DNA from: an uncultured Halieaceae bacterium
Lineage (GTDB): Bacteria > Pseudomonadota > Gammaproteobacteria > Pseudomonadales > Halieaceae
Reading direction: 5' to 3'
NCBI GenBank assembly: GCA_913031575.1
Contig: CAJWEV010000011.1
Coordinates: 1-51,012 of the forward strand
Length of the DNA stretch: 51,012 nt
Part shown: in pieces, positions 1 through 51,012 of the stretch
Layout of the letters: each line of letters opens with the position of its first letter
How positions within the stretch are numbered: position 1 is the stretch's first letter
Notes under the pieces: generated by a model
The model's input: only the letters and a program-made list of their open reading frames with translations
What the model was told of the DNA's origin: nothing
Database searches by the model: none
Position numbers and translations under genes: made by a program

Positions 1-1546
1 CATCATCTGCACCCTCATTTGCGAGACTCACAGCCAACTCTGGCGCTTCCGCGGGTGGGTACAAAATAATATCGAGCGGTATGGTGCCACCGAGCCGAGA
101 GTCTAGCAGTTCCATCCCTTGATAGATTTCAGTGGTGTCTTTGAAATAGTCAATGAATCGGTTTTCAACCTGCAGTCGCGATAGGCCAACGGCAACCAAA
201 ACCACCAACAGGCCCGTCACAACGAGCACCGCGCCACCGACCCGCTCAACCGCCGCGGCAAATTTTCGCGTCATACTGATTTCATCTCTCGCACCCGCTG
301 CATTGAGCTCTGGGAGCAAGGCGATTAGCGCAGGCACCAAGGTGAAGCTGATCAGGAAGGCAACGACGATACCTGCGGACATCATCCAGCCGAAATCGAT
401 CACTGGCTTGATACCCGCAACAACCAATGAGGTGAACGCCACCATAGTTGTGAGTGCCGTGTAGAAGCACGGCACGAACATGAGTTCAGCCGCACGCACG
501 GCCCTTGTAGCTCGCGGTAAATCAGGTTCTTTTACTTCGAGCTCCCGATAGCGCACCACCAAATGAATAGCGAGTGCCAATGCTACTACCAGAAGAACCG
601 CCACGAAGTTAGAAGAAATAACGGTCATCCGCCAGTCTGTGAATCCTAGGATTCCCAGCATGATTAAAGCCGAGAGCGAGCAACTGATAATAGGTACGAT
701 CACCCATCGGTAGTCTCGGAAGATTAGTGCAAGCATGCCGACCATGACACCAATAATGGCCAGCCCAAAAGTCACCAGGTCATCCTGCACAAAATCGAGC
801 ATATCGGCTGCGATCATAGGTACACCACCGACGAAGATTTCGCTCTGCCCTCGGTAGGCGTCTGCCACAGCCCGTACGCTAGCCACTAGCTCCGCGCGGT
901 CGGCATTGACCATGCGCGTTGCCTGATCATAAGCCGACTCCACGCGCGCTAGTTCCTCTTCAATGTCGGATGATGTAGCAGACGCAACCTGACGTCTCAA
1001 TTCATTCCGTAAATCACCCAATCGCTCAATTTGTTTGTTTGGTTCTAGGGTAACTTGTACAGCGGTGAGATCCCCTCCCTCGCTCACTAGCAAATTTCGA
1101 TAAAGCTGGCTTGTCGTGAATTCAGTCAGCGCGAGTCTGCGATCCACGTTGGGGTTTCTAATAGTAGGGATAGCGTCTAAATCTGAAAGATCGGTGAGCG
1201 AAATGGGAGGGCTTTCCAACAAAGGCACATCCAGAGCTGAGGTAACGGCTCTGACACCCTCTACGGCCTCCAGATCATCAACTAGACCAGCGAGACCCTG
1301 TAGCGATTCGTCGCTCAAGAGAGGCGTGGCAGGCTCCCAGGTTAGGATCAGGAACTCGTAGCTCTCGTAGCGACTGGTTGCTTCTCTGAAAAAAGCCAAA
1401 TCGGGGTCGCCCTCAAGGAGCAACGAATCCGATGAAGCATCCAAGCGAACCTTGTCCAGTTGAGACACGGCAAGGCCGGCCAGACCAATCATTAAGAGAA
1501 CAACTAGAGTAAAGTGGCGAGAGATCGCCCGCTCATAAATCGACAA
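1..1546 (-). CDS. MMPL/RND-family membrane exporter, N-terminal part (runs off window)
   Basis: The minus strand is open from a TTG codon at 1546 to the window edge, giving about 515 codons, so the C-terminal part is missing. A GGAG lies 8 bases before the TTG. The protein begins with a short cytoplasmic stretch and a membrane segment (LVVLLMIGLAGLAV). A large periplasmic domain follows, then a block of closely spaced membrane segments (for example FGLAIIGVMVGMLALIF), and a second N-terminal-like membrane segment starts near the window edge. This is the repeated architecture of RND-superfamily MMPL transporters, which use the proton gradient to export lipids or hydrophobic compounds. Mpl ends 24 bases upstream, so the two are probably co-transcribed. 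The substrate cannot be told. Confidence 0.8.
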   Translation of the reverse strand, partial: MSIYERAISRHFTLVVLLMIGLAGLAVSQLDKVRLDASSDSLLLEGDPDLAFFREATSRYESYEFLILTWEPATPLLSDESLQGLAGLVDDLEAVEGVRAVTSALDVPLLESPPISLTDLSDLDAIPTIRNPNVDRRLALTEFTTSQLYRNLLVSEGGDLTAVQVTLEPNKQIERLGDLRNELRRQVASATSSDIEEELARVESAYDQATRMVNADRAELVASVRAVADAYRGQSEIFVGGVPMIAADMLDFVQDDLVTFGLAIIGVMVGMLALIFRDYRWVIVPIISCSLSALIMLGILGFTDWRMTVISSNFVAVLLVVALALAIHLVVRYRELEVKEPDLPRATRAVRAAELMFVPCFYTALTTMVAFTSLVVAGIKPVIDFGWMMSAGIVVAFLISFTLVPALIALLPELNAAGARDEISMTRKFAAAVERVGGAVLVVTGLLVVLVAVGLSRLQVENRFIDYFKDTTEIYQGMELLDSRLGGTIPLDIILYPPAEAPELAVSLANEGADD

Positions 1547-1570
1547 ACTTAAAACTCCGTTAAAGCTGTC

Positions 1571-2926
1571 CTACGATGACAGCGATTGTAGCAACTGCCG
1601 GTGAAGACCGGAGAAACTTCCATTACTCATGATCACAACGTGATCACCGCTGCGAAGTTGCTTTACTAACGCGTCATGCAGCTGATCCTTATCTCTGAAC
1701 ACAAAATGGCCATCGAGCTCCGATATGGCTCGGGACATGGACCAATCGAGACCCTCAGGCTCGCACCAAAACACTAGATCAGCATGTTGTGTTGCAGGCC
1801 TAAGCTCTTTTTTATGTGTCCCGCGCTTCATAGTATTTGAACGGATCTCAATGACTGCAATCACTCTCTGCTCGCCTGCAGCGCGGCGCAGGCCCTCAAG
1901 TGTGGTTTTTATGGCTGTTGGGTGATGAGCAAAATCATCGTACACAGCGATGTCACGAGGCATTCCCAAGAGCTCTAACCGTCGCTTAACCCCTTCGAAT
2001 AGACACAGAGCGTCGCAGGCGTCCTTCACGCTAACACCTATATCGTATGCGGCGGCGACAGCCGCTAAAGCATTTTCCGCATTGTGGCGACCAATCAGTC
2101 CCCATGTAATCACTCCACAATCGCCGGTAGGCGACCTGATGTCGAACTCGCCAAAGTGGTTATCTCTAGCCCACACCGACCAATCGTCTGGTGAGCCAGT
2201 GTCAATGCGGCTGACAGGTGTCCAGCAACCACGGCGAAGGACCTCATCAATCGCATCGCCCTTACTTGCGATGATGTGTCCACTCGACGGAATACAGCGG
2301 ACTAAGTGGTGAAACTGTGTCTGAATCGCATTGAGATCGGCAAAAATATCGGCGTGATCGAACTCAAGATTGTTCATAACTAAGGTTTTAGGCTTGTAAT
2401 GAACAAACTTTGATCGTTTGTCGAAAAAGGCCGAATCGTACTCGTCCGCTTCAACGACAAAGGGCCCCTGCCCCAGTCTCGCAGACCCCTCAAATCCAAA
2501 GGCCACGCCCCCGATGAGAAAACCAGGATTCAGGCCCTCGCATTCGAGTATCCAGGTCAGCATGGACGACGTGGTCGTTTTGCCATGGGTGCCGGAGATC
2601 GCGGCAACATATCGGCCTTGCAATAGATTTTCACCTAGCCATTGCGGTCCAGAAACGTAGGGTATTTGATGGTCAAGTACATACTCGATGGCCTCATTGC
2701 CCCGAGAAAGGGCGTTACCGATCACAACCAAGTCGGGCGCAGGCTTCAAATGCTCAGACAAATATCCTTCTTTAACAGCGATACCCGCGGTCTCGAGCAT
2801 TGCACTCATCGGGGGATACACATTGACGTCAGATCCTGTTACCTCGTACCCCAACTCGCGAGCTAGAAGTGCCACTCCACCCATGAAGGTGCCACAAATA
2901 CCGAGTATGTGTACGCGTTTAGACAT
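1571..2926 (-). CDS. mpl: UDP-N-acetylmuramate:L-alanyl-gamma-D-glutamyl-meso-diaminopimelate ligase
   Basis: This cytoplasmic Mur-ligase-family enzyme joins recycled murein tripeptide to UDP-MurNAc with ATP, returning cell-wall peptide to peptidoglycan synthesis. The protein has 451 residues, normal for Mpl. It starts with the Rossmann-like MSKRVHILGICGTFMGG, has the ATP P-loop GTHGKTTTSSM near residue 115, the VEADEYDSAFF motif and the central YDDFAHHPTAI motif. The ATG at 2926 is preceded by GGAG at suitable spacing; an upstream TTG in frame is less likely. It is divergent from the phosphofructokinase gene, with about 75 bases between them that should hold both promoters. Confidence 0.95.
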   Translation of the reverse strand: MSKRVHILGICGTFMGGVALLARELGYEVTGSDVNVYPPMSAMLETAGIAVKEGYLSEHLKPAPDLVVIGNALSRGNEAIEYVLDHQIPYVSGPQWLGENLLQGRYVAAISGTHGKTTTSSMLTWILECEGLNPGFLIGGVAFGFEGSARLGQGPFVVEADEYDSAFFDKRSKFVHYKPKTLVMNNLEFDHADIFADLNAIQTQFHHLVRCIPSSGHIIASKGDAIDEVLRRGCWTPVSRIDTGSPDDWSVWARDNHFGEFDIRSPTGDCGVITWGLIGRHNAENALAAVAAAYDIGVSVKDACDALCLFEGVKRRLELLGMPRDIAVYDDFAHHPTAIKTTLEGLRRAAGEQRVIAVIEIRSNTMKRGTHKKELRPATQHADLVFWCEPEGLDWSMSRAISELDGHFVFRDKDQLHDALVKQLRSGDHVVIMSNGSFSGLHRQLLQSLSS

Positions 2927-3000
2927 CAAGCGCTCCAAAATGCAGCGACAAGCGTATCATGTTCCTTGTGATCCTAAGTCGGCCGCGCAAGGAGACAACA

Positions 3001-4272
3001 ATGCTTGCAACTCAAGCCCCAAATGCCTTTTATGCACAATCAGGTGGCGTAACGGCTGTCATCAATGCAAGTGCACTTGGGGTCATAGAAACAGCGGCGG
3101 CTTATCCCAATAAGATCGGAAAAATTTACGCAGGGCAGAATGGCATTCTTGGCGCACTGCGCGAAGAGTTGATCGACGTCTCACTAGAATCTCGAGAGGC
3201 CATACAAGGTCTGATGACGACGCCGTCGGGAGCCTTTGGCTCCTGCCGCTATAAGCTAAAAGGCATCGATGAGAATCGAGCAGAATACGAGCGTTTGATA
3301 GAGATCTTCCGCGCTCACAATATCCGCTACTTCTTTTACAACGGCGGTGGAGATTCAGCCGATACCTGTCAGAAGGTATCTGAGATTGGCGAGAAAATGG
3401 GACTCCCCTTGCAGGCGATTCATGTCCCCAAGACCATTGATAACGATCTTCCGTTTACCGACAACTGCCCAGGATTTGGCTCCGTAGCCAAATATGTTGC
3501 CCTATCAACCCAAGAGGCCGCCATGGACATTGAGAGCATGTGCGCCACGTCCACTAAGGTATTTATTCTCGAGGTGATGGGTCGGCATGCAGGTTGGATT
3601 GCAGGCGCCGCAGGATTAGCCGCACATGAGCACGGCGATGCACCACACATTATCTTGTTTCCCGAGATAGCATTTGACGAAGCGCGATTCCTTGCAAAGG
3701 TCAAAGAAACAGTCGAGAGATCCGGGTTCTGCGTGATCGTTGCATCTGAAGGAACCCAAACGGCCGATGGGCAGTTGCTGTCGGGCTCAACATCCAGGGA
3801 CGCGTTTGGTCATGTTCAATTGGGTGGCCTTGCACCGAAGCTGGCCAATCTAATTAAGCAAGCTCATGGCTACAAGTATCACTGGGCCGTCGCTGATTAT
3901 TTACAACGCGCAGCGCGTCATATTGCTAGTCAGACCGATCTCGATCAAGCCTTTGCGCTGGGCAAAGCTGCTGTTGATCTTGCGATGGAAGGAAAAAATG
4001 CCCTCATGCCTACTATCGAGCGCGTAAGCGATACACCTTATCAGTGGCAAATTGGCACAGCGCCCTTAGACGAAGTAGCAAATCGAGAGAAAATGATGCC
4101 AAAAAGCTTTTTCAGCGATGACGGTTTTGGCATCACTGCCGAGGCTCGTCGCTACTTTGCTCCGCTCATCGTGGGAGAAGCCTACCCGGAATACGCAAAT
4201 GGCCTCCCGGTCTACGTGAAGCTAGGGAAGCACCTTGTGGACAAAAAGCTGCCGCCTGACGCGCGCTGGTGA
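3001..4272 (+). CDS. pfp: 6-phosphofructokinase, pyrophosphate-dependent type
   Basis: The enzyme phosphorylates fructose 6-phosphate in glycolysis, probably using pyrophosphate and so reversibly. The protein has 423 residues from the ATG at 3001, which follows a clear AAGGAG. The N-terminal glycine-rich motif is YAQSGGVTAVIN. The phosphoryl-donor loop reads NGGGDSADT, with Asp where ATP-dependent enzymes have Gly, and the catalytic motif is PKTIDNDLP with the Lys typical of PPi enzymes. MGRHAGWIA is the sugar-phosphate-binding segment. An in-frame start at 2959 is open but has no ribosome site. Its 3' end meets the M15 peptidase gene tail to tail, two bases apart. The PPi assignment rests on these residues, not on a measured activity. 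Confidence 0.9.
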   Translation: MLATQAPNAFYAQSGGVTAVINASALGVIETAAAYPNKIGKIYAGQNGILGALREELIDVSLESREAIQGLMTTPSGAFGSCRYKLKGIDENRAEYERLIEIFRAHNIRYFFYNGGGDSADTCQKVSEIGEKMGLPLQAIHVPKTIDNDLPFTDNCPGFGSVAKYVALSTQEAAMDIESMCATSTKVFILEVMGRHAGWIAGAAGLAAHEHGDAPHIILFPEIAFDEARFLAKVKETVERSGFCVIVASEGTQTADGQLLSGSTSRDAFGHVQLGGLAPKLANLIKQAHGYKYHWAVADYLQRAARHIASQTDLDQAFALGKAAVDLAMEGKNALMPTIERVSDTPYQWQIGTAPLDEVANREKMMPKSFFSDDGFGITAEARRYFAPLIVGEAYPEYANGLPVYVKLGKHLVDKKLPPDARW

Positions 4273-4274
4273 AA

Positions 4275-4952
4275 CTACAGCACATAACGAGCAAAAATAT
4301 CACCCAAACATTGCGAGAGCAGTTCAAATCCCTCTGGTCTTAGGTCCGGTGATTGGTCCCATAAGTGAAGAAGAGCCTCGGGAGACTGATGCCCTCTCAG
4401 CTGACTTGCACGCGGCAGATAACTCAAGTGCCACGGCTCGATCGCCACGCCCCCGCGGTCAGCATTATAGGGTCGCTCGAAGCCTCGAGATTGTTCGTTG
4501 GCAATGGCGTGGTCCAGCCACTGATTAAGTGCTGAAAAGTAACCGCTATCACTGTACTCACTGGGCGTTAATGCGAGTTTCTGACCTTCAGGTAACAAAG
4601 TTGGATCAAAAACATCGAGATCGGTACCCCAATGGTGGCGAGATGTCCCTGGCAAGGCTGAGAATCGGAGAATGCGATGCAACCATTGCTCATCAGAGTG
4701 TGATTCTCGGCTGAGAGGACGTTCAGCGTCATCGAGCACGGGACGTTCGCCCCGCCACTTAGCATTGAAAATAGCCAGTTGCGAGGCATAAGAGCGGTGA
4801 CTTGAAGCAGCTACCAATTCAAAGCCTTCAGCCCTTGCGTCACGCTGAAGCAACTCGAACTGTCGCGACACTTGGGCATCCAGAGTGGTGCGCCCATCGA
4901 GAGCCACCAATCCATGCTCGGAGAGTCCTAATGCCAGCAATTGATCCTTCAC
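4275..4952 (-). CDS. M15-family D-alanyl-D-alanine carboxypeptidase (VanY/LdcB type)
   Basis: This 225-residue protein has the M15 zinc-peptidase signature. SRHHWGTDLDVFD near residues 103-115 supplies the first zinc His and Asp, and EPWHLSY near residue 172 supplies the catalytic Glu and the last zinc His. The family trims D-Ala or other D-amino acids from peptidoglycan stem peptides. No signal peptide is evident after the GTG start at 4952, so the true start or the site of action is uncertain. A murein role fits the nearby mpl, though it is on its own convergent unit with pfp. Confidence 0.8.
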   Translation of the reverse strand: MKDQLLALGLSEHGLVALDGRTTLDAQVSRQFELLQRDARAEGFELVAASSHRSYASQLAIFNAKWRGERPVLDDAERPLSRESHSDEQWLHRILRFSALPGTSRHHWGTDLDVFDPTLLPEGQKLALTPSEYSDSGYFSALNQWLDHAIANEQSRGFERPYNADRGGVAIEPWHLSYLPRASQLRGHQSPEALLHLWDQSPDLRPEGFELLSQCLGDIFARYVL

Positions 4953-5120
4953 GTTTATTATTGATACCTCATGACACAGCCTAAATTTTGCGTTCTTGGC
5001 GCCATGCTATCAACGCATTCAAAAGCCGCTAGTCAACAGCCCTCAATTCTGATAGCTTCCCGTGCCCAATCGCGTAGGTCAACTGCGCTACAATACGCAT
5101 GCGTTTCAACGGAAACCCAT

Positions 5121-5870
5121 ATGGCAACTAAGAAGACAACTGAAACCAAGGCAGAGACGAAAGCGAAAACGGCTCCGAAAGCAAAAGCTGTGAAGGCAAA
5201 GCCCAAAGCCAAGGCAGCTGCCACGGCAAAAGTGGCACCGAAAGCGAAAGCAGCTCCCAAGAAAAAAGCCGCGAAGGCGGAGCCTCTAGCCAAGGCAGTG
5301 CCCAAGGCCAAAGCAGCGCCTGCCAATAAAGCCGAAGCGAAAGCCAAGCCTAAGAAAAAAGCAAAGGCGGCTCCAAAAGCAAAGGCAGCCCCGAAGGCTA
5401 AAGCCAATTCGAAAGCGAGAGCAGTATCAAATGTGGCTCGCGCAGTCGGTGAGGTTCAGAACTTTGAGAACTTCAAGCCATACAAGCCCTCGCGCGGTGA
5501 AAGCTACATGAACGAGGAGCAGCTCGAACATTTTCGCCAGCTTCTGCTGAGCTGGAGAGCGGACCTCGTAAATGAAGTGACCAAAACCGTTGGTCATATG
5601 AAAGACGAGGCCGCGAACTTTCCTGATCCAGCAGACCGAGCGACGCAGGAGGAAGAATTCAGCCTCGAACTGCGCGCGCGCGATCGTGAGCGCAAACTGA
5701 TCAAAAAGATCGATGGAACGTTAGAGCGAATTTCAATAGACGATTATGGTTACTGCGATGCCTGCGGCATCGAAATCGGTGTTCAACGGTTGGAAGCTAG
5801 GCCTACGGCGACGCTTTGTATTGATTGCAAAACCTTGGCAGAAATCAAGGAACGCCAAGAGCTAGGTTGA
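5121..5870 (+). CDS. dksA: RNA-polymerase-binding factor DksA with long Lys/Ala-rich N-terminal tail
   Basis: DksA binds the RNA polymerase secondary channel and with ppGpp adjusts rRNA and biosynthetic promoters. The conserved core starts near residue 112 of 249. It has the coiled coil with acidic tip residues in FPDPADRAT (Asp169 and Asp172) and the C4 zinc finger Cys212/Cys215/Cys233/Cys236 in CDACG...CIDC. DksA is normally about 150 residues. Here residues 1-108 are almost only Lys, Ala and Pro (repeats such as APKAKA), like histone H1 or AlgP tails. The ATG at 5121 is chosen because the tail is in frame and well formed, with a GGA upstream; an open frame extends to 4971 without coding character. 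gluQ follows, as in Pseudomonas. Confidence 0.93.
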   Translation: MATKKTTETKAETKAKTAPKAKAVKAKPKAKAAATAKVAPKAKAAPKKKAAKAEPLAKAVPKAKAAPANKAEAKAKPKKKAKAAPKAKAAPKAKANSKARAVSNVARAVGEVQNFENFKPYKPSRGESYMNEEQLEHFRQLLLSWRADLVNEVTKTVGHMKDEAANFPDPADRATQEEEFSLELRARDRERKLIKKIDGTLERISIDDYGYCDACGIEIGVQRLEARPTATLCIDCKTLAEIKERQELG

Positions 5871-5890
5871 TACGGGGGGGCGCTACGGAC

Positions 5891-6724
5891 TTGATCTATC
5901 GAGGACGATTTGCTCCATCGCCCACGGGCCCACTTCACATGGGCTCATTAGTTACAGCCTTAGGTAGCTACCTCGATGCTCGGTCACATGGGGGTGAGTG
6001 GCGCCTACGTATCGACGATATCGATCCACCACGTCAAAATAAAGCTAGCTTCGAATCCATTCCCTTCTGTCTGGAGAGCCATGGCCTGACCTGGGATGGC
6101 TCTATTATTCTCCAAAGCCAGCGTCGTGAAGCGCATGAGCGTGCGCTGTCCAAACTGAGAAATGCGGGTTACCTGTTCGCCTGTGGGTGTACCAGGGCAA
6201 CCTTGGGTGAGCTCGGCGCTTGTATTTCAGACTGCAGGGATCGCATCGATATTGAGGGTAGCGTCCGTTACCGTGTGCCAAATGATGTCCCGGACCTATT
6301 TGACGATCTTTTTCTCAAAAAGCCGCGAGTGTCATCCCTACCGAAGAACTTCATTGTTAAACGCAGGGATGGACTGATTGCATATCAGCTGGCAACAGCG
6401 ATCGATGACCTCGATGAGGGTTATACCCATGTGATCCGTGGCGGAGATTTACTTGAGTCGAGCCTCCGTCAAATGATTATTCATCAAGCCCTCGGACGCC
6501 TGTCCCCCAAGTACGGCCACTTACCCATCGTCACCGATCAATCAGGTAACAAGCTCAGCAAACAAACCGGCGCCCCGGCGGTGGATTTGGACACTCCCAA
6601 CGCCAACCTTCGTCTCGCACTGGGCATCCTAAGGCAGCCTAATCCCCCAAAATACATGGATTGCGTTGAGGATATTTTGCGTCACGCGACCATCAACTGG
6701 CGGCGCGATGTGCTGGCCTTTTAA
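5891..6724 (+). CDS. gluQ: glutamyl-Q tRNA(Asp) synthetase
   Basis: GluQ-Rs is a truncated glutamyl-tRNA-synthetase paralogue that attaches glutamate to queuosine at the wobble base of tRNA-Asp. The protein starts IYRGRFAPSPTGPLHMGSL, with the HIGH-type motif PLHMG. It has the zinc-site cysteines CGCTRATLGELGACISDC near residue 100, and NKLSKQ stands in for KMSKS. There is no anticodon-binding domain, as expected for the family. The start is uncertain: TTG at 5891 is preceded by a G-run about 10 bases upstream, while TTG at 5867 would overlap the dksA stop. Position next to dksA matches the usual dksA-gluQ pair. Confidence 0.9.
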   Translation: MIYRGRFAPSPTGPLHMGSLVTALGSYLDARSHGGEWRLRIDDIDPPRQNKASFESIPFCLESHGLTWDGSIILQSQRREAHERALSKLRNAGYLFACGCTRATLGELGACISDCRDRIDIEGSVRYRVPNDVPDLFDDLFLKKPRVSSLPKNFIVKRRDGLIAYQLATAIDDLDEGYTHVIRGGDLLESSLRQMIIHQALGRLSPKYGHLPIVTDQSGNKLSKQTGAPAVDLDTPNANLRLALGILRQPNPPKYMDCVEDILRHATINWRRDVLAF

Positions 6725-6730
6725 AGGCTG

Positions 6731-6757
6731 TAACTTTTCAACACGATAAGTGTTACC
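6731..6757. promoter_or_regulatory. inverted-repeat region upstream of cbrB (possible autoregulatory site)
   Basis: The 99-base gap between gluQ and cbrB contains GTAAC...GTTAC half-sites and the inverted repeat AACAC-GATAA-GTGTT. The reverse complement of 6748-6757 is GGTAACACTT, and this exact 10-mer recurs at 8248-8257, upstream of the sigma-54 promoter. CGATAAGT is also shared, at 6744 and at 8221. The simplest reading is a binding site for the same regulator, perhaps CbrB itself; this is inference. Confidence 0.4.
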
Positions 6758-6823
6758 GAGGTGACATTTGCACAAACGTTCGTGTTAGCCTCGTAAGCAA
6801 CCTCTGGGAAAAAAAGGGTTGTA

Positions 6824-8206
6824 ATGCTTACGGTTCTCTTGCTCGACGATGACCCCATCAGTGCCACACACATAGCTGACGATCTGGCGGCTGAAGGGTT
6901 TAAAGTAATCAAAGCATCTCCCTTCTCGGCGCTGGGTGCGATCAAAACCGTGGAGCGCGTTGACGCTGCGATCCTCGATCCTGGGCGCAACGAGGCAGGC
7001 GCTAACCAGCTGATTACCGATTTGCATCCCGTTCCCGTCTTTATTCATGCACAACACGCGTCACTGAGGTCAGCGGTAGAGCTTATGAAGGCAGGAGCGC
7101 GTGATTATTGGGCGAAGCCTGCATCCATCAGAGATGTACTCGACGGTATTCGACGCGCGGCGCTTGCCACGTCACAAAACGTGGAGAGCACAGCAACTGC
7201 GGTAGAAGCCTTTGTTGGCAAATCGGTGAGCATGCGCTCCCTGATGACGATGGCAAATAAGGCAGCTAAAGCTAGCTCAACCGTTTTAATTATCGGTGAG
7301 ACGGGGACCGGAAAAGAACTCGTTGCGCGCCACATCCACCAAACCAGTGCGCGAGCTAGCAAGCCGATCATCTCGGTCAATTGCGCTGCGATTCCAGAAA
7401 CATTGATTGAATCTGAGTTATTTGGTTACGAAAAAGGGGCGTTTACAGGCGCTAATGCGCAGCGGTTAGGACTGATTGAAGCAGCCGATGGAGGCACGCT
7501 ATTCCTCGACGAAATTGGGGAATTGCCGCCCTCCGCCCAAGCCCGATTGCTGAGATTCATTCAAGAGGGAGAGATTCGACGCATTGGCTCAGTCGAGAGT
7601 GCGAGCGTCAATGTAAGGCTCATATGTGCAACTCACAGGAATCTGATGGAACTGGAGAATACCGATGCTTTCCGGCGTGATCTATTTCACCGCATCAATG
7701 TGCTGCGACTCGAATTACCTCCGTTACGGGAGCGCGGCAACGATATTGAAGGCCTTACCAACTGGTTGGTGAAACGCGTAGCAGGACGCCTTGGCGTGGA
7801 GCCCAAAACATTGTCAGACGAGGCCTACGATGCGCTGTCAGATTATAGCTGGCCCGGTAACGTACGAGAGCTTGAGCACACAATCGAACGAGCGCTCGTC
7901 ATGGCAGATGGCAATATTATTTCCATGAGCGATCTCAACCTTCCTAGTCATACCTCCTGTATAGCAACCTTCAGCACCCCACCCGCTGCCGATCTAGAAC
8001 GGGAAACCTCTAATGCGAGAGCAGGGAGTGACACTGAGGTTGAGGAGTTATCGCTCGAAGATTACTTCCAGCGTTTCGTTCTGGAAAATCAAGACGCAAT
8101 GAACGAAACAGAGCTGGCTCAGAAGCTGGGCATCAGCAGAAAGTGCCTTTGGGAGCGAAGACAACGATTCGACCTCCCCAGAAAGCGTAAGCGAGGCGCT
8201 GCCTAG
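6824..8206 (+). CDS. cbrB: CbrB-type sigma-54-dependent response regulator with altered receiver
   Basis: This NtrC-family activator has a receiver (about 1-115), an AAA+ sigma-54 interaction domain (about 130-365; Walker A GETGTGKE near 157, GAFTGA near 205, Walker B LFLDEIGE) and a Fis-type helix-turn-helix at the end (MNETELAQKLGISRKCLWER). The segment ASLRSAVELMKAGARDY, the HTH and the position just before pcnB match Pseudomonas CbrB, which controls carbon/nitrogen use. The phospho-acceptor Asp52 and Lys98 are present, but the switch Thr/Ser, expected 22 residues before Lys98, is Ala76. No kinase gene is adjacent, although cbrA normally lies between gluQ and cbrB. A ribosome site AAGGG precedes the ATG. 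CbrB assignment is from remembered synteny and motifs. Confidence 0.8.
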   Translation: MLTVLLLDDDPISATHIADDLAAEGFKVIKASPFSALGAIKTVERVDAAILDPGRNEAGANQLITDLHPVPVFIHAQHASLRSAVELMKAGARDYWAKPASIRDVLDGIRRAALATSQNVESTATAVEAFVGKSVSMRSLMTMANKAAKASSTVLIIGETGTGKELVARHIHQTSARASKPIISVNCAAIPETLIESELFGYEKGAFTGANAQRLGLIEAADGGTLFLDEIGELPPSAQARLLRFIQEGEIRRIGSVESASVNVRLICATHRNLMELENTDAFRRDLFHRINVLRLELPPLRERGNDIEGLTNWLVKRVAGRLGVEPKTLSDEAYDALSDYSWPGNVRELEHTIERALVMADGNIISMSDLNLPSHTSCIATFSTPPAADLERETSNARAGSDTEVEELSLEDYFQRFVLENQDAMNETELAQKLGISRKCLWERRQRFDLPRKRKRGAA

Positions 8207-8220
8207 CCCATCACATGGCG

Positions 8221-8267
8221 CGATAAGTAACATCATGGGTTTACTTCGGTAACACTTTTGTAATAAA
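8221..8267. promoter_or_regulatory. candidate activator-binding (UAS) region with tandem GTAACA
   Basis: GTAACA occurs at 8227-8232 and again at 8249-8254, 22 bases apart, which is two helical turns. A GGGTTTA...TAAACCC inverted repeat (about 8238-8269) surrounds the second copy. The region sits about 90-115 bases upstream of the sigma-54 promoter -12 element, a usual distance for an enhancer-binding protein. The 10-mer GGTAACACTT is shared with the cbrB upstream region. Confidence 0.45.
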
Positions 8268-8328
8268 CCCGTGCCTGCCAAGTGACTGAAAAACACTAAA
8301 ACACTGTTTTTGCAGAAAAAAATTTGAG

Positions 8329-8344
8329 TGGCATGGCAAATGCT
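8329..8344 (+). promoter_or_regulatory. sigma-54 (RpoN) promoter
   Basis: The sequence TGGCATGGCAAATGCT fits the sigma-54 consensus TGGCACGNNNNTTGCW at all but two fixed positions. The invariant GG (-24) is at 8330-8331 and the invariant GC (-12) at 8342-8343, exactly 10 bases apart. The predicted start of transcription is at about 8355. It directs transcription into an A-rich stretch that ends at a terminator before pcnB. Confidence 0.75.
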
Positions 8345-8354
8345 GCTGTCATTG

Positions 8355-8447
8355 GAGAGCCAAAATAAGAATAAGCGGCCAAATAAAAATAATATGTGTC
8401 ACTACGGACCTGGGCGGGGAAGGTAACTTCCCCCAGTTTCTTTTTTT
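8355..8447 (+). ncRNA. predicted CrcZ-like Hfq-decoy small RNA, about 93 nt
   Basis: The predicted RNA runs from the sigma-54 start to an intrinsic terminator. It holds two perfect (ARN)4 ladders, AATAAGAATAAG at 8364-8375 and AATAAAAATAAT at 8382-8393, 18 bases start to start. Both contain AANAANAA, the motif of Hfq/Crc targets in Pseudomonas. ARN triplets bind the distal face of Hfq and the 3' U-tract can bind its proximal face. In Pseudomonas the CbrB- and sigma-54-dependent decoy RNA CrcZ, about 400 nt, lies in this same cbrB-pcnB gap. No open reading frame of note is present. Existence of the transcript is inferred; the sequence elements are seen directly. An alternative is a long pcnB leader with an attenuator. 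Confidence 0.65.
8416..8447 (+). terminator. intrinsic terminator, GNRA-capped stem plus U-tract
   Basis: GGGGAAG pairs perfectly with CTTCCCC over seven base pairs, closed by the GNRA tetraloop GTAA. After three bases comes TTTCTTTTTTT. It ends the predicted small RNA and lies 19 bases before the proposed pcnB start, so it could also attenuate transcription into pcnB. Confidence 0.8.
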
Positions 8448-8465
8448 CCCTTCAAAGTATCTGAG

Positions 8466-9761
8466 TTGATAAGATCGCAGCTTGTCGCTGTCGAGTGCTC
8501 TACTTTGCAAACCATCGATTCCAGTAAGCTCATTGACCACACGGCGTTGTCGCGCGCTGCGGTCTCTGTCGTCAAACGTCTTTGTGACAATGACTACAGC
8601 GCATTCATCGTTGGTGGCGCCGTCAGGGATCTTCTCTTAGGCAAGCGACCAAAAGACTTTGATGTGGCGACCAATGCCACGCCTGAACAGGTCGTCGCAC
8701 TATTTCGCGGGTCACGCATCATTGGACGGCGATTTCAGATTGTCCATGTGCGCATGGGTAGAGAGATCATCGAAGTAACAACTTTCCGTGCTCACCACGA
8801 TGATGGAGCCCCTCAGACCGCGATTAAATCTCACAAGGGGCTGTTACTTCGCGACAATGTCTACGGAACGCTTGACCAAGATGCGGCACGGCGCGATCTC
8901 TCCATAAACGCGCTTTACCTCGATCCGGTCAATCAACTTATCCTAGACGACCTCGGTGGATTAGAAGACATCCGAAAGCGGCTCGTCCGAATCATAGGTG
9001 ACTCGGCAACTCGATACAGCGAGGATCCGGTCCGAATGCTACGCGTCGTCAGATTTGCAGCAAAACTCGGTTTTTCTATCGAGGAAAGCAGCCAAGCGGC
9101 CATTAGCAAATGTAGGCACCTGCTAGCCGATATTCCAGCTGCGCGTCTGTTCGACGAAACGCTCAAACTCTTTATGGCCGGATTCGCAGCACCCACGATT
9201 GAGCATCTAGCCAAATATGAATTATTGGAACTTCTGTTCCCTGAGACTCTAAGTGCGATGAACGATCCGTCTTCGCGCGGACTTATTCTAACGGCGATGG
9301 CGAATACGGATGCACGCGTTGCACGCGGAAAGCCAGTAACACCGGCTTTCCTCCTAGGTGCTCTGTTATGGCCTGCGGTTACTGCTAGGGGTCGTGATAT
9401 TGCCAGCGCCGGCACCCACGAGGGATCACCCATCAATGCAGCTGGCCAAATAGTAATAACGAATACGTTGCAACGAGTATCCATTCCCAAGAGATTCTCG
9501 ATTCCCATGCGGGAAATTTGGGAGCTTCAGTCCAGGCTCGAAAAATGCTCACCAAAGCGAGTGAGGTCGATCTTGTCGCAGCGACGCTTCAGAGCGGCAT
9601 TTGATTTGTTATTGCTAAGATCCGAGTCCTCGGATGAACTTAAGTCGACTGTGACATTTTGGGAAGAGCAGCAACTGCTATTCCCGGACGTGGTTGGCAG
9701 TTTGCCAGCCGCTGAGATTCCAAAGCGCAAGCGACAGCCCCACCGAAGAAAGCGCAACTAA
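8466..9761 (+). CDS. pcnB: poly(A) polymerase I
   Basis: PcnB adds 3' poly(A) tails that expose RNAs to PNPase and other decay enzymes. The nucleotidyltransferase head has IVGGAVRDLLLGKRPKDFDVAT near residues 47-66, with the catalytic DFD. The RRDLSINALYLD and YSEDPVRMLRVVRFAAKLGF motifs follow, and the C-terminus is very basic (KRKRQPHRRKRN). Length 431 is close to the family. The proposed start is TTG at 8466, with no good ribosome site; the frame is open back to 8427 without a better codon. E. coli pcnB is also known for an inefficient start codon. folK overlaps its stop by one base. Confidence 0.92.
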   Translation: MIRSQLVAVECSTLQTIDSSKLIDHTALSRAAVSVVKRLCDNDYSAFIVGGAVRDLLLGKRPKDFDVATNATPEQVVALFRGSRIIGRRFQIVHVRMGREIIEVTTFRAHHDDGAPQTAIKSHKGLLLRDNVYGTLDQDAARRDLSINALYLDPVNQLILDDLGGLEDIRKRLVRIIGDSATRYSEDPVRMLRVVRFAAKLGFSIEESSQAAISKCRHLLADIPAARLFDETLKLFMAGFAAPTIEHLAKYELLELLFPETLSAMNDPSSRGLILTAMANTDARVARGKPVTPAFLLGALLWPAVTARGRDIASAGTHEGSPINAAGQIVITNTLQRVSIPKRFSIPMREIWELQSRLEKCSPKRVRSILSQRRFRAAFDLLLLRSESSDELKSTVTFWEEQQLLFPDVVGSLPAAEIPKRKRQPHRRKRN

Positions 9762-10273
9762 TGACACTGACTGTCATCGCAATGGGGTCTAACCTCGACG
9801 ACCCACCCCGACAGCTTAAAGTAGCGTGTCAGAGATTATCGAAATTACCGGGACTAAGTGGTTTAAGCGTGTCGCGTGTATTCACCTCGCCTCCGATGGG
9901 CCCCCAGGACCAACCCTCATTTTTCAATGCGGTCGCAAAATGCCACTACGCTGAAGAGCCAAGGCGACTTCTCGCCGAGTTACAGGCTATTGAGCAAGCT
10001 ATGGGACGTGCGAAGTTGCGGCATTGGGGCGAGCGTTGTATAGATCTGGACATTATTCAGATGGGCGAGCAGCTCATACACGAGATCGATCTGGTAATTC
10101 CGCATCCGGGCATCAGCGAACGCATCTTTGTCGTGCAGCCGATGATTGAGCTGCTGGGTGGTGATCACAAGGTGCCAGGACTGGATGATCTTGTTACGCT
10201 TCGCCATAAACTTAAGTATCAGTCAATTTCGCTGTGTGAGGACATTGATATCAGCGGTGCGATAATGGCCTAG
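9761..10273 (+). CDS. folK: 6-hydroxymethyl-7,8-dihydropterin pyrophosphokinase (HPPK)
   Basis: FolK transfers pyrophosphate from ATP to 6-hydroxymethyl-dihydropterin, the step before dihydropteroate synthase in folate synthesis. The 170-residue protein starts MTLTVIAMGSNLDDP. It has the pterin-binding segments FTSPPMGPQDQPSFFNAV and the metal and catalytic segment WGERCIDLDII, followed by IPHPGISERIFVVQPM. The ATG shares one base with the pcnB stop (TAATG), so the genes are translationally coupled. The matching folP lies at 41232-42083. Confidence 0.95.
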   Translation: MTLTVIAMGSNLDDPPRQLKVACQRLSKLPGLSGLSVSRVFTSPPMGPQDQPSFFNAVAKCHYAEEPRRLLAELQAIEQAMGRAKLRHWGERCIDLDIIQMGEQLIHEIDLVIPHPGISERIFVVQPMIELLGGDHKVPGLDDLVTLRHKLKYQSISLCEDIDISGAIMA

Positions 10274-10284
10274 GCAGGTATGTT

Positions 10285-10965
10285 TTGACAGATGGGACCA
10301 AACAGCCAATTGACCTTAAAGGTCGAGTTCCACAGCCTTACATAGCGATTGAGGGGCCCATAGGCGTAGGAAAAACAACGTTAGCTCGACAGCTTGCGGA
10401 CCTATTTGGCTATCAATTGTTGCTTGAAGACACGCACGAAAACCCATTCCTTTCAAGGTTTTATGTAAACCGTCGACAGAATGCGTTGGCAACACAGCTA
10501 TTTTTCCTCTTTCAACGCGTTCAGAAAATTGACGACCTCAAGCAGCAAGATCTCTTTAGACCTCTCAGAATCGCTGATTTCCTCATTGATAAAGATCCGC
10601 TGTTCGCTCAGGTCAATCTCGATGCCGATGAATACGAACTCTATAACAAGGTCTACAACCAAATGACGGTTGACGCGCCAACGCCAGATTTGGTTATTTA
10701 CCTGCAAGCATCCGTAGATCGCCTGCTTGAACGAATTGATCGTCGAGGCATTACGTCGGAACGGACAATAAGTCGGCATTACCTTGAGGAGTTAAATGAA
10801 GTGTACAGCGAGTTTTTTCTCTACTACGATGCGGCGCCGTTATTAACCGTGAACGCTAACCAGATTGACCTTGTGAATCGATATGAGGACTTTGCTCAAC
10901 TCGTCGACTATGCTCTCAACATCAAGGCGGGACGGCATTATTTCAACCCAACATTCATTGATTAA
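10285..10965 (+). CDS. deoxynucleoside kinase family protein (dAdo/dCyd kinase-like)
   Basis: This P-loop kinase of 226 residues belongs to the deoxynucleoside kinase family that phosphorylates deoxynucleosides for salvage. The P-loop is IEGPIGVGKTTLARQLA near residue 25. RIADFLIDKDPLFA is the DRS-like region and DRRGITSERTISRHYL resembles the arginine-rich lid. The start is TTG at 10285 with AGG six to seven bases upstream. It sits between folK and panB, where Pseudomonas-like genomes also carry such a gene. The substrate base is not predictable here. Confidence 0.85.
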   Translation: MTDGTKQPIDLKGRVPQPYIAIEGPIGVGKTTLARQLADLFGYQLLLEDTHENPFLSRFYVNRRQNALATQLFFLFQRVQKIDDLKQQDLFRPLRIADFLIDKDPLFAQVNLDADEYELYNKVYNQMTVDAPTPDLVIYLQASVDRLLERIDRRGITSERTISRHYLEELNEVYSEFFLYYDAAPLLTVNANQIDLVNRYEDFAQLVDYALNIKAGRHYFNPTFID

Positions 10966-11001
10966 CGTAATGAAAAGAATCACCTAGGAGCGGCCAGGTC
11001 G

Positions 11002-11796
11002 ATGTCAGATCGAATAACCACAAGCAACCTTGAAGCCATGAAAACGTCCGGCGAGAAGTTTGTAATGGTAACAGCCTACGACTCTACCTTCGCGCGGCTC
11101 GTTAGCGATGCGGGTGCGGAGTGTATTCTTGTCGGAGACTCTCTCGGTATGGTGCTTCAGGGTCATGAAACAACCGTGCCTGTATCTCTGGAGGCCATGG
11201 TTTATCACACTGAGTGCGTGGCTCGTGCCCGTCCAAAATCTATGATTGTGGCCGACCTGCCATTCATGACCTATTCATCACCCGACGTCGCGCTTGCCGC
11301 CTCTATGCAGCTCATGCAGCAAGGTGCTCAGATGGTGAAACTCGAGGGTGGAACCTGGCTCAGTGAGACCATTCACCAGCTGGTACAGCGAGGTATCCCC
11401 ATTTGCGCTCACTTAGGTCTGACGCCTCAGTCGGTGAACGTATTCGGTGGCTATCGAGTGATGGGAAGAACACCCAAGGAAGCAAAATCGATTTTAGCTG
11501 ATGCTGTTGAGATTCAGGATGCCGGCGCCAGTATCTTGCTGCTCGAATGTGTACCAGAGGAACTCGCCGCTGACATTTCGTCCAAACTAGATATCCCTGT
11601 AATTGGTATCGGTGCAGGGGCGGGTACTGATGCACAAGTGCTTGTGCTACACGACTTACTAGGACTGACCGAAAGGCCGGCCAAGTTTGTAGAAAACTTC
11701 ATGGAAGGGGCTGAATCTGTCCAGAGTGCAATCGCCGCCTTCGTTCGAGCGGTTAAAGATGGCTCATATCCCAAAGCAAAGCACACGTACCAATAA
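11002..11796 (+). CDS. panB: 3-methyl-2-oxobutanoate hydroxymethyltransferase
   Basis: PanB makes ketopantoate from alpha-ketoisovalerate and 5,10-methylene-tetrahydrofolate, the first step to pantothenate and CoA. The protein has 264 residues. Motifs include VMVTAYDSTFARL, LVGDSLGMVLQGHETT (Mg and substrate site), HLGLTPQSVNVFGG and PVIGIGAGAGTDAQVLVLHDLLG. An AGGAG lies about 12 bases before the ATG. panC follows after two bases, so they form an operon. No panD is seen in this window. Confidence 0.97.
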   Translation: MSDRITTSNLEAMKTSGEKFVMVTAYDSTFARLVSDAGAECILVGDSLGMVLQGHETTVPVSLEAMVYHTECVARARPKSMIVADLPFMTYSSPDVALAASMQLMQQGAQMVKLEGGTWLSETIHQLVQRGIPICAHLGLTPQSVNVFGGYRVMGRTPKEAKSILADAVEIQDAGASILLLECVPEELAADISSKLDIPVIGIGAGAGTDAQVLVLHDLLGLTERPAKFVENFMEGAESVQSAIAAFVRAVKDGSYPKAKHTYQ

Positions 11797-11798
11797 CT

Positions 11799-12638
11799 AT
11801 GGAAATCCTGCGCAGCCTTGACGCAATGCGCGAGTGGCGTGCGTCGCTGGCACCTGATCAATGTGTTGGATTTGCACCAACCATGGGTAACCTACACGCG
11901 GGTCACACTGAACTCATTAAGACAGCTAAGCATCGTAGTGACGCAGTCGTCGCCTCTATCTTTGTAAATCCCATGCAGTTTGACGGCAATGAAGATCTCG
12001 GCGCTTATCCCCGCACGCTCGAGGCGGATCTGGAAAAGCTTGAGGCGGCTGGCGCGACCGCTGTGTTCACACCCGCGACGACTGACATTTACCCCGACGG
12101 TCTATCCCAGCATACAACCGTCAATGTCCCCGGACTCACTGACGTGCTCTGCGGTGCCTCTCGACCTGATCACTTCCGTGGTGTGACAACGGTGGTCAGT
12201 AAGCTTTTTGGCATCGTGAGACCCAACATTGCTGTCTTCGGAGCAAAAGATCTTCAGCAGGTGTTGGTGATAAAAAAAATGGTTCGCGACCTTTCGATCC
12301 ATACGGAGATCGACGTGATACCTACCGTGCGTGAGACAGATGGTCTCGCCATGAGCTCACGAAATGGCTATCTGGGCCACGACGAGCGTGCACTGGCACC
12401 ACTGTTTTCACGGACGCTCGAGGAAGCTGCCAACCGAATCGCCCAGTCAGGGTCCGACATCGGAACTGTAATAGCGCAAAGCAAAGCTGTCCTAGCTGAC
12501 GCCGGTTTCATCGTGGACTACCTCGAAGCCCGCCACACCTGCGACCTTTCCTATGCCTCGTCACTGAACCAGGAAACTGCTATTTTCGGCGCCGTTTTTC
12601 TCGGTACTACCCGGCTCATCGATAACCGAATCGTGTAG
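11799..12638 (+). CDS. panC: pantothenate synthetase
   Basis: PanC condenses pantoate with beta-alanine using ATP. The protein has 279 residues, normal length. The nucleotidyltransferase motif FAPTMGNLHAGHTELI gives the HxGH site; SIFVNPMQF, FGAKDLQQVLVIKKM and RETDGLAMSSRNGYL are the pantoate and ATP contacts. It is directly downstream of panB and is the last gene of the plus-strand run, convergent with the symporter gene. Confidence 0.97.
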   Translation: MEILRSLDAMREWRASLAPDQCVGFAPTMGNLHAGHTELIKTAKHRSDAVVASIFVNPMQFDGNEDLGAYPRTLEADLEKLEAAGATAVFTPATTDIYPDGLSQHTTVNVPGLTDVLCGASRPDHFRGVTTVVSKLFGIVRPNIAVFGAKDLQQVLVIKKMVRDLSIHTEIDVIPTVRETDGLAMSSRNGYLGHDERALAPLFSRTLEEAANRIAQSGSDIGTVIAQSKAVLADAGFIVDYLEARHTCDLSYASSLNQETAIFGAVFLGTTRLIDNRIV

Positions 12639-12673
12639 CCGATTATTTATTCAGCGGCACCCAGCGGTCTCTG

Positions 12674-14395
12674 CTACTCCGCTATACTGGGTTCGTGCAA
12701 AAAGTCCAATAATTTCTCTACCTCGCTAGGCGGCGACGCAGTTACGCGACTCACAATGAACGCTACACCAAAGTTCACGATGGCTCCCACGACACCAAAG
12801 GCATTGGGCTCAATACCGAAGAACCAGTTTGGGGACATGTTGCCAAGAAATGAGGTACCAGGGATAAACATGATGCCTTTGTGCTGGAATACATACAGTA
12901 AGGTCACTGATATCCCGGCAAGCATACCCATGACTGCACCCTCGCGATTGACCCTGCGAGCGAAGATGCCCATCAATAGTGCGGGAAACAACGAGGATGC
13001 GGCGAGCCCGAAAGCCAACGCGACCGTGCCTGCTGCAAATCCCGGCGGATTTAATCCCAAGTAACCTGCCCCCAACACCGCCGCGGCCATCGCAATTCGG
13101 GAGGCCCTGAGCTCAGCTTTCTCGGAAATTGATGGCATGTAGGTACTTTTCAACAGGTCGTGCGAGATGGCGCTCGAAATTGCCAACAGCAGGCCGGCGG
13201 CGGTAGAAAGTGCCGCCGCTAGACCACCTGCCGCCACCAGCGCAATCACCCAATTTGGAAGCTGGGCGATCTCTGGGTTGGCCAGAACCAAAATGTCATT
13301 ATCGAGTTTTGTTAACTCATTAGTTTCAGGGTCAGCCGTGTATTCGATGCGCCCATCACCGTTGAGATCTTCGACTTGAAGTAAGCCAGTTTGCTCCCAG
13401 TTCTCAAACCAAGCCGGCTTCTCCGCTATTAGGAGAGCCTGTCCGTCAGGCTGCTGCATTGTATTGACAATATTTAGCCGCGCCATCGCCGCAATCGACG
13501 GTGCCGTTGTATAAAGAATGGCGATGAATACCAACGCCCACCCAGCGGATCGCCGGGCAGCTGCCACACTAGGCACCGTGAAGAAACGAATGATGACGTG
13601 CGGCAACCCGGCAGTCCCTATCATTAGGGAGGCCGTAAATGCCATCATGTTCAATTTGCTGCCACGGATGGTTGTGGTGTATTCCTGAAAACCTAGATCA
13701 ACCAGGATCGTGTCGAGTTTGTCGAGCAAATAGACATCAGTCCCAGCAAGCGTTGATCCCAAGCCCAGTTGCGGCAGTGGGTTACCCGTCAGTTGCAAGC
13801 TAATAAAGATCGCGGGAATGGTGTAGGCGGTGATCAATACAACGTATTGAGCAATCTGAGTATAGGTAATGCCTTTCATACCGCCGAGGACCGCGTAAAA
13901 GAAGACGATAAACATGCCGATACCAAGCCCCGTCTCATAGTCAGTCTCTAAGAACCGTGAGAAGGCCACACCCACTCCTTTCATCTGACCAATGACGTAG
14001 GTCACGGAGCATAGTATCAGGCAAATAACAGCCACCACTCGCGCCGAATCGGAGTAGTAGCGCTCACCAATAAAGTCAGGGACTGTATACTTTCCGTACT
14101 TCCTTAGATAAGGCGCTATCAGCAGGGCAAGTAATACATAGCCACCTGTCCAGCCCATCAAAAATACCGAGCCACCGTACCCGTTATAGGACAGGGCAAT
14201 TAGACCCGCCATCGATATGAAGGACGCCGCAGACATCCAGTCTGCCGCTGTTGCCATGCCATTCGCAACCGGATGTACGCCACCATCAGCAACATAAAAA
14301 TCTTTTGTCGACGATGCTCGCGCAGCTATAGCAATTCCGATGTACAGCGCGAAAGTAAAACCAACAACCAAATAGATGAGAAGAGTCAGACTCAT
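12674..14395 (-). CDS. sodium:solute symporter, VC_2705 subfamily (ActP-like)
   Basis: This 573-residue integral membrane protein has about 13 hydrophobic segments and the SSS (SLC5) signatures DFYVADGGVHPVANGMATAADWMSAASFISM, VLGGMKGITYTQIAQYVVL and the later AAGGLAAALSTAAGLLLAIS. It overlaps the DUF4212 small-subunit gene by four bases, the usual pairing for this subfamily. Divergence from acs suggests acetate or another short carboxylate as substrate, but that is inference. An extra-membrane insertion near residues 325-365 contains DLNGDGRIEY, an EF-hand-like calcium loop. Confidence 0.9.
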   Translation of the reverse strand: MSLTLLIYLVVGFTFALYIGIAIAARASSTKDFYVADGGVHPVANGMATAADWMSAASFISMAGLIALSYNGYGGSVFLMGWTGGYVLLALLIAPYLRKYGKYTVPDFIGERYYSDSARVVAVICLILCSVTYVIGQMKGVGVAFSRFLETDYETGLGIGMFIVFFYAVLGGMKGITYTQIAQYVVLITAYTIPAIFISLQLTGNPLPQLGLGSTLAGTDVYLLDKLDTILVDLGFQEYTTTIRGSKLNMMAFTASLMIGTAGLPHVIIRFFTVPSVAAARRSAGWALVFIAILYTTAPSIAAMARLNIVNTMQQPDGQALLIAEKPAWFENWEQTGLLQVEDLNGDGRIEYTADPETNELTKLDNDILVLANPEIAQLPNWVIALVAAGGLAAALSTAAGLLLAISSAISHDLLKSTYMPSISEKAELRASRIAMAAAVLGAGYLGLNPPGFAAGTVALAFGLAASSLFPALLMGIFARRVNREGAVMGMLAGISVTLLYVFQHKGIMFIPGTSFLGNMSPNWFFGIEPNAFGVVGAIVNFGVAFIVSRVTASPPSEVEKLLDFLHEPSIAE

Positions 14396-14673
14396 TCCTC
14401 AAACTCCTTCTCAACGTCCACATAATCGCGCTCTAGACGTGTCATGACAGAGGAAAACGAGAAAATCAAAGCGATAAAAATGAAAATGGATCCTTGCTGC
14501 GCAAACCAGAATCCAAGCTTATAGCCGCCCAGCCTTATTACGTTGAGCGGCTCAACCAAGAGAATGCCAAACCCGAAGCTGACGACGAACCAGACAACCA
14601 GCAGGCGTAACATCAAGCTCCGCACCCTGGCCGCAAATCGCTGTAGCCGATCTACATTTTTGTCCTCAGCCAT
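14392..14673 (-). CDS. DUF4212 small membrane subunit of the symporter
   Basis: This 93-residue protein has two membrane segments (LLVVWFVVSFGFGILLV and FWFAQQGSIFIFIALIFSF), a charged N-terminus and a charged C-terminus (RLERDYVDVEKEFEE). This is the DUF4212 pattern, a small partner encoded just before VC_2705-type sodium symporters, and the same order is seen here. GGGAG lies upstream of the ATG. The 126-base gap to acs holds the divergent promoters. Confidence 0.88.
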   Translation of the reverse strand: MAEDKNVDRLQRFAARVRSLMLRLLVVWFVVSFGFGILLVEPLNVIRLGGYKLGFWFAQQGSIFIFIALIFSFSSVMTRLERDYVDVEKEFEE

Positions 14674-14799
14674 TTGCTGGATATCTCCCTTTTACTTAGA
14701 CCTTTTGTTTCACTACCGAAACACATACGGCATTATTGTGTGTAAGTTAAGACGCGAGGTTTGCGTCAGCGCTGTGATAAAAACACAAGGATCCATTGA

Positions 14800-16734
14800 A
14801 TGTCTAACGAGGCCCTATATCCCGTCCCACCTAATTTTTCCGACGCGCATATTACGCCCAAGAAGTACCATGACATGTATCGTCAGTCACTGGAGGATCC
14901 AGAGACGTTTTGGAGCCAGCAAGCGAATGAGTTCCTCTCTTGGGACAGAACCTGGGATTCGTTTTGTGAGAGCGATTTATCCACAGGTCACGCACGCTGG
15001 TTCGACGGCGGAAAGCTAAACGCCTCAGTCAATTGTATTGACCGGCACCTGCCTGCTCGTGCTGAGCAAACCGCCATATTGTGGGAGGGCGATGATCCCA
15101 ACGAAATCCAACACATTACTTATCAAATGCTTAAAGAAGAGGTCTGTCGGCTCGCAAATGTCATGCATGATCGGGGTGTGCGCGCCGGTGATCGCATTTG
15201 TATTTACATGCCCATGGTGCCCGAAGCGGCCTATGCAATGCTGGCCTGCACGCGGATCGGTGCCATTCATTCGGTTGTTTTCGGTGGGTTCTCACCAGAG
15301 GCGCTTAAAGACCGAATAAACGACGCTAGTTGTCGAATGGTCATCACAGCCGACGAAGGCCTGCGGGGCGGCAAGAAGGTTCCCCTGAAAACAAATGTTG
15401 ATGCGGCGTTAGCAGATTGTCCGTCGGTCGATACAGTGATTGTACTCGAGCGCACAGGCGCTGCAATTGACTGGGCTGACGACAGAGATATCGCCTACGG
15501 CGTGAGCACTCGGGCTGCAAGTTCTGACTTCGAGCCCGTGTCCATGGACAGCGAGGCTCCGCTATTCATTCTCTACACCTCAGGTTCGACTGGAAAACCG
15601 AAGGGCGTGCTTCATACCACGGGTGGCTACTTGTTGCAGGTAGCGAGTACCTTCAAGTACGTATTCGACTACCGCGAGGGTGAGATATTTTGGTGCACCG
15701 CTGATGTCGGCTGGGTAACCGGGCACTCGTATATTGTGTATGGCCCCTTAGCGAATGGTGCTACTACCGTGATGTTTGAGGGTGTCCCCACCTACCCCGA
15801 CGGAAGTCGTTGCTGGGAGGTCATCGATAAGCACCAAATCAACACGTTCTTTACAGCACCCACAGCCATTCGTGCATTGCATGCTTTGGGAGATGATTTC
15901 GTTACTCGTTGCTCAAGGAAGAGCCTGAGAATCCTCGGTTCGGTGGGAGAACCAATTAATCCTGAAGCCTGGGAGTGGTATCACCGAGTCGTTGGCGATA
16001 GCCGCTGCCCGATTGTCGATAGCTGGTGGCAAACGGAAACAGGGGCAATGATGATCACCCCAATGCCCTCGGCTCACCCGATGAAACCGGGTTACGCCAG
16101 CTTCCCTTACTTTGGTGTCGAACCCGCCCTCCTCGATGAACAAGGTAATGAAATTGAAGGAGAAGGCGCAGGCTATCTCGTGATCAAGCGCTCATGGCCT
16201 GGGCAAATCAGAACTGTTTACGGTGATCATCAGCGACTGATCGATACCTACTTCTCGACCTACGACGGTTACTACTTCACCGGCGACGGCGCTCTGCGCG
16301 ATGCGGACGGCTACCTCCGAATTACCGGACGCGTGGATGACGTACTCAATGTGTCGGGGCACCGCATGGGTACAGCTGAAGTGGAGAGCGCGCTCGTGCT
16401 TCACAATGATATTTCGGAAGCGGCAGTGGTTGGCTATCCGCACCCAATCAAGGGGCAAGGTATATACTGCTATGTCACACCGGTGACCGGTGTGGAGGAT
16501 TCGCCAGAGTTACGCGCTGAACTCGTTCGGCTTTGCGTTAGGGAGATTGGTCCTATTGCCAAGCCTGATGTCATTCAGTGGGCGCCTGGCCTACCTAAAA
16601 CACGATCAGGAAAAATTATGCGCCGTATCTTGCGAAAAATTGCTGAAAATGAGCTTGATAGCCTGGGGGACACCTCCACCCTATCCGACCCGTCGATTGT
16701 TGACCAATTGGTAGCGGGTCGCGAAACAGTCTAA
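14800..16734 (+). CDS. acs: acetyl-CoA synthetase (AMP-forming)
   Basis: Acs activates acetate to acetyl-CoA through acetyl-AMP. The protein has 644 residues, normal for Acs. The P-loop-like [21 protein letters not shown] lies near residue 258, [10 protein letters not shown] and [15 protein letters not shown] in the middle, and [13 protein letters not shown] near 605 contains the catalytic Lys that is acetylated for control in this family. AAGGA lies before the ATG at 14800. Neighbouring divergent symporter genes suggest an acetate uptake and activation unit. A shared terminator separates it from pnp. Confidence 0.96.
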
Positions 16735-16791
16735 TCCTCGCGTTTTATCAGGGCTTGGCAAGTCTCCACAGATACGAGCCATCACGCCGGC

Positions 16792-16821
16792 AAAAAAAGC
16801 CCGGTACTGCGGGCCTTTTTG
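16792..16821. terminator. bidirectional terminator between acs and pnp
   Basis: GCCCG at 16799 pairs with CGGGC at 16810, with an A-run on one side and a T-run on the other. The hairpin therefore works in both directions and separates convergent acs and pnp. Confidence 0.85.
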
Positions 16822-16833
16822 TCCGAGTCGTGA

Positions 16834-19131
16834 TTACTTAGCCTCATCCTCATCTGCATCATCAGACGCTTCTTCCAATGCCTCTTCCATATCCGCTGCA
16901 TCTTCGGTGGCTTCGTCGTCCGCTGCTTCATCAGTAGCATCTGAATCTGCCTCCGTGGCTTCGATCACTTCTCCAGTGACTGCTGCGTGATTAGCAACGT
17001 CTTCGGCCTCTTCAGCAGCATCATCTGCTGGCGTTTGATCAGCCGCCTCATCTTCCAGCAACTCTTTGATAGAGAGCTTAATACGACCGCGTTGATCAAC
17101 ATCGAGACACTTAACCGTGACCTCCTCCCCCTCGGTCAGATAATCGCTGACATTCTCGACCCGCTCCTTGGCAATTTGAGAAATGTGGAGCAAGCCATCC
17201 TTACCGGGTAATATTGTGATGAATGCACCGAAGTCAACGATTCGAGCGACCTTACCGGTATAAACCGCACCCACTTCAGCCTCAGCTGTAATGGCCATGA
17301 TCATGTCAACTGCCGCATCGCGGGCCGCCTGATTCTGACCAAAGACCTTCACTGTACCATCATCATTGATATCCACCGTCGCGCCTGAATCCTCAGTGAT
17401 CTGACGTATGGTCGCACCACCCTTACCAATAATGTCGCGGATCTTGTCCGAGTCTACTTTCAGGGTCAACATACTCGGTGCATTTTCGGATGTGATCTCG
17501 CGCGCAGACTCCAGTACCGCATTCATCTGGCCGAGGATGTGCAGACGAGCGTGCAATGCCTGCTCCAAGGCCACTTCCATGATCTGCTCGTTGATGCCCT
17601 CGATCTTGATATCCATTTGCAGCGCAGTGACACCGGCCGAGGTACCCGCAACCTTAAAGTCCATATCTCCCAGGTGATCCTCATCACCCAAAATATCGGT
17701 GAGAACCGAGAACTGATTGCCTTCCTTCACCAAACCCATCGCGATACCTGCTACCGGTGCCTTTAGAGGCACACCTGCCGCCATCATCGCGAGCGATCCG
17801 ACACAGACAGAAGCCATGGAGCTGGATCCGTTTGATTCCGTGATCTCAGATACAACACGGATCGTGTAAGGGAACTCTTCGTCGGTTGGCAATACCGCTG
17901 CCAGACCACGTCGCGCTAAACGGCCATGCCCAATTTCGCGACGACCAGTGGCGCCGATACGGCCCGCCTCGCCCACAGAATAGGGAGGAAAATTGTAATG
18001 CAACATGAAAGGATCACGTCGCTCGCCCTCAAGGGCGTCAATAATCTGAGCGTCGCGAGTTGAACCGAGGGTTACAGCGCCGATCGCCTGTGTCTCACCA
18101 CGCGTGAACAATGACGAACCGTGTGCATTTGGCAGCACATCAACCTCGCACGCGATCTGACGAACCGTACGGCCGTCACGACCATCGATGCGCGGCTCCC
18201 CAGCCAAAATACGTTGACGGACGATACGCTTTTCAAGCGACTTGAATTCGTCCTTGATGTCATCTGCAGAAGGACCGTTTTCAACGGCTAGTGCCTCGAC
18301 AACGGCATCTTTAATTTGACCTACGCGCTCGTATCGTGCTGCTTTTTCAATGATGCGGTATGCCTCACCGAGATCAGCACCTGCGGCTTCTTCAACCTGT
18401 GCTCGCAATGCCTCGTCAAACTCTGGCGCTGACCAATCCCAGCGTGGTTTGCCAGCTTCTTCCACCAGCTCGTCAATCGCCTTGATGACAGTTTGCATCT
18501 CTTGATGGGCGTATAGAACCGCACCTAACATCTGGTCTTCAGAAAGCTCTTTTGCCTCCGACTCAACCATAAGAACTGCATCGCGGGTACCCGCTACGAC
18601 CATATCCAACTTGCTCTCTTTGAGCGCAGCGTAGCCAGGGTTCAGCAAGTAGCCCTCTGCCTCGCTAAAGCCAACACGAGCACCGCCAATGGGGCCATTG
18701 AACGGGCAACCTGATATCGCTAGCGCCGCCGATGTACCAATCATGGCAGGGATGTCGGGGTCAGTATCGAAGTCAGCAGACATGACTGTGCAAACAACCT
18801 GCACCTCGTTCATAAATCCATCAGCGAAGAGCGGACGGATAGGCCGGTCGATAAGGCGCGAGGTCAAGGTTTCCTTTTCGCTAGGTCGCCCCTCGCGCTT
18901 AAAAAATCCACCAGGGATTTTGCCCACTGAATAGGCTTTCTCAATGTAGTGCACGGACAACGGGAAGAAATCTTGTCCGGGCTTTGCTTTCTGTTGAGCT
19001 ACCACTGTGCAAAGCACAGAGGTGGTGCCCATGGTCACCATCACGGCTCCCGAGGCTTGACGCGCGATGCGTCCTGTTTCCAGCGTGACCTCCTGGCCAC
19101 CGTACTGGAAAGTCTTAGTAACAACGTTCAC
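16834..19131 (-). CDS. pnp: polyribonucleotide nucleotidyltransferase (PNPase)
   Basis: PNPase degrades RNA from the 3' end with phosphate and works in the degradosome and with PcnB tails. The protein has 765 residues: two RNase PH domains ([27 protein letters not shown] in the first; [16 protein letters not shown] and [18 protein letters not shown] in the second), a KH domain ([12 protein letters not shown]) and an S1 domain ([18 protein letters not shown]). The C-terminus is longer than usual by about 60 residues and is very acidic, rich in Ala, Glu and Asp. It is the last gene of the metY-rimP operon. Confidence 0.97.
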
Positions 19132-19153
19132 TTAACTATCTCCAAAATAAATT

Positions 19154-19172
19154 GGCCGGCATAAAGCCGGCC
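19154..19172 (-). promoter_or_regulatory. hairpin between rpsO and pnp
   Basis: GGCCGGC and GCCGGCC pair perfectly across a five-base loop, followed on the minus strand by AATTTATTTT. It matches the position of the E. coli rpsO terminator that sits ahead of the RNase III-processed pnp leader. It may terminate partly or serve as a processing site. Confidence 0.6.
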
Positions 19173-19183
19173 TTGAGTCGTTT

Positions 19184-19453
19184 TTATCGGCGCAAGCCCA
19201 GACGCTTAATCAGTGTTGAGTAACGAGACGTGTCCTTGCGCTTCAAGTAATCCAACAGTTTACGGCGCTGGTTGACCATGCGAATGAGACCACGACGTGA
19301 ATGGTGATCCTGTGCATGCTCTTTAAAGTGCTGCTGTAGCTGCTCAATATTTGCGGTCAACAAAGCGACCTGAACTTCGGGTGATCCTGTATCACCGTCA
19401 GACTGCTTGTATTCGTCCACAATTTGAGCCTTGCGTGCTGCATCTAGTGCCAT
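19184..19453 (-). CDS. rpsO: 30S ribosomal protein S15
   Basis: S15 binds 16S rRNA early in small-subunit assembly. The protein has the standard 89 residues, with [43 protein letters not shown] and the C-terminal LIKRLGLRR, all family hallmarks. GGAG lies before the ATG. It is between truB and pnp, as in most gammaproteobacteria. Confidence 0.98.
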
Positions 19454-19498
19454 GATATGTCTCCAACCTGCGTTAGTCTTAGCCCACCCGTGCAGGTT
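19454..19498 (-). promoter_or_regulatory. possible S15 autoregulatory leader
   Basis: On the minus strand AACCTGC (19492-19498) is complementary to GCAGGTT (19465-19471), and the second arm ends next to the GGAG ribosome site of rpsO. Ribosomal protein S15 is known to repress its own mRNA through leader structures, so this stem is a candidate operator. I cannot fold alternatives here. Confidence 0.35.
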
Positions 19499-19522
19499 TA
19501 CAGGGGGGTTAATCGATGACCG

Positions 19523-20443
19523 CTATACAAACAGTCGTTTCGGAGCGACTCGGCCGTCCTCCAGTATCACACCGATACCTAAAAATGACCCACCCGCTTC
19601 AGCGATGCGCACCATACCACTAAGTGGCGCATTTCGCACTAGGACTGGTTGTCCTTGTTTTAGGTAGAAAGCCTCAGAATTACTGAGTTCGACCCTATCT
19701 AGATGCCCCACAGCGATCTCGGGATCAATTAGAAACTGGTCAAGTGCATTCGGCCCTTCCTTTTCAGCCACACCCACCAACGTCTCCAGACGGATCGATT
19801 GGCTGAGATCAAAAGGACCCGTCGCCGTTCTTCGAAGAGCGCTCATATGACCCGGCAGTCCCAATGCATCCGCTACGTCCTCTGACAGAGTTCGTATATA
19901 GGTCCCCTTACCACAGGATACTCGAATATCCGATTTTGCAACGGAACCCGGTACAAACGAGATCATTTCAATCGAATGAACTGCAATCCGACGTGTTTTT
20001 CTGTCAACTTCTTTGCCCTGTCTCGCCAACTTATAGAGTGGTTGACCATCAACTTTCAGTGCTGAATGCATCGGGGGTTTTTGATCAAACTCGCCAATAA
20101 AGGAAACAAGCGCGGCCGTTACCTGATCGGCTGTCAGAAACTCAGCAGTCTTCTCTGCAAGGATCTCGCCTTCACTATCACCAGTAGTCGTTTTGATGCC
20201 AAAACTGACCGTCGCTTCATACGCCTTATCGGAGTCGAGTAAGAACTGTGAGAGCTTTGTTGCCTCGCCCAGACAAATGGGCAGCACACCAGTCGCCAAA
20301 GGATCCAGATTGCCGGTATGACCTACCTTAGCTGCATTAAACAGGTGACGGACACGCTGAAGTGCTTGATTTGATGAGGGACCGATGGGCTTATCGAGAA
20401 CGAGAATACCTGTGATCGCTCGCCCTCTCCGCCGGCGCGCCAT
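19523..20443 (-). CDS. truB: tRNA pseudouridine(55) synthase
   Basis: TruB makes pseudouridine 55 in the T-loop of most tRNAs. The protein has 306 residues. GILVLDKPIGPSSNQALQRV is followed by KVGHTGNLDPLATGVLPICLGEATK, which carries the catalytic Asp, and SCGKGTYIRTL. In many homologues the catalytic motif reads HTGSLDPLA; here it is HTGNLDPLA, a common variant. It follows rbfA by one base. Confidence 0.97.
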   Translation of the reverse strand: MARRRRGRAITGILVLDKPIGPSSNQALQRVRHLFNAAKVGHTGNLDPLATGVLPICLGEATKLSQFLLDSDKAYEATVSFGIKTTTGDSEGEILAEKTAEFLTADQVTAALVSFIGEFDQKPPMHSALKVDGQPLYKLARQGKEVDRKTRRIAVHSIEMISFVPGSVAKSDIRVSCGKGTYIRTLSEDVADALGLPGHMSALRRTATGPFDLSQSIRLETLVGVAEKEGPNALDQFLIDPEIAVGHLDRVELSNSEAFYLKQGQPVLVRNAPLSGMVRIAEAGGSFLGIGVILEDGRVAPKRLFV

Positions 20444-20444
20444 A

Positions 20445-20840
20445 TCAGGTTTCGTCTACGCGAGAGGAATCTCGCTTTTGATTGTCCGATGCTCGAGCCT
20501 TACCCAATAGCGCTTCCATATGACGACCACGACCGACGCTTTCATCGAATTTAAATGTCAGTTTTGGGACGGTTCTCAAGGTCGATTCACGGGCGATTTC
20601 GCTACGCATAAAACCAGCAGCTTTATCAAGCACCCTGGTCACCTCTTTTGCCGATTTAGCGTCCTCTAGACCTAATTTTGTGAAATAGACCTTCGCGTAA
20701 CGCAAATCTCGACTAACCTCGATCGCGGTGATACTGACAAATTCGGTCCTCGGATCGCGAACACTCTGTAGCAAAAGCTTTGCTAGCTCTTGCTGCAGAA
20801 AGTCAGCGACTCTCTCAGTTCGACTGAACTCCTTACCCAA
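20445..20840 (-). CDS. rbfA: ribosome-binding factor A
   Basis: RbfA is a KH-like factor for late 30S maturation and cold adaptation. The 131-residue protein starts with FSRTERVADFLQQELAKLLLQSVRDPR and has LTFKFDESVGRGRHMEALL near the end, both typical. The start is TTG at 20840, with AGGTAAAACG upstream. It lies between infB and truB in the standard order. Confidence 0.95.
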   Translation of the reverse strand: MGKEFSRTERVADFLQQELAKLLLQSVRDPRTEFVSITAIEVSRDLRYAKVYFTKLGLEDAKSAKEVTRVLDKAAGFMRSEIARESTLRTVPKLTFKFDESVGRGRHMEALLGKARASDNQKRDSSRVDET

Positions 20841-20850
20841 AGCGTTTTAC

Positions 20851-23565
20851 CTACAGAGACCGGGCAACTTCGTTGACATCGTATACTTCGATGAGGTCGC
20901 CCACTTTTACGTCGGTGTAGTTCTTGACGCCGATGCCACACTCGGTTCCGCTCCGAACCTCGTTCGCATCGTCCTTGAAGCGACGTAGCGACTCGAGCTC
21001 TCCCTCGTAAATAACGATATTGTCTCGCAAAACGCGAATGGGCTTGGAGCGATAGACTGTCCCCTCTGTCACCATGCACCCAGCGATAAGACCAAACTTC
21101 GGCGAGCGGAAGACATCCCGTACCTCCGCGATACCAACAATCTCCTCGCGTAACTCTGGCGACAACATACCAGACAAGGCGGCCTTAACGTCGTCAATGA
21201 GATCGTAAATGACATTATAGTAACGAACCTCTACTCCCTCATTTTCAGCAAGACCACGCGCCTTAGCGTCGGCTCGTGTATTGAAGCCGAAGATAACCGC
21301 ATTACTAGTTATAGCAAGCGATATATCAGTCTCGGTGATCCCACCAACACCGCCAGCAACCACATTGACTTTAACCTCTTCATTGCCTAGATCAGACAAT
21401 GAAGACTGAAGTGCTTCAAGTGAACCCCGCACATCGGCCTTGATGACAATATTCAGCAACCGCACCTCACCAGCAGTCATCGTCTCAAACATGCTGTCTA
21501 GCTTGGCTGCTTGTTGACGAGCCAGCTTACTTGACCGCTGCTTCTCTTGCCGAAAATCCGCAATTTCGCGAGCGCGCTTTTCACTCTCAACGGCAACGAA
21601 GGGGTCACCCGCATCAGGCGTCCCATTAAGACCTAGAATCTCCACAGGGATGCTCGGACCGGCAACTGTCACAGGCTGTCCATTTTCATCCAGCATGGCT
21701 CTAACACGACCGTATTGTAATCCTGCAAGAATGATATCGCCCTGATTCAAGGCGCCTTGCTGTACCAATAGGGATGCTACAGGGCCGCGCCCTCGATCAA
21801 GCCGCGACTCAATCACTAGACCGCTGGCTGGAACGTCAGCCGGTGCTTTCAATTCCAGCAACTCCGACTGCAGCAAGAGCGCCTCAAGAAGGGTATCAAT
21901 ACCTTCACCCGTGTGCGCTGAGACCGGGATAAACTGAGTATCACCACCCCAATCCTCTGGAATCACCTCTTTTGCTGCCAACTCGTTTTTGACCCGGTCG
22001 GGATCAGCGCCCTCCTTATCCATCTTGTTAACTGCAACAACCAATGGCACCCCAGCTGCTCGCGCGTGCTGCACCGCTTCTTCTGTCTGCGGCATCACGC
22101 CATCGTCCGCAGCAACCACTAAAACAACGATGTCCGTGGACTTAGCGCCTCGTGCGCGCATAGCAGTAAAGGCTGCGTGACCAGGCGTGTCGAGGAAAGT
22201 GATCATGCCCATATCGGTCTTCACATGGTATGCACCGATATGCTGCGTTATGCCACCCGCCTCACCGACAGCGACACGTGAGCTTCGAATGCAGTCGAGC
22301 AATGATGTCTTACCGTGATCGACGTGGCCCATTACAGTCACTACAGGTGCACGAAGTTCAGGGGTGCCCTCTTGGCTTGCGAGAGATTCCTCCAACTGCT
22401 CCTCGAGCGCATCATCGCTCTTCAACTTGATGCGATGGCCTAGTTCCTCTACTACAAGACTTGCTGTGTCTTGATCAATCATTTGGTTAATAGTTGCCAT
22501 TACACCAAGCTTCATCAGCTCCTTAATCACTACACCCGCTTTCACCGCCATCTGCTGCGCAAGATCACCCACGCTGATATTTTCTGGCAACTCGACGTCG
22601 TAAATAATCTTCTCGGTAGGCTGCTCAAACGCATGCTGATTCGGCTCGTCACCAATGCGTCGTCGCTTACCGACACGTGCACGCCCCATCCCTGATTCAG
22701 CTGCTTCAATATCGCTTAGCGACAGGTTGTGGCCTCTCTGCTTTCCGCGACCACCCGACATGTTTGAGCGATCTAAACGCCCCCGGCTAGGCTTTCGCCG
22801 ATTATCATCCGAATCGCGCCCGTTATCTTTTGAAGGCGCCTCGTGTAAGCGCTTTGGCCTTTTTTCACTTTGTGTTGATGCCGCTTTTTCGGCAGCGGCC
22901 GTCTTCTGAGCTACCTCTTGCTCGGCCCTCTTCCGCTCCTCGTCCACTTTTCGCGCTGCGACCGCATCCTCCAACTTACGTTGACGGTCGTCTTCCTCGG
23001 CACGTCGTCGTTCAGCTGCACGCTGCCGAAGTACCTCGGGGTCCAAATTACGCAGGTCTTCCTCTGTCTCCGCGACGCCCTCAGTCAATGGCGCAACATC
23101 TTCTTGTGCATCCACGGTTTCGGCTGTCTTGGCAGCGTCGGTCGCTTGAGCAGCGGCTTCCAGTGTATCGATCTCCACCGCAGGTTTTGCAGAAGCCGCG
23201 GGCTCCGCAGCTATCTCTGCCGCAGGCACCACTCCTGGCACTTCAGGCTCGACAACTTCCTCCGCTTCGGGACGCTTAACGTAAGTCCGCTTCTTTCGAA
23301 CCTCAACATTCACCGTGCGCTTGCCGGAGCTGCCACCCGTTTTGAGGGTGCTTACCGACTTGCGCTTCAAGGTGATTTTTCTAGGCGCTGCTTCCTCGCT
23401 ACCGTGGCTTCGCTTCAAATGGGCAAGCAACGTGCGCTTGTCATCATCAGAGACAACCTCGTCCGCCTTGATATGGGGAAGGCCCGCATCCCTCATCTGC
23501 GAAAGCAGCTTATCGGAGTCTGTTCCCACGGTCTTTGCTAACTGCTCTACCGTTACTTCAGCCAT
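20851..23565 (-). CDS. infB: translation initiation factor IF-2
   Basis: IF-2 is the GTPase that places fMet-tRNA on the 30S subunit. The protein has 904 residues. The N-terminal fold [21 protein letters not shown] is followed by a long charged linker and a GTPase domain with GHVDHGKTS (G1), DTPGH (G3) and NKMDKE (G4). The C-terminal fMet-tRNA-binding domains carry [16 protein letters not shown] near the end. The operon starts with the initiator tRNA gene, linking the factor with its tRNA. Confidence 0.98.
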
Positions 23566-23608
23566 TTCGTTTCTCTCTAATTTCGCTGTTGTTCTTCTGT
23601 CGTCTCGC

Positions 23609-25120
23609 TTAATCCGCTACTGACGCAGACTCCCCCTCTTCCGCGAACCACGGCTCGCGAGCAGTCATGATGAGCTCCGCAGCCCACTCTTCAGTCATAC
23701 CTTCAATATCCATGAGTTCGTCCACGCTCTGCTCAGCGAGGTCCTCCATTGTGACAACGCTCATACTCGCCAGTACGTAGGCGAGTTGTTTATCCATACC
23801 CCGCATCCCAAGCAGGTCCTGCGCCGGTTCGCTGGAACCAAGTTCCGCTTCAGATGCAATTGCCATGGTCAGCAGCGCATCCTTGGCCCTTGCGCGAAGC
23901 TCCTCTGCAATGTCTTCGTCGAAGCCCTCGATACCAGCCATCTCTTCAAGCGGCACGTAAGCGACCTCCTCAACTGTGGTGAACCCCTCCTCAACCAATA
24001 CAGCAGAAACATCTTCATCGACGTCGAGAGCATTCATGAAGGTCTCCATGATCTCGCTGGCTTCGGCCTCCTGCCTCTCGATCGCCTCATCCGTGCTCAT
24101 GACATTGATGGTCCAGCCGGTCAGGTCTGATGCCAAACGCACGTTCTGCCCGCCCCGCCCAATAGCTTGCGCCAAATTGTCTTCAGCAACAGCAACCTCC
24201 ATTGTGTTGCTGTCCTCATCAACAACGATGGATTCAACTTCCGCGGGTGACATGGCATTGATCACCAACTGCGCAGGGTTGTCGTCCCAAAGAATGATGT
24301 CGACGCGCTCGGTATCGAGTTCGTTGGATACCGCTTGTACCCGCGAGCCTCGCATACCGACACAGGCACCCACGGGATCGATCCGCTGATCACCGGTTTT
24401 CACTGCGATCTTTGCTCGAGAACCAGGATCTCGCGCCGCCGATCGAATCTGAATCACACCTTCAGAGATCTCTGGTACTTCAATCTTGAAGAGCTCGATC
24501 AGCATCTCCTTGCAGGCACGCGAGAGAATTAACTGTGGCCCTCGCGACTCCTCATTGATTTCTAGGAGGATTGCCCGCACTCGGTCATTCATTCGGAATG
24601 TCTCTCGTCCGACCAGCTCAGAACGAGGCAGCAGACCCTCTGCGTTGTTACCCAAATCCAAAATAATGTTATCCCGAGTGACCTTCTTTACAGTGCCGGC
24701 CAAAAGCTCCCCCATCCGGTCCTTGTATTGATCCACAACTTGCGCGCGCTCGGCCTCACGAACACGCTGGACAATGACCTGCTTGGCAGTTTGAGCCGCA
24801 ATCCGACCGAAGCCAACATTCTCGACGACTTCTTCGTGCACATCACCCGGCCGAAGGTTTTCGTCAACTTCAATCGCCTCTTCAGTCGTGAACTGGGTAC
24901 CTAAGAGCGCAAGTTCCGTATCGGGTACGACCAACCACTTGCGCTTAGTTACGTAATCGCCGGACTCTCGATCGATTGTCACCTCGATATCAGACTCCTC
25001 GTCGTATCGCTTTTTCGTCGCAGTGGCGAGCGCCAGCTCGATGGCTTCAAAGATAATGTCTTCGGATACACCTTTCTCGTTAGAAACGGCTTCGGCGACC
25101 ATCAAAATTTCTTTGCTCAT
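23609..25120 (-). CDS. nusA: transcription termination/antitermination factor NusA
   Basis: NusA binds RNA polymerase and nascent RNA to modulate pausing, termination and antitermination. The protein has 503 residues: an N-terminal polymerase-binding domain ([18 protein letters not shown]), an S1 domain, two KH domains ([37 protein letters not shown]) and two C-terminal acidic repeats ([17 protein letters not shown] and [17 protein letters not shown]) of the gammaproteobacterial form. rimP ends three bases upstream. Confidence 0.98.
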
Positions 25121-25123
25121 TCG

Positions 25124-25681
25124 CTATGTCTCACTCTTTTCATCGAGGACCGAATCGCCCTCTTTCAAACTCTCATTCATCCAGCCACCCATGGCTATCC
25201 GAGTGCGTTCAATCCACTCAGGTGTGGGTTCAACACGTGCTCTTTCGACGCTGCTGAACGGCAGCAAGTACTCGTGTTTGTCGACGCGCACCACAATGTC
25301 GTCATCATCGAATCCAAAAAACCAACCTCGGAATTTCCGACGACCCTCGAAAGGGAATCGAAGCTTCACTTCGATCGGTTGTTCCTGGTAAACCGCAAAC
25401 TGCTCCTTTTTGAATAGCAAGCGATCGATTCCAGGTGAGGAAACCTCCAAAGTATATTCACCCACGAAGGGGTCTTCGACGTCCAAAATACCGCTGATGT
25501 GCCTACTAACCGACGCACAATCATCGACTGTGACACCATCGCCTTTGTCGATATATACGCGCAATGTCGGCCGACGGTTGGGGCTCAATAGCTCCAATCC
25601 CCACAGCTCATACCCCAACATACCAACTGTCGGTTCGAGCATGGTGAGCAGCTGGCTCTCTTTACCACCCATCGTATTCAT
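25124..25681 (-). CDS. rimP: ribosome maturation factor RimP
   Basis: RimP acts in 30S maturation. The protein has 185 residues from the ATG at 25681, chosen because GAGG lies seven bases upstream; an upstream TTG is less likely. It has GYELWGLEL, RPTLRVYIDKGDGVTVDDCASVSR and YTLEVSSPGIDRLLF, the usual RimP motifs. The C-terminus has about 30 extra residues. It is the first protein gene after the initiator tRNA gene. Confidence 0.95.
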   Translation of the reverse strand: MNTMGGKESQLLTMLEPTVGMLGYELWGLELLSPNRRPTLRVYIDKGDGVTVDDCASVSRHISGILDVEDPFVGEYTLEVSSPGIDRLLFKKEQFAVYQEQPIEVKLRFPFEGRRKFRGWFFGFDDDDIVVRVDKHEYLLPFSSVERARVEPTPEWIERTRIAMGGWMNESLKEGDSVLDEKSET

Positions 25682-25705
25682 CGCCGTCCTCGGCAAATTT
25701 CAGGC

Positions 25706-25732
25706 ACAAAAAAGGCCCGAACAAGGGGCCTC
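25706..25732 (-). terminator. terminator/attenuator between metY and rimP
   Basis: On the minus strand AGGCCC pairs with GGGCCT across a seven-base loop and is followed by six Ts. It lies 28 bases after the tRNA gene and about 25 before rimP, so much transcription may stop after the tRNA, with read-through into the operon. Confidence 0.75.
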
Positions 25733-25760
25733 AAATGCAGCGCCAACAAACGCGCTATGT

Positions 25761-25837
<77 letters not shown>

Positions 25838-26078
25838 TCAAGTCTTACCAATGCCCCTTGCATCGACGCCTGTATCGTCGAAGGCACTAACACGAAACTC
25901 TGAGTCTGTAACCGAGGGTCCCGCAACTGAGGGGCGAGAGTCTAGGGAGTCAGGGGTGCCGCGTCAAGGGAGAAACGCACAAAAAAGGGGCGTCTATGAG
26001 AAACCTTAGGGCCTGGAAAACAAAGAGACGCGTGGCTTTATGACGCCAAGATATCGAGCGCTTCCGACACAGACTTGG
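25838..26078. other. 241-base gap at the boundary of the accessory block
   Basis: The gap lies between the initiator tRNA gene and the P1 peptidase gene. It should hold the metY operon promoter, but I see no clear -35/-10 pair. A small inverted repeat, TCGACG at 25863 and CGTCGA at 25876, is present. No integrase, direct repeat of the tRNA end or other attachment sign was found. Confidence 0.4.
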
Positions 26079-27086
26079 CTAGCACGTCTCAGTTATTTGC
26101 CAGTCGCAGGAGGCAACGAGACCACTCACTGATTTAGCGGAGCGGACCGCATCGACAATAGCTAGTTCCAGCGCCCTCGCTGCGGCGATGCCAATGCTGT
26201 TCAGCGATGCATCGGCGTCAGCTATCATTTCAACCTCAGACCCCGGCATTGAGACAGCAAAAACCGTGTCGCCGTCAAAATGTGTATGAACGGGTCGGAT
26301 CGCCCGTGCCATCCCGTCATGTGCCATCTCGGCTATTTTTTTTAGCTGAGCTTTACTTAGGTTAGCGTCGGTCGCGATCAGACCCAATGTGGTGTTGGTA
26401 CCCGCAACCGGCGCAGTTGCAGCCTTCCCGAGCGCTACATCAACAGCTGATTCATAGTATCCAATATCTCTTGCTCGGATCCCCGCTACTACGGTATTGC
26501 TGGCTGAATCGACGACCTCACCCATCGCATTGACAGCCACAAGTGCCGAGACAGTAAAACCATTGTCCAGACGAATGAGCGCACTACCTAAGCCTCCCTT
26601 TGTCATCTTTGACGGACCTAACAGCTTGCCAACTGTTGCGCCCGTCCCTGCACCAATATTGCCGGACGAAATGGGCGCATCTTTTGCGTCTTGAGCCGCC
26701 TTGTAACCCCAGTCGATACCAGGCCTCACCTTGGGTGAACCTAGATTCAAGTCAAACAAAACGGCCGCCGGCACTATGGGAACAACCGTATCTTCCAAAA
26801 CGGGCAACCCAACCCCCTCCTCTTCGAGCGCTGCCATAACACCCGACGCCGCATCTAGGCCGAAGGCGCTACCCCCAGTCAGCACAATGGCGTGAATCTT
26901 CTCAACCAAGTTACCGGGCTCCAGTAGATCAGTTTCTCGTGTTCCCGGCGCCGCTCCCTGAATAGAAACAGCGGCTCTTGCCCCCTCTCCGGCAAATCGA
27001 ACCACGGTGACACCTGTCAGATTCAACTCATCTGTAACATGCCCAGCGGTAATTCCAGCAATAGCAGTAAGACTCGCGTTCTCCAT
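26079..27086 (-). CDS. P1 (DmpA/BapA-type) N-terminal-nucleophile aminopeptidase
   Basis: Members of the P1 family cut themselves into two chains and release N-terminal D- or beta-amino acids or act on small peptides and amides. The protein has 335 residues from the ATG at 27086. Motifs are TGGSAFGLDAASGVM near residue 85, SGNIGAGTGATVGK in the middle, and GTNTTLGLIATDANLSK near residue 250, where self-cleavage would expose a Thr. An in-frame extension to 27158 adds a hydrophobic segment that could be a membrane anchor; AAGGTG before 27086 favours the short form. It is divergent from the FAD-GcvT gene. A link to betaine breakdown is not shown. Confidence 0.8.
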   Translation of the reverse strand: MENASLTAIAGITAGHVTDELNLTGVTVVRFAGEGARAAVSIQGAAPGTRETDLLEPGNLVEKIHAIVLTGGSAFGLDAASGVMAALEEEGVGLPVLEDTVVPIVPAAVLFDLNLGSPKVRPGIDWGYKAAQDAKDAPISSGNIGAGTGATVGKLLGPSKMTKGGLGSALIRLDNGFTVSALVAVNAMGEVVDSASNTVVAGIRARDIGYYESAVDVALGKAATAPVAGTNTTLGLIATDANLSKAQLKKIAEMAHDGMARAIRPVHTHFDGDTVFAVSMPGSEVEMIADADASLNSIGIAAARALELAIVDAVRSAKSVSGLVASCDWQITETC

Positions 27087-27205
27087 CAGTAAGGAAGGCA
27101 CCTTTAATCCCAAAAAAGCCACACAAACAGTCATAAAGACCACCAAAAATCCCGCCAAAAGGCAACGGATTTTGCGTCTATAACTATGAGGCTAACACGT
27201 GAGGG

Positions 27206-27220
27206 TTAATCGTCGATTAA
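27206..27220. promoter_or_regulatory. perfect 15-base palindrome, operator candidate
   Basis: TTAATCGTCGATTAA is a perfect palindrome with a single central base. A further half-site TTAATCG is at 27239-27245, 33 bases from the first, about three helical turns. It lies in the divergent gap between the P1 peptidase and the FAD-GcvT gene, so it is a candidate binding site for a dimeric regulator of one or both. Confidence 0.45.
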
Positions 27221-27300
27221 TGCATCAAAAAGTATCGCTTAATCGGGGTCAAATCTATTTCGTTCGAGGCGTACAAGGCATACACTCCGCGCGTGTCGAT

Positions 27301-27309
27301 AAGAATAAT
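27301..27309 (+). promoter_or_regulatory. AANAANAA (ARN)3 motif beside ribosome site
   Basis: AAGAATAAT is three ARN triplets and contains AANAANAA. It ends 18 bases before the ATG at 27328, and the ribosome site AGGAGAG follows six bases after it. In Pseudomonas such motifs at this place are Hfq/Crc repression sites. One match of this kind can occur by chance. Confidence 0.35.
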
Positions 27310-27327
27310 TTGCTAGGAGAGACATTC

Positions 27328-29898
27328 ATGGCGGCTTTACCTGAACACGCCAAGGTTGTTGTCATCGGACAGGGTGGCATTGTTGGGGCATCGGTGGTTC
27401 ATCACCTGATTGAAGAAGGTTGGGATGACATCGTCGGCCTCGAAAAGTCGGCGATTCCCACAGACATCGGCTCGACATCGCATGCATCAGATTTTTGCTA
27501 TATGACATCTCACGACAAACTGAATGTCGAAATTACCAATTACAGCCGAGAGTTCTATGCAAAACGCGGTAACTACATAAAAACCGGTGGTCTCGAAGTT
27601 GCCCGCAAGAACGATGACGAACGGATGATAGAACTTATTCGTAAGGTTGGGTCGGGTAAAGCTTTTGGTACAAATGCGCACATGATTACCGCTGCTGAGG
27701 CGAAGGAGAAATTCCCACTTTTAGAAGAAGACCAAATCCAAGGTGCAATGTGGGATCCCGACGCCGGTCTCGTGACGCCTCGTTCGCAGAAAGTCGCAGG
27801 GGATTTAGTCGATGAGGCAGTAGCCTCAGGCAAACTCAAAGCCTTCGCGTATACCCCCGCCACTAAGCTCATTGTTGAAAACGGAGAGATCAAGGGAGTT
27901 GAAACCCACAAGGGCACAATTCGGGCCGACTACGTGATCCTGTGTGTCGGTATTTGGGGTAATTTGGTCTCTGAGACTGCGGGTGTAAAACTGCCGCTGA
28001 TGCCACTCGAGCATCCACTCTTGTTTTTTGGGCCTTGGGATGACCTCGAGGGAACTGGTAAAGACATCGTTTACCCGTTGATGCGTGACCAAGGCAACTC
28101 AGCCTACGTAAGAGACACGGGGGATCCTACTACTCCCGAGGGTGGTTTGTTGGAATGGGGCTACTACGAGCCGTTTGAGCCGCGACTGGTAGACCCAACT
28201 GACATCGCTGAACCTGGAGAGGCACGACTATCGCCCTCAATGCGGGATATGAGCCTCGATCAGGTGATGGAAGCGTTTGAGCGAGCGATAGAGCTGACTC
28301 CCGTGCTAGGTGAACTTGGGTGGGAAGAACGACGGTCTTTTAATGGCCTTCTATCCATTACTCCGGACAGTAGCTCAATTATTGGCGAGTCAACTGAGGT
28401 CAAAAATCTTTGGCTGTGTGAGGCAGTTTGGGTCAAAGAGGGCCCTGGCGCGGGTAAGTTGCTAGCTGAATGGATGACCCATGGACGCACGAAGCAAGAT
28501 ATTCACAGCGTCGATTCTGCGCGTCATTACCCAATTCAGAAAGGTGATGACTATGTCCGCAGCCGATGCTATGAGTCTGCCCAGAAAATCTATACCCCTG
28601 CGGTTCACCCGCGCGAGCCCTTCGCGACGTCACGTGGCATGCGCGTTAGCCCCTTTTATGAGCGGGAATTAGCTCTTGGCGGGTACTTCATGGAGGTTGC
28701 CGGTTGGGAGCGAGCGCATGGTTACGCGGCGCACGAGGAAACATTGCTAATAAAGTATCGCGATCAGGTGCCGGTAAGAGACGCTGAGTGGGACAACCGC
28801 CACTTCTGGGAGGTCTCCAATGCGGAACAGCTCGCTATGAGCGACAGTGTTGGCATGATCAACCTCTCACACTTCGCCATTTACGATGTTGAAGGTACCG
28901 ACGCAGAAGGACTAATGGAATATCTCTCTGTAGCGAAGGTAGGTGCGGATACTTCCATCGGAAAGGGTGTTTACACCCACTTCCTCGATCATGCAGGTGG
29001 CATTCGCTCTGATCTGACCATCATCAGGCTCGCGGAAGACTGCTTTAGAGTGGTCTGCGGTGGTGATACTGGTCACCGTGACTACATTTGGATGCGTGAC
29101 ATGAGTCATCGCAAGAGTTTCTCGAATGTCACGTTCCATGATCGCAGTGAAGAGCTGGCGACTCTGGGGCTGTGGGGCCCTGAGGCACGAGCGACACTCG
29201 GCAAGCTGATGGATAGTCCTGAAATCATCTCTAACGAGGCTTTCCCTTTCGCTACCACCAAGGAAATCACAGTCTGCGGCGTCAAGGTTTGGGCCTTCCG
29301 CATTAGCTACGTTGGCGAGCAGGGCTGGGAGCTCTACTTCCCATTCTCCGATGGCCTCGCTGTTTGGGACGGATTGTTTGAGCTTGGCGTAACGCCAGTG
29401 GGTATCGAGACATACGCTAACAGCCGAAGGCTCGAGAAGAGCTTGCGTCTGCAGAATGCCGACCTCGAGACTGAGTACAACCTCTACGAAGCGGGACTCG
29501 CACGACCCAAGGTCAAGGCAGCAGACTTCCACGGCAAGGAGGCCTATTTACAACAGCGCGAGTTAGACGAGCAAGCGGCCTACCTTTGCACATTTGTTCT
29601 CCAGGACACGACAGATAGCAACGGTGTTAAGCGCTACCCTGTAGGCAACTGGCCCATCCTCGACCCAGAGTCGAAAGAAGTCATCATCGATTCGCACGGT
29701 CGTCGTTCTTACACCACCAGTATGGCTTTCGGCCCCAGTCTCGGTGTGAATATTGCCATGGGTTATCTGCCCGCAGATAAGGCAAAAGAGGGCGATACCG
29801 TACTCATCGAGTACTTTGGCGAACACTACGAGGCCAAGGTAATGAAAGTCGGTTACGGTGCGCTTTTAGACCCCACAAATGAGCGGCCAAAGAGTTGA
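27328..29898 (+). CDS. FAD-dependent oxidoreductase fused to GcvT (dimethylglycine/sarcosine dehydrogenase-like)
   Basis: The family oxidatively removes N-methyl groups from dimethylglycine, sarcosine or similar compounds and passes the one-carbon unit to tetrahydrofolate. The 856-residue protein starts at 27328 behind AGGAGAG. VVVIGQGGIVGASVVHHL binds FAD; GSTSHAS contains His52 at the place of the covalent-flavin His of DMGDH/SARDH. An FAO-type middle domain (RGMRVSPFYERELALGG) precedes the GcvT half (NLSHFAIYDVEG; ISYVGEQGWELYFP). It is convergent with the corrinoid-activator gene. In context it could take the demethylated product of the MttB enzyme through another demethylation. Substrate unknown; DMSP demethylase is unlikely because DmdA lacks the FAD half. 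Confidence 0.88.
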   Translation: MAALPEHAKVVVIGQGGIVGASVVHHLIEEGWDDIVGLEKSAIPTDIGSTSHASDFCYMTSHDKLNVEITNYSREFYAKRGNYIKTGGLEVARKNDDERMIELIRKVGSGKAFGTNAHMITAAEAKEKFPLLEEDQIQGAMWDPDAGLVTPRSQKVAGDLVDEAVASGKLKAFAYTPATKLIVENGEIKGVETHKGTIRADYVILCVGIWGNLVSETAGVKLPLMPLEHPLLFFGPWDDLEGTGKDIVYPLMRDQGNSAYVRDTGDPTTPEGGLLEWGYYEPFEPRLVDPTDIAEPGEARLSPSMRDMSLDQVMEAFERAIELTPVLGELGWEERRSFNGLLSITPDSSSIIGESTEVKNLWLCEAVWVKEGPGAGKLLAEWMTHGRTKQDIHSVDSARHYPIQKGDDYVRSRCYESAQKIYTPAVHPREPFATSRGMRVSPFYERELALGGYFMEVAGWERAHGYAAHEETLLIKYRDQVPVRDAEWDNRHFWEVSNAEQLAMSDSVGMINLSHFAIYDVEGTDAEGLMEYLSVAKVGADTSIGKGVYTHFLDHAGGIRSDLTIIRLAEDCFRVVCGGDTGHRDYIWMRDMSHRKSFSNVTFHDRSEELATLGLWGPEARATLGKLMDSPEIISNEAFPFATTKEITVCGVKVWAFRISYVGEQGWELYFPFSDGLAVWDGLFELGVTPVGIETYANSRRLEKSLRLQNADLETEYNLYEAGLARPKVKAADFHGKEAYLQQRELDEQAAYLCTFVLQDTTDSNGVKRYPVGNWPILDPESKEVIIDSHGRRSYTTSMAFGPSLGVNIAMGYLPADKAKEGDTVLIEYFGEHYEAKVMKVGYGALLDPTNERPKS

Positions 29899-29909
29899 TG
29901 ATTTTAAAT

Positions 29910-29934
29910 AGGAGCCTTACGACTCCTGTTTTAT
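29910..29934 (+). terminator. terminator after FAD-GcvT gene
   Basis: AGGAG pairs with CTCCT over an eight-base loop, followed by GTTTTAT. It lies between the convergent FAD-GcvT and activator genes. The stem is short, and the opposite strand has only a weak T-run. Confidence 0.55.
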
Positions 29935-29944
29935 AAACATCTGA

Positions 29945-31960
29945 TTAAGAACGTCGTCGACGTCTACGCCCATCAGTTGGCTCGACCACCTTCTTCACTG
30001 GCGGCTCTACTATCGAAAACAAGTTCGGATAGGGATCTGCCTTGTGGGGGAATGCCATCGCCGCGACGAAATAGTCCTGAAAGTCAGATTCTGTCGCAGT
30101 TTCAATTCGTTCGGTACGGTTCACCGTCTGCTGGATAGCGCCACGGGCCTCATGATCAAGTAGCGCTATACGCGCTCCTGCGCCTGCAGCATTGCCCGCA
30201 GAGGATACCTGATCGAGCGAACAGTCGGGAATCAGTCCTAGCACCATTGCGTGCTTGACACTGATATGACTACCAAAGGCGCCCGCGAGGCGGATGCGGT
30301 CAACCTCTGACACGCCCATCTTGTCCATCAGCAACTTGATACCGGCATATAGTGCGGCTTTTGCCAGTTGGATCTGGCGCACGTCGTTCTGAGTGATCAC
30401 GATGTCGCGTTGTGATTCGTCCTCGGCAAAATAAAGGACATAAGACCAGGTTCTTCCATGCGACCTGACACGTGAGGTTCGCTCCGCGAGCGCTCCGTCA
30501 ACGATGCCATCCTCGGAAATAACACCTGCAAGAAACATCTCCGCGATGACTTCAATAATACCTGAGCCACAGATACCGGTGACATTAAGTTCTTTTGTTG
30601 AATCCGCGAAACCCACCTCCGTAGACCAAAGCTCAGAACCAATCACTCTGAATTTTGGCTCGAGGGTTTCACGATCGATTCTTACTCGCTCAATGGCTCC
30701 GGCGGTAGCACGTTGCCCCGCGCTGATTTCCCCACCCTCAAAAGCGGGTCCAGTTGGGCTCGAGCAAACCAGAAGTCGGTCTTTATTACCGAGCACAATT
30801 TCTGCGTTGGTTCCCACATCGACAATGAGACTCATCGCATCATCGTTGTCAGGGCTCTCTGCAAGGATGACCCCTGCCGTATCAGCGCCCACATGCCCTG
30901 CAATGCAAGGCAGTACAAATAAGCGTGCTTGGCTATGAGTATCGAGACCGAGATCACGGGCTCTCAACGTGACAGCCTGATCGATGGTCAAAGCAAACGG
31001 AGCGCCTCCCAAATTGATTGGGTTAATGCCCAAAACCAAATGGTGCATGATGGGATTGGCAACCAATGAGACCTCTAAAATATTATCGGTCGTCTCACCA
31101 AGTTGCTCCGTAAGCTCCGCGAAGAGCTTGCTCAGCGCCTTTTGTATAGCAGAGCTCATCGCCTCGGCACCCTCGGAGTGCATCATGATGTAACTGACGC
31201 GACTCATGAGGTCCTCACCGAAAGGGATCTGTGGATTCATAACGCTGGCCGATGCCAATACATCACCTGTTGCGAGATCGCAGAGGTGTGCAGCAACGGT
31301 TGTGGAGCCCACATCAACTGCAACACCTCTTGGTGAGTCGAATAAACGTGACCAAACGCCGATGATCTGTCTTGATTCAAAAACAGCCACCGTGACACCT
31401 CGGTCGCCCGATGCCAGTGCCACCTGCAGCTTCACCAGCTCACTGGTCTCAATTCGGAGGTCGGTTAAACCCCATTCAGACTCAAGCGAGGCCATTAGGA
31501 GTCTCGCTTCACCCCGAGCATCCTCTAGAGTGGATTCTGGCAAAGTTACGAAATAGAGACGCGTGGCGGTATTGAGCTGAATATCGCGGTGCTCAGCATC
31601 TTTGCGGATGATTTGACGGTGAACCTGGCTCTCGGGTGGTACGTCAATAATCACGTCATCGAGTAACTCGGCGTGACAACTCAACCGCCGTCCCTCAAGA
31701 AGTGGGCCCTTGCGCTCGTTAAATTTTATTTCCGTGGCAACCAGCGGCGACAGATGTGCCGGACTTGAGGTCATCTTGTGTTTTTGAAACGTACCCGACA
31801 TGCAGGAAATTTGGCAACGACCGCACAGGCCTCTGCCGCCGCAGACCGAATCGATATCCACACCCAAGGTCCGGGCAGCATCGAGCAATTGAGTGTACTT
31901 CGGAAATTCGCCCCGCTTACCGGATGGTAAAAATAGAACTTTTACCTGTTCGTTAGACAC
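29945..31960 (-). CDS. ASKHA-domain corrinoid activation protein (RamA/RACE-type, 2Fe-2S)
   Basis: These proteins use ATP to reduce an inactive Co(II) corrinoid protein back to Co(I), so that methyl transfer can restart. The 671-residue protein has an N-terminal 2Fe-2S ferredoxin domain (VCGGRGLCGRCQISC: Cys40, Cys46, Cys49, with a later Cys in RLSCHAEL), a linker, and an ASKHA/DUF4445 ATPase domain (GVAVDVGSTTVAAHL; SLIVDVGTNAEIVLG; ITGICGSGIIE; RIRLAGAFGSHISVKHA). It ends in a run of six Arg. The GTG start follows the methyltransferase gene by 10 bases. Methanogen RamA uses 4Fe-4S centres; the 2Fe-2S form is the bacterial type. Confidence 0.9.
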   Translation of the reverse strand: MSNEQVKVLFLPSGKRGEFPKYTQLLDAARTLGVDIDSVCGGRGLCGRCQISCMSGTFQKHKMTSSPAHLSPLVATEIKFNERKGPLLEGRRLSCHAELLDDVIIDVPPESQVHRQIIRKDAEHRDIQLNTATRLYFVTLPESTLEDARGEARLLMASLESEWGLTDLRIETSELVKLQVALASGDRGVTVAVFESRQIIGVWSRLFDSPRGVAVDVGSTTVAAHLCDLATGDVLASASVMNPQIPFGEDLMSRVSYIMMHSEGAEAMSSAIQKALSKLFAELTEQLGETTDNILEVSLVANPIMHHLVLGINPINLGGAPFALTIDQAVTLRARDLGLDTHSQARLFVLPCIAGHVGADTAGVILAESPDNDDAMSLIVDVGTNAEIVLGNKDRLLVCSSPTGPAFEGGEISAGQRATAGAIERVRIDRETLEPKFRVIGSELWSTEVGFADSTKELNVTGICGSGIIEVIAEMFLAGVISEDGIVDGALAERTSRVRSHGRTWSYVLYFAEDESQRDIVITQNDVRQIQLAKAALYAGIKLLMDKMGVSEVDRIRLAGAFGSHISVKHAMVLGLIPDCSLDQVSSAGNAAGAGARIALLDHEARGAIQQTVNRTERIETATESDFQDYFVAAMAFPHKADPYPNLFSIVEPPVKKVVEPTDGRRRRRRS

Positions 31961-31970
31961 GTATTACGCG

Positions 31971-32867
31971 TTAGCCTCGACGACGTCCAGCACGTCCGCG
32001 ACGGCCAACAGCTCCCTCCGCAGCTGGCTCACGGTAAGCTTTAATCCAATTCGCGCAATCGGGGTCATGTCCCATCATCACATCGCCACCTCGAACCGCC
32101 TGCATCACCTCGGCATGCAATGGGCTGGTAATTGCTGATGTCATGCCCGCGCCCATTGCCATCGTCAAGAATGCCGCATTGATGCCGTTTCGGTTGGGCA
32201 GCCCAAAACTTACATTAGAGGCACCGCAGGTTGAGTTGACCTTAAGCTCTGTGCGAAGTCGTCGTACGAGCTCCATCACTTGAACGCCTGCCTGATTAAT
32301 AGCACCAATTGGCATAACCAAGGGATCAACGACCACATCCTCGTAAGAAATTCCATAGTCGGCTGCGCGCTCAACAATCTTCTTAGCCACCTCAAAACGC
32401 ACATTGGGATCTTCAGAGATGCCTGTCTCATCGTTTGAAATGGCAACGACAGCAGCGCCGTGTTTTGCAACCAAAGGAAGCACACGTTCGAGCACTTCAT
32501 CCTCACCGGTGACCGAGTTAACCAAGGCTTTGCCCTGATAGACCGCAAGACCGGACTCGAGTGCCTCAACAATTGAGGAGTCGATGCTCAGCGGGACATC
32601 CGTCACTGATTGAACCAACTGAATCGCCTCTGCCAATATGCGAGGCTCATCCGCCAGTGGGATGCCCGCGTTCACATCGAGCATCTGGGCGCCAGCTGCC
32701 ACCTGAGCCAATGCATCTGCCTCCACGCGACTGTAGTCCCCGCTTTTCATTTCCTCGGCAAGAATTTTTCGCCCAGTAGGGTTAATGCGTTCACCAATGA
32801 CAACGAACGGTTGATCAAAACCGATGCAAACTTCTTTAGTGGCCGAGCTGATAATAGTGGTGGTCAT
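31971..32867 (-). CDS. methyltetrahydrofolate:corrinoid protein methyltransferase (MeTr/pterin-binding family)
   Basis: This family moves methyl groups between a corrinoid protein and tetrahydrofolate through a TIM-barrel pterin-binding domain. The protein has 298 residues from the ATG at 32867, which has AGGAGA six bases before it. Motifs include VVIGERINPTGRK, AQMLDVNAGIPLADE, VPLSIDSS, AVVAISNDETGISED and NSTCGASNVSFGLPNR. The C-terminus is Arg/Gly-rich (VGRRGRAGRRRG). In this cluster it should accept the methyl group from the corrinoid protein and form methyl-THF. Folate-synthesis DHPS is a relative, but true FolP is at 41232. Confidence 0.9.
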   Translation of the reverse strand: MTTTIISSATKEVCIGFDQPFVVIGERINPTGRKILAEEMKSGDYSRVEADALAQVAAGAQMLDVNAGIPLADEPRILAEAIQLVQSVTDVPLSIDSSIVEALESGLAVYQGKALVNSVTGEDEVLERVLPLVAKHGAAVVAISNDETGISEDPNVRFEVAKKIVERAADYGISYEDVVVDPLVMPIGAINQAGVQVMELVRRLRTELKVNSTCGASNVSFGLPNRNGINAAFLTMAMGAGMTSAITSPLHAEVMQAVRGGDVMMGHDPDCANWIKAYREPAAEGAVGRRGRAGRRRG

Positions 32868-33006
32868 GGATGTCTCCTGCACGACCAAAACCTTCTTTGT
32901 CGTGCATTAATTATTGTAAAACCTCGCGCTCGTGTGCTTACCGCTATATCGAACACTATGGTTGAATTTAGGCGCGTTTTTAACGCCTCATAGAGCCGGA
33001 TGCAAG

Positions 33007-33312
33007 TTAATTCGCGTCCTTGAAACCTTTATTTGAAACCATGGCTTTAAGCGCCTCGTCACCGACTTCCGCTTCGAGAATTTTCCCTATTTGCTCGGCC
33101 AGCTCTTGGGGAGAAAGGTCTGACTCTACGGACGTTGTGACACGGCGCCATTCCTCGAGATAAGCTTCACTACCTCCCTTACCCGCGCGCATTGCGGCGC
33201 GATCTATCGCCGCCTGAAATCGATGCTCAAGAAGGTATTTCCCGCGCTCCCGACCGCGCTTAATCTGTACCTGAGAGGGAATGTCTCTCCAAAACACATC
33301 TATTCTCTGCAC
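33007..33312 (-). CDS. small conserved protein (PF13769 'virulence factor'-like)
   Basis: The 101-residue protein starts at a GTG behind AAGGAAGG. RIDVFWRDIPSQVQIKRGRERGKY and HRFQAAIDRAAMRAGKGG...AYLEEWRR resemble the family named Virulence_fact, whose function is not known to me. It has no signal peptide and no membrane segment. It lies between the DUF1638 gene and the methyltransferase gene, so a role in corrinoid or methyl transfer is more likely than virulence. Family name is from memory. Confidence 0.75.
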   Translation of the reverse strand: MQRIDVFWRDIPSQVQIKRGRERGKYLLEHRFQAAIDRAAMRAGKGGSEAYLEEWRRVTTSVESDLSPQELAEQIGKILEAEVGDEALKAMVSNKGFKDAN

Positions 33313-33400
33313 GTTGCTAACCTTCCTTGTTAACTGGTTTTAGATTGAGGTAAATCGGGATTCATGGGTTCTCAGTCTGTTATCGGCAAGTCACAGCACA

Positions 33401-34000
33401 TTAGGCGATGACACGAATAACCTCTTCTTCCACGGTATTCGCTAGTAATCCGTAGCCCGTTGTGACTACCTCCAGAGGAAGCTTCAATCGAGTTGCCGCC
33501 CGCTCTGCCTCATAGCGGAGCTCACTACTGTCGACCTGGGCGAGATACACCACCTTACGGTAATGACCAAAGAGCATTTCCTCGAGCTCCGGGTGCTTGT
33601 CCAGTTTCAGCTCGTCAATCACCAACCGATCGAAATGACGTACCAGAAAATCTGTCAGATAAAAGGTGCCCGGCTCTGCCTCTGCGAGCGCCTCAAACAC
33701 GGAACTGGTTGCATAGAACTCGTAGCAGTGCGCACCGGGCAAGCGCTGAGCGTTGAACCGCCGAGCAACGCGATCGACTTCACCGCCCGTGCCGCAGTCT
33801 GCATAGGCGATCAATATGTTGTTGTACTCAGCATGATGTTTGACCAGCACCGACTCCAGCCGGTCGGCTATTCGGTCAGGACGATTGTGCAACGCGGCAT
33901 CAAGACACTTAATATCGAGTGCCGTCCACTGATTGACTCGCTTAAGCGCTGAAATCTCTTCCGCGAGGGCACCACAGCCAATGACTAATATGCGCCCCAA
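33401..34000 (-). CDS. DUF1638 protein
   Basis: The 199-residue protein begins with a nucleotide- or metal-fold-like RILVIGCGALAEEISAL. It has ILIAYADCGTGGEVDRVARRF, GAHCYEFYA and a long C-terminal helix region. These are DUF1638 features; the conserved Cys and Asp residues (CGTGG, AHCYEF) hint at metal or cofactor binding. The family has no assigned reaction that I know. It starts at a TTG six bases after the corrinoid-protein gene, so it is surely co-expressed with it. Confidence 0.8.
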   Translation of the reverse strand: MGRILVIGCGALAEEISALKRVNQWTALDIKCLDAALHNRPDRIADRLESVLVKHHAEYNNILIAYADCGTGGEVDRVARRFNAQRLPGAHCYEFYATSSVFEALAEAEPGTFYLTDFLVRHFDRLVIDELKLDKHPELEEMLFGHYRKVVYLAQVDSSELRYEAERAATRLKLPLEVVTTGYGLLANTVEEEVIRVIA

Positions 34001-34006
34001 GTGAGA

Positions 34007-34702
34007 TCAGGCCTGAGCGAGCCGACGTGCATCAACTAAGCGAACGGCAGTGGTTGCAGCCTCAGCCGCGTCACGGCAGTACGCGTCAGCGCCCACGGCC
34101 TCGCCAAACTCTTCGTTAAGTGGCGCTCCGCCTACCATAACAATGTAGTCATCTCGAATGCCTTGCTCTTTCAAAGCATCAATCACTACCTTCATGTAAG
34201 GCATGGTTGTCGTCAGCAGTGCAGACATGCCAAGGATGTCAGGCTTGTGGCGCTCAAGAGCCGCAATATAATCCTCGACGGCGTTGTTGATGCCAATGTC
34301 ATAAACCTCAAAGCCTGCACCTTCGAGCATCATGGCGACGAGGTTTTTACCGATATCATGGATATCACCTTTCACGGTACCGATCACCATGGTACCCACA
34401 GGCTTCGCTCCCGTCTCCGCGAGCAAGGGTCGAAGAATGGCCATACCACCTTTCATAGCATTTGCTGCAAGCAATACTTCGGGCACAAACAAAATACCGT
34501 CCCGAAAGTCAATTCCAACAATGGTCATACCATCGACCAGCGCTTTTCCAAGAACCTGCTCAGCGGTCCAGCCACGATCTAGGAGAATTTGCGTGCCCTC
34601 CTCGATTTCCTCTTTCAATCCGTCATATAGGTCATCGTGCATTTGCAGCACAAGGTCCTCATCGGACAGCTCTGAAAGGATAATGTCTTCTTCGTCAGAC
34701 AT
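34007..34702 (-). CDS. methyltransferase cognate corrinoid protein (MtbC/MttC family)
   Basis: This protein carries the methyl group on a bound cobalamin between two methyltransferases. It has 231 residues: a helical cap (B12-binding 2 domain, about 15-100) and the Rossmann-like cobalamin domain, with GTVKGDIHDIGKNL giving the DxHxxG motif and His115 as the lower cobalt ligand. MSALLTTTMPYMK and VMVGGAPLNEEF are further cobalamin contacts. The ATG at 34702 has GGAG nine bases upstream; an in-frame GTG at 34726 is weaker. It follows the MttB gene by 24 bases. Confidence 0.93.
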   Translation of the reverse strand: MSDEEDIILSELSDEDLVLQMHDDLYDGLKEEIEEGTQILLDRGWTAEQVLGKALVDGMTIVGIDFRDGILFVPEVLLAANAMKGGMAILRPLLAETGAKPVGTMVIGTVKGDIHDIGKNLVAMMLEGAGFEVYDIGINNAVEDYIAALERHKPDILGMSALLTTTMPYMKVVIDALKEQGIRDDYIVMVGGAPLNEEFGEAVGADAYCRDAAEAATTAVRLVDARRLAQA

Positions 34703-34726
34703 GACTGATGTCTCCGTGGTAATCAC

Positions 34727-36268
34727 CTAGTAGTCTCTATCGGCGAACGATGCTTTTTCACGCGCCATGAAATCTAGTAGCGCCTCATCAATGGCTGGAT
34801 CGAGAGCCGGCGGCTCGTAGTCCGCCAACATTTGCTTCCAAAGGCTGTTCGCCCGCTGCGCAGCGTCCAAGCTGCCTTCAGCTGACCACTGCTCAAAACT
34901 GTTGTTATCGGCAATGTTCGAGCGATAGAACGCCGATTCAAAATTGCTTAGCGTGTGTGCGGAACCTAGGAAGTGCTTGCCCGGGCCCACCTCATGGAAT
35001 GCATCCATTGCCTGAGCGTTTTCAGAGAGATCCATCCCCCCAAGTAAGACTGCGATCATATTCGCTTGATCGCAGTCCATCACAAATTTCTCATAGCCGA
35101 CTGCCAGGCCACCCTCGAGCCAGCCAGCCGTGTGCAACATGAAGTTAACGCCTGCTAGAGCCGCTGTCTGTAGGGTGTTAGCCGCCTCGTAAGCCGCTTG
35201 TGCATCTGGCAGCTTCGAGGCACATAAACCTCCACCACTCCGATAAGGCACACCAAGTCGACGTGCTAGCGCCGCTGTCGCATAAATGACCTGACTGGGC
35301 TCTGGCGTGCCGAATGTTGGTGCACCCGTCGCCATAGACACTGCCGCTGCAAAGGTGCCGAAGACAACCGGACATCCGGGACGGATGAGCTGCGTGAGCG
35401 CAATACCGGCCATCGCTTCTGCGAGAATCTGAGTACAAGTTCCAGCCACCGTAACTGGCGACATCGCACCTGCCAAAATGAAAGGCGATACTACACAAGA
35501 CTGATTGTTTCTTGCGTAGACCTTCAACGACCCCAACATCGTCCCGTCAAATACTAAGGGCGAGTTGACGTTGATTAGGCTAGTGAAAACACAGTTCTGA
35601 TCGACGAACTCATCACCGAACACAAGCTTCGCCATATCAACTGAATCTTGCGCGCGGCGATGGTGTGTTACCGAACCCATCAGTGGCTTGTCACTGAATT
35701 TGAAATGGCTGTACACCATGTCGTAGTGACGCTTGTTCACCGGCAGATCCACCGGCTCACACACGGTTCCACCCGAGTGGTGAAGGCCAGGCGCCATATA
35801 GGCCAGCTTTACAAAATTCCTGAAATCTTCGATCGTCGAGTAGCGGCGGCCGTTATCCAAATCATGAGCAAACGGGGATCCATACGCTGGTACCAGCACC
35901 GTATTTTTCCCACCGATCGTCACACTGCGCTCTGGGTTGCGCGCATGCTGGACGTATTCTGATGGTGCCGTGGCTTGAATAATCTCTCGGCACATACCTC
36001 GCGGGAAACGCACGCGAGTTCCATCAACATTGGCACCCGCCGCCTTGAAGAGCTCTAATACTTCGGGGTCATCAAGAAAATCGATGCCGACTTCCTCGAG
36101 CAGTCGATCCGCATTGTCCTCAATGAGCTGAAGACCTTCTTCACTCAGAATTTCAACGTAGGGAATCTTTCGTTTGATGAAGGGTGCGCTAGCCGGTCCT
36201 GCGTTGGCTCTCGCCTCACGACGACCTGTACGACCGCCTCCTTTTCGTCGTCCTGCTCGCTCGCTCAT
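34727..36268 (-). CDS. MttB-family (trimethylamine/betaine) methyltransferase, non-pyrrolysine
   Basis: The family takes a methyl group from a quaternary or tertiary amine and gives it to a Co(I) corrinoid protein. The 513-residue protein has the MttB-like start region RKIPYVEILSEEGLQLIEDNADRLLEEVGIDF and the central TIM-barrel segments PGLHHSGGTVCEPVDLP, CVVSPFILAGAMSPVTVAG and GGGLCASKLPDAQAAYEA. The frame has no internal TAG, so no pyrrolysine. Non-Pyl members known to me act on glycine betaine, proline betaine, carnitine and similar betaines. The first 25 residues are Arg/Gly-rich. It heads the cluster. Substrate is unknown. Confidence 0.9.
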   Translation of the reverse strand: MSERAGRRKGGGRTGRREARANAGPASAPFIKRKIPYVEILSEEGLQLIEDNADRLLEEVGIDFLDDPEVLELFKAAGANVDGTRVRFPRGMCREIIQATAPSEYVQHARNPERSVTIGGKNTVLVPAYGSPFAHDLDNGRRYSTIEDFRNFVKLAYMAPGLHHSGGTVCEPVDLPVNKRHYDMVYSHFKFSDKPLMGSVTHHRRAQDSVDMAKLVFGDEFVDQNCVFTSLINVNSPLVFDGTMLGSLKVYARNNQSCVVSPFILAGAMSPVTVAGTCTQILAEAMAGIALTQLIRPGCPVVFGTFAAAVSMATGAPTFGTPEPSQVIYATAALARRLGVPYRSGGGLCASKLPDAQAAYEAANTLQTAALAGVNFMLHTAGWLEGGLAVGYEKFVMDCDQANMIAVLLGGMDLSENAQAMDAFHEVGPGKHFLGSAHTLSNFESAFYRSNIADNNSFEQWSAEGSLDAAQRANSLWKQMLADYEPPALDPAIDEALLDFMAREKASFADRDY

Positions 36269-36277
36269 ACGACTTTC

Positions 36278-36286
36278 TCTCTTATT
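36278..36286 (-). promoter_or_regulatory. ARN-rich stretch in mttB leader
   Basis: On the minus strand AATAAGAGA forms three ARN triplets, ending nine bases before the ATG of the MttB gene and overlapping the purine-rich ribosome-site region. It misses AANAANAA by one base. It resembles the element in front of the FAD-GcvT gene. Confidence 0.25.
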
Positions 36287-36440
36287 AGTTAAGGCCCCGA
36301 AACGGCGTCATTTTAACTTCATAAATGGGGGGAAACGCCAGAAAAATCGTCGTAGAAATCAGACTTTTTTCTACCACTTTTTGGTAAGTATTCATGGCTC
36401 TATTTTCAGAGTTACCGGAGCACTCCAGTCAGCTAGTCGT

Positions 36441-36469
36441 AAAAAAAATTCGACCCTTTGTAAGGTCGA
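36441..36469 (-). terminator. terminator-like hairpin upstream of the mttB cluster
   Basis: TCGACC (36450-36455) and GGTCGA (36464-36469) pair across eight bases, and on the minus strand eight Ts follow after two bases. It points toward the MttB gene and lies about 170 bases before its start. It may attenuate a long leader or end a short minus-strand RNA. No cobalamin-riboswitch box was recognised. Confidence 0.45.
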
Positions 36470-36500
36470 TAACACAATCGCAACAGTTCATGAGGTACTG

Positions 36501-37631
36501 TTGAAACATAAGCCAGTGGAAAGGCGATCAATAAGCGAGTCTGCGGTGTCGGCAAAACGTATTGCGGTGATTGGTGCAGGTGTGAATGGCGTGTGTATTG
36601 CGACCGCTTGCGCGTCACTGGGCCACCGGGTAATGCTATTCGATGAAAGCAAACCCTTTGACCAGACAAGTAGCGCATCCTCACGCATGCTTCACGGCGG
36701 TATTCGCTATATTGAGCACGGTCGCATTGGGCTGGTTCGCGAAGCGTTGATCGAACGCGATGGCTGGCTTCATTTTGCACCTGATGCAACCCGTGTCGAG
36801 CGATTTTATTTCCCAGTCTATCAGGGGGCTCAGCGAGGGCGATGGTTGCTATTCGCCGGCACATTGATTTACCAGTGGCTGGCGGGGCGCTTCTCCGTTG
36901 GACGCAGTCAGTTACACAGCACCGAGGACCTCGAACAAGTCTTCCCTAATTTAGTGACTCGGGGCCTTCGCGGCGGGGCTAGCTATTGTGATGTCGTGAT
37001 GGATTACGAACTGCTGATCCAGCGCCTTGTTGATGAGGCAAGGGCACAGGATGTACACATCGTTGAAAATACGCGAATCCATCGCCTGTGTCGCGAGGGG
37101 CGAATCGATACTCCAGATCAGACCCTCGAGTTCGACCAGGTGATCAACGCAGCTGGCCCTTGGGCGGCAAGACTACTTGAGGTCTCAGGTATTGATTCCA
37201 ACTTCACCATTGACCATGTGCGCGGCTCACACCTCATTTTAAAAGCATCGTTTCCAGAAGCATTGGTTCTGCAAGCACCGGGTGAGCGAAGGATCATTTT
37301 TGTAATCCCTCTCGATACTGAACATGTGCTGCTGGGCACAACTGAACAGAAACATGATTTACCAGATCCGATTATATGCACCGATGCTGAAAGCGCTTAT
37401 CTTTTGGGAATTCTAAATCAACATCTATCTGAGCCACTCGCACCAAGTGACATCGTGTCTTCATTCGCTGGCGTTAGACCCATTGTGCGCCCTCGTGTCG
37501 CCACCATCGCTAACATTAGCGCTGCTAGTAGAGACTCCGAGATCGAGGTCACTGACCGTCTGATCAGTGTATTCGGCGGCAAGTGGACATCGGCACGACA
37601 CTTAGGCGAAAAAGTCGCCGCGCTTGTCTAG
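36501..37631 (+). CDS. GlpD-like FAD-dependent oxidoreductase, short form
   Basis: The protein begins with an FAD-binding fold (RIAVIGAGVNGVCIATACASLGHRVMLFDES) followed by SSASSRMLHGGIRYIEHG, the segment typical of aerobic glycerol-3-phosphate dehydrogenases. Later parts include VINAAGPWAARLLEV, RGSHLILKA and SVFGGKWTSARHLGEKV. GlpD is about 500 residues; this one has about 376 and ends right after the GGKWT motif, so the C-terminal cap is missing. The start is uncertain: TTG at 36501 has GAGG just upstream, and GTG at 36546 is possible. It is divergent from mttB. A substrate other than glycerol 3-phosphate is possible. Confidence 0.75.
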   Translation: MKHKPVERRSISESAVSAKRIAVIGAGVNGVCIATACASLGHRVMLFDESKPFDQTSSASSRMLHGGIRYIEHGRIGLVREALIERDGWLHFAPDATRVERFYFPVYQGAQRGRWLLFAGTLIYQWLAGRFSVGRSQLHSTEDLEQVFPNLVTRGLRGGASYCDVVMDYELLIQRLVDEARAQDVHIVENTRIHRLCREGRIDTPDQTLEFDQVINAAGPWAARLLEVSGIDSNFTIDHVRGSHLILKASFPEALVLQAPGERRIIFVIPLDTEHVLLGTTEQKHDLPDPIICTDAESAYLLGILNQHLSEPLAPSDIVSSFAGVRPIVRPRVATIANISAASRDSEIEVTDRLISVFGGKWTSARHLGEKVAALV

Positions 37632-37720
37632 CCATCTCGAAATAATCATCACACAAAAACCGACCTTTGGTTGCTCGCGTAGGGTTGGTATTAGATGAGG
37701 CTTTCTGAAGAGGGTCCCCA

Positions 37721-38116
37721 GTGGTTACTGCACTATACGCCAGCTTACTCACGCTTTGGTTTGTCTTCCTATCGATGCGCGTCATAGCGTTGAGAGGCAA
37801 TCCAATGGTCGCTTTTTTAATCCTTGGGGCCTCTCCAGACGACATGCTCGAGCGTGCAGTTCGGGCTCACGGAAATCTCGCGGAATACGCACCCATCATG
37901 CTGATCTTGCTCTATCTGCTAGAATCGCTGCATTCAGAATCACTTACCCAGTCGACAATCCACGTACTTGGCGGCACCTTCCTTCTGGGAAGACTCATGC
38001 ACGGGATGTGTTTTGGCTTCATGAAATCTAGCATGCCGCTGCGTATTGGTGGGACCATGCTGACGCTCTTCCCGCTCATGGGCGCGGCTATTCTGCTTCT
38101 CACCTTGGTCGTTTAG
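37721..38116 (+). CDS. MAPEG-family membrane protein
   Basis: The 131-residue protein has four hydrophobic segments. GNPMVAFLILG, RAVRAHGNLAEYAPIMLILLYLLE and GRLMHGMCFGF are hallmarks of MAPEG proteins, a family that includes glutathione-dependent membrane enzymes. The start is GTG at 37721 with AGAGGG upstream. The reaction of the bacterial member is not known. It follows the GlpD-like gene by 89 bases. Confidence 0.82.
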   Translation: MVTALYASLLTLWFVFLSMRVIALRGNPMVAFLILGASPDDMLERAVRAHGNLAEYAPIMLILLYLLESLHSESLTQSTIHVLGGTFLLGRLMHGMCFGFMKSSMPLRIGGTMLTLFPLMGAAILLLTLVV

Positions 38117-38186
38117 CCCCGTCGTCCGCGGAGGACTGTGCTATAAAGCTTAGACCATCCGGTAATTTGGGAGATTTGGATACACA

Positions 38187-39224
38187 GTGACGCTCCTCAT
38201 TGTTTATCTTGTCATTGCTATCGGCGTCTCATTTTTGTGCTCCATTCTTGAGGCGGTGCTCTTGTCCATGACGCCGACATTTGTAGAGCGACTGGCCCAG
38301 GACAGGCCTCGCGCGGGTGCGGTGGTGCAGAGAGTGCGAAAACGCATGGATGAATCCCTGGCCAGTATTCTGATACTGAACACCTTTGCCCACACCATGG
38401 GTGCAGCGGGTGTGGGTGCGCAGGCAATCAACGTTTTCGGTCCAGAAATGGAGACTCTGGTCGCCGTGTTGCTTACGCTCGCGATCCTCTATTTTTCGGA
38501 AATCATCCCGAAGACCGTAGGTGCAATTTATTGGCGCGGTCTAGCCATCCCAGCAGCACATGCTATCGTCTGGTTGGTGCGCCTCACCTACCCACTCGTC
38601 TGGGTGTCTACTAGACTTACCAAGATCATGGGCAACAAGGATGCGAGCACGGTGACTCGTGAAGAAATTCTGGCGCTCGCCTCGCTGGGTCACCGCCACG
38701 GCGCACTGATGTCGCAGGAGAACCACTACCTCCAGAATATTCTGCGCATGCGCTCAGTCACTACCAGAGATATTCTGACACCGAGAACGGTCGTGCACAT
38801 GTTGGATGAAAACGCTACCGTGAACGATGCTTTGGCCTTCGAAAAGTCTCGGCGATTTTCCCGAATGCCGGTTTACATCGATTCTGCTGATACGGTCACG
38901 GGTCATGTACTGCGCAGCGACTTGTACGAGGCTGAGCGAACCGGCAAAGGTGACACCACCATCGCTGAATTGCGACGCGACGTGGTCTATGTCTCAGACA
39001 AATTGTCCGTTCATAAACTCATCAATCTCTTCATCGCTCACCAAATGCATCTCTTTGTCGTCGAGGATAAATACGGTCAAACCGCAGGAGTAGTGACCTT
39101 GGAAGACGCTCTAGAGACACTGCTCGGTACGGAAATTGTCGATGAAAGTGATTCTGTCGCCGACATGCAGGAACTGGCCAAGGAAAAACATCGGGAACGA
39201 TTGGAAATCGCGAATACTGATTAA
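38187..39224 (+). CDS. CNNM/CorC-type transporter-associated protein (DUF21 + CBS pair)
   Basis: The 345-residue protein has an N-terminal DUF21 (CNNM) domain of about four membrane segments (VYLVIAIGVSFLCSILEAVLLSM first, then TLVAVLLTLAILYFSEIIPKTVG). A CBS-domain pair follows (RDILTPRTVVHMLDENATVNDAL; LINLFIAHQMHLFVVEDKYGQTAGVVTLEDALETLLG). Such proteins are tied to magnesium or other divalent ion efflux; the C-terminal CorC_HlyC domain is absent here. The start is GTG at 38187. It ends the accessory block before tRNA-Leu. Confidence 0.85.
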   Translation: MTLLIVYLVIAIGVSFLCSILEAVLLSMTPTFVERLAQDRPRAGAVVQRVRKRMDESLASILILNTFAHTMGAAGVGAQAINVFGPEMETLVAVLLTLAILYFSEIIPKTVGAIYWRGLAIPAAHAIVWLVRLTYPLVWVSTRLTKIMGNKDASTVTREEILALASLGHRHGALMSQENHYLQNILRMRSVTTRDILTPRTVVHMLDENATVNDALAFEKSRRFSRMPVYIDSADTVTGHVLRSDLYEAERTGKGDTTIAELRRDVVYVSDKLSVHKLINLFIAHQMHLFVVEDKYGQTAGVVTLEDALETLLGTEIVDESDSVADMQELAKEKHRERLEIANTD

Positions 39225-39328
39225 CTGAGTTTTGCACCCGTAAACGATGTGACTTTCGGGTAAAATATGAACTGAAGACCCTTTTTTGAAGCACAAAAAA
39301 AAATCACACATGAGGCTTGTTCGTGAGA

Positions 39329-39414
39329 TGGTGCGGAAGGGGGGACTTGAACCCCCACAGCCAAAGGCCACTACCCCCTCAAGATAGCGTGTCTACCAAT
39401 TCCACCACTTCCGC
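39329..39414 (-). tRNA. leuU: tRNA-Leu (GAG)
   Basis: The 86-base gene has acceptor stem GCGGAAG/CTTCCGC, discriminator A and an encoded CCA, a D-arm GGTAGACAC and a long variable arm, as in class II tRNA-Leu. The anticodon loop TTGAGGG gives GAG. It follows secG on the minus strand, the secG-leuU arrangement of E. coli. Confidence 0.97.
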
Positions 39415-39428
39415 AATCTGTGTTGGCT

Positions 39429-39797
39429 TTAGTCGATCGGGAGATCGTCAGCGCCAGAATTCTCACTAGGCTCATCAGCAAGCGGTAGATCACCTGCAGG
39501 AACCAAAGGTGCAACCTCTATCGACTCGAGCGGAACCTCAAAACCAAGGTCGTCGGTATCCGCATACTGCTGATCCGCAATCATTGCCAGACCAAAGCTT
39601 GTCGCGAAGAAAAGCGCCGATAACCAACCGGTCGCAGACGTCAGCACGTTACCACCACCCGACGAACCAAAGACCGTCTGTGATGCACCGCCACCAAACG
39701 ATGCGCCCATATCAGCACCCTTGCCGCGTTGCAGCAAAATGAGGCCGATGATCGCAAGCGCTACCAGCAGGTGGACAACCAAAATAACTTGATTCAC
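39429..39797 (-). CDS. secG: preprotein translocase subunit SecG
   Basis: SecG is the small helper of the SecYEG protein channel. The 122-residue protein has two membrane segments (VILVVHLLVALAIIGLILLQ and LSALFFATSFGLAMI) separated by the GKGADMGASFGGGASQTVFG loop that defines the family. The C-terminal tail is acidic and periplasmic-like. GGAGAG precedes the ATG. In Pseudomonas tpiA lies between glmM and secG; here it is absent. Confidence 0.95.
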   Translation of the reverse strand: MNQVILVVHLLVALAIIGLILLQRGKGADMGASFGGGASQTVFGSSGGGNVLTSATGWLSALFFATSFGLAMIADQQYADTDDLGFEVPLESIEVAPLVPAGDLPLADEPSENSGADDLPID

Positions 39798-39860
39798 GTC
39801 TCTCTCCGAAAGTAACGTTTCTACTCTGAACCACGTCAGAAGTAAGGGTGCGCGAGTCTA

Positions 39861-39879
39861 CCCAAGTGCTGTACTTGGG
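39861..39879 (-). promoter_or_regulatory. hairpin between glmM and secG
   Basis: CCCAAGT and ACTTGGG pair perfectly across five bases. No T-run follows on either side, so it is probably a processing or regulatory stem, not a terminator. Confidence 0.4.
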
Positions 39880-39894
39880 GCAAGGTTAATCTTG

Positions 39895-41235
39895 TTATGC
39901 GGCCTGCCGAATAGCGTCTGCGACTTCTTCGGCGAGCGCATCAATGGCGACCGTGTCATCACCCTCAACCATGACGCGAATGACCGGTTCGGTTCCCGAT
40001 GAACGCAGAAGTAAACGTCCTCTTCCCTCTAGCTCAGATTCAACGCGCCGGCAGGCTTCACCAATGCTGGGATGAGCCGACAGATCGAAGCCCTTTGCGA
40101 TGCGCACATTGACCAACACCTGTGGCAACGGATTTAAGCCCGAGGTTAGCGCTTCGAGGCTTTTCCCTGAGGCCTTGACAGCCGCCAGTACCTGCAAGGC
40201 GGCAATGACACCATCACCGGTTGTACTCAAGTCTCCGCAAATAATATGTCCGGACGACTCGCCGCCCAAACTCCAACCCTCGGCGACCATCAACTCTTTG
40301 ACGTAACGATCGCCCACTTTTGCTCGCGCCAATCGAAGTCCTCCCGCCTCAAGCGCTAATTCTAGTCCCATATTAGTCATGAGCGTACCAACGATTCCGG
40401 CATCAGAAGCACCACTGGCAAGACGATGCATAGCCAACACGTAAAGCACATCGTCGCCGGTCAGCAACTCTCCACTTGCATTGACCATTTGCAGCCGGTC
40501 GCCGTCACCATCAAAAGCGATGCCAATATCCGCACCCTCCTCGAGTACCTTTGCCTGTAGCGCAGCCGGCTCTGTGGAACCAACTCCATCATTGATGTTG
40601 TAGCCATCGGGTGTTGCGCCAATCATAACCGTTGCGGCGCCAAGCTCTTCGAATACGGCAGGCGCTATGTGGTAAGTGGCGCCGTGTGCACAGTCAATGA
40701 CGAGCTTCATGCCCTTCAAACTGAGCTTATCTGGAAACGTTGACTTACAATATTCGACGTATCGACCCGCGGCATCGGCAATACGGGTGGCCTTACCTAG
40801 CTGCTCTGAATCGACGGTCTCCATGGGGCTGTCAATCATGGCCTCGATCTCAAGCTCTAGCTCATCTGAGAGCTTGCTACCATGGCCGTTAAAAAACTTG
40901 ATGCCATTATCGAAGTACGGGTTGTGAGAGGCGCTAATCACAATGCCCGCGTCTGCTTTTTGTGTTCGCGTCAGTAAGGCAATACCGGGGGTCGGCAGGG
41001 GACCCAGCAATTTTACATTCGCACCCGCCGCTACCAGGCCTGCCTGCAATGCTGACTCGAGCATGTAGCCCGATACCCGAGTGTCTTTCCCAATGACCAC
41101 CGTTGGCTTGGTGCCATCCTTATTCGCGAAGACCTTGCCTGTCGCCCAACCTAGTTTCAGCATAAAATCGGGTGTAATCGGCGCCTCGCCAACACGACCC
41201 CGGATGCCATCTGTACCAAAGTATTTTCGACTCAC
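39895..41235 (-). CDS. glmM: phosphoglucosamine mutase
   Basis: GlmM converts glucosamine 6-phosphate to glucosamine 1-phosphate for UDP-GlcNAc and peptidoglycan. The protein has 446 residues: start [15 protein letters not shown], active-site Ser loop [19 protein letters not shown], metal loop [13 protein letters not shown] and C-terminal [15 protein letters not shown]. The GTG start overlaps the folP stop, as is common for the folP-glmM pair. Confidence 0.97.
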
Positions 41236-42083
41236 AACTCACCCTCAGTCGCCCGCCAAACAGCCAGTGCATCCGCTGTTTCTGCCACATCATGTACGCG
41301 AATGACGGATGCTTTCCTAGCAGCTGCCATTACAGCCAGTACAGCACTGGGAACCACACGCTTTGAAGAGGGGCGCCCGGTGACTGCACCGATCATAGAC
41401 TTTCGCGAGACACCAACCAAGATCGGCAGACCCAATGAGGCAAATTCTTCGAGTCTTCGTAACATTTCGTAGTTTTGCGAGACAGTTTTGCCAAAGCCAA
41501 AACCAGGGTCGATCATCATCTGATCCTTGGCTACACCTGCCTCTCTGCAGACTGCGACCCGATGTTCAAGAAATGCCTTCACATCTATCACAACATCAGC
41601 ATAGTCGGTCTGCTCTTGCATACGATTTGGCTCATCGGACATATGCATCAATGAAATAGGTAAGTGGGAACCAACGGCCGCGGCCATAGCACCCTTGCGG
41701 GAAAACGCACGGACATCGTTGAGTAACCCGGCGCCAGCTTGTGCCGCCTCGCGCATGACCTCAGGCGTACTGGTATCGATCGACAAGATGACATCGAGAC
41801 GCGGAAGAATAAGCTGAACAGCGCCCATGACTCTGTCTAGCTCTTCCTGTGGCGACACCGGTGCGGCACCTGGGCGAGTGGATTCCCCTCCAATATCAAG
41901 GATCGCAGCGCCATCAGCAACCATCTGAGACGCTCGCTCCAGGAGGCGATCGTACAAAATTGCTCCACGAGAGATCAGTTGGCCACCGTCAGAAAATGAA
42001 TCGGGCGTCACATTTAAAACACCCATAATTTGAGGTGTATCCAGCGATAACAGCCGCTGGCCACACCGGAGAGTCACCGACAC
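41232..42083 (-). CDS. folP: dihydropteroate synthase
   Basis: FolP joins p-aminobenzoate to the pterin pyrophosphate made by FolK. The protein has 283 residues with [58 protein letters not shown] and GVSRKSMIG, all standard. The start is GTG at 42083, five bases after ftsH. It is a relative of the MeTr gene at 31971 but is clearly the folate enzyme. Confidence 0.97.
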
Positions 42084-42088
42084 GTTTC

Positions 42089-43993
42089 TTAGTTAGTAAC
42101 GGGATCGCCCATGGCATCTTCATTTGGAGACGACGCCTCTGGATCTGACGGAGAATCAGATGAACCATCCGACCAATCAGAAGGAGGATTTGGCTTGCGG
42201 CCTTCCATAATCGCATCGATTTGCTCGGAGTCGATGGTTTCGTACTGCATCAGAGCCTCTGCCATCATTTCCATCTTACTGCGATGCTCCTCGAGCAGGT
42301 CGCGCGCCTTCTCATAACACTCGTCTACAATGGCGCGAACTTCCTTATCGATCGCCAGCGCTGTTTCATCTGACATGGCTTTCGCCGGTTGTGCCGCTGT
42401 TCGGCCCAGAAAAACTTCCTCACCGCCCTCGTCGTACATCAGAGGTCCCATGGCATCGGAGAGGCCCCACTTGGTGACCATATTACGGGCAATTTCGGTC
42501 GCACGCTGAATATCGTTGGATGCGCCTGTAGTAATACCCTCTTTACCCAAGGTCATCTCTTCCGCCACTCGGCCACCAAACAGGCTCGTAATCTGGCTCA
42601 CGATATGACGTCGGCTATGGCTGTACCGATCTTCCTCGGGAAGGAACATGGTGACACCCAATGCACGCCCTCGTGGAATTATGGACACTTTGTATACTGG
42701 GTCATGTTCTGGCATGAGACGTCCGACAATGGCATGTCCAGCCTCGTGATAAGCCGTGTTTAGCTTCTCTTTCTCGGACATCACCATGGAACGTCGCTCA
42801 GCGCCCATCATGATCTTGTCCTTGGCTAGCTCGAACTGCTGCATACCAACGGTTCGCACACCTGCTCGCGCTGCAAACAGCGCGGCCTCGTTGACGAGGT
42901 TTGCCAAGTCCGCTCCAGAAAAACCGGGCGTGCCCCGTGCAATTTTTGATGCTTCCACGTTTTCTGCCAGCGGCACCTTGCGCATATGAACCTTAAGGAT
43001 CTGTTCTCTACCGCGTATATCGGGCAGTCCCACAGTAACCTGACGGTCAAAACGACCCGGACGAAGTAACGCAGGGTCCAGTACGTCAGGACGGTTGGTC
43101 GCGGCGATGACGATGACACCATCGTTCCCACCGAAGCCATCCATCTCTACCAGCAACTGGTTCAGGGTTTGCTCACGCTCGTCGTGACCGCCGCCCAGCC
43201 CCGCGCCACGATGACGACCGACCGCATCGATCTCATCAATGAAAATGATGCATGGAGACTGCTTTTTCGCCTGATCAAACATGTCGCGAACGCGCGATGC
43301 GCCCACGCCGACAAACATCTCGACAAAATCCGATCCCGATATAGAAAAGAAAGGTACTTTGGCTTCACCAGCAATAGCCTTAGCAAGCAAGGTTTTACCG
43401 GTACCGGGCTGTCCCACCATGAGGACACCGCGCGGTATACGCCCGCCCAACTTCTGAAAGCGGCTTGGATCACGCAGAAACTCAACAAGTTCCTGCACGT
43501 CTTCCTTCGCTTCGTCAACGCCCGCGACATCGGCAAACGTTGTCGTTATCTGATCTTCACCCAGCAGCTTTGCCTTGCTTTTACCAAAGCTCATTGGGCC
43601 ACCGCGGCCACCGCCTCCACCTTGCATCTGGCGCATAAAGAACATAAATACGGCGAGAATAAGTAGGATCGGGAAGCTAGCAACCAACAACTGCGTCCAA
43701 ACCGACTGCTGCTCAGGCTGCTTACCCTCGACCACAACATTGTGGGTAAGTAAGTCGTCCATTAATTTTGGATCTTCGACCATAGGTCGAATGGTCTCAA
43801 AGCTGGAGCCATCGGTTCGCTCTGCCGAGATCGTCAAACCATCAACGACCACCTTGGAGAGACGATTATTTTGAACCTCTTGGATAAAGGCCGAGTAACC
43901 CAACTGCTCTTTCTGGCCCTGGGTATTGAAGTTGTTGAATACCGACAGCAGTACCGCCGCTATCGCTAGCCACAACAACATATTCTTTGCCAT
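42089..43993 (-). CDS. ftsH: ATP-dependent zinc metalloprotease FtsH
   Basis: FtsH is an inner-membrane hexamer that degrades misfolded membrane proteins and short-lived regulators. From the ATG at 43993 it has 634 residues: membrane segment 1 ([15 protein letters not shown]), a periplasmic domain, membrane segment 2, an AAA+ domain with GQPGTGKT (most homologues have GPPGTGKT) and the SRH region RPGRFDRQV, and the zinc motif HEAGHA. TTG at 44002, eight bases after GGAGG, may be the real start and adds three residues. The tail is Ser/Asp/Pro-rich. Confidence 0.97.
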
Positions 43994-44138
43994 ATTGTTC
44001 AATTCACCATCCTCCGGACTGACGTTGGCGCCTAACGGCTCACTAGTATAGCGGGGTATGCCCACGACGCGCACTTAAATGATTTGGAGACGCCAAGGTG
44101 CTATTTCAAGGATTTACGGGAAATTTCTCAAACTGGGT

Positions 44139-44762
44139 CTAACCCTTGAACCCTTTAGCAACCACATAAACCTCTTTTGAACGGGGCCGGGAGGCAGCCG
44201 GCTTTCTGCTGCTCACCGACTGAAAGTTGCTGCGAACCGATTTAAGCCAACAATCAAAGCCTTCCCCGTGAAAGACTTTTGCCACGAATGCGCCTCCCTT
44301 TGGAAGCATCTGCACCGTAAAATCAAGCGCAAGTTCGACCAAGTACATGCCCCTTGGCTGATCGACATCGACAATACCACTCATATTAGGCGCCATATCG
44401 GACAGCACCACCGAAGGTTGTTCAGTGCCAATGACCATTTGAATCTCATCAAAGACCGACTGCTCGGTGAAGTCACCCTGTATGAATTCAACACCGGCAA
44501 TAGCATCCATAGGCAAAATATCGCTGGCGATGACCCGCCCCTTATGCCCTACGAGTTTAGCGGCAACCTGTGACCACCCTCCCGGAGCGCTGCCCAGATC
44601 GACTACCATCATGCCAGGACTAATAAATCGGTCCTTTTCATTTAGCTCAAGGAGTTTATAGCAGGCTCTAGAGCGATAACCATCAGCTTGTGCACGCTGC
44701 ACGTAAACATCGTCGCGGTGTTCTTTCAGCCAGGCTTTGCTCGACCCGCGCTTCTTCGCCAT
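44139..44762 (-). CDS. rlmE: 23S rRNA (uridine(2552)-2'-O)-methyltransferase
   Basis: RlmE (RrmJ/FtsJ) methylates U2552 in the peptidyl-transferase A loop. The protein has 207 residues. It has SRACYKLLELNEKDRFI with the first catalytic Lys, the SAM site VVDLGSAPGGWSQVA, VVLSDMAPNMSG and FVAKVFHGEGFD. AGGAG lies nine bases before the ATG at 44762. It precedes ftsH, the usual order, and is divergent from yhbY. Confidence 0.96.
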   Translation of the reverse strand: MAKKRGSSKAWLKEHRDDVYVQRAQADGYRSRACYKLLELNEKDRFISPGMMVVDLGSAPGGWSQVAAKLVGHKGRVIASDILPMDAIAGVEFIQGDFTEQSVFDEIQMVIGTEQPSVVLSDMAPNMSGIVDVDQPRGMYLVELALDFTVQMLPKGGAFVAKVFHGEGFDCWLKSVRSNFQSVSSRKPAASRPRSKEVYVVAKGFKG

Positions 44763-44782
44763 TTTGAAGGACTCCTGGAACA

Positions 44783-45142
44783 ATGCCAGTTAGAATAGCA
44801 AGCATTCATCCACAAACTGCAGCCAATGAGAACCAATTCTTGGAAAACCGATTACTAAAACAGTACCGCGCAATTGCGCACAAACTTCATCCCGTTGTAA
44901 CCGTTGGTGGACAGGGTTTAACCAGTGGCATTGAAACGGAACTAAATCGAGCACTTACCGATCACGAACTGGTTAAGGTCAAGGTCAACGTGGGAGACCG
45001 TGAAGCACGTGACGCTGTGATTGAGCGATTAGTCACGTCGTGCGGAGCAGAGTTGGTGCAGAAAATTGGTCACACGGCCACTTTATTGCGCCATTCAGAA
45101 AAGGCTGACCCAAGGAAGTCGAACCTACACAGACCTTTCTAA
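44783..45142 (+). CDS. yhbY: CRM-domain RNA-binding protein YhbY
   Basis: YhbY binds pre-50S ribosomal particles. The CRM fold is seen in KQYRAIAHKLHPVVTVGGQGLTSGIETELNRALTDHELVKVKV and RDAVIERLVTSCGAELVQKIGHTATLLR. It has 119 residues, about 20 more than usual at the N-terminus. The ATG at 44783 has GGA five bases upstream, but a start farther in is possible. It is divergent from rlmE. Confidence 0.92.
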   Translation: MPVRIASIHPQTAANENQFLENRLLKQYRAIAHKLHPVVTVGGQGLTSGIETELNRALTDHELVKVKVNVGDREARDAVIERLVTSCGAELVQKIGHTATLLRHSEKADPRKSNLHRPF

Positions 45143-45483
45143 TGTCCAATATCCTGCAATTCCCCAGTCGCGAAAAACAGGCTTATGCCTATCTGAAAGA
45201 TCAACTAGGAACGCTGTTGCGAGATAAGGGCGCAGACGAAGTCCTAATAGCTCATGCCACCGAGCTTTTGACGAAGGTCTATGGCGATCTTCAAGGCGAA
45301 TCAGACTTTTCCTTTAGCATCAGCCTGCCCAATGGATTGGATATTGAAAAGGTGCAACAGCTTCAGGACGAAATTGGCTCGGGGGTGGAGGCGCTACGGC
45401 AGCATCACCACTCGATCATGATTAAGATGGCAGCCCAGCTATTGCTCACAGAATTAGAATTGTTTCAAAGGAGCAGGGATTAG
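45142..45483 (+). CDS. conserved hypothetical protein
   Basis: The 113-residue protein starts SNILQFPSREKQAYAYLKDQLG and is rich in helix-forming residues, without membrane segments or known motifs. The ATG overlaps the yhbY stop (TAATG), so it is co-translated. The end is convergent with the feoB remnant. I do not recognise a family. Confidence 0.6.
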   Translation: MSNILQFPSREKQAYAYLKDQLGTLLRDKGADEVLIAHATELLTKVYGDLQGESDFSFSISLPNGLDIEKVQQLQDEIGSGVEALRQHHHSIMIKMAAQLLLTELELFQRSRD

Positions 45484-45489
45484 CTCCGT

Positions 45490-45931
45490 CTAGCTTAGAA
45501 GCACCCCAGCAAGGCGGTAAACGCTAAATGCAACCACCCACGCCAACACGAAATAACCGGCTGTCAAAGTTGCGGCAAAACGAATAAAATTTGACTCTCG
45601 CGTCAGTAGCGCTGCGATAAATACCCGCTAGAGCACAATCGTGAAAAACACCACTGGTGCAGCTTCAGAGGCCACAGTTAGTCCCGATTCTACAATCTAA
45701 TTAGCGAGCGAAGCGGATTACTCATCGGTATACTCGGTACCGAAAATGGTCACGATACCAACTAATTCCTCACGCGCTAGGAACGAAGAAATGATGGCAA
45801 CGTCGTATCGCCAGTCCAAGCCTAGAGGCGAAAAAATGGGCTTAATGAAACGATCAATAGGCGCGAACCAAAAGCGCTCTTTCTTGACTTGGGCGCGCCT
45901 ACCTTTAGGACATTGATCATTAAGCAGACTT
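45490..45931 (-). pseudogene. feoB: feoB remnant (ferrous iron transporter, C-terminal piece)
   Basis: Minus-strand frame after feoA encodes WFAPIDRFIKPIFSPLGLDW and then DVAIISSFLAREELVGIV, which match the late membrane region of FeoB. The same frame then passes three stops (TAA at 45718, TAG soon after, TAG within IVL*RVF) and recovers the typical FeoB tail AALLTRESNFIRFAATL and GYFVLAWVVAFSVYRL. The GTPase domain and most membrane segments, about 700 residues, are missing. This is a decayed gene, not a working transporter. Confidence 0.75.
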
Positions 45932-46180
45932 TCAGCAGATCCGGACAAAGTTTGCGGATTGCTGATGTGAGCTGTGGGTGGCGCCACGCACCTCGTACAC
46001 GTGTATGGCGCGGAAACCCGACTGCAATGCGCAGGTAATTTGCTGACCCTCTCGAAAGCCGATGTCGACCAGCCGCTGACCCGCGGTGTCGGTGGTACCA
46101 CCGCAGACAGGGGCTATTCTTTTAGACTCACCGACCACGAGCTGCCAAAGCGATAGTGCTGTCATCGATTTCTGGGGCAT
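45932..46180 (-). CDS. feoA: FeoA-domain protein next to broken feoB
   Basis: FeoA is a small SH3-like partner of the FeoB ferrous iron transporter. The 82-residue protein has LWQLVVGESKRIAPVCG, RLVDIGFREGQQI and VYEVRGATHS, in the order of FeoA. It looks full length, but feoB beside it is destroyed, so it may itself be decaying. No clear ribosome site is seen at 46180 or at the in-frame ATG at 46165. greA ends 30 bases upstream. Confidence 0.65.
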   Translation of the reverse strand: MPQKSMTALSLWQLVVGESKRIAPVCGGTTDTAGQRLVDIGFREGQQITCALQSGFRAIHVYEVRGATHSSHQQSANFVRIC

Positions 46181-46210
46181 TATTGTTGATTGAGTCAGAT
46201 AACATCAGGT

Positions 46211-46687
46211 CTAGACGTGACGCACCTTATCGATCTCATAGTAGATATCGCCGCCAGGGGCTTTGACGACGACCTCATCACCCTCTGACTTTCCAACCAA
46301 AGCGCGAGAGATGGGCGAGCTCACAGAAATCATGTTCTGCTTCACGTCTGCCTCATCCTCACCAACGATTCGATAAGAGACTTCGGTATCGTCATCGACA
46401 TTGATCAGGTCTACAGTGGCACCAAAAAGAACACGCCCGGTGTGGGCGAGGGTTGTAATATCGATGACCTGCGAGTGCGACAGCTTATACTCAAGTTCCT
46501 TGATTCGTCCCTCGGCAAAGCTTTGTTGTTCTCGTGCAGCGTGATACTCAGCATTCTCCTTAAGGTCACCATGCTCTCTAGCCTCTGCAATCGCCGCAAC
46601 GATTCGTGGTCGATCGACTTTTTTCAGGCGCTCCAGCTCTTCTCGTAGGGCCGCTTGACCAGCGACTGTCATAGGAACTTTATTCAT
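46211..46687 (-). CDS. greA: transcription elongation factor GreA
   Basis: GreA rescues backtracked RNA polymerase by stimulating RNA cleavage. The 158-residue protein has the N-terminal coiled coil ([41 protein letters not shown]) with acidic tip and the C-terminal FKBP-like domain ([20 protein letters not shown]). Its start overlaps the end of carB by eight bases, giving carA-carB-greA on one transcript. Confidence 0.97.
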
Positions 46688-49600
46688 TTACCAAACTCAC
46701 ATGGAGATCCTGAAGCCTACGAACCTGCCCATCAGGCTCTTGTTCCATAGACATACATATGGCTTCGGCGGCTGCAAGGGTTGTAGTGTAGAACACCTGA
46801 TGCTGCTCGGCACTCGATCTAATCGAAGCTGAATCCAAGATGGCCGTGCGACCTTCTGTGGTATTGATAATCAGCGAGGCCTCGTCGTTCTTTATCAAGT
46901 CAACAATGTGCGGACGCCCTTCCGCTACTTTTTTCACAGAACGGACGTCGAGACCTGCCTGCTGCAGCGCCTTTGCCGTGCCTTTTGTTGCTGCAAGGGT
47001 AAATCCTGTAGATACCAGTCGCTTGGCAACTTCAACAGCAGCCGCTTTGTCTGCATCGCGAACACTGAAAAGGGCTAGACCTGACTTAGGCGTCACATCG
47101 CCGGCACCCAACTGTGCCTTAGCAAAGGCGTCAGCAAACGTGGGGCCCGTACCCATCACTTCACCGGTGGACTTCATCTCCGGCCCCAATATAGGGTCAA
47201 TGCCTGGGAATTTATTAAAGGGTAATACCGCCTCTTTAACGCTGTAGTAGCTGGGCACTACCTCACTCATAAACCCTTGCGACTCTAAACTTTGCCCCGC
47301 CATACACCGCGCTGCAATTTTCGCCAACGACACGCCGATGGCCTTCGAAACGAAAGGTACGGTCCGCGACGCTCGTGGATTCACCTCAATAACGTAAATC
47401 TCGTCAGCCTGCCACGCAAGCTGGACATTCATTAAACCTTTGACCTCAAGCTCCACCGCCATTGCTTTCACCATGTCGCGCATCTTGTCTTGCACATCAG
47501 CTGGAAGGCTGTAAGGCGGCAACGAGCAAGCGGAATCGCCCGAGTGAATTCCCGCTTGTTCGATATGCTGCATAATAGAACCAATAACTACGTCGTCACC
47601 GTCCGACACGGCATCAATGTCCACCTCGATTGCGGCACTCAAGAAGAGGTCTAGCAGCACTGGTGAGTCATCGGACACCTGAACGGCATCTCGCATGTAC
47701 CGAAGCAAGTCATCTTCTCGGTAAACGATCTCCATCGCGCGCCCACCAAGAACATAGGATGGTCGCACCACTAGCGGATAACCAATTTCTCGCGCCGCAG
47801 CGACCGCCTCATCAACACTGCGCACTGTCGTATTCGGTGGCTGAAGCAACCCCAACGCTTGAATCATCTGCTGGAATCGCTCTCTGTCTTCTGCTCGGTC
47901 AATCTGGTCGGGCGTGGTTCCAATAATGGGGACCCCCGCAGCCTCCAACGCACGCGCCAACTTCAATGGTGTCTGACCGCCAAACTGCACAATGACACCC
48001 TTAGGCTTCTCGAGGTCGACAATCTCGAGGACATCCTCAAGCGTCACAGGCTCAAAGAACAAACGGTCTGAGGTGTCATAATCAGTCGACACGGTCTCGG
48101 GGTTGCAGTTGACCATAATGGTTTCATAGCCATCTTCGGCCATGGCCTGCGCCGCGTGAACACAGCAGTAATCAAATTCGATGCCTTGACCAATTCGGTT
48201 AGGCCCGCCACCGAGAATAATAATTTTCTCTCGATCGCTTGGCGCCGCTTCGCACTCCTCCTCGTACGTCGAGTACATGTAAGCGGTAGCAGATGAAAAC
48301 TCCGCCGCACAGGTATCGACTCGCTTGTAAACCGGTCGTAAATCCAACGCCTGACGATGCCCTCGCACCATTGCTTCGGAGTCGCCCGTGACAGCGGCAA
48401 TTCGCCTATCAGAAAAGCCTTTGCGCTTTAGATTGCGCAATTCAGCATACTCAAGTTCAGCCACCGAGCGACCCTCAAGTGTCCCCTCGTGACGAACGAT
48501 GTCCTGAATCTGAACCAAAAACCAGGGATCCACACCTGAGTAGCCGTAGATCTCCTCCATTTCAAAACCCGCCCTGAAGGCATCCGCAAGGTACCATATT
48601 CGCTCAGCGCCAGGATGGGTCAACTGTTTCACCAGTTCAGCTCGCGAGTCGTCGTCGGTGACTACCAATCGCTGCTCGAAACCCGCCGAGTCAACTTCTA
48701 AGCCGCGCAGCGCTTTTTGCACAGACTCTTGGAAGGTACGGCCAATTGCCATCACTTCACCCACGGACTTCATTTGCGTCGTGAGCTTGGCATCCGCTGT
48801 CGCAAACTTCTCGAATGCAAAACGAGGTACTTTCGTGACGACGTAGTCGATCGCGGGCTCAAACGACGCAGGAGTCACACCGCCGGTAATGTCGTTAGCC
48901 AACTCGTCTAGGGTGTAACCGACAGCGAGCTTGGCTGCGACCTTCGCAATCGGGAAGCCCGTGGCCTTCGACGCCAAAGCAGATGATCGTGATACCCGGG
49001 GGTTCATTTCAATTACAACAATGCGACCCGTATCTGGGCACTGTCCAAATTGAACGTTGGAGCCGCCCGTTTCAACGCCAACCTCCCGCAGTACAGCTAG
49101 AGAGGCGTTCCGCATAAGCTGGTATTCCTTGTCCGTCAAGGTCTGAGCGGGTGCTACGGTAATCGAGTCACCGGTGTGGACACCCATTGCATCTAGATTC
49201 TCGATGGAACAGACGATGATGCAGTTATCATTCTTATCTCGAACGACCTCCATCTCAAATTCTTTCCAACCAATAAGCGATTCGTCGATCAGCAACTCAT
49301 TAGTTGGTGACAGTTCGAGGCCGCGCTTACAGATGGTCTCGAACTCCACTCGGTTGTAAGCAATACCACCGCCGGAGCCACCCATGGTAAATGACGGGCG
49401 AATAATGCAAGGAAAGCCGACTTTTTCGAGAACACCAAACGCTTCCTCCAGCGTATGGGCGATCTCGGCACGAGGCGTTTCCAAGCCGATTTTCTTCATC
49501 GCGATATCAAACTTTTCGCGGTCTTCGGCTTTATCGATAGCCTCTTGTGTCGCACCAATCATTTCAACACCGTACTTAGCCAGCACGCCTTCGGCGTCGA

Positions 49601-49904
49601 GTTTCAGGGCGCAGTTCAATGCTGTCTGACCACCCATCGTCGGAAGCAGAGCACAGGGTCGCTCCTTGTCGATAATTTTGGCAACTGTCTGCCATTCCAC
49701 GGGCTCGATGTAAGTCGAATCAGCCATAGCAGGGTCGGTCATGATAGTCGCAGGGTTCGAGTTCACTAGGATGACTCGATAGCCTTCCTCCCGAAGCGCC
49801 TTACACGCCTGAGCCCCCGAGTAGTCAAACTCACAAGCCTGACCGATGACGATCGGCCCAGCGCCCAGAATCAAAATACTCTCGATGTCGGCTCGTCTTG
49901 GCAT
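46680..49904 (-). CDS. carB: carbamoyl-phosphate synthase large subunit
   Basis: CarB makes carbamoyl phosphate from bicarbonate, two ATP and ammonia channelled from CarA, for pyrimidines and arginine. The 1074-residue protein has two homologous ATP-grasp halves ([16 protein letters not shown] in the first; [15 protein letters not shown] in the second), an oligomerisation region between them and a C-terminal MGS-like regulatory domain ([20 protein letters not shown]). Its ATG shares a base with the carA stop (TAATG). Confidence 0.98.
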
Positions 49905-51012
49905 TAGGCGGCTCCTCCCTGAGAGTTAGCAGTGTTCATGCTCTCGATAAAGGCATCAAAAAAGTACTTTGAGTCGTGCGGGCCTGGACTCGCCTCAGGG
50001 TGGCCCTGAAAACTGTAAGCCGGCGTGTCGGTTCGACGGATTCCCTGAACCGTGTGGTCAAAGAGTGAGCGGTGAGTAACCACCAGATTGTCCGGTAGGT
50101 CGGCATCTGCAACCGTAAAACCGTGGTTCTGACTAGTCACCATCACTGTCTTGTCAGCCAGGTCCTGAACCGGATGGTTCGCTCCATGATGACCATGACT
50201 CATCTTTTTAGTGCGAGCACCGCTCGCCAACGCCAGAATTTGATGTCCAAGACAAATGCCGAAGAGTGGCAAATTTGCAGCCATCACCTTTTGTGCCAGA
50301 TCAATGGCGTAGTTGCAGGGCTCGGGGTCTCCGGGTCCATTGGAGAGGAAAATACCATCTGGATTGTGAGCGATGACCTCTTCATAAGAACTCTCGGCCG
50401 GCATGACGGTCACGCGACAACCAAGATCAACAAGAATTCGAAGAATATTGCGTTTGACACCGAAATCAAGTGCCACGACATGATGGGTTGGTTCAGGTCT
50501 TGTTGGCGATTCCAAGCCCAATCGCCAGGTAGGTTCGGTCCACTCATAGCTTTCATTGGTCGTGACAACCTTGGCCAAATCCATTCCTTTAAGACCGGGG
50601 AATGATCGCGCCTCCGCGCTTGCCACTGCTTCGTCGGCCGCATCACCTGTCAGGATACAACCTGCTTGGGCGCCCTTCTCACGAATAATACGAGTTAGCT
50701 TACGTGTATCAATACCCGAGATACAGACTGTGTTATTGGTCACCAGATAATCAGATAAACTTTGCTCGGAGCGGAAATTAGAGGCGACCAGTGGTAGGTC
50801 TCGAATAATCAGGCCGGCGGCATGAACAGCATTAGATTCTGCATCGGCGGTATTCGTGCCGGTATTTCCAATGTGAGGATATGTCAGTGTCACCATCTGC
50901 TGAGCGTAAGACGGATCAGTCAAGATCTCCTGATACCCCGTCATCGCAGTATTAAAGACCACCTCTCCCACAGTTTTTCCATCAGCACCGACCGATCGGC
51001 CGCGAAAAACTG
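49904..51012 (-). CDS. carA: carbamoyl-phosphate synthase small subunit (5' end outside window)
   Basis: CarA is the glutamine amidotransferase subunit. The frame is open to the window edge and reads [20 protein letters not shown] at the edge, so only about 15 N-terminal residues are missing. The class I glutaminase domain has the nucleophile Cys in [16 protein letters not shown] and the His/Glu pair in [12 protein letters not shown]. The GTG at 50971 inside this frame is not the start. It overlaps carB by one base. Confidence 0.97.

Follow-up and report, generated by a model that had tools for sequence, protein, structure and literature searches.

The window, by which we mean the whole stretch of 51,012 nucleotides analysed here (contig CAJWEV010000011.1 of an uncultured Halieaceae bacterium), contains a predicted small RNA gene in the gap between a gene for a CbrB-type regulator and pcnB. 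The genes next to the regulator (gluQ, pcnB and folK) each match their own family. The features of the locus, with positions in the window, are the following:

5825..6724, + strand: gluQ, located directly 5' of the regulator gene, with no space left for cbrA.
6824..8206, + strand: CbrB-type sigma-54 activator of 460 aa, whose receiver keeps the phospho-Asp and carries Ala at the site where Thr is conserved.
8227..8232, + strand: CbrB-type R subsite GTAACA, at -102 relative to the first base of the TGGCA box (motif as given in passages of PMC6296734).
8249..8254, + strand: CbrB-type R subsite GTAACA, at -80 (motif from the same passages of PMC6296734).
8329..8344, + strand: sigma-54 -24/-12 promoter TGGCATGGCAAATGCT, a sequence match with GG at 8330-8331, N10 and GC at 8342-8343.
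8355..8447, + strand: predicted mini-CrcZ RNA of about 93 nt, with its start placed by the -12 element and its end by the T tract.
8364..8375, + strand: (ARN)4 ladder 1, AATAAGAATAAG, located in the loop of a weak stem of three pairs (GCC/GGC).
8382..8393, + strand: (ARN)4 ladder 2, AATAAAAATAAT, which begins 18 nt after ladder 1.
8405..8413, + strand: conserved non-ladder element CGGACCTGG, 5' of the hairpin.
8416..8447, + strand: terminator-like hairpin GGGGAAG-GTAA-CTTCCCC with a T-rich tail (from the sequence and a terminator prediction).
8466..9761, + strand: pcnB, encoding poly(A) polymerase, the syntenic marker on the 3' side; 8466 is its first possible start and the true one may lie further in.

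A sequence-only reading of the window had described a sigma-54 box with exact GG-N10-GC spacing and a start at about 8355, two perfect 12-base (ARN)4 ladders, and a seven-pair stem with a GTAA tetraloop and a U-tract. We found all of these elements at the positions listed. The stem GGGGAAG/CTTCCCC with its GTAA loop covers 8416-8433, is extended by outer CTG/CAG pairs and is followed by TTTCTTTTTTT. No sigma-70-like site was found in 8150-8560. Furthermore, the search for a small protein inside the RNA was negative in the 49 sequences from the genus of the window, where the longest closed ATG frames have 0-17 codons and are unconserved.

Counted within the window, the motifs of the RNA are not in excess. 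The ladder pattern AANAANAANAA has two matches in the 51 kb, both inside the RNA, and 1.63 matches are expected. The -24/-12 pattern likewise has two matches (the second at 22045) compared to 0.60 expected, and two or more are not rare, since they occurred in 11 of 100 shuffles. The stability of the RNA fold is not unusual (z 0.35). Both motif counts would be compatible with an A-rich spacer in which a promoter-like match has arisen by chance. The relatives of the window, however, speak against such a fortuitous origin, as described in the following.

We sought the regulator in 146 genomes and examined 130 best-match neighbourhoods, which comprise 30 (including the window's own locus), 80 and 20 loci from three successive rounds. 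In a strict test, the 1100 nt located 3' of each regulator were screened for TGGCAY-N6-TGC and then at least two ladders within 20-170 nt. This test is passed by 108 of the 130 loci and by none of 2600 shuffles. By group, the loci that pass are 48 of 49 in the genus, 26 of 30 in the rest of the family and 34 of 51 in other families. Thus, regulator-linked sigma-54-type ladder RNAs are detected in 28 of the 41 other families of the order that were examined (45 in the sample), in addition to most of Halieaceae. The 22 failures, of which other families account for 17 (out of their 51 loci), include loci at contig ends (L059, L098 and L307), loci with a degenerate ladder (L031, L054 and L088) and loci with no box match or no ladders (e.g. 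L096, L097 and L103). As each locus was chosen by its best match, some of the misses in other families may involve regulators that are not orthologs of CbrB. The sequence-only reading had named a lack of conservation of the box and the ladders in close relatives as the finding that would speak against it; both turned out to be conserved.

The conservation extends over most of the RNA. In the 17 closest loci (L002-L018, window included), positions 8357-8440 have a mean column identity of 0.975, and 71 of the 84 columns are invariant. Identity is lower in the box (0.93), the upstream subsites (0.87), the stretch between box and start (0.77), and the other spacers and the tail (0.64-0.76). The earlier expectation that promoter, ladders and terminator are conserved thus held, whereas the accompanying expectation that the rest varies did not, since nearly the whole RNA, including a GACCUGG element, is conserved in these loci. 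The arrangement of the elements and their presence in relatives put the RNA gene far beyond chance, which the motif counts in the window do not. Given this near-invariance and the result of the shuffles, we regard an origin as a chance spacer as extremely improbable.

A covariance model built from the 49 genus sequences detects exactly one copy of the RNA in 52 of 57 genus genomes, and the five misses are genomes that are 54-83% complete. The same model matches in 27 of 34 genomes from the rest of the family and in 6 of 55 genomes of other families; the loci of Spongiibacter thalassae and Dasania are also matched. In the window's genome, the covariance model search found no extra CrcX/CrcY-like copies. 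A second model, applied to 370 genomes of the class, matched only in the window's genome. It also missed genome G110, which has a CrcZ of 307 bits, and its silence therefore says little about absence elsewhere. Synteny is conserved as well: in 97 of 110 loci, the fetched stretch includes pcnB on the 3' side of the regulator. We conclude that the regulator-linked ladder RNA recurs across the order and is not an isolated case.

Zooming into the anatomy of the RNA, the spacing between the starts of the two AANAANAA cores is 18 nt in 41 of the 49 genus sequences and 24 nt in the remaining 8. The GCC/GGC stem that closes ladder 1 is formable in 49/49 genus sequences, with G-U changes in 12 cells. 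No compensatory double change was found in any predicted pair, and RNAalifold, applied to the family alignment, returned the 3' hairpin only and no covarying ladder stem. Across 25 further loci of the family, the ladder-1 hairpin has arms of differing sequence; pairing each arm with its own partner gives on average -5.0 kcal/mol, compared to -2.6 kcal/mol with swapped partners (sd 0.39; 0/300). This arm-swap control, in which relatedness among the loci is not removed, supports the predicted ladder-1 hairpin.

The element GACCUGG, located before the hairpin, is invariant in 49/49 genus sequences. In the form GA[C/T]CTGG-N1-3-GGGG it is found in 84 of 110 loci, and 4 more loci have a looser form. 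The sequence GGACCUGG ahead of the hairpin (8405-8413) also contains GGA. Such strong conservation would be expected if the transcript were a base-pairing sRNA with GACCUGG as its seed and with ladders that serve only for its loading onto Hfq. Many loci from other families, including the Pseudomonas-like L107, nevertheless have ladders and box but no such element, and GACCUGG is thus not the shared core function. We consider the seed reading very unlikely.

In the genus, the RNA consists of a single ladder-hairpin module. Many of the loci L025-L055, L116, L117 and L119 contain repeats of the ladder-ladder-GACCUGG-hairpin module downstream of the first hairpin. Compared to the repeated modules in other genera of the family, the genus RNA looks reduced. 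In addition, L106, from another family, has a second, weaker sigma-54 box with ladders 3' of the regulator.

The position of the RNA raises the alternative that it mainly serves as a leader acting on pcnB in cis. Transcription from the sigma-54 promoter would then read through a partial terminator, and the ladders would let Hfq control termination or the translation of pcnB. In the window, about 19 nt separate the end of the T tail from the first possible pcnB start, and the T-tract 3' of the hairpin is interrupted in many relatives, so that termination may be partial. The window copy, however, has a good T-tract. Furthermore, the gap to pcnB varies among relatives from about 245 to 1020 nt, whereas the layout of box, ladders and hairpin is constant within the family. 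Repeats of the ladder-hairpin module in other genera of the family do not fit a leader well either, nor do the four loci from other families (L067, L095, L101 and L109) that hold two tandem strict sigma-54 boxes, each with ladders. Function mainly as a pcnB leader is thus very unlikely.

Evidence on the activator comes from the region upstream of the box. F and R subsites of CbrB are described for P. putida in passages of PMC6296734. Within 140 nt 5' of the box, we observed 210 occurrences of GTAACA/TGTTAC compared to 15.3 expected. This count covers 105 loci, as 5 of the 110 loci had no box match and were dropped, and the 20 loci of the later round were left out. The subsites are mostly located at about -102 and -80. 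The window has sequence matches to GTAACA at both places, R1 (-102) and R2 (-80), and a perfect F1 subsite TGTTAC is absent from the window. The same layout is found at the Pseudomonas-like locus L107, with TGTTAC at -124, GTAACA at -103 and GTAACG at -80.

The gap between regulator and pcnB of L107 has an Rfam CrcZ match of 307 bits. At the gathering threshold, Rfam detects no sRNA in the window. Among 4227 families, CrcZ is the sole match with E<1 in 8200-8500 (14.2 bits, E 0.07, positions 259-380 of 398), and this score does not reach the CrcZ gathering score of 95 bits. We thus do not claim membership in the Rfam CrcZ family. RF01675 scores over its cut-off in 3 of the 146 genomes and at E 1e-3 in 27 of them, and the window's genome is in neither set.

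We furthermore found that the window's genome encodes the expected protein partners. Hfq has its best PDB match in 1u1s (residues 1-73). The Crc-like protein has its best PDB match in 4jg3 (Catabolite repression control protein; 2.3e-51); we take both PDB entries to be P. aeruginosa proteins. For the Crc-like protein, the Exodeoxyribonuclease III entry 2myi follows close behind (3.5e-50) and the NCBIfam score is over the xth cut-off; when the sequences are read by eye, the catalytic motifs of exonuclease III appear to be lost. Its gene lies between ORFs that read by eye as pyrE and rph, and a match at E 2e-89 or better is present in 51 of 57 genus genomes. RpoN is also encoded. The sequence-only reading of a reduced RNA of about 93 nt, resembling CrcZ outside Pseudomonas, is therefore supported by position, box, subsites, ladders, hairpin, the weak CrcZ match and the genes for Hfq, the Crc-like protein and RpoN. 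A mode of action like that of CrcZ seems highly probable to us.

A search for targets of such an RNA started from 141 matches to AANAANAANAA in the window's genome. Among the 100 matches listed, 81 sites were examined, after 17 that overlap or adjoin others and the 2 matches in the RNA itself had been set aside. Ladders are located at ORF starts in 15 of 81 cases in sense and 11 of 81 in antisense orientation among the matches listed, which is no significant enrichment. Pfam matches were obtained for 14 of the 15 ORFs in sense and for 8 of the 11 in antisense orientation; some ORFs begin inside a domain and are thus not true starts. Candidate Hfq/Crc targets with a ladder just 5' of the start are an amidase, a sugar-type MFS transporter, an SNF symporter, an enoyl-CoA hydratase and an acyl-CoA dehydrogenase. 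Further candidates with a 5' ladder are a carboxylesterase, a RidA-type protein, a glutathione transferase, an FAD oxidoreductase and an ORF with no Pfam match (the ten candidate loci are L200, L198, L277, L238, L258, L259, L271, L255, L257 and L245). At the amidase gene, 8 of 14 genomes keep the (ARN)4 ladder in the same position, which amounts to partial conservation.

We favour, with a probability of roughly 0.8, the reading that the region encodes a short CrcZ-type decoy RNA that is transcribed with sigma-54, activated by CbrB and acts on Hfq. In the mechanism that we infer, CbrB would bind the upstream GTAACA subsites and activate RNA polymerase-sigma-54 at 8329-8344. The resulting transcript of about 93 nt would extend to the terminator-like hairpin, and its two (ARN)4 ladders would bind Hfq at the distal face, with Crc as a probable partner. 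Titration of Hfq would then lift the repression of mRNAs that have similar ladders at their translation starts. The input step, which involves a CbrA-free CbrB and the gating of the RNA, is the least certain part of this mechanism.

The kinase expected at the input step was not found in the genus. In Pseudohaliea rubra (L117), which by taxonomy belongs to Halieaceae, a gene that ends 9 bases ahead of the regulator frame encodes a protein with histidine kinase domains and a length of at least 982 aa. The N-terminal half of this protein is membrane-transporter-like by eye and has no Pfam match. We call this kinase CbrA because it has 49% identity, over 2-960 of 982 residues, to the protein directly before the regulator in the CrcZ-bearing G110. 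With the L117 protein as query (E 1e-60 or better), CbrA was found in 0 of 57 genus genomes, compared to 73 of 146 genomes overall. Furthermore, the distance between gluQ and the regulator is 46-153 nt in the 48 of 49 genus loci where gluQ is seen, which is too small for cbrA. The statement that the RNA is CbrB-dependent as in Pseudomonas thus cannot mean activation by CbrA.

The receiver domain of CbrB follows the presence of the kinase. Among the 110 aligned regulators, the residues Asp/Thr/Lys are intact in 58/58 regulators of genomes with a CbrA match and altered in 52/52 of those with no match. The altered receivers comprise 17 with Asp/Ala/Lys (window included), 15 with Glu/Thr/Lys, 19 with Gly together with Leu or Ser and Arg, and one with Asn/Thr/Lys. 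All 49 genus loci have an altered receiver. The regulator of the window matches Pfam Response_reg with 27.1 bits, below the cut-off of 30.2. Compared to L107, receiver identity is 73% in the 29 family members with CbrA and 31, 55 and 16% in three groups of the genus; in the genus, the DNA-binding domain remains 79-84% identical to that of L107. Beyond the genus, a CbrA match is likewise lacking in G083 (Asn) and in the pair G102/G143 (Glu), and a quick tree places them apart from the genus. G102 and G143 pass the strict RNA test; G083 fails it, yet has a covariance-model match with E 1.8e-4.

The simplest reading of these observations would be that CbrB became independent of CbrA, and Glu in the receiver may mimic phosphorylation. 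With CbrA not found and the receiver decayed, CbrB probably acts without CbrA, and the RNA would be constitutive or set by a different input, for example the amount of CbrB, IHF or the supply of sigma-54. A broader proposal, to which we give an even chance, is that in the genus, and in no fewer than two other lineages (G083; G102 with G143), the Hfq decoy branch of carbon catabolite repression operates without its sensor. CbrA would have been lost and the receiver would no longer be phosphorylated in the usual way (Asp replaced by Glu, Gly or Asn, or Thr by Ala), while CbrB sites, promoter and ladder RNA would have been kept, in the genus as a single minimal and near-unchanged module. CbrB would then be a kinase-free activator, the RNA a fixed or differently gated Hfq buffer and the GACCUGG hairpin a second functional site.

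Two other regions of the window may be mentioned. A VC_2705-type sodium/solute symporter with a small partner ORF lies beside a 644-aa ORF, which reads by eye as an acyl/acetyl-CoA synthetase (12674-14673, - strand, and 14800-16734, + strand); this region is a putative carbon-uptake cluster near the RNA. Rfam PYLIS_3, the pyrrolysine insertion element of mttB, scores above threshold at 35128-35226 (- strand). The match is inside an open frame of 513 aa (34727-36268, - strand) that needs no read-through, and our guess is that this frame probably encodes a non-pyrrolysine methyltransferase of the MttB family.

In passages of a 2022 review (PMC8871633), the Cbr system, crcZ included, is termed unique to Pseudomonadaceae, and passages of a 2018 paper (PMC6296734) term CbrAB exclusive to the Pseudomonaceae. 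Despite this view, the Cbr/CrcZ-type arrangement, as judged from genome sequences, recurs in this order. In the open-licence PMC literature, we found no paper on CrcZ in Marinobacter, Cellvibrio or Alcanivorax; one metatranscriptome paper that connects CbrB with Marinobacter counts cbrA/cbrB transcripts. If the RNAs act as predicted, Hfq titration would be a widespread device of carbon control beyond Pseudomonas, and the window would provide studies of Hfq-Crc with a naturally minimal decoy of about 93 nt. The locus would also be a natural experiment on a two-component system that has lost its kinase and keeps its output RNA.

Compared to published CrcZ, what is new here is the length, the number of modules, the extra element and the missing kinase, whereas the place, the promoter logic and the ladder chemistry are the same. 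The RNA resembles CrcZ (RF01675; Pseudomonas, Azotobacter) in lying between cbrB and pcnB and in its sigma-54 promoter, A-rich Hfq motifs and 3' hairpin, and GTAACA, a putative CbrB subsite, occupies both R positions (R1 and R2). It has two ladders only, whereas Pseudomonas CrcZ carries more A-rich Hfq motifs than two. In addition, the window RNA contains GACCUGG, which is absent from the Pseudomonas-like L107, and its genome has no detected CbrA. From the box to the terminator-like hairpin, the window RNA has a predicted length of about 93 nt, whereas passages of PMC8395346 give CrcZ a length of 407 nt and describe it as an Hfq decoy that is encoded between cbrB and pcnB and depends on RpoN and CbrB.

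CrcY and CrcX of Pseudomonas are likewise decoys with A-rich motifs. They are additional homologs whose genes sit elsewhere in Pseudomonas genomes, whereas here a single copy is located at the cbrB-pcnB position. CrcY is driven by CbrB and sigma-54 according to passages of PMC8871633, PMC6296734 and PMC8395346. The locus is similar to the CbrA-CbrB system in the neighbours of the regulator, the subsites and the DNA-binding domain, whereas the genus differs in having no detected kinase and an altered receiver. Other decoys that titrate a regulator in this way are RsmY/RsmZ and CsrB, which present GGA motifs to RsmA/CsrA, whereas the window RNA has ARN ladders predicted to serve Hfq. What these RNAs would share with the window RNA is the titration of a translational repressor, a mode of action described in passages of PMC8395346 and predicted here.
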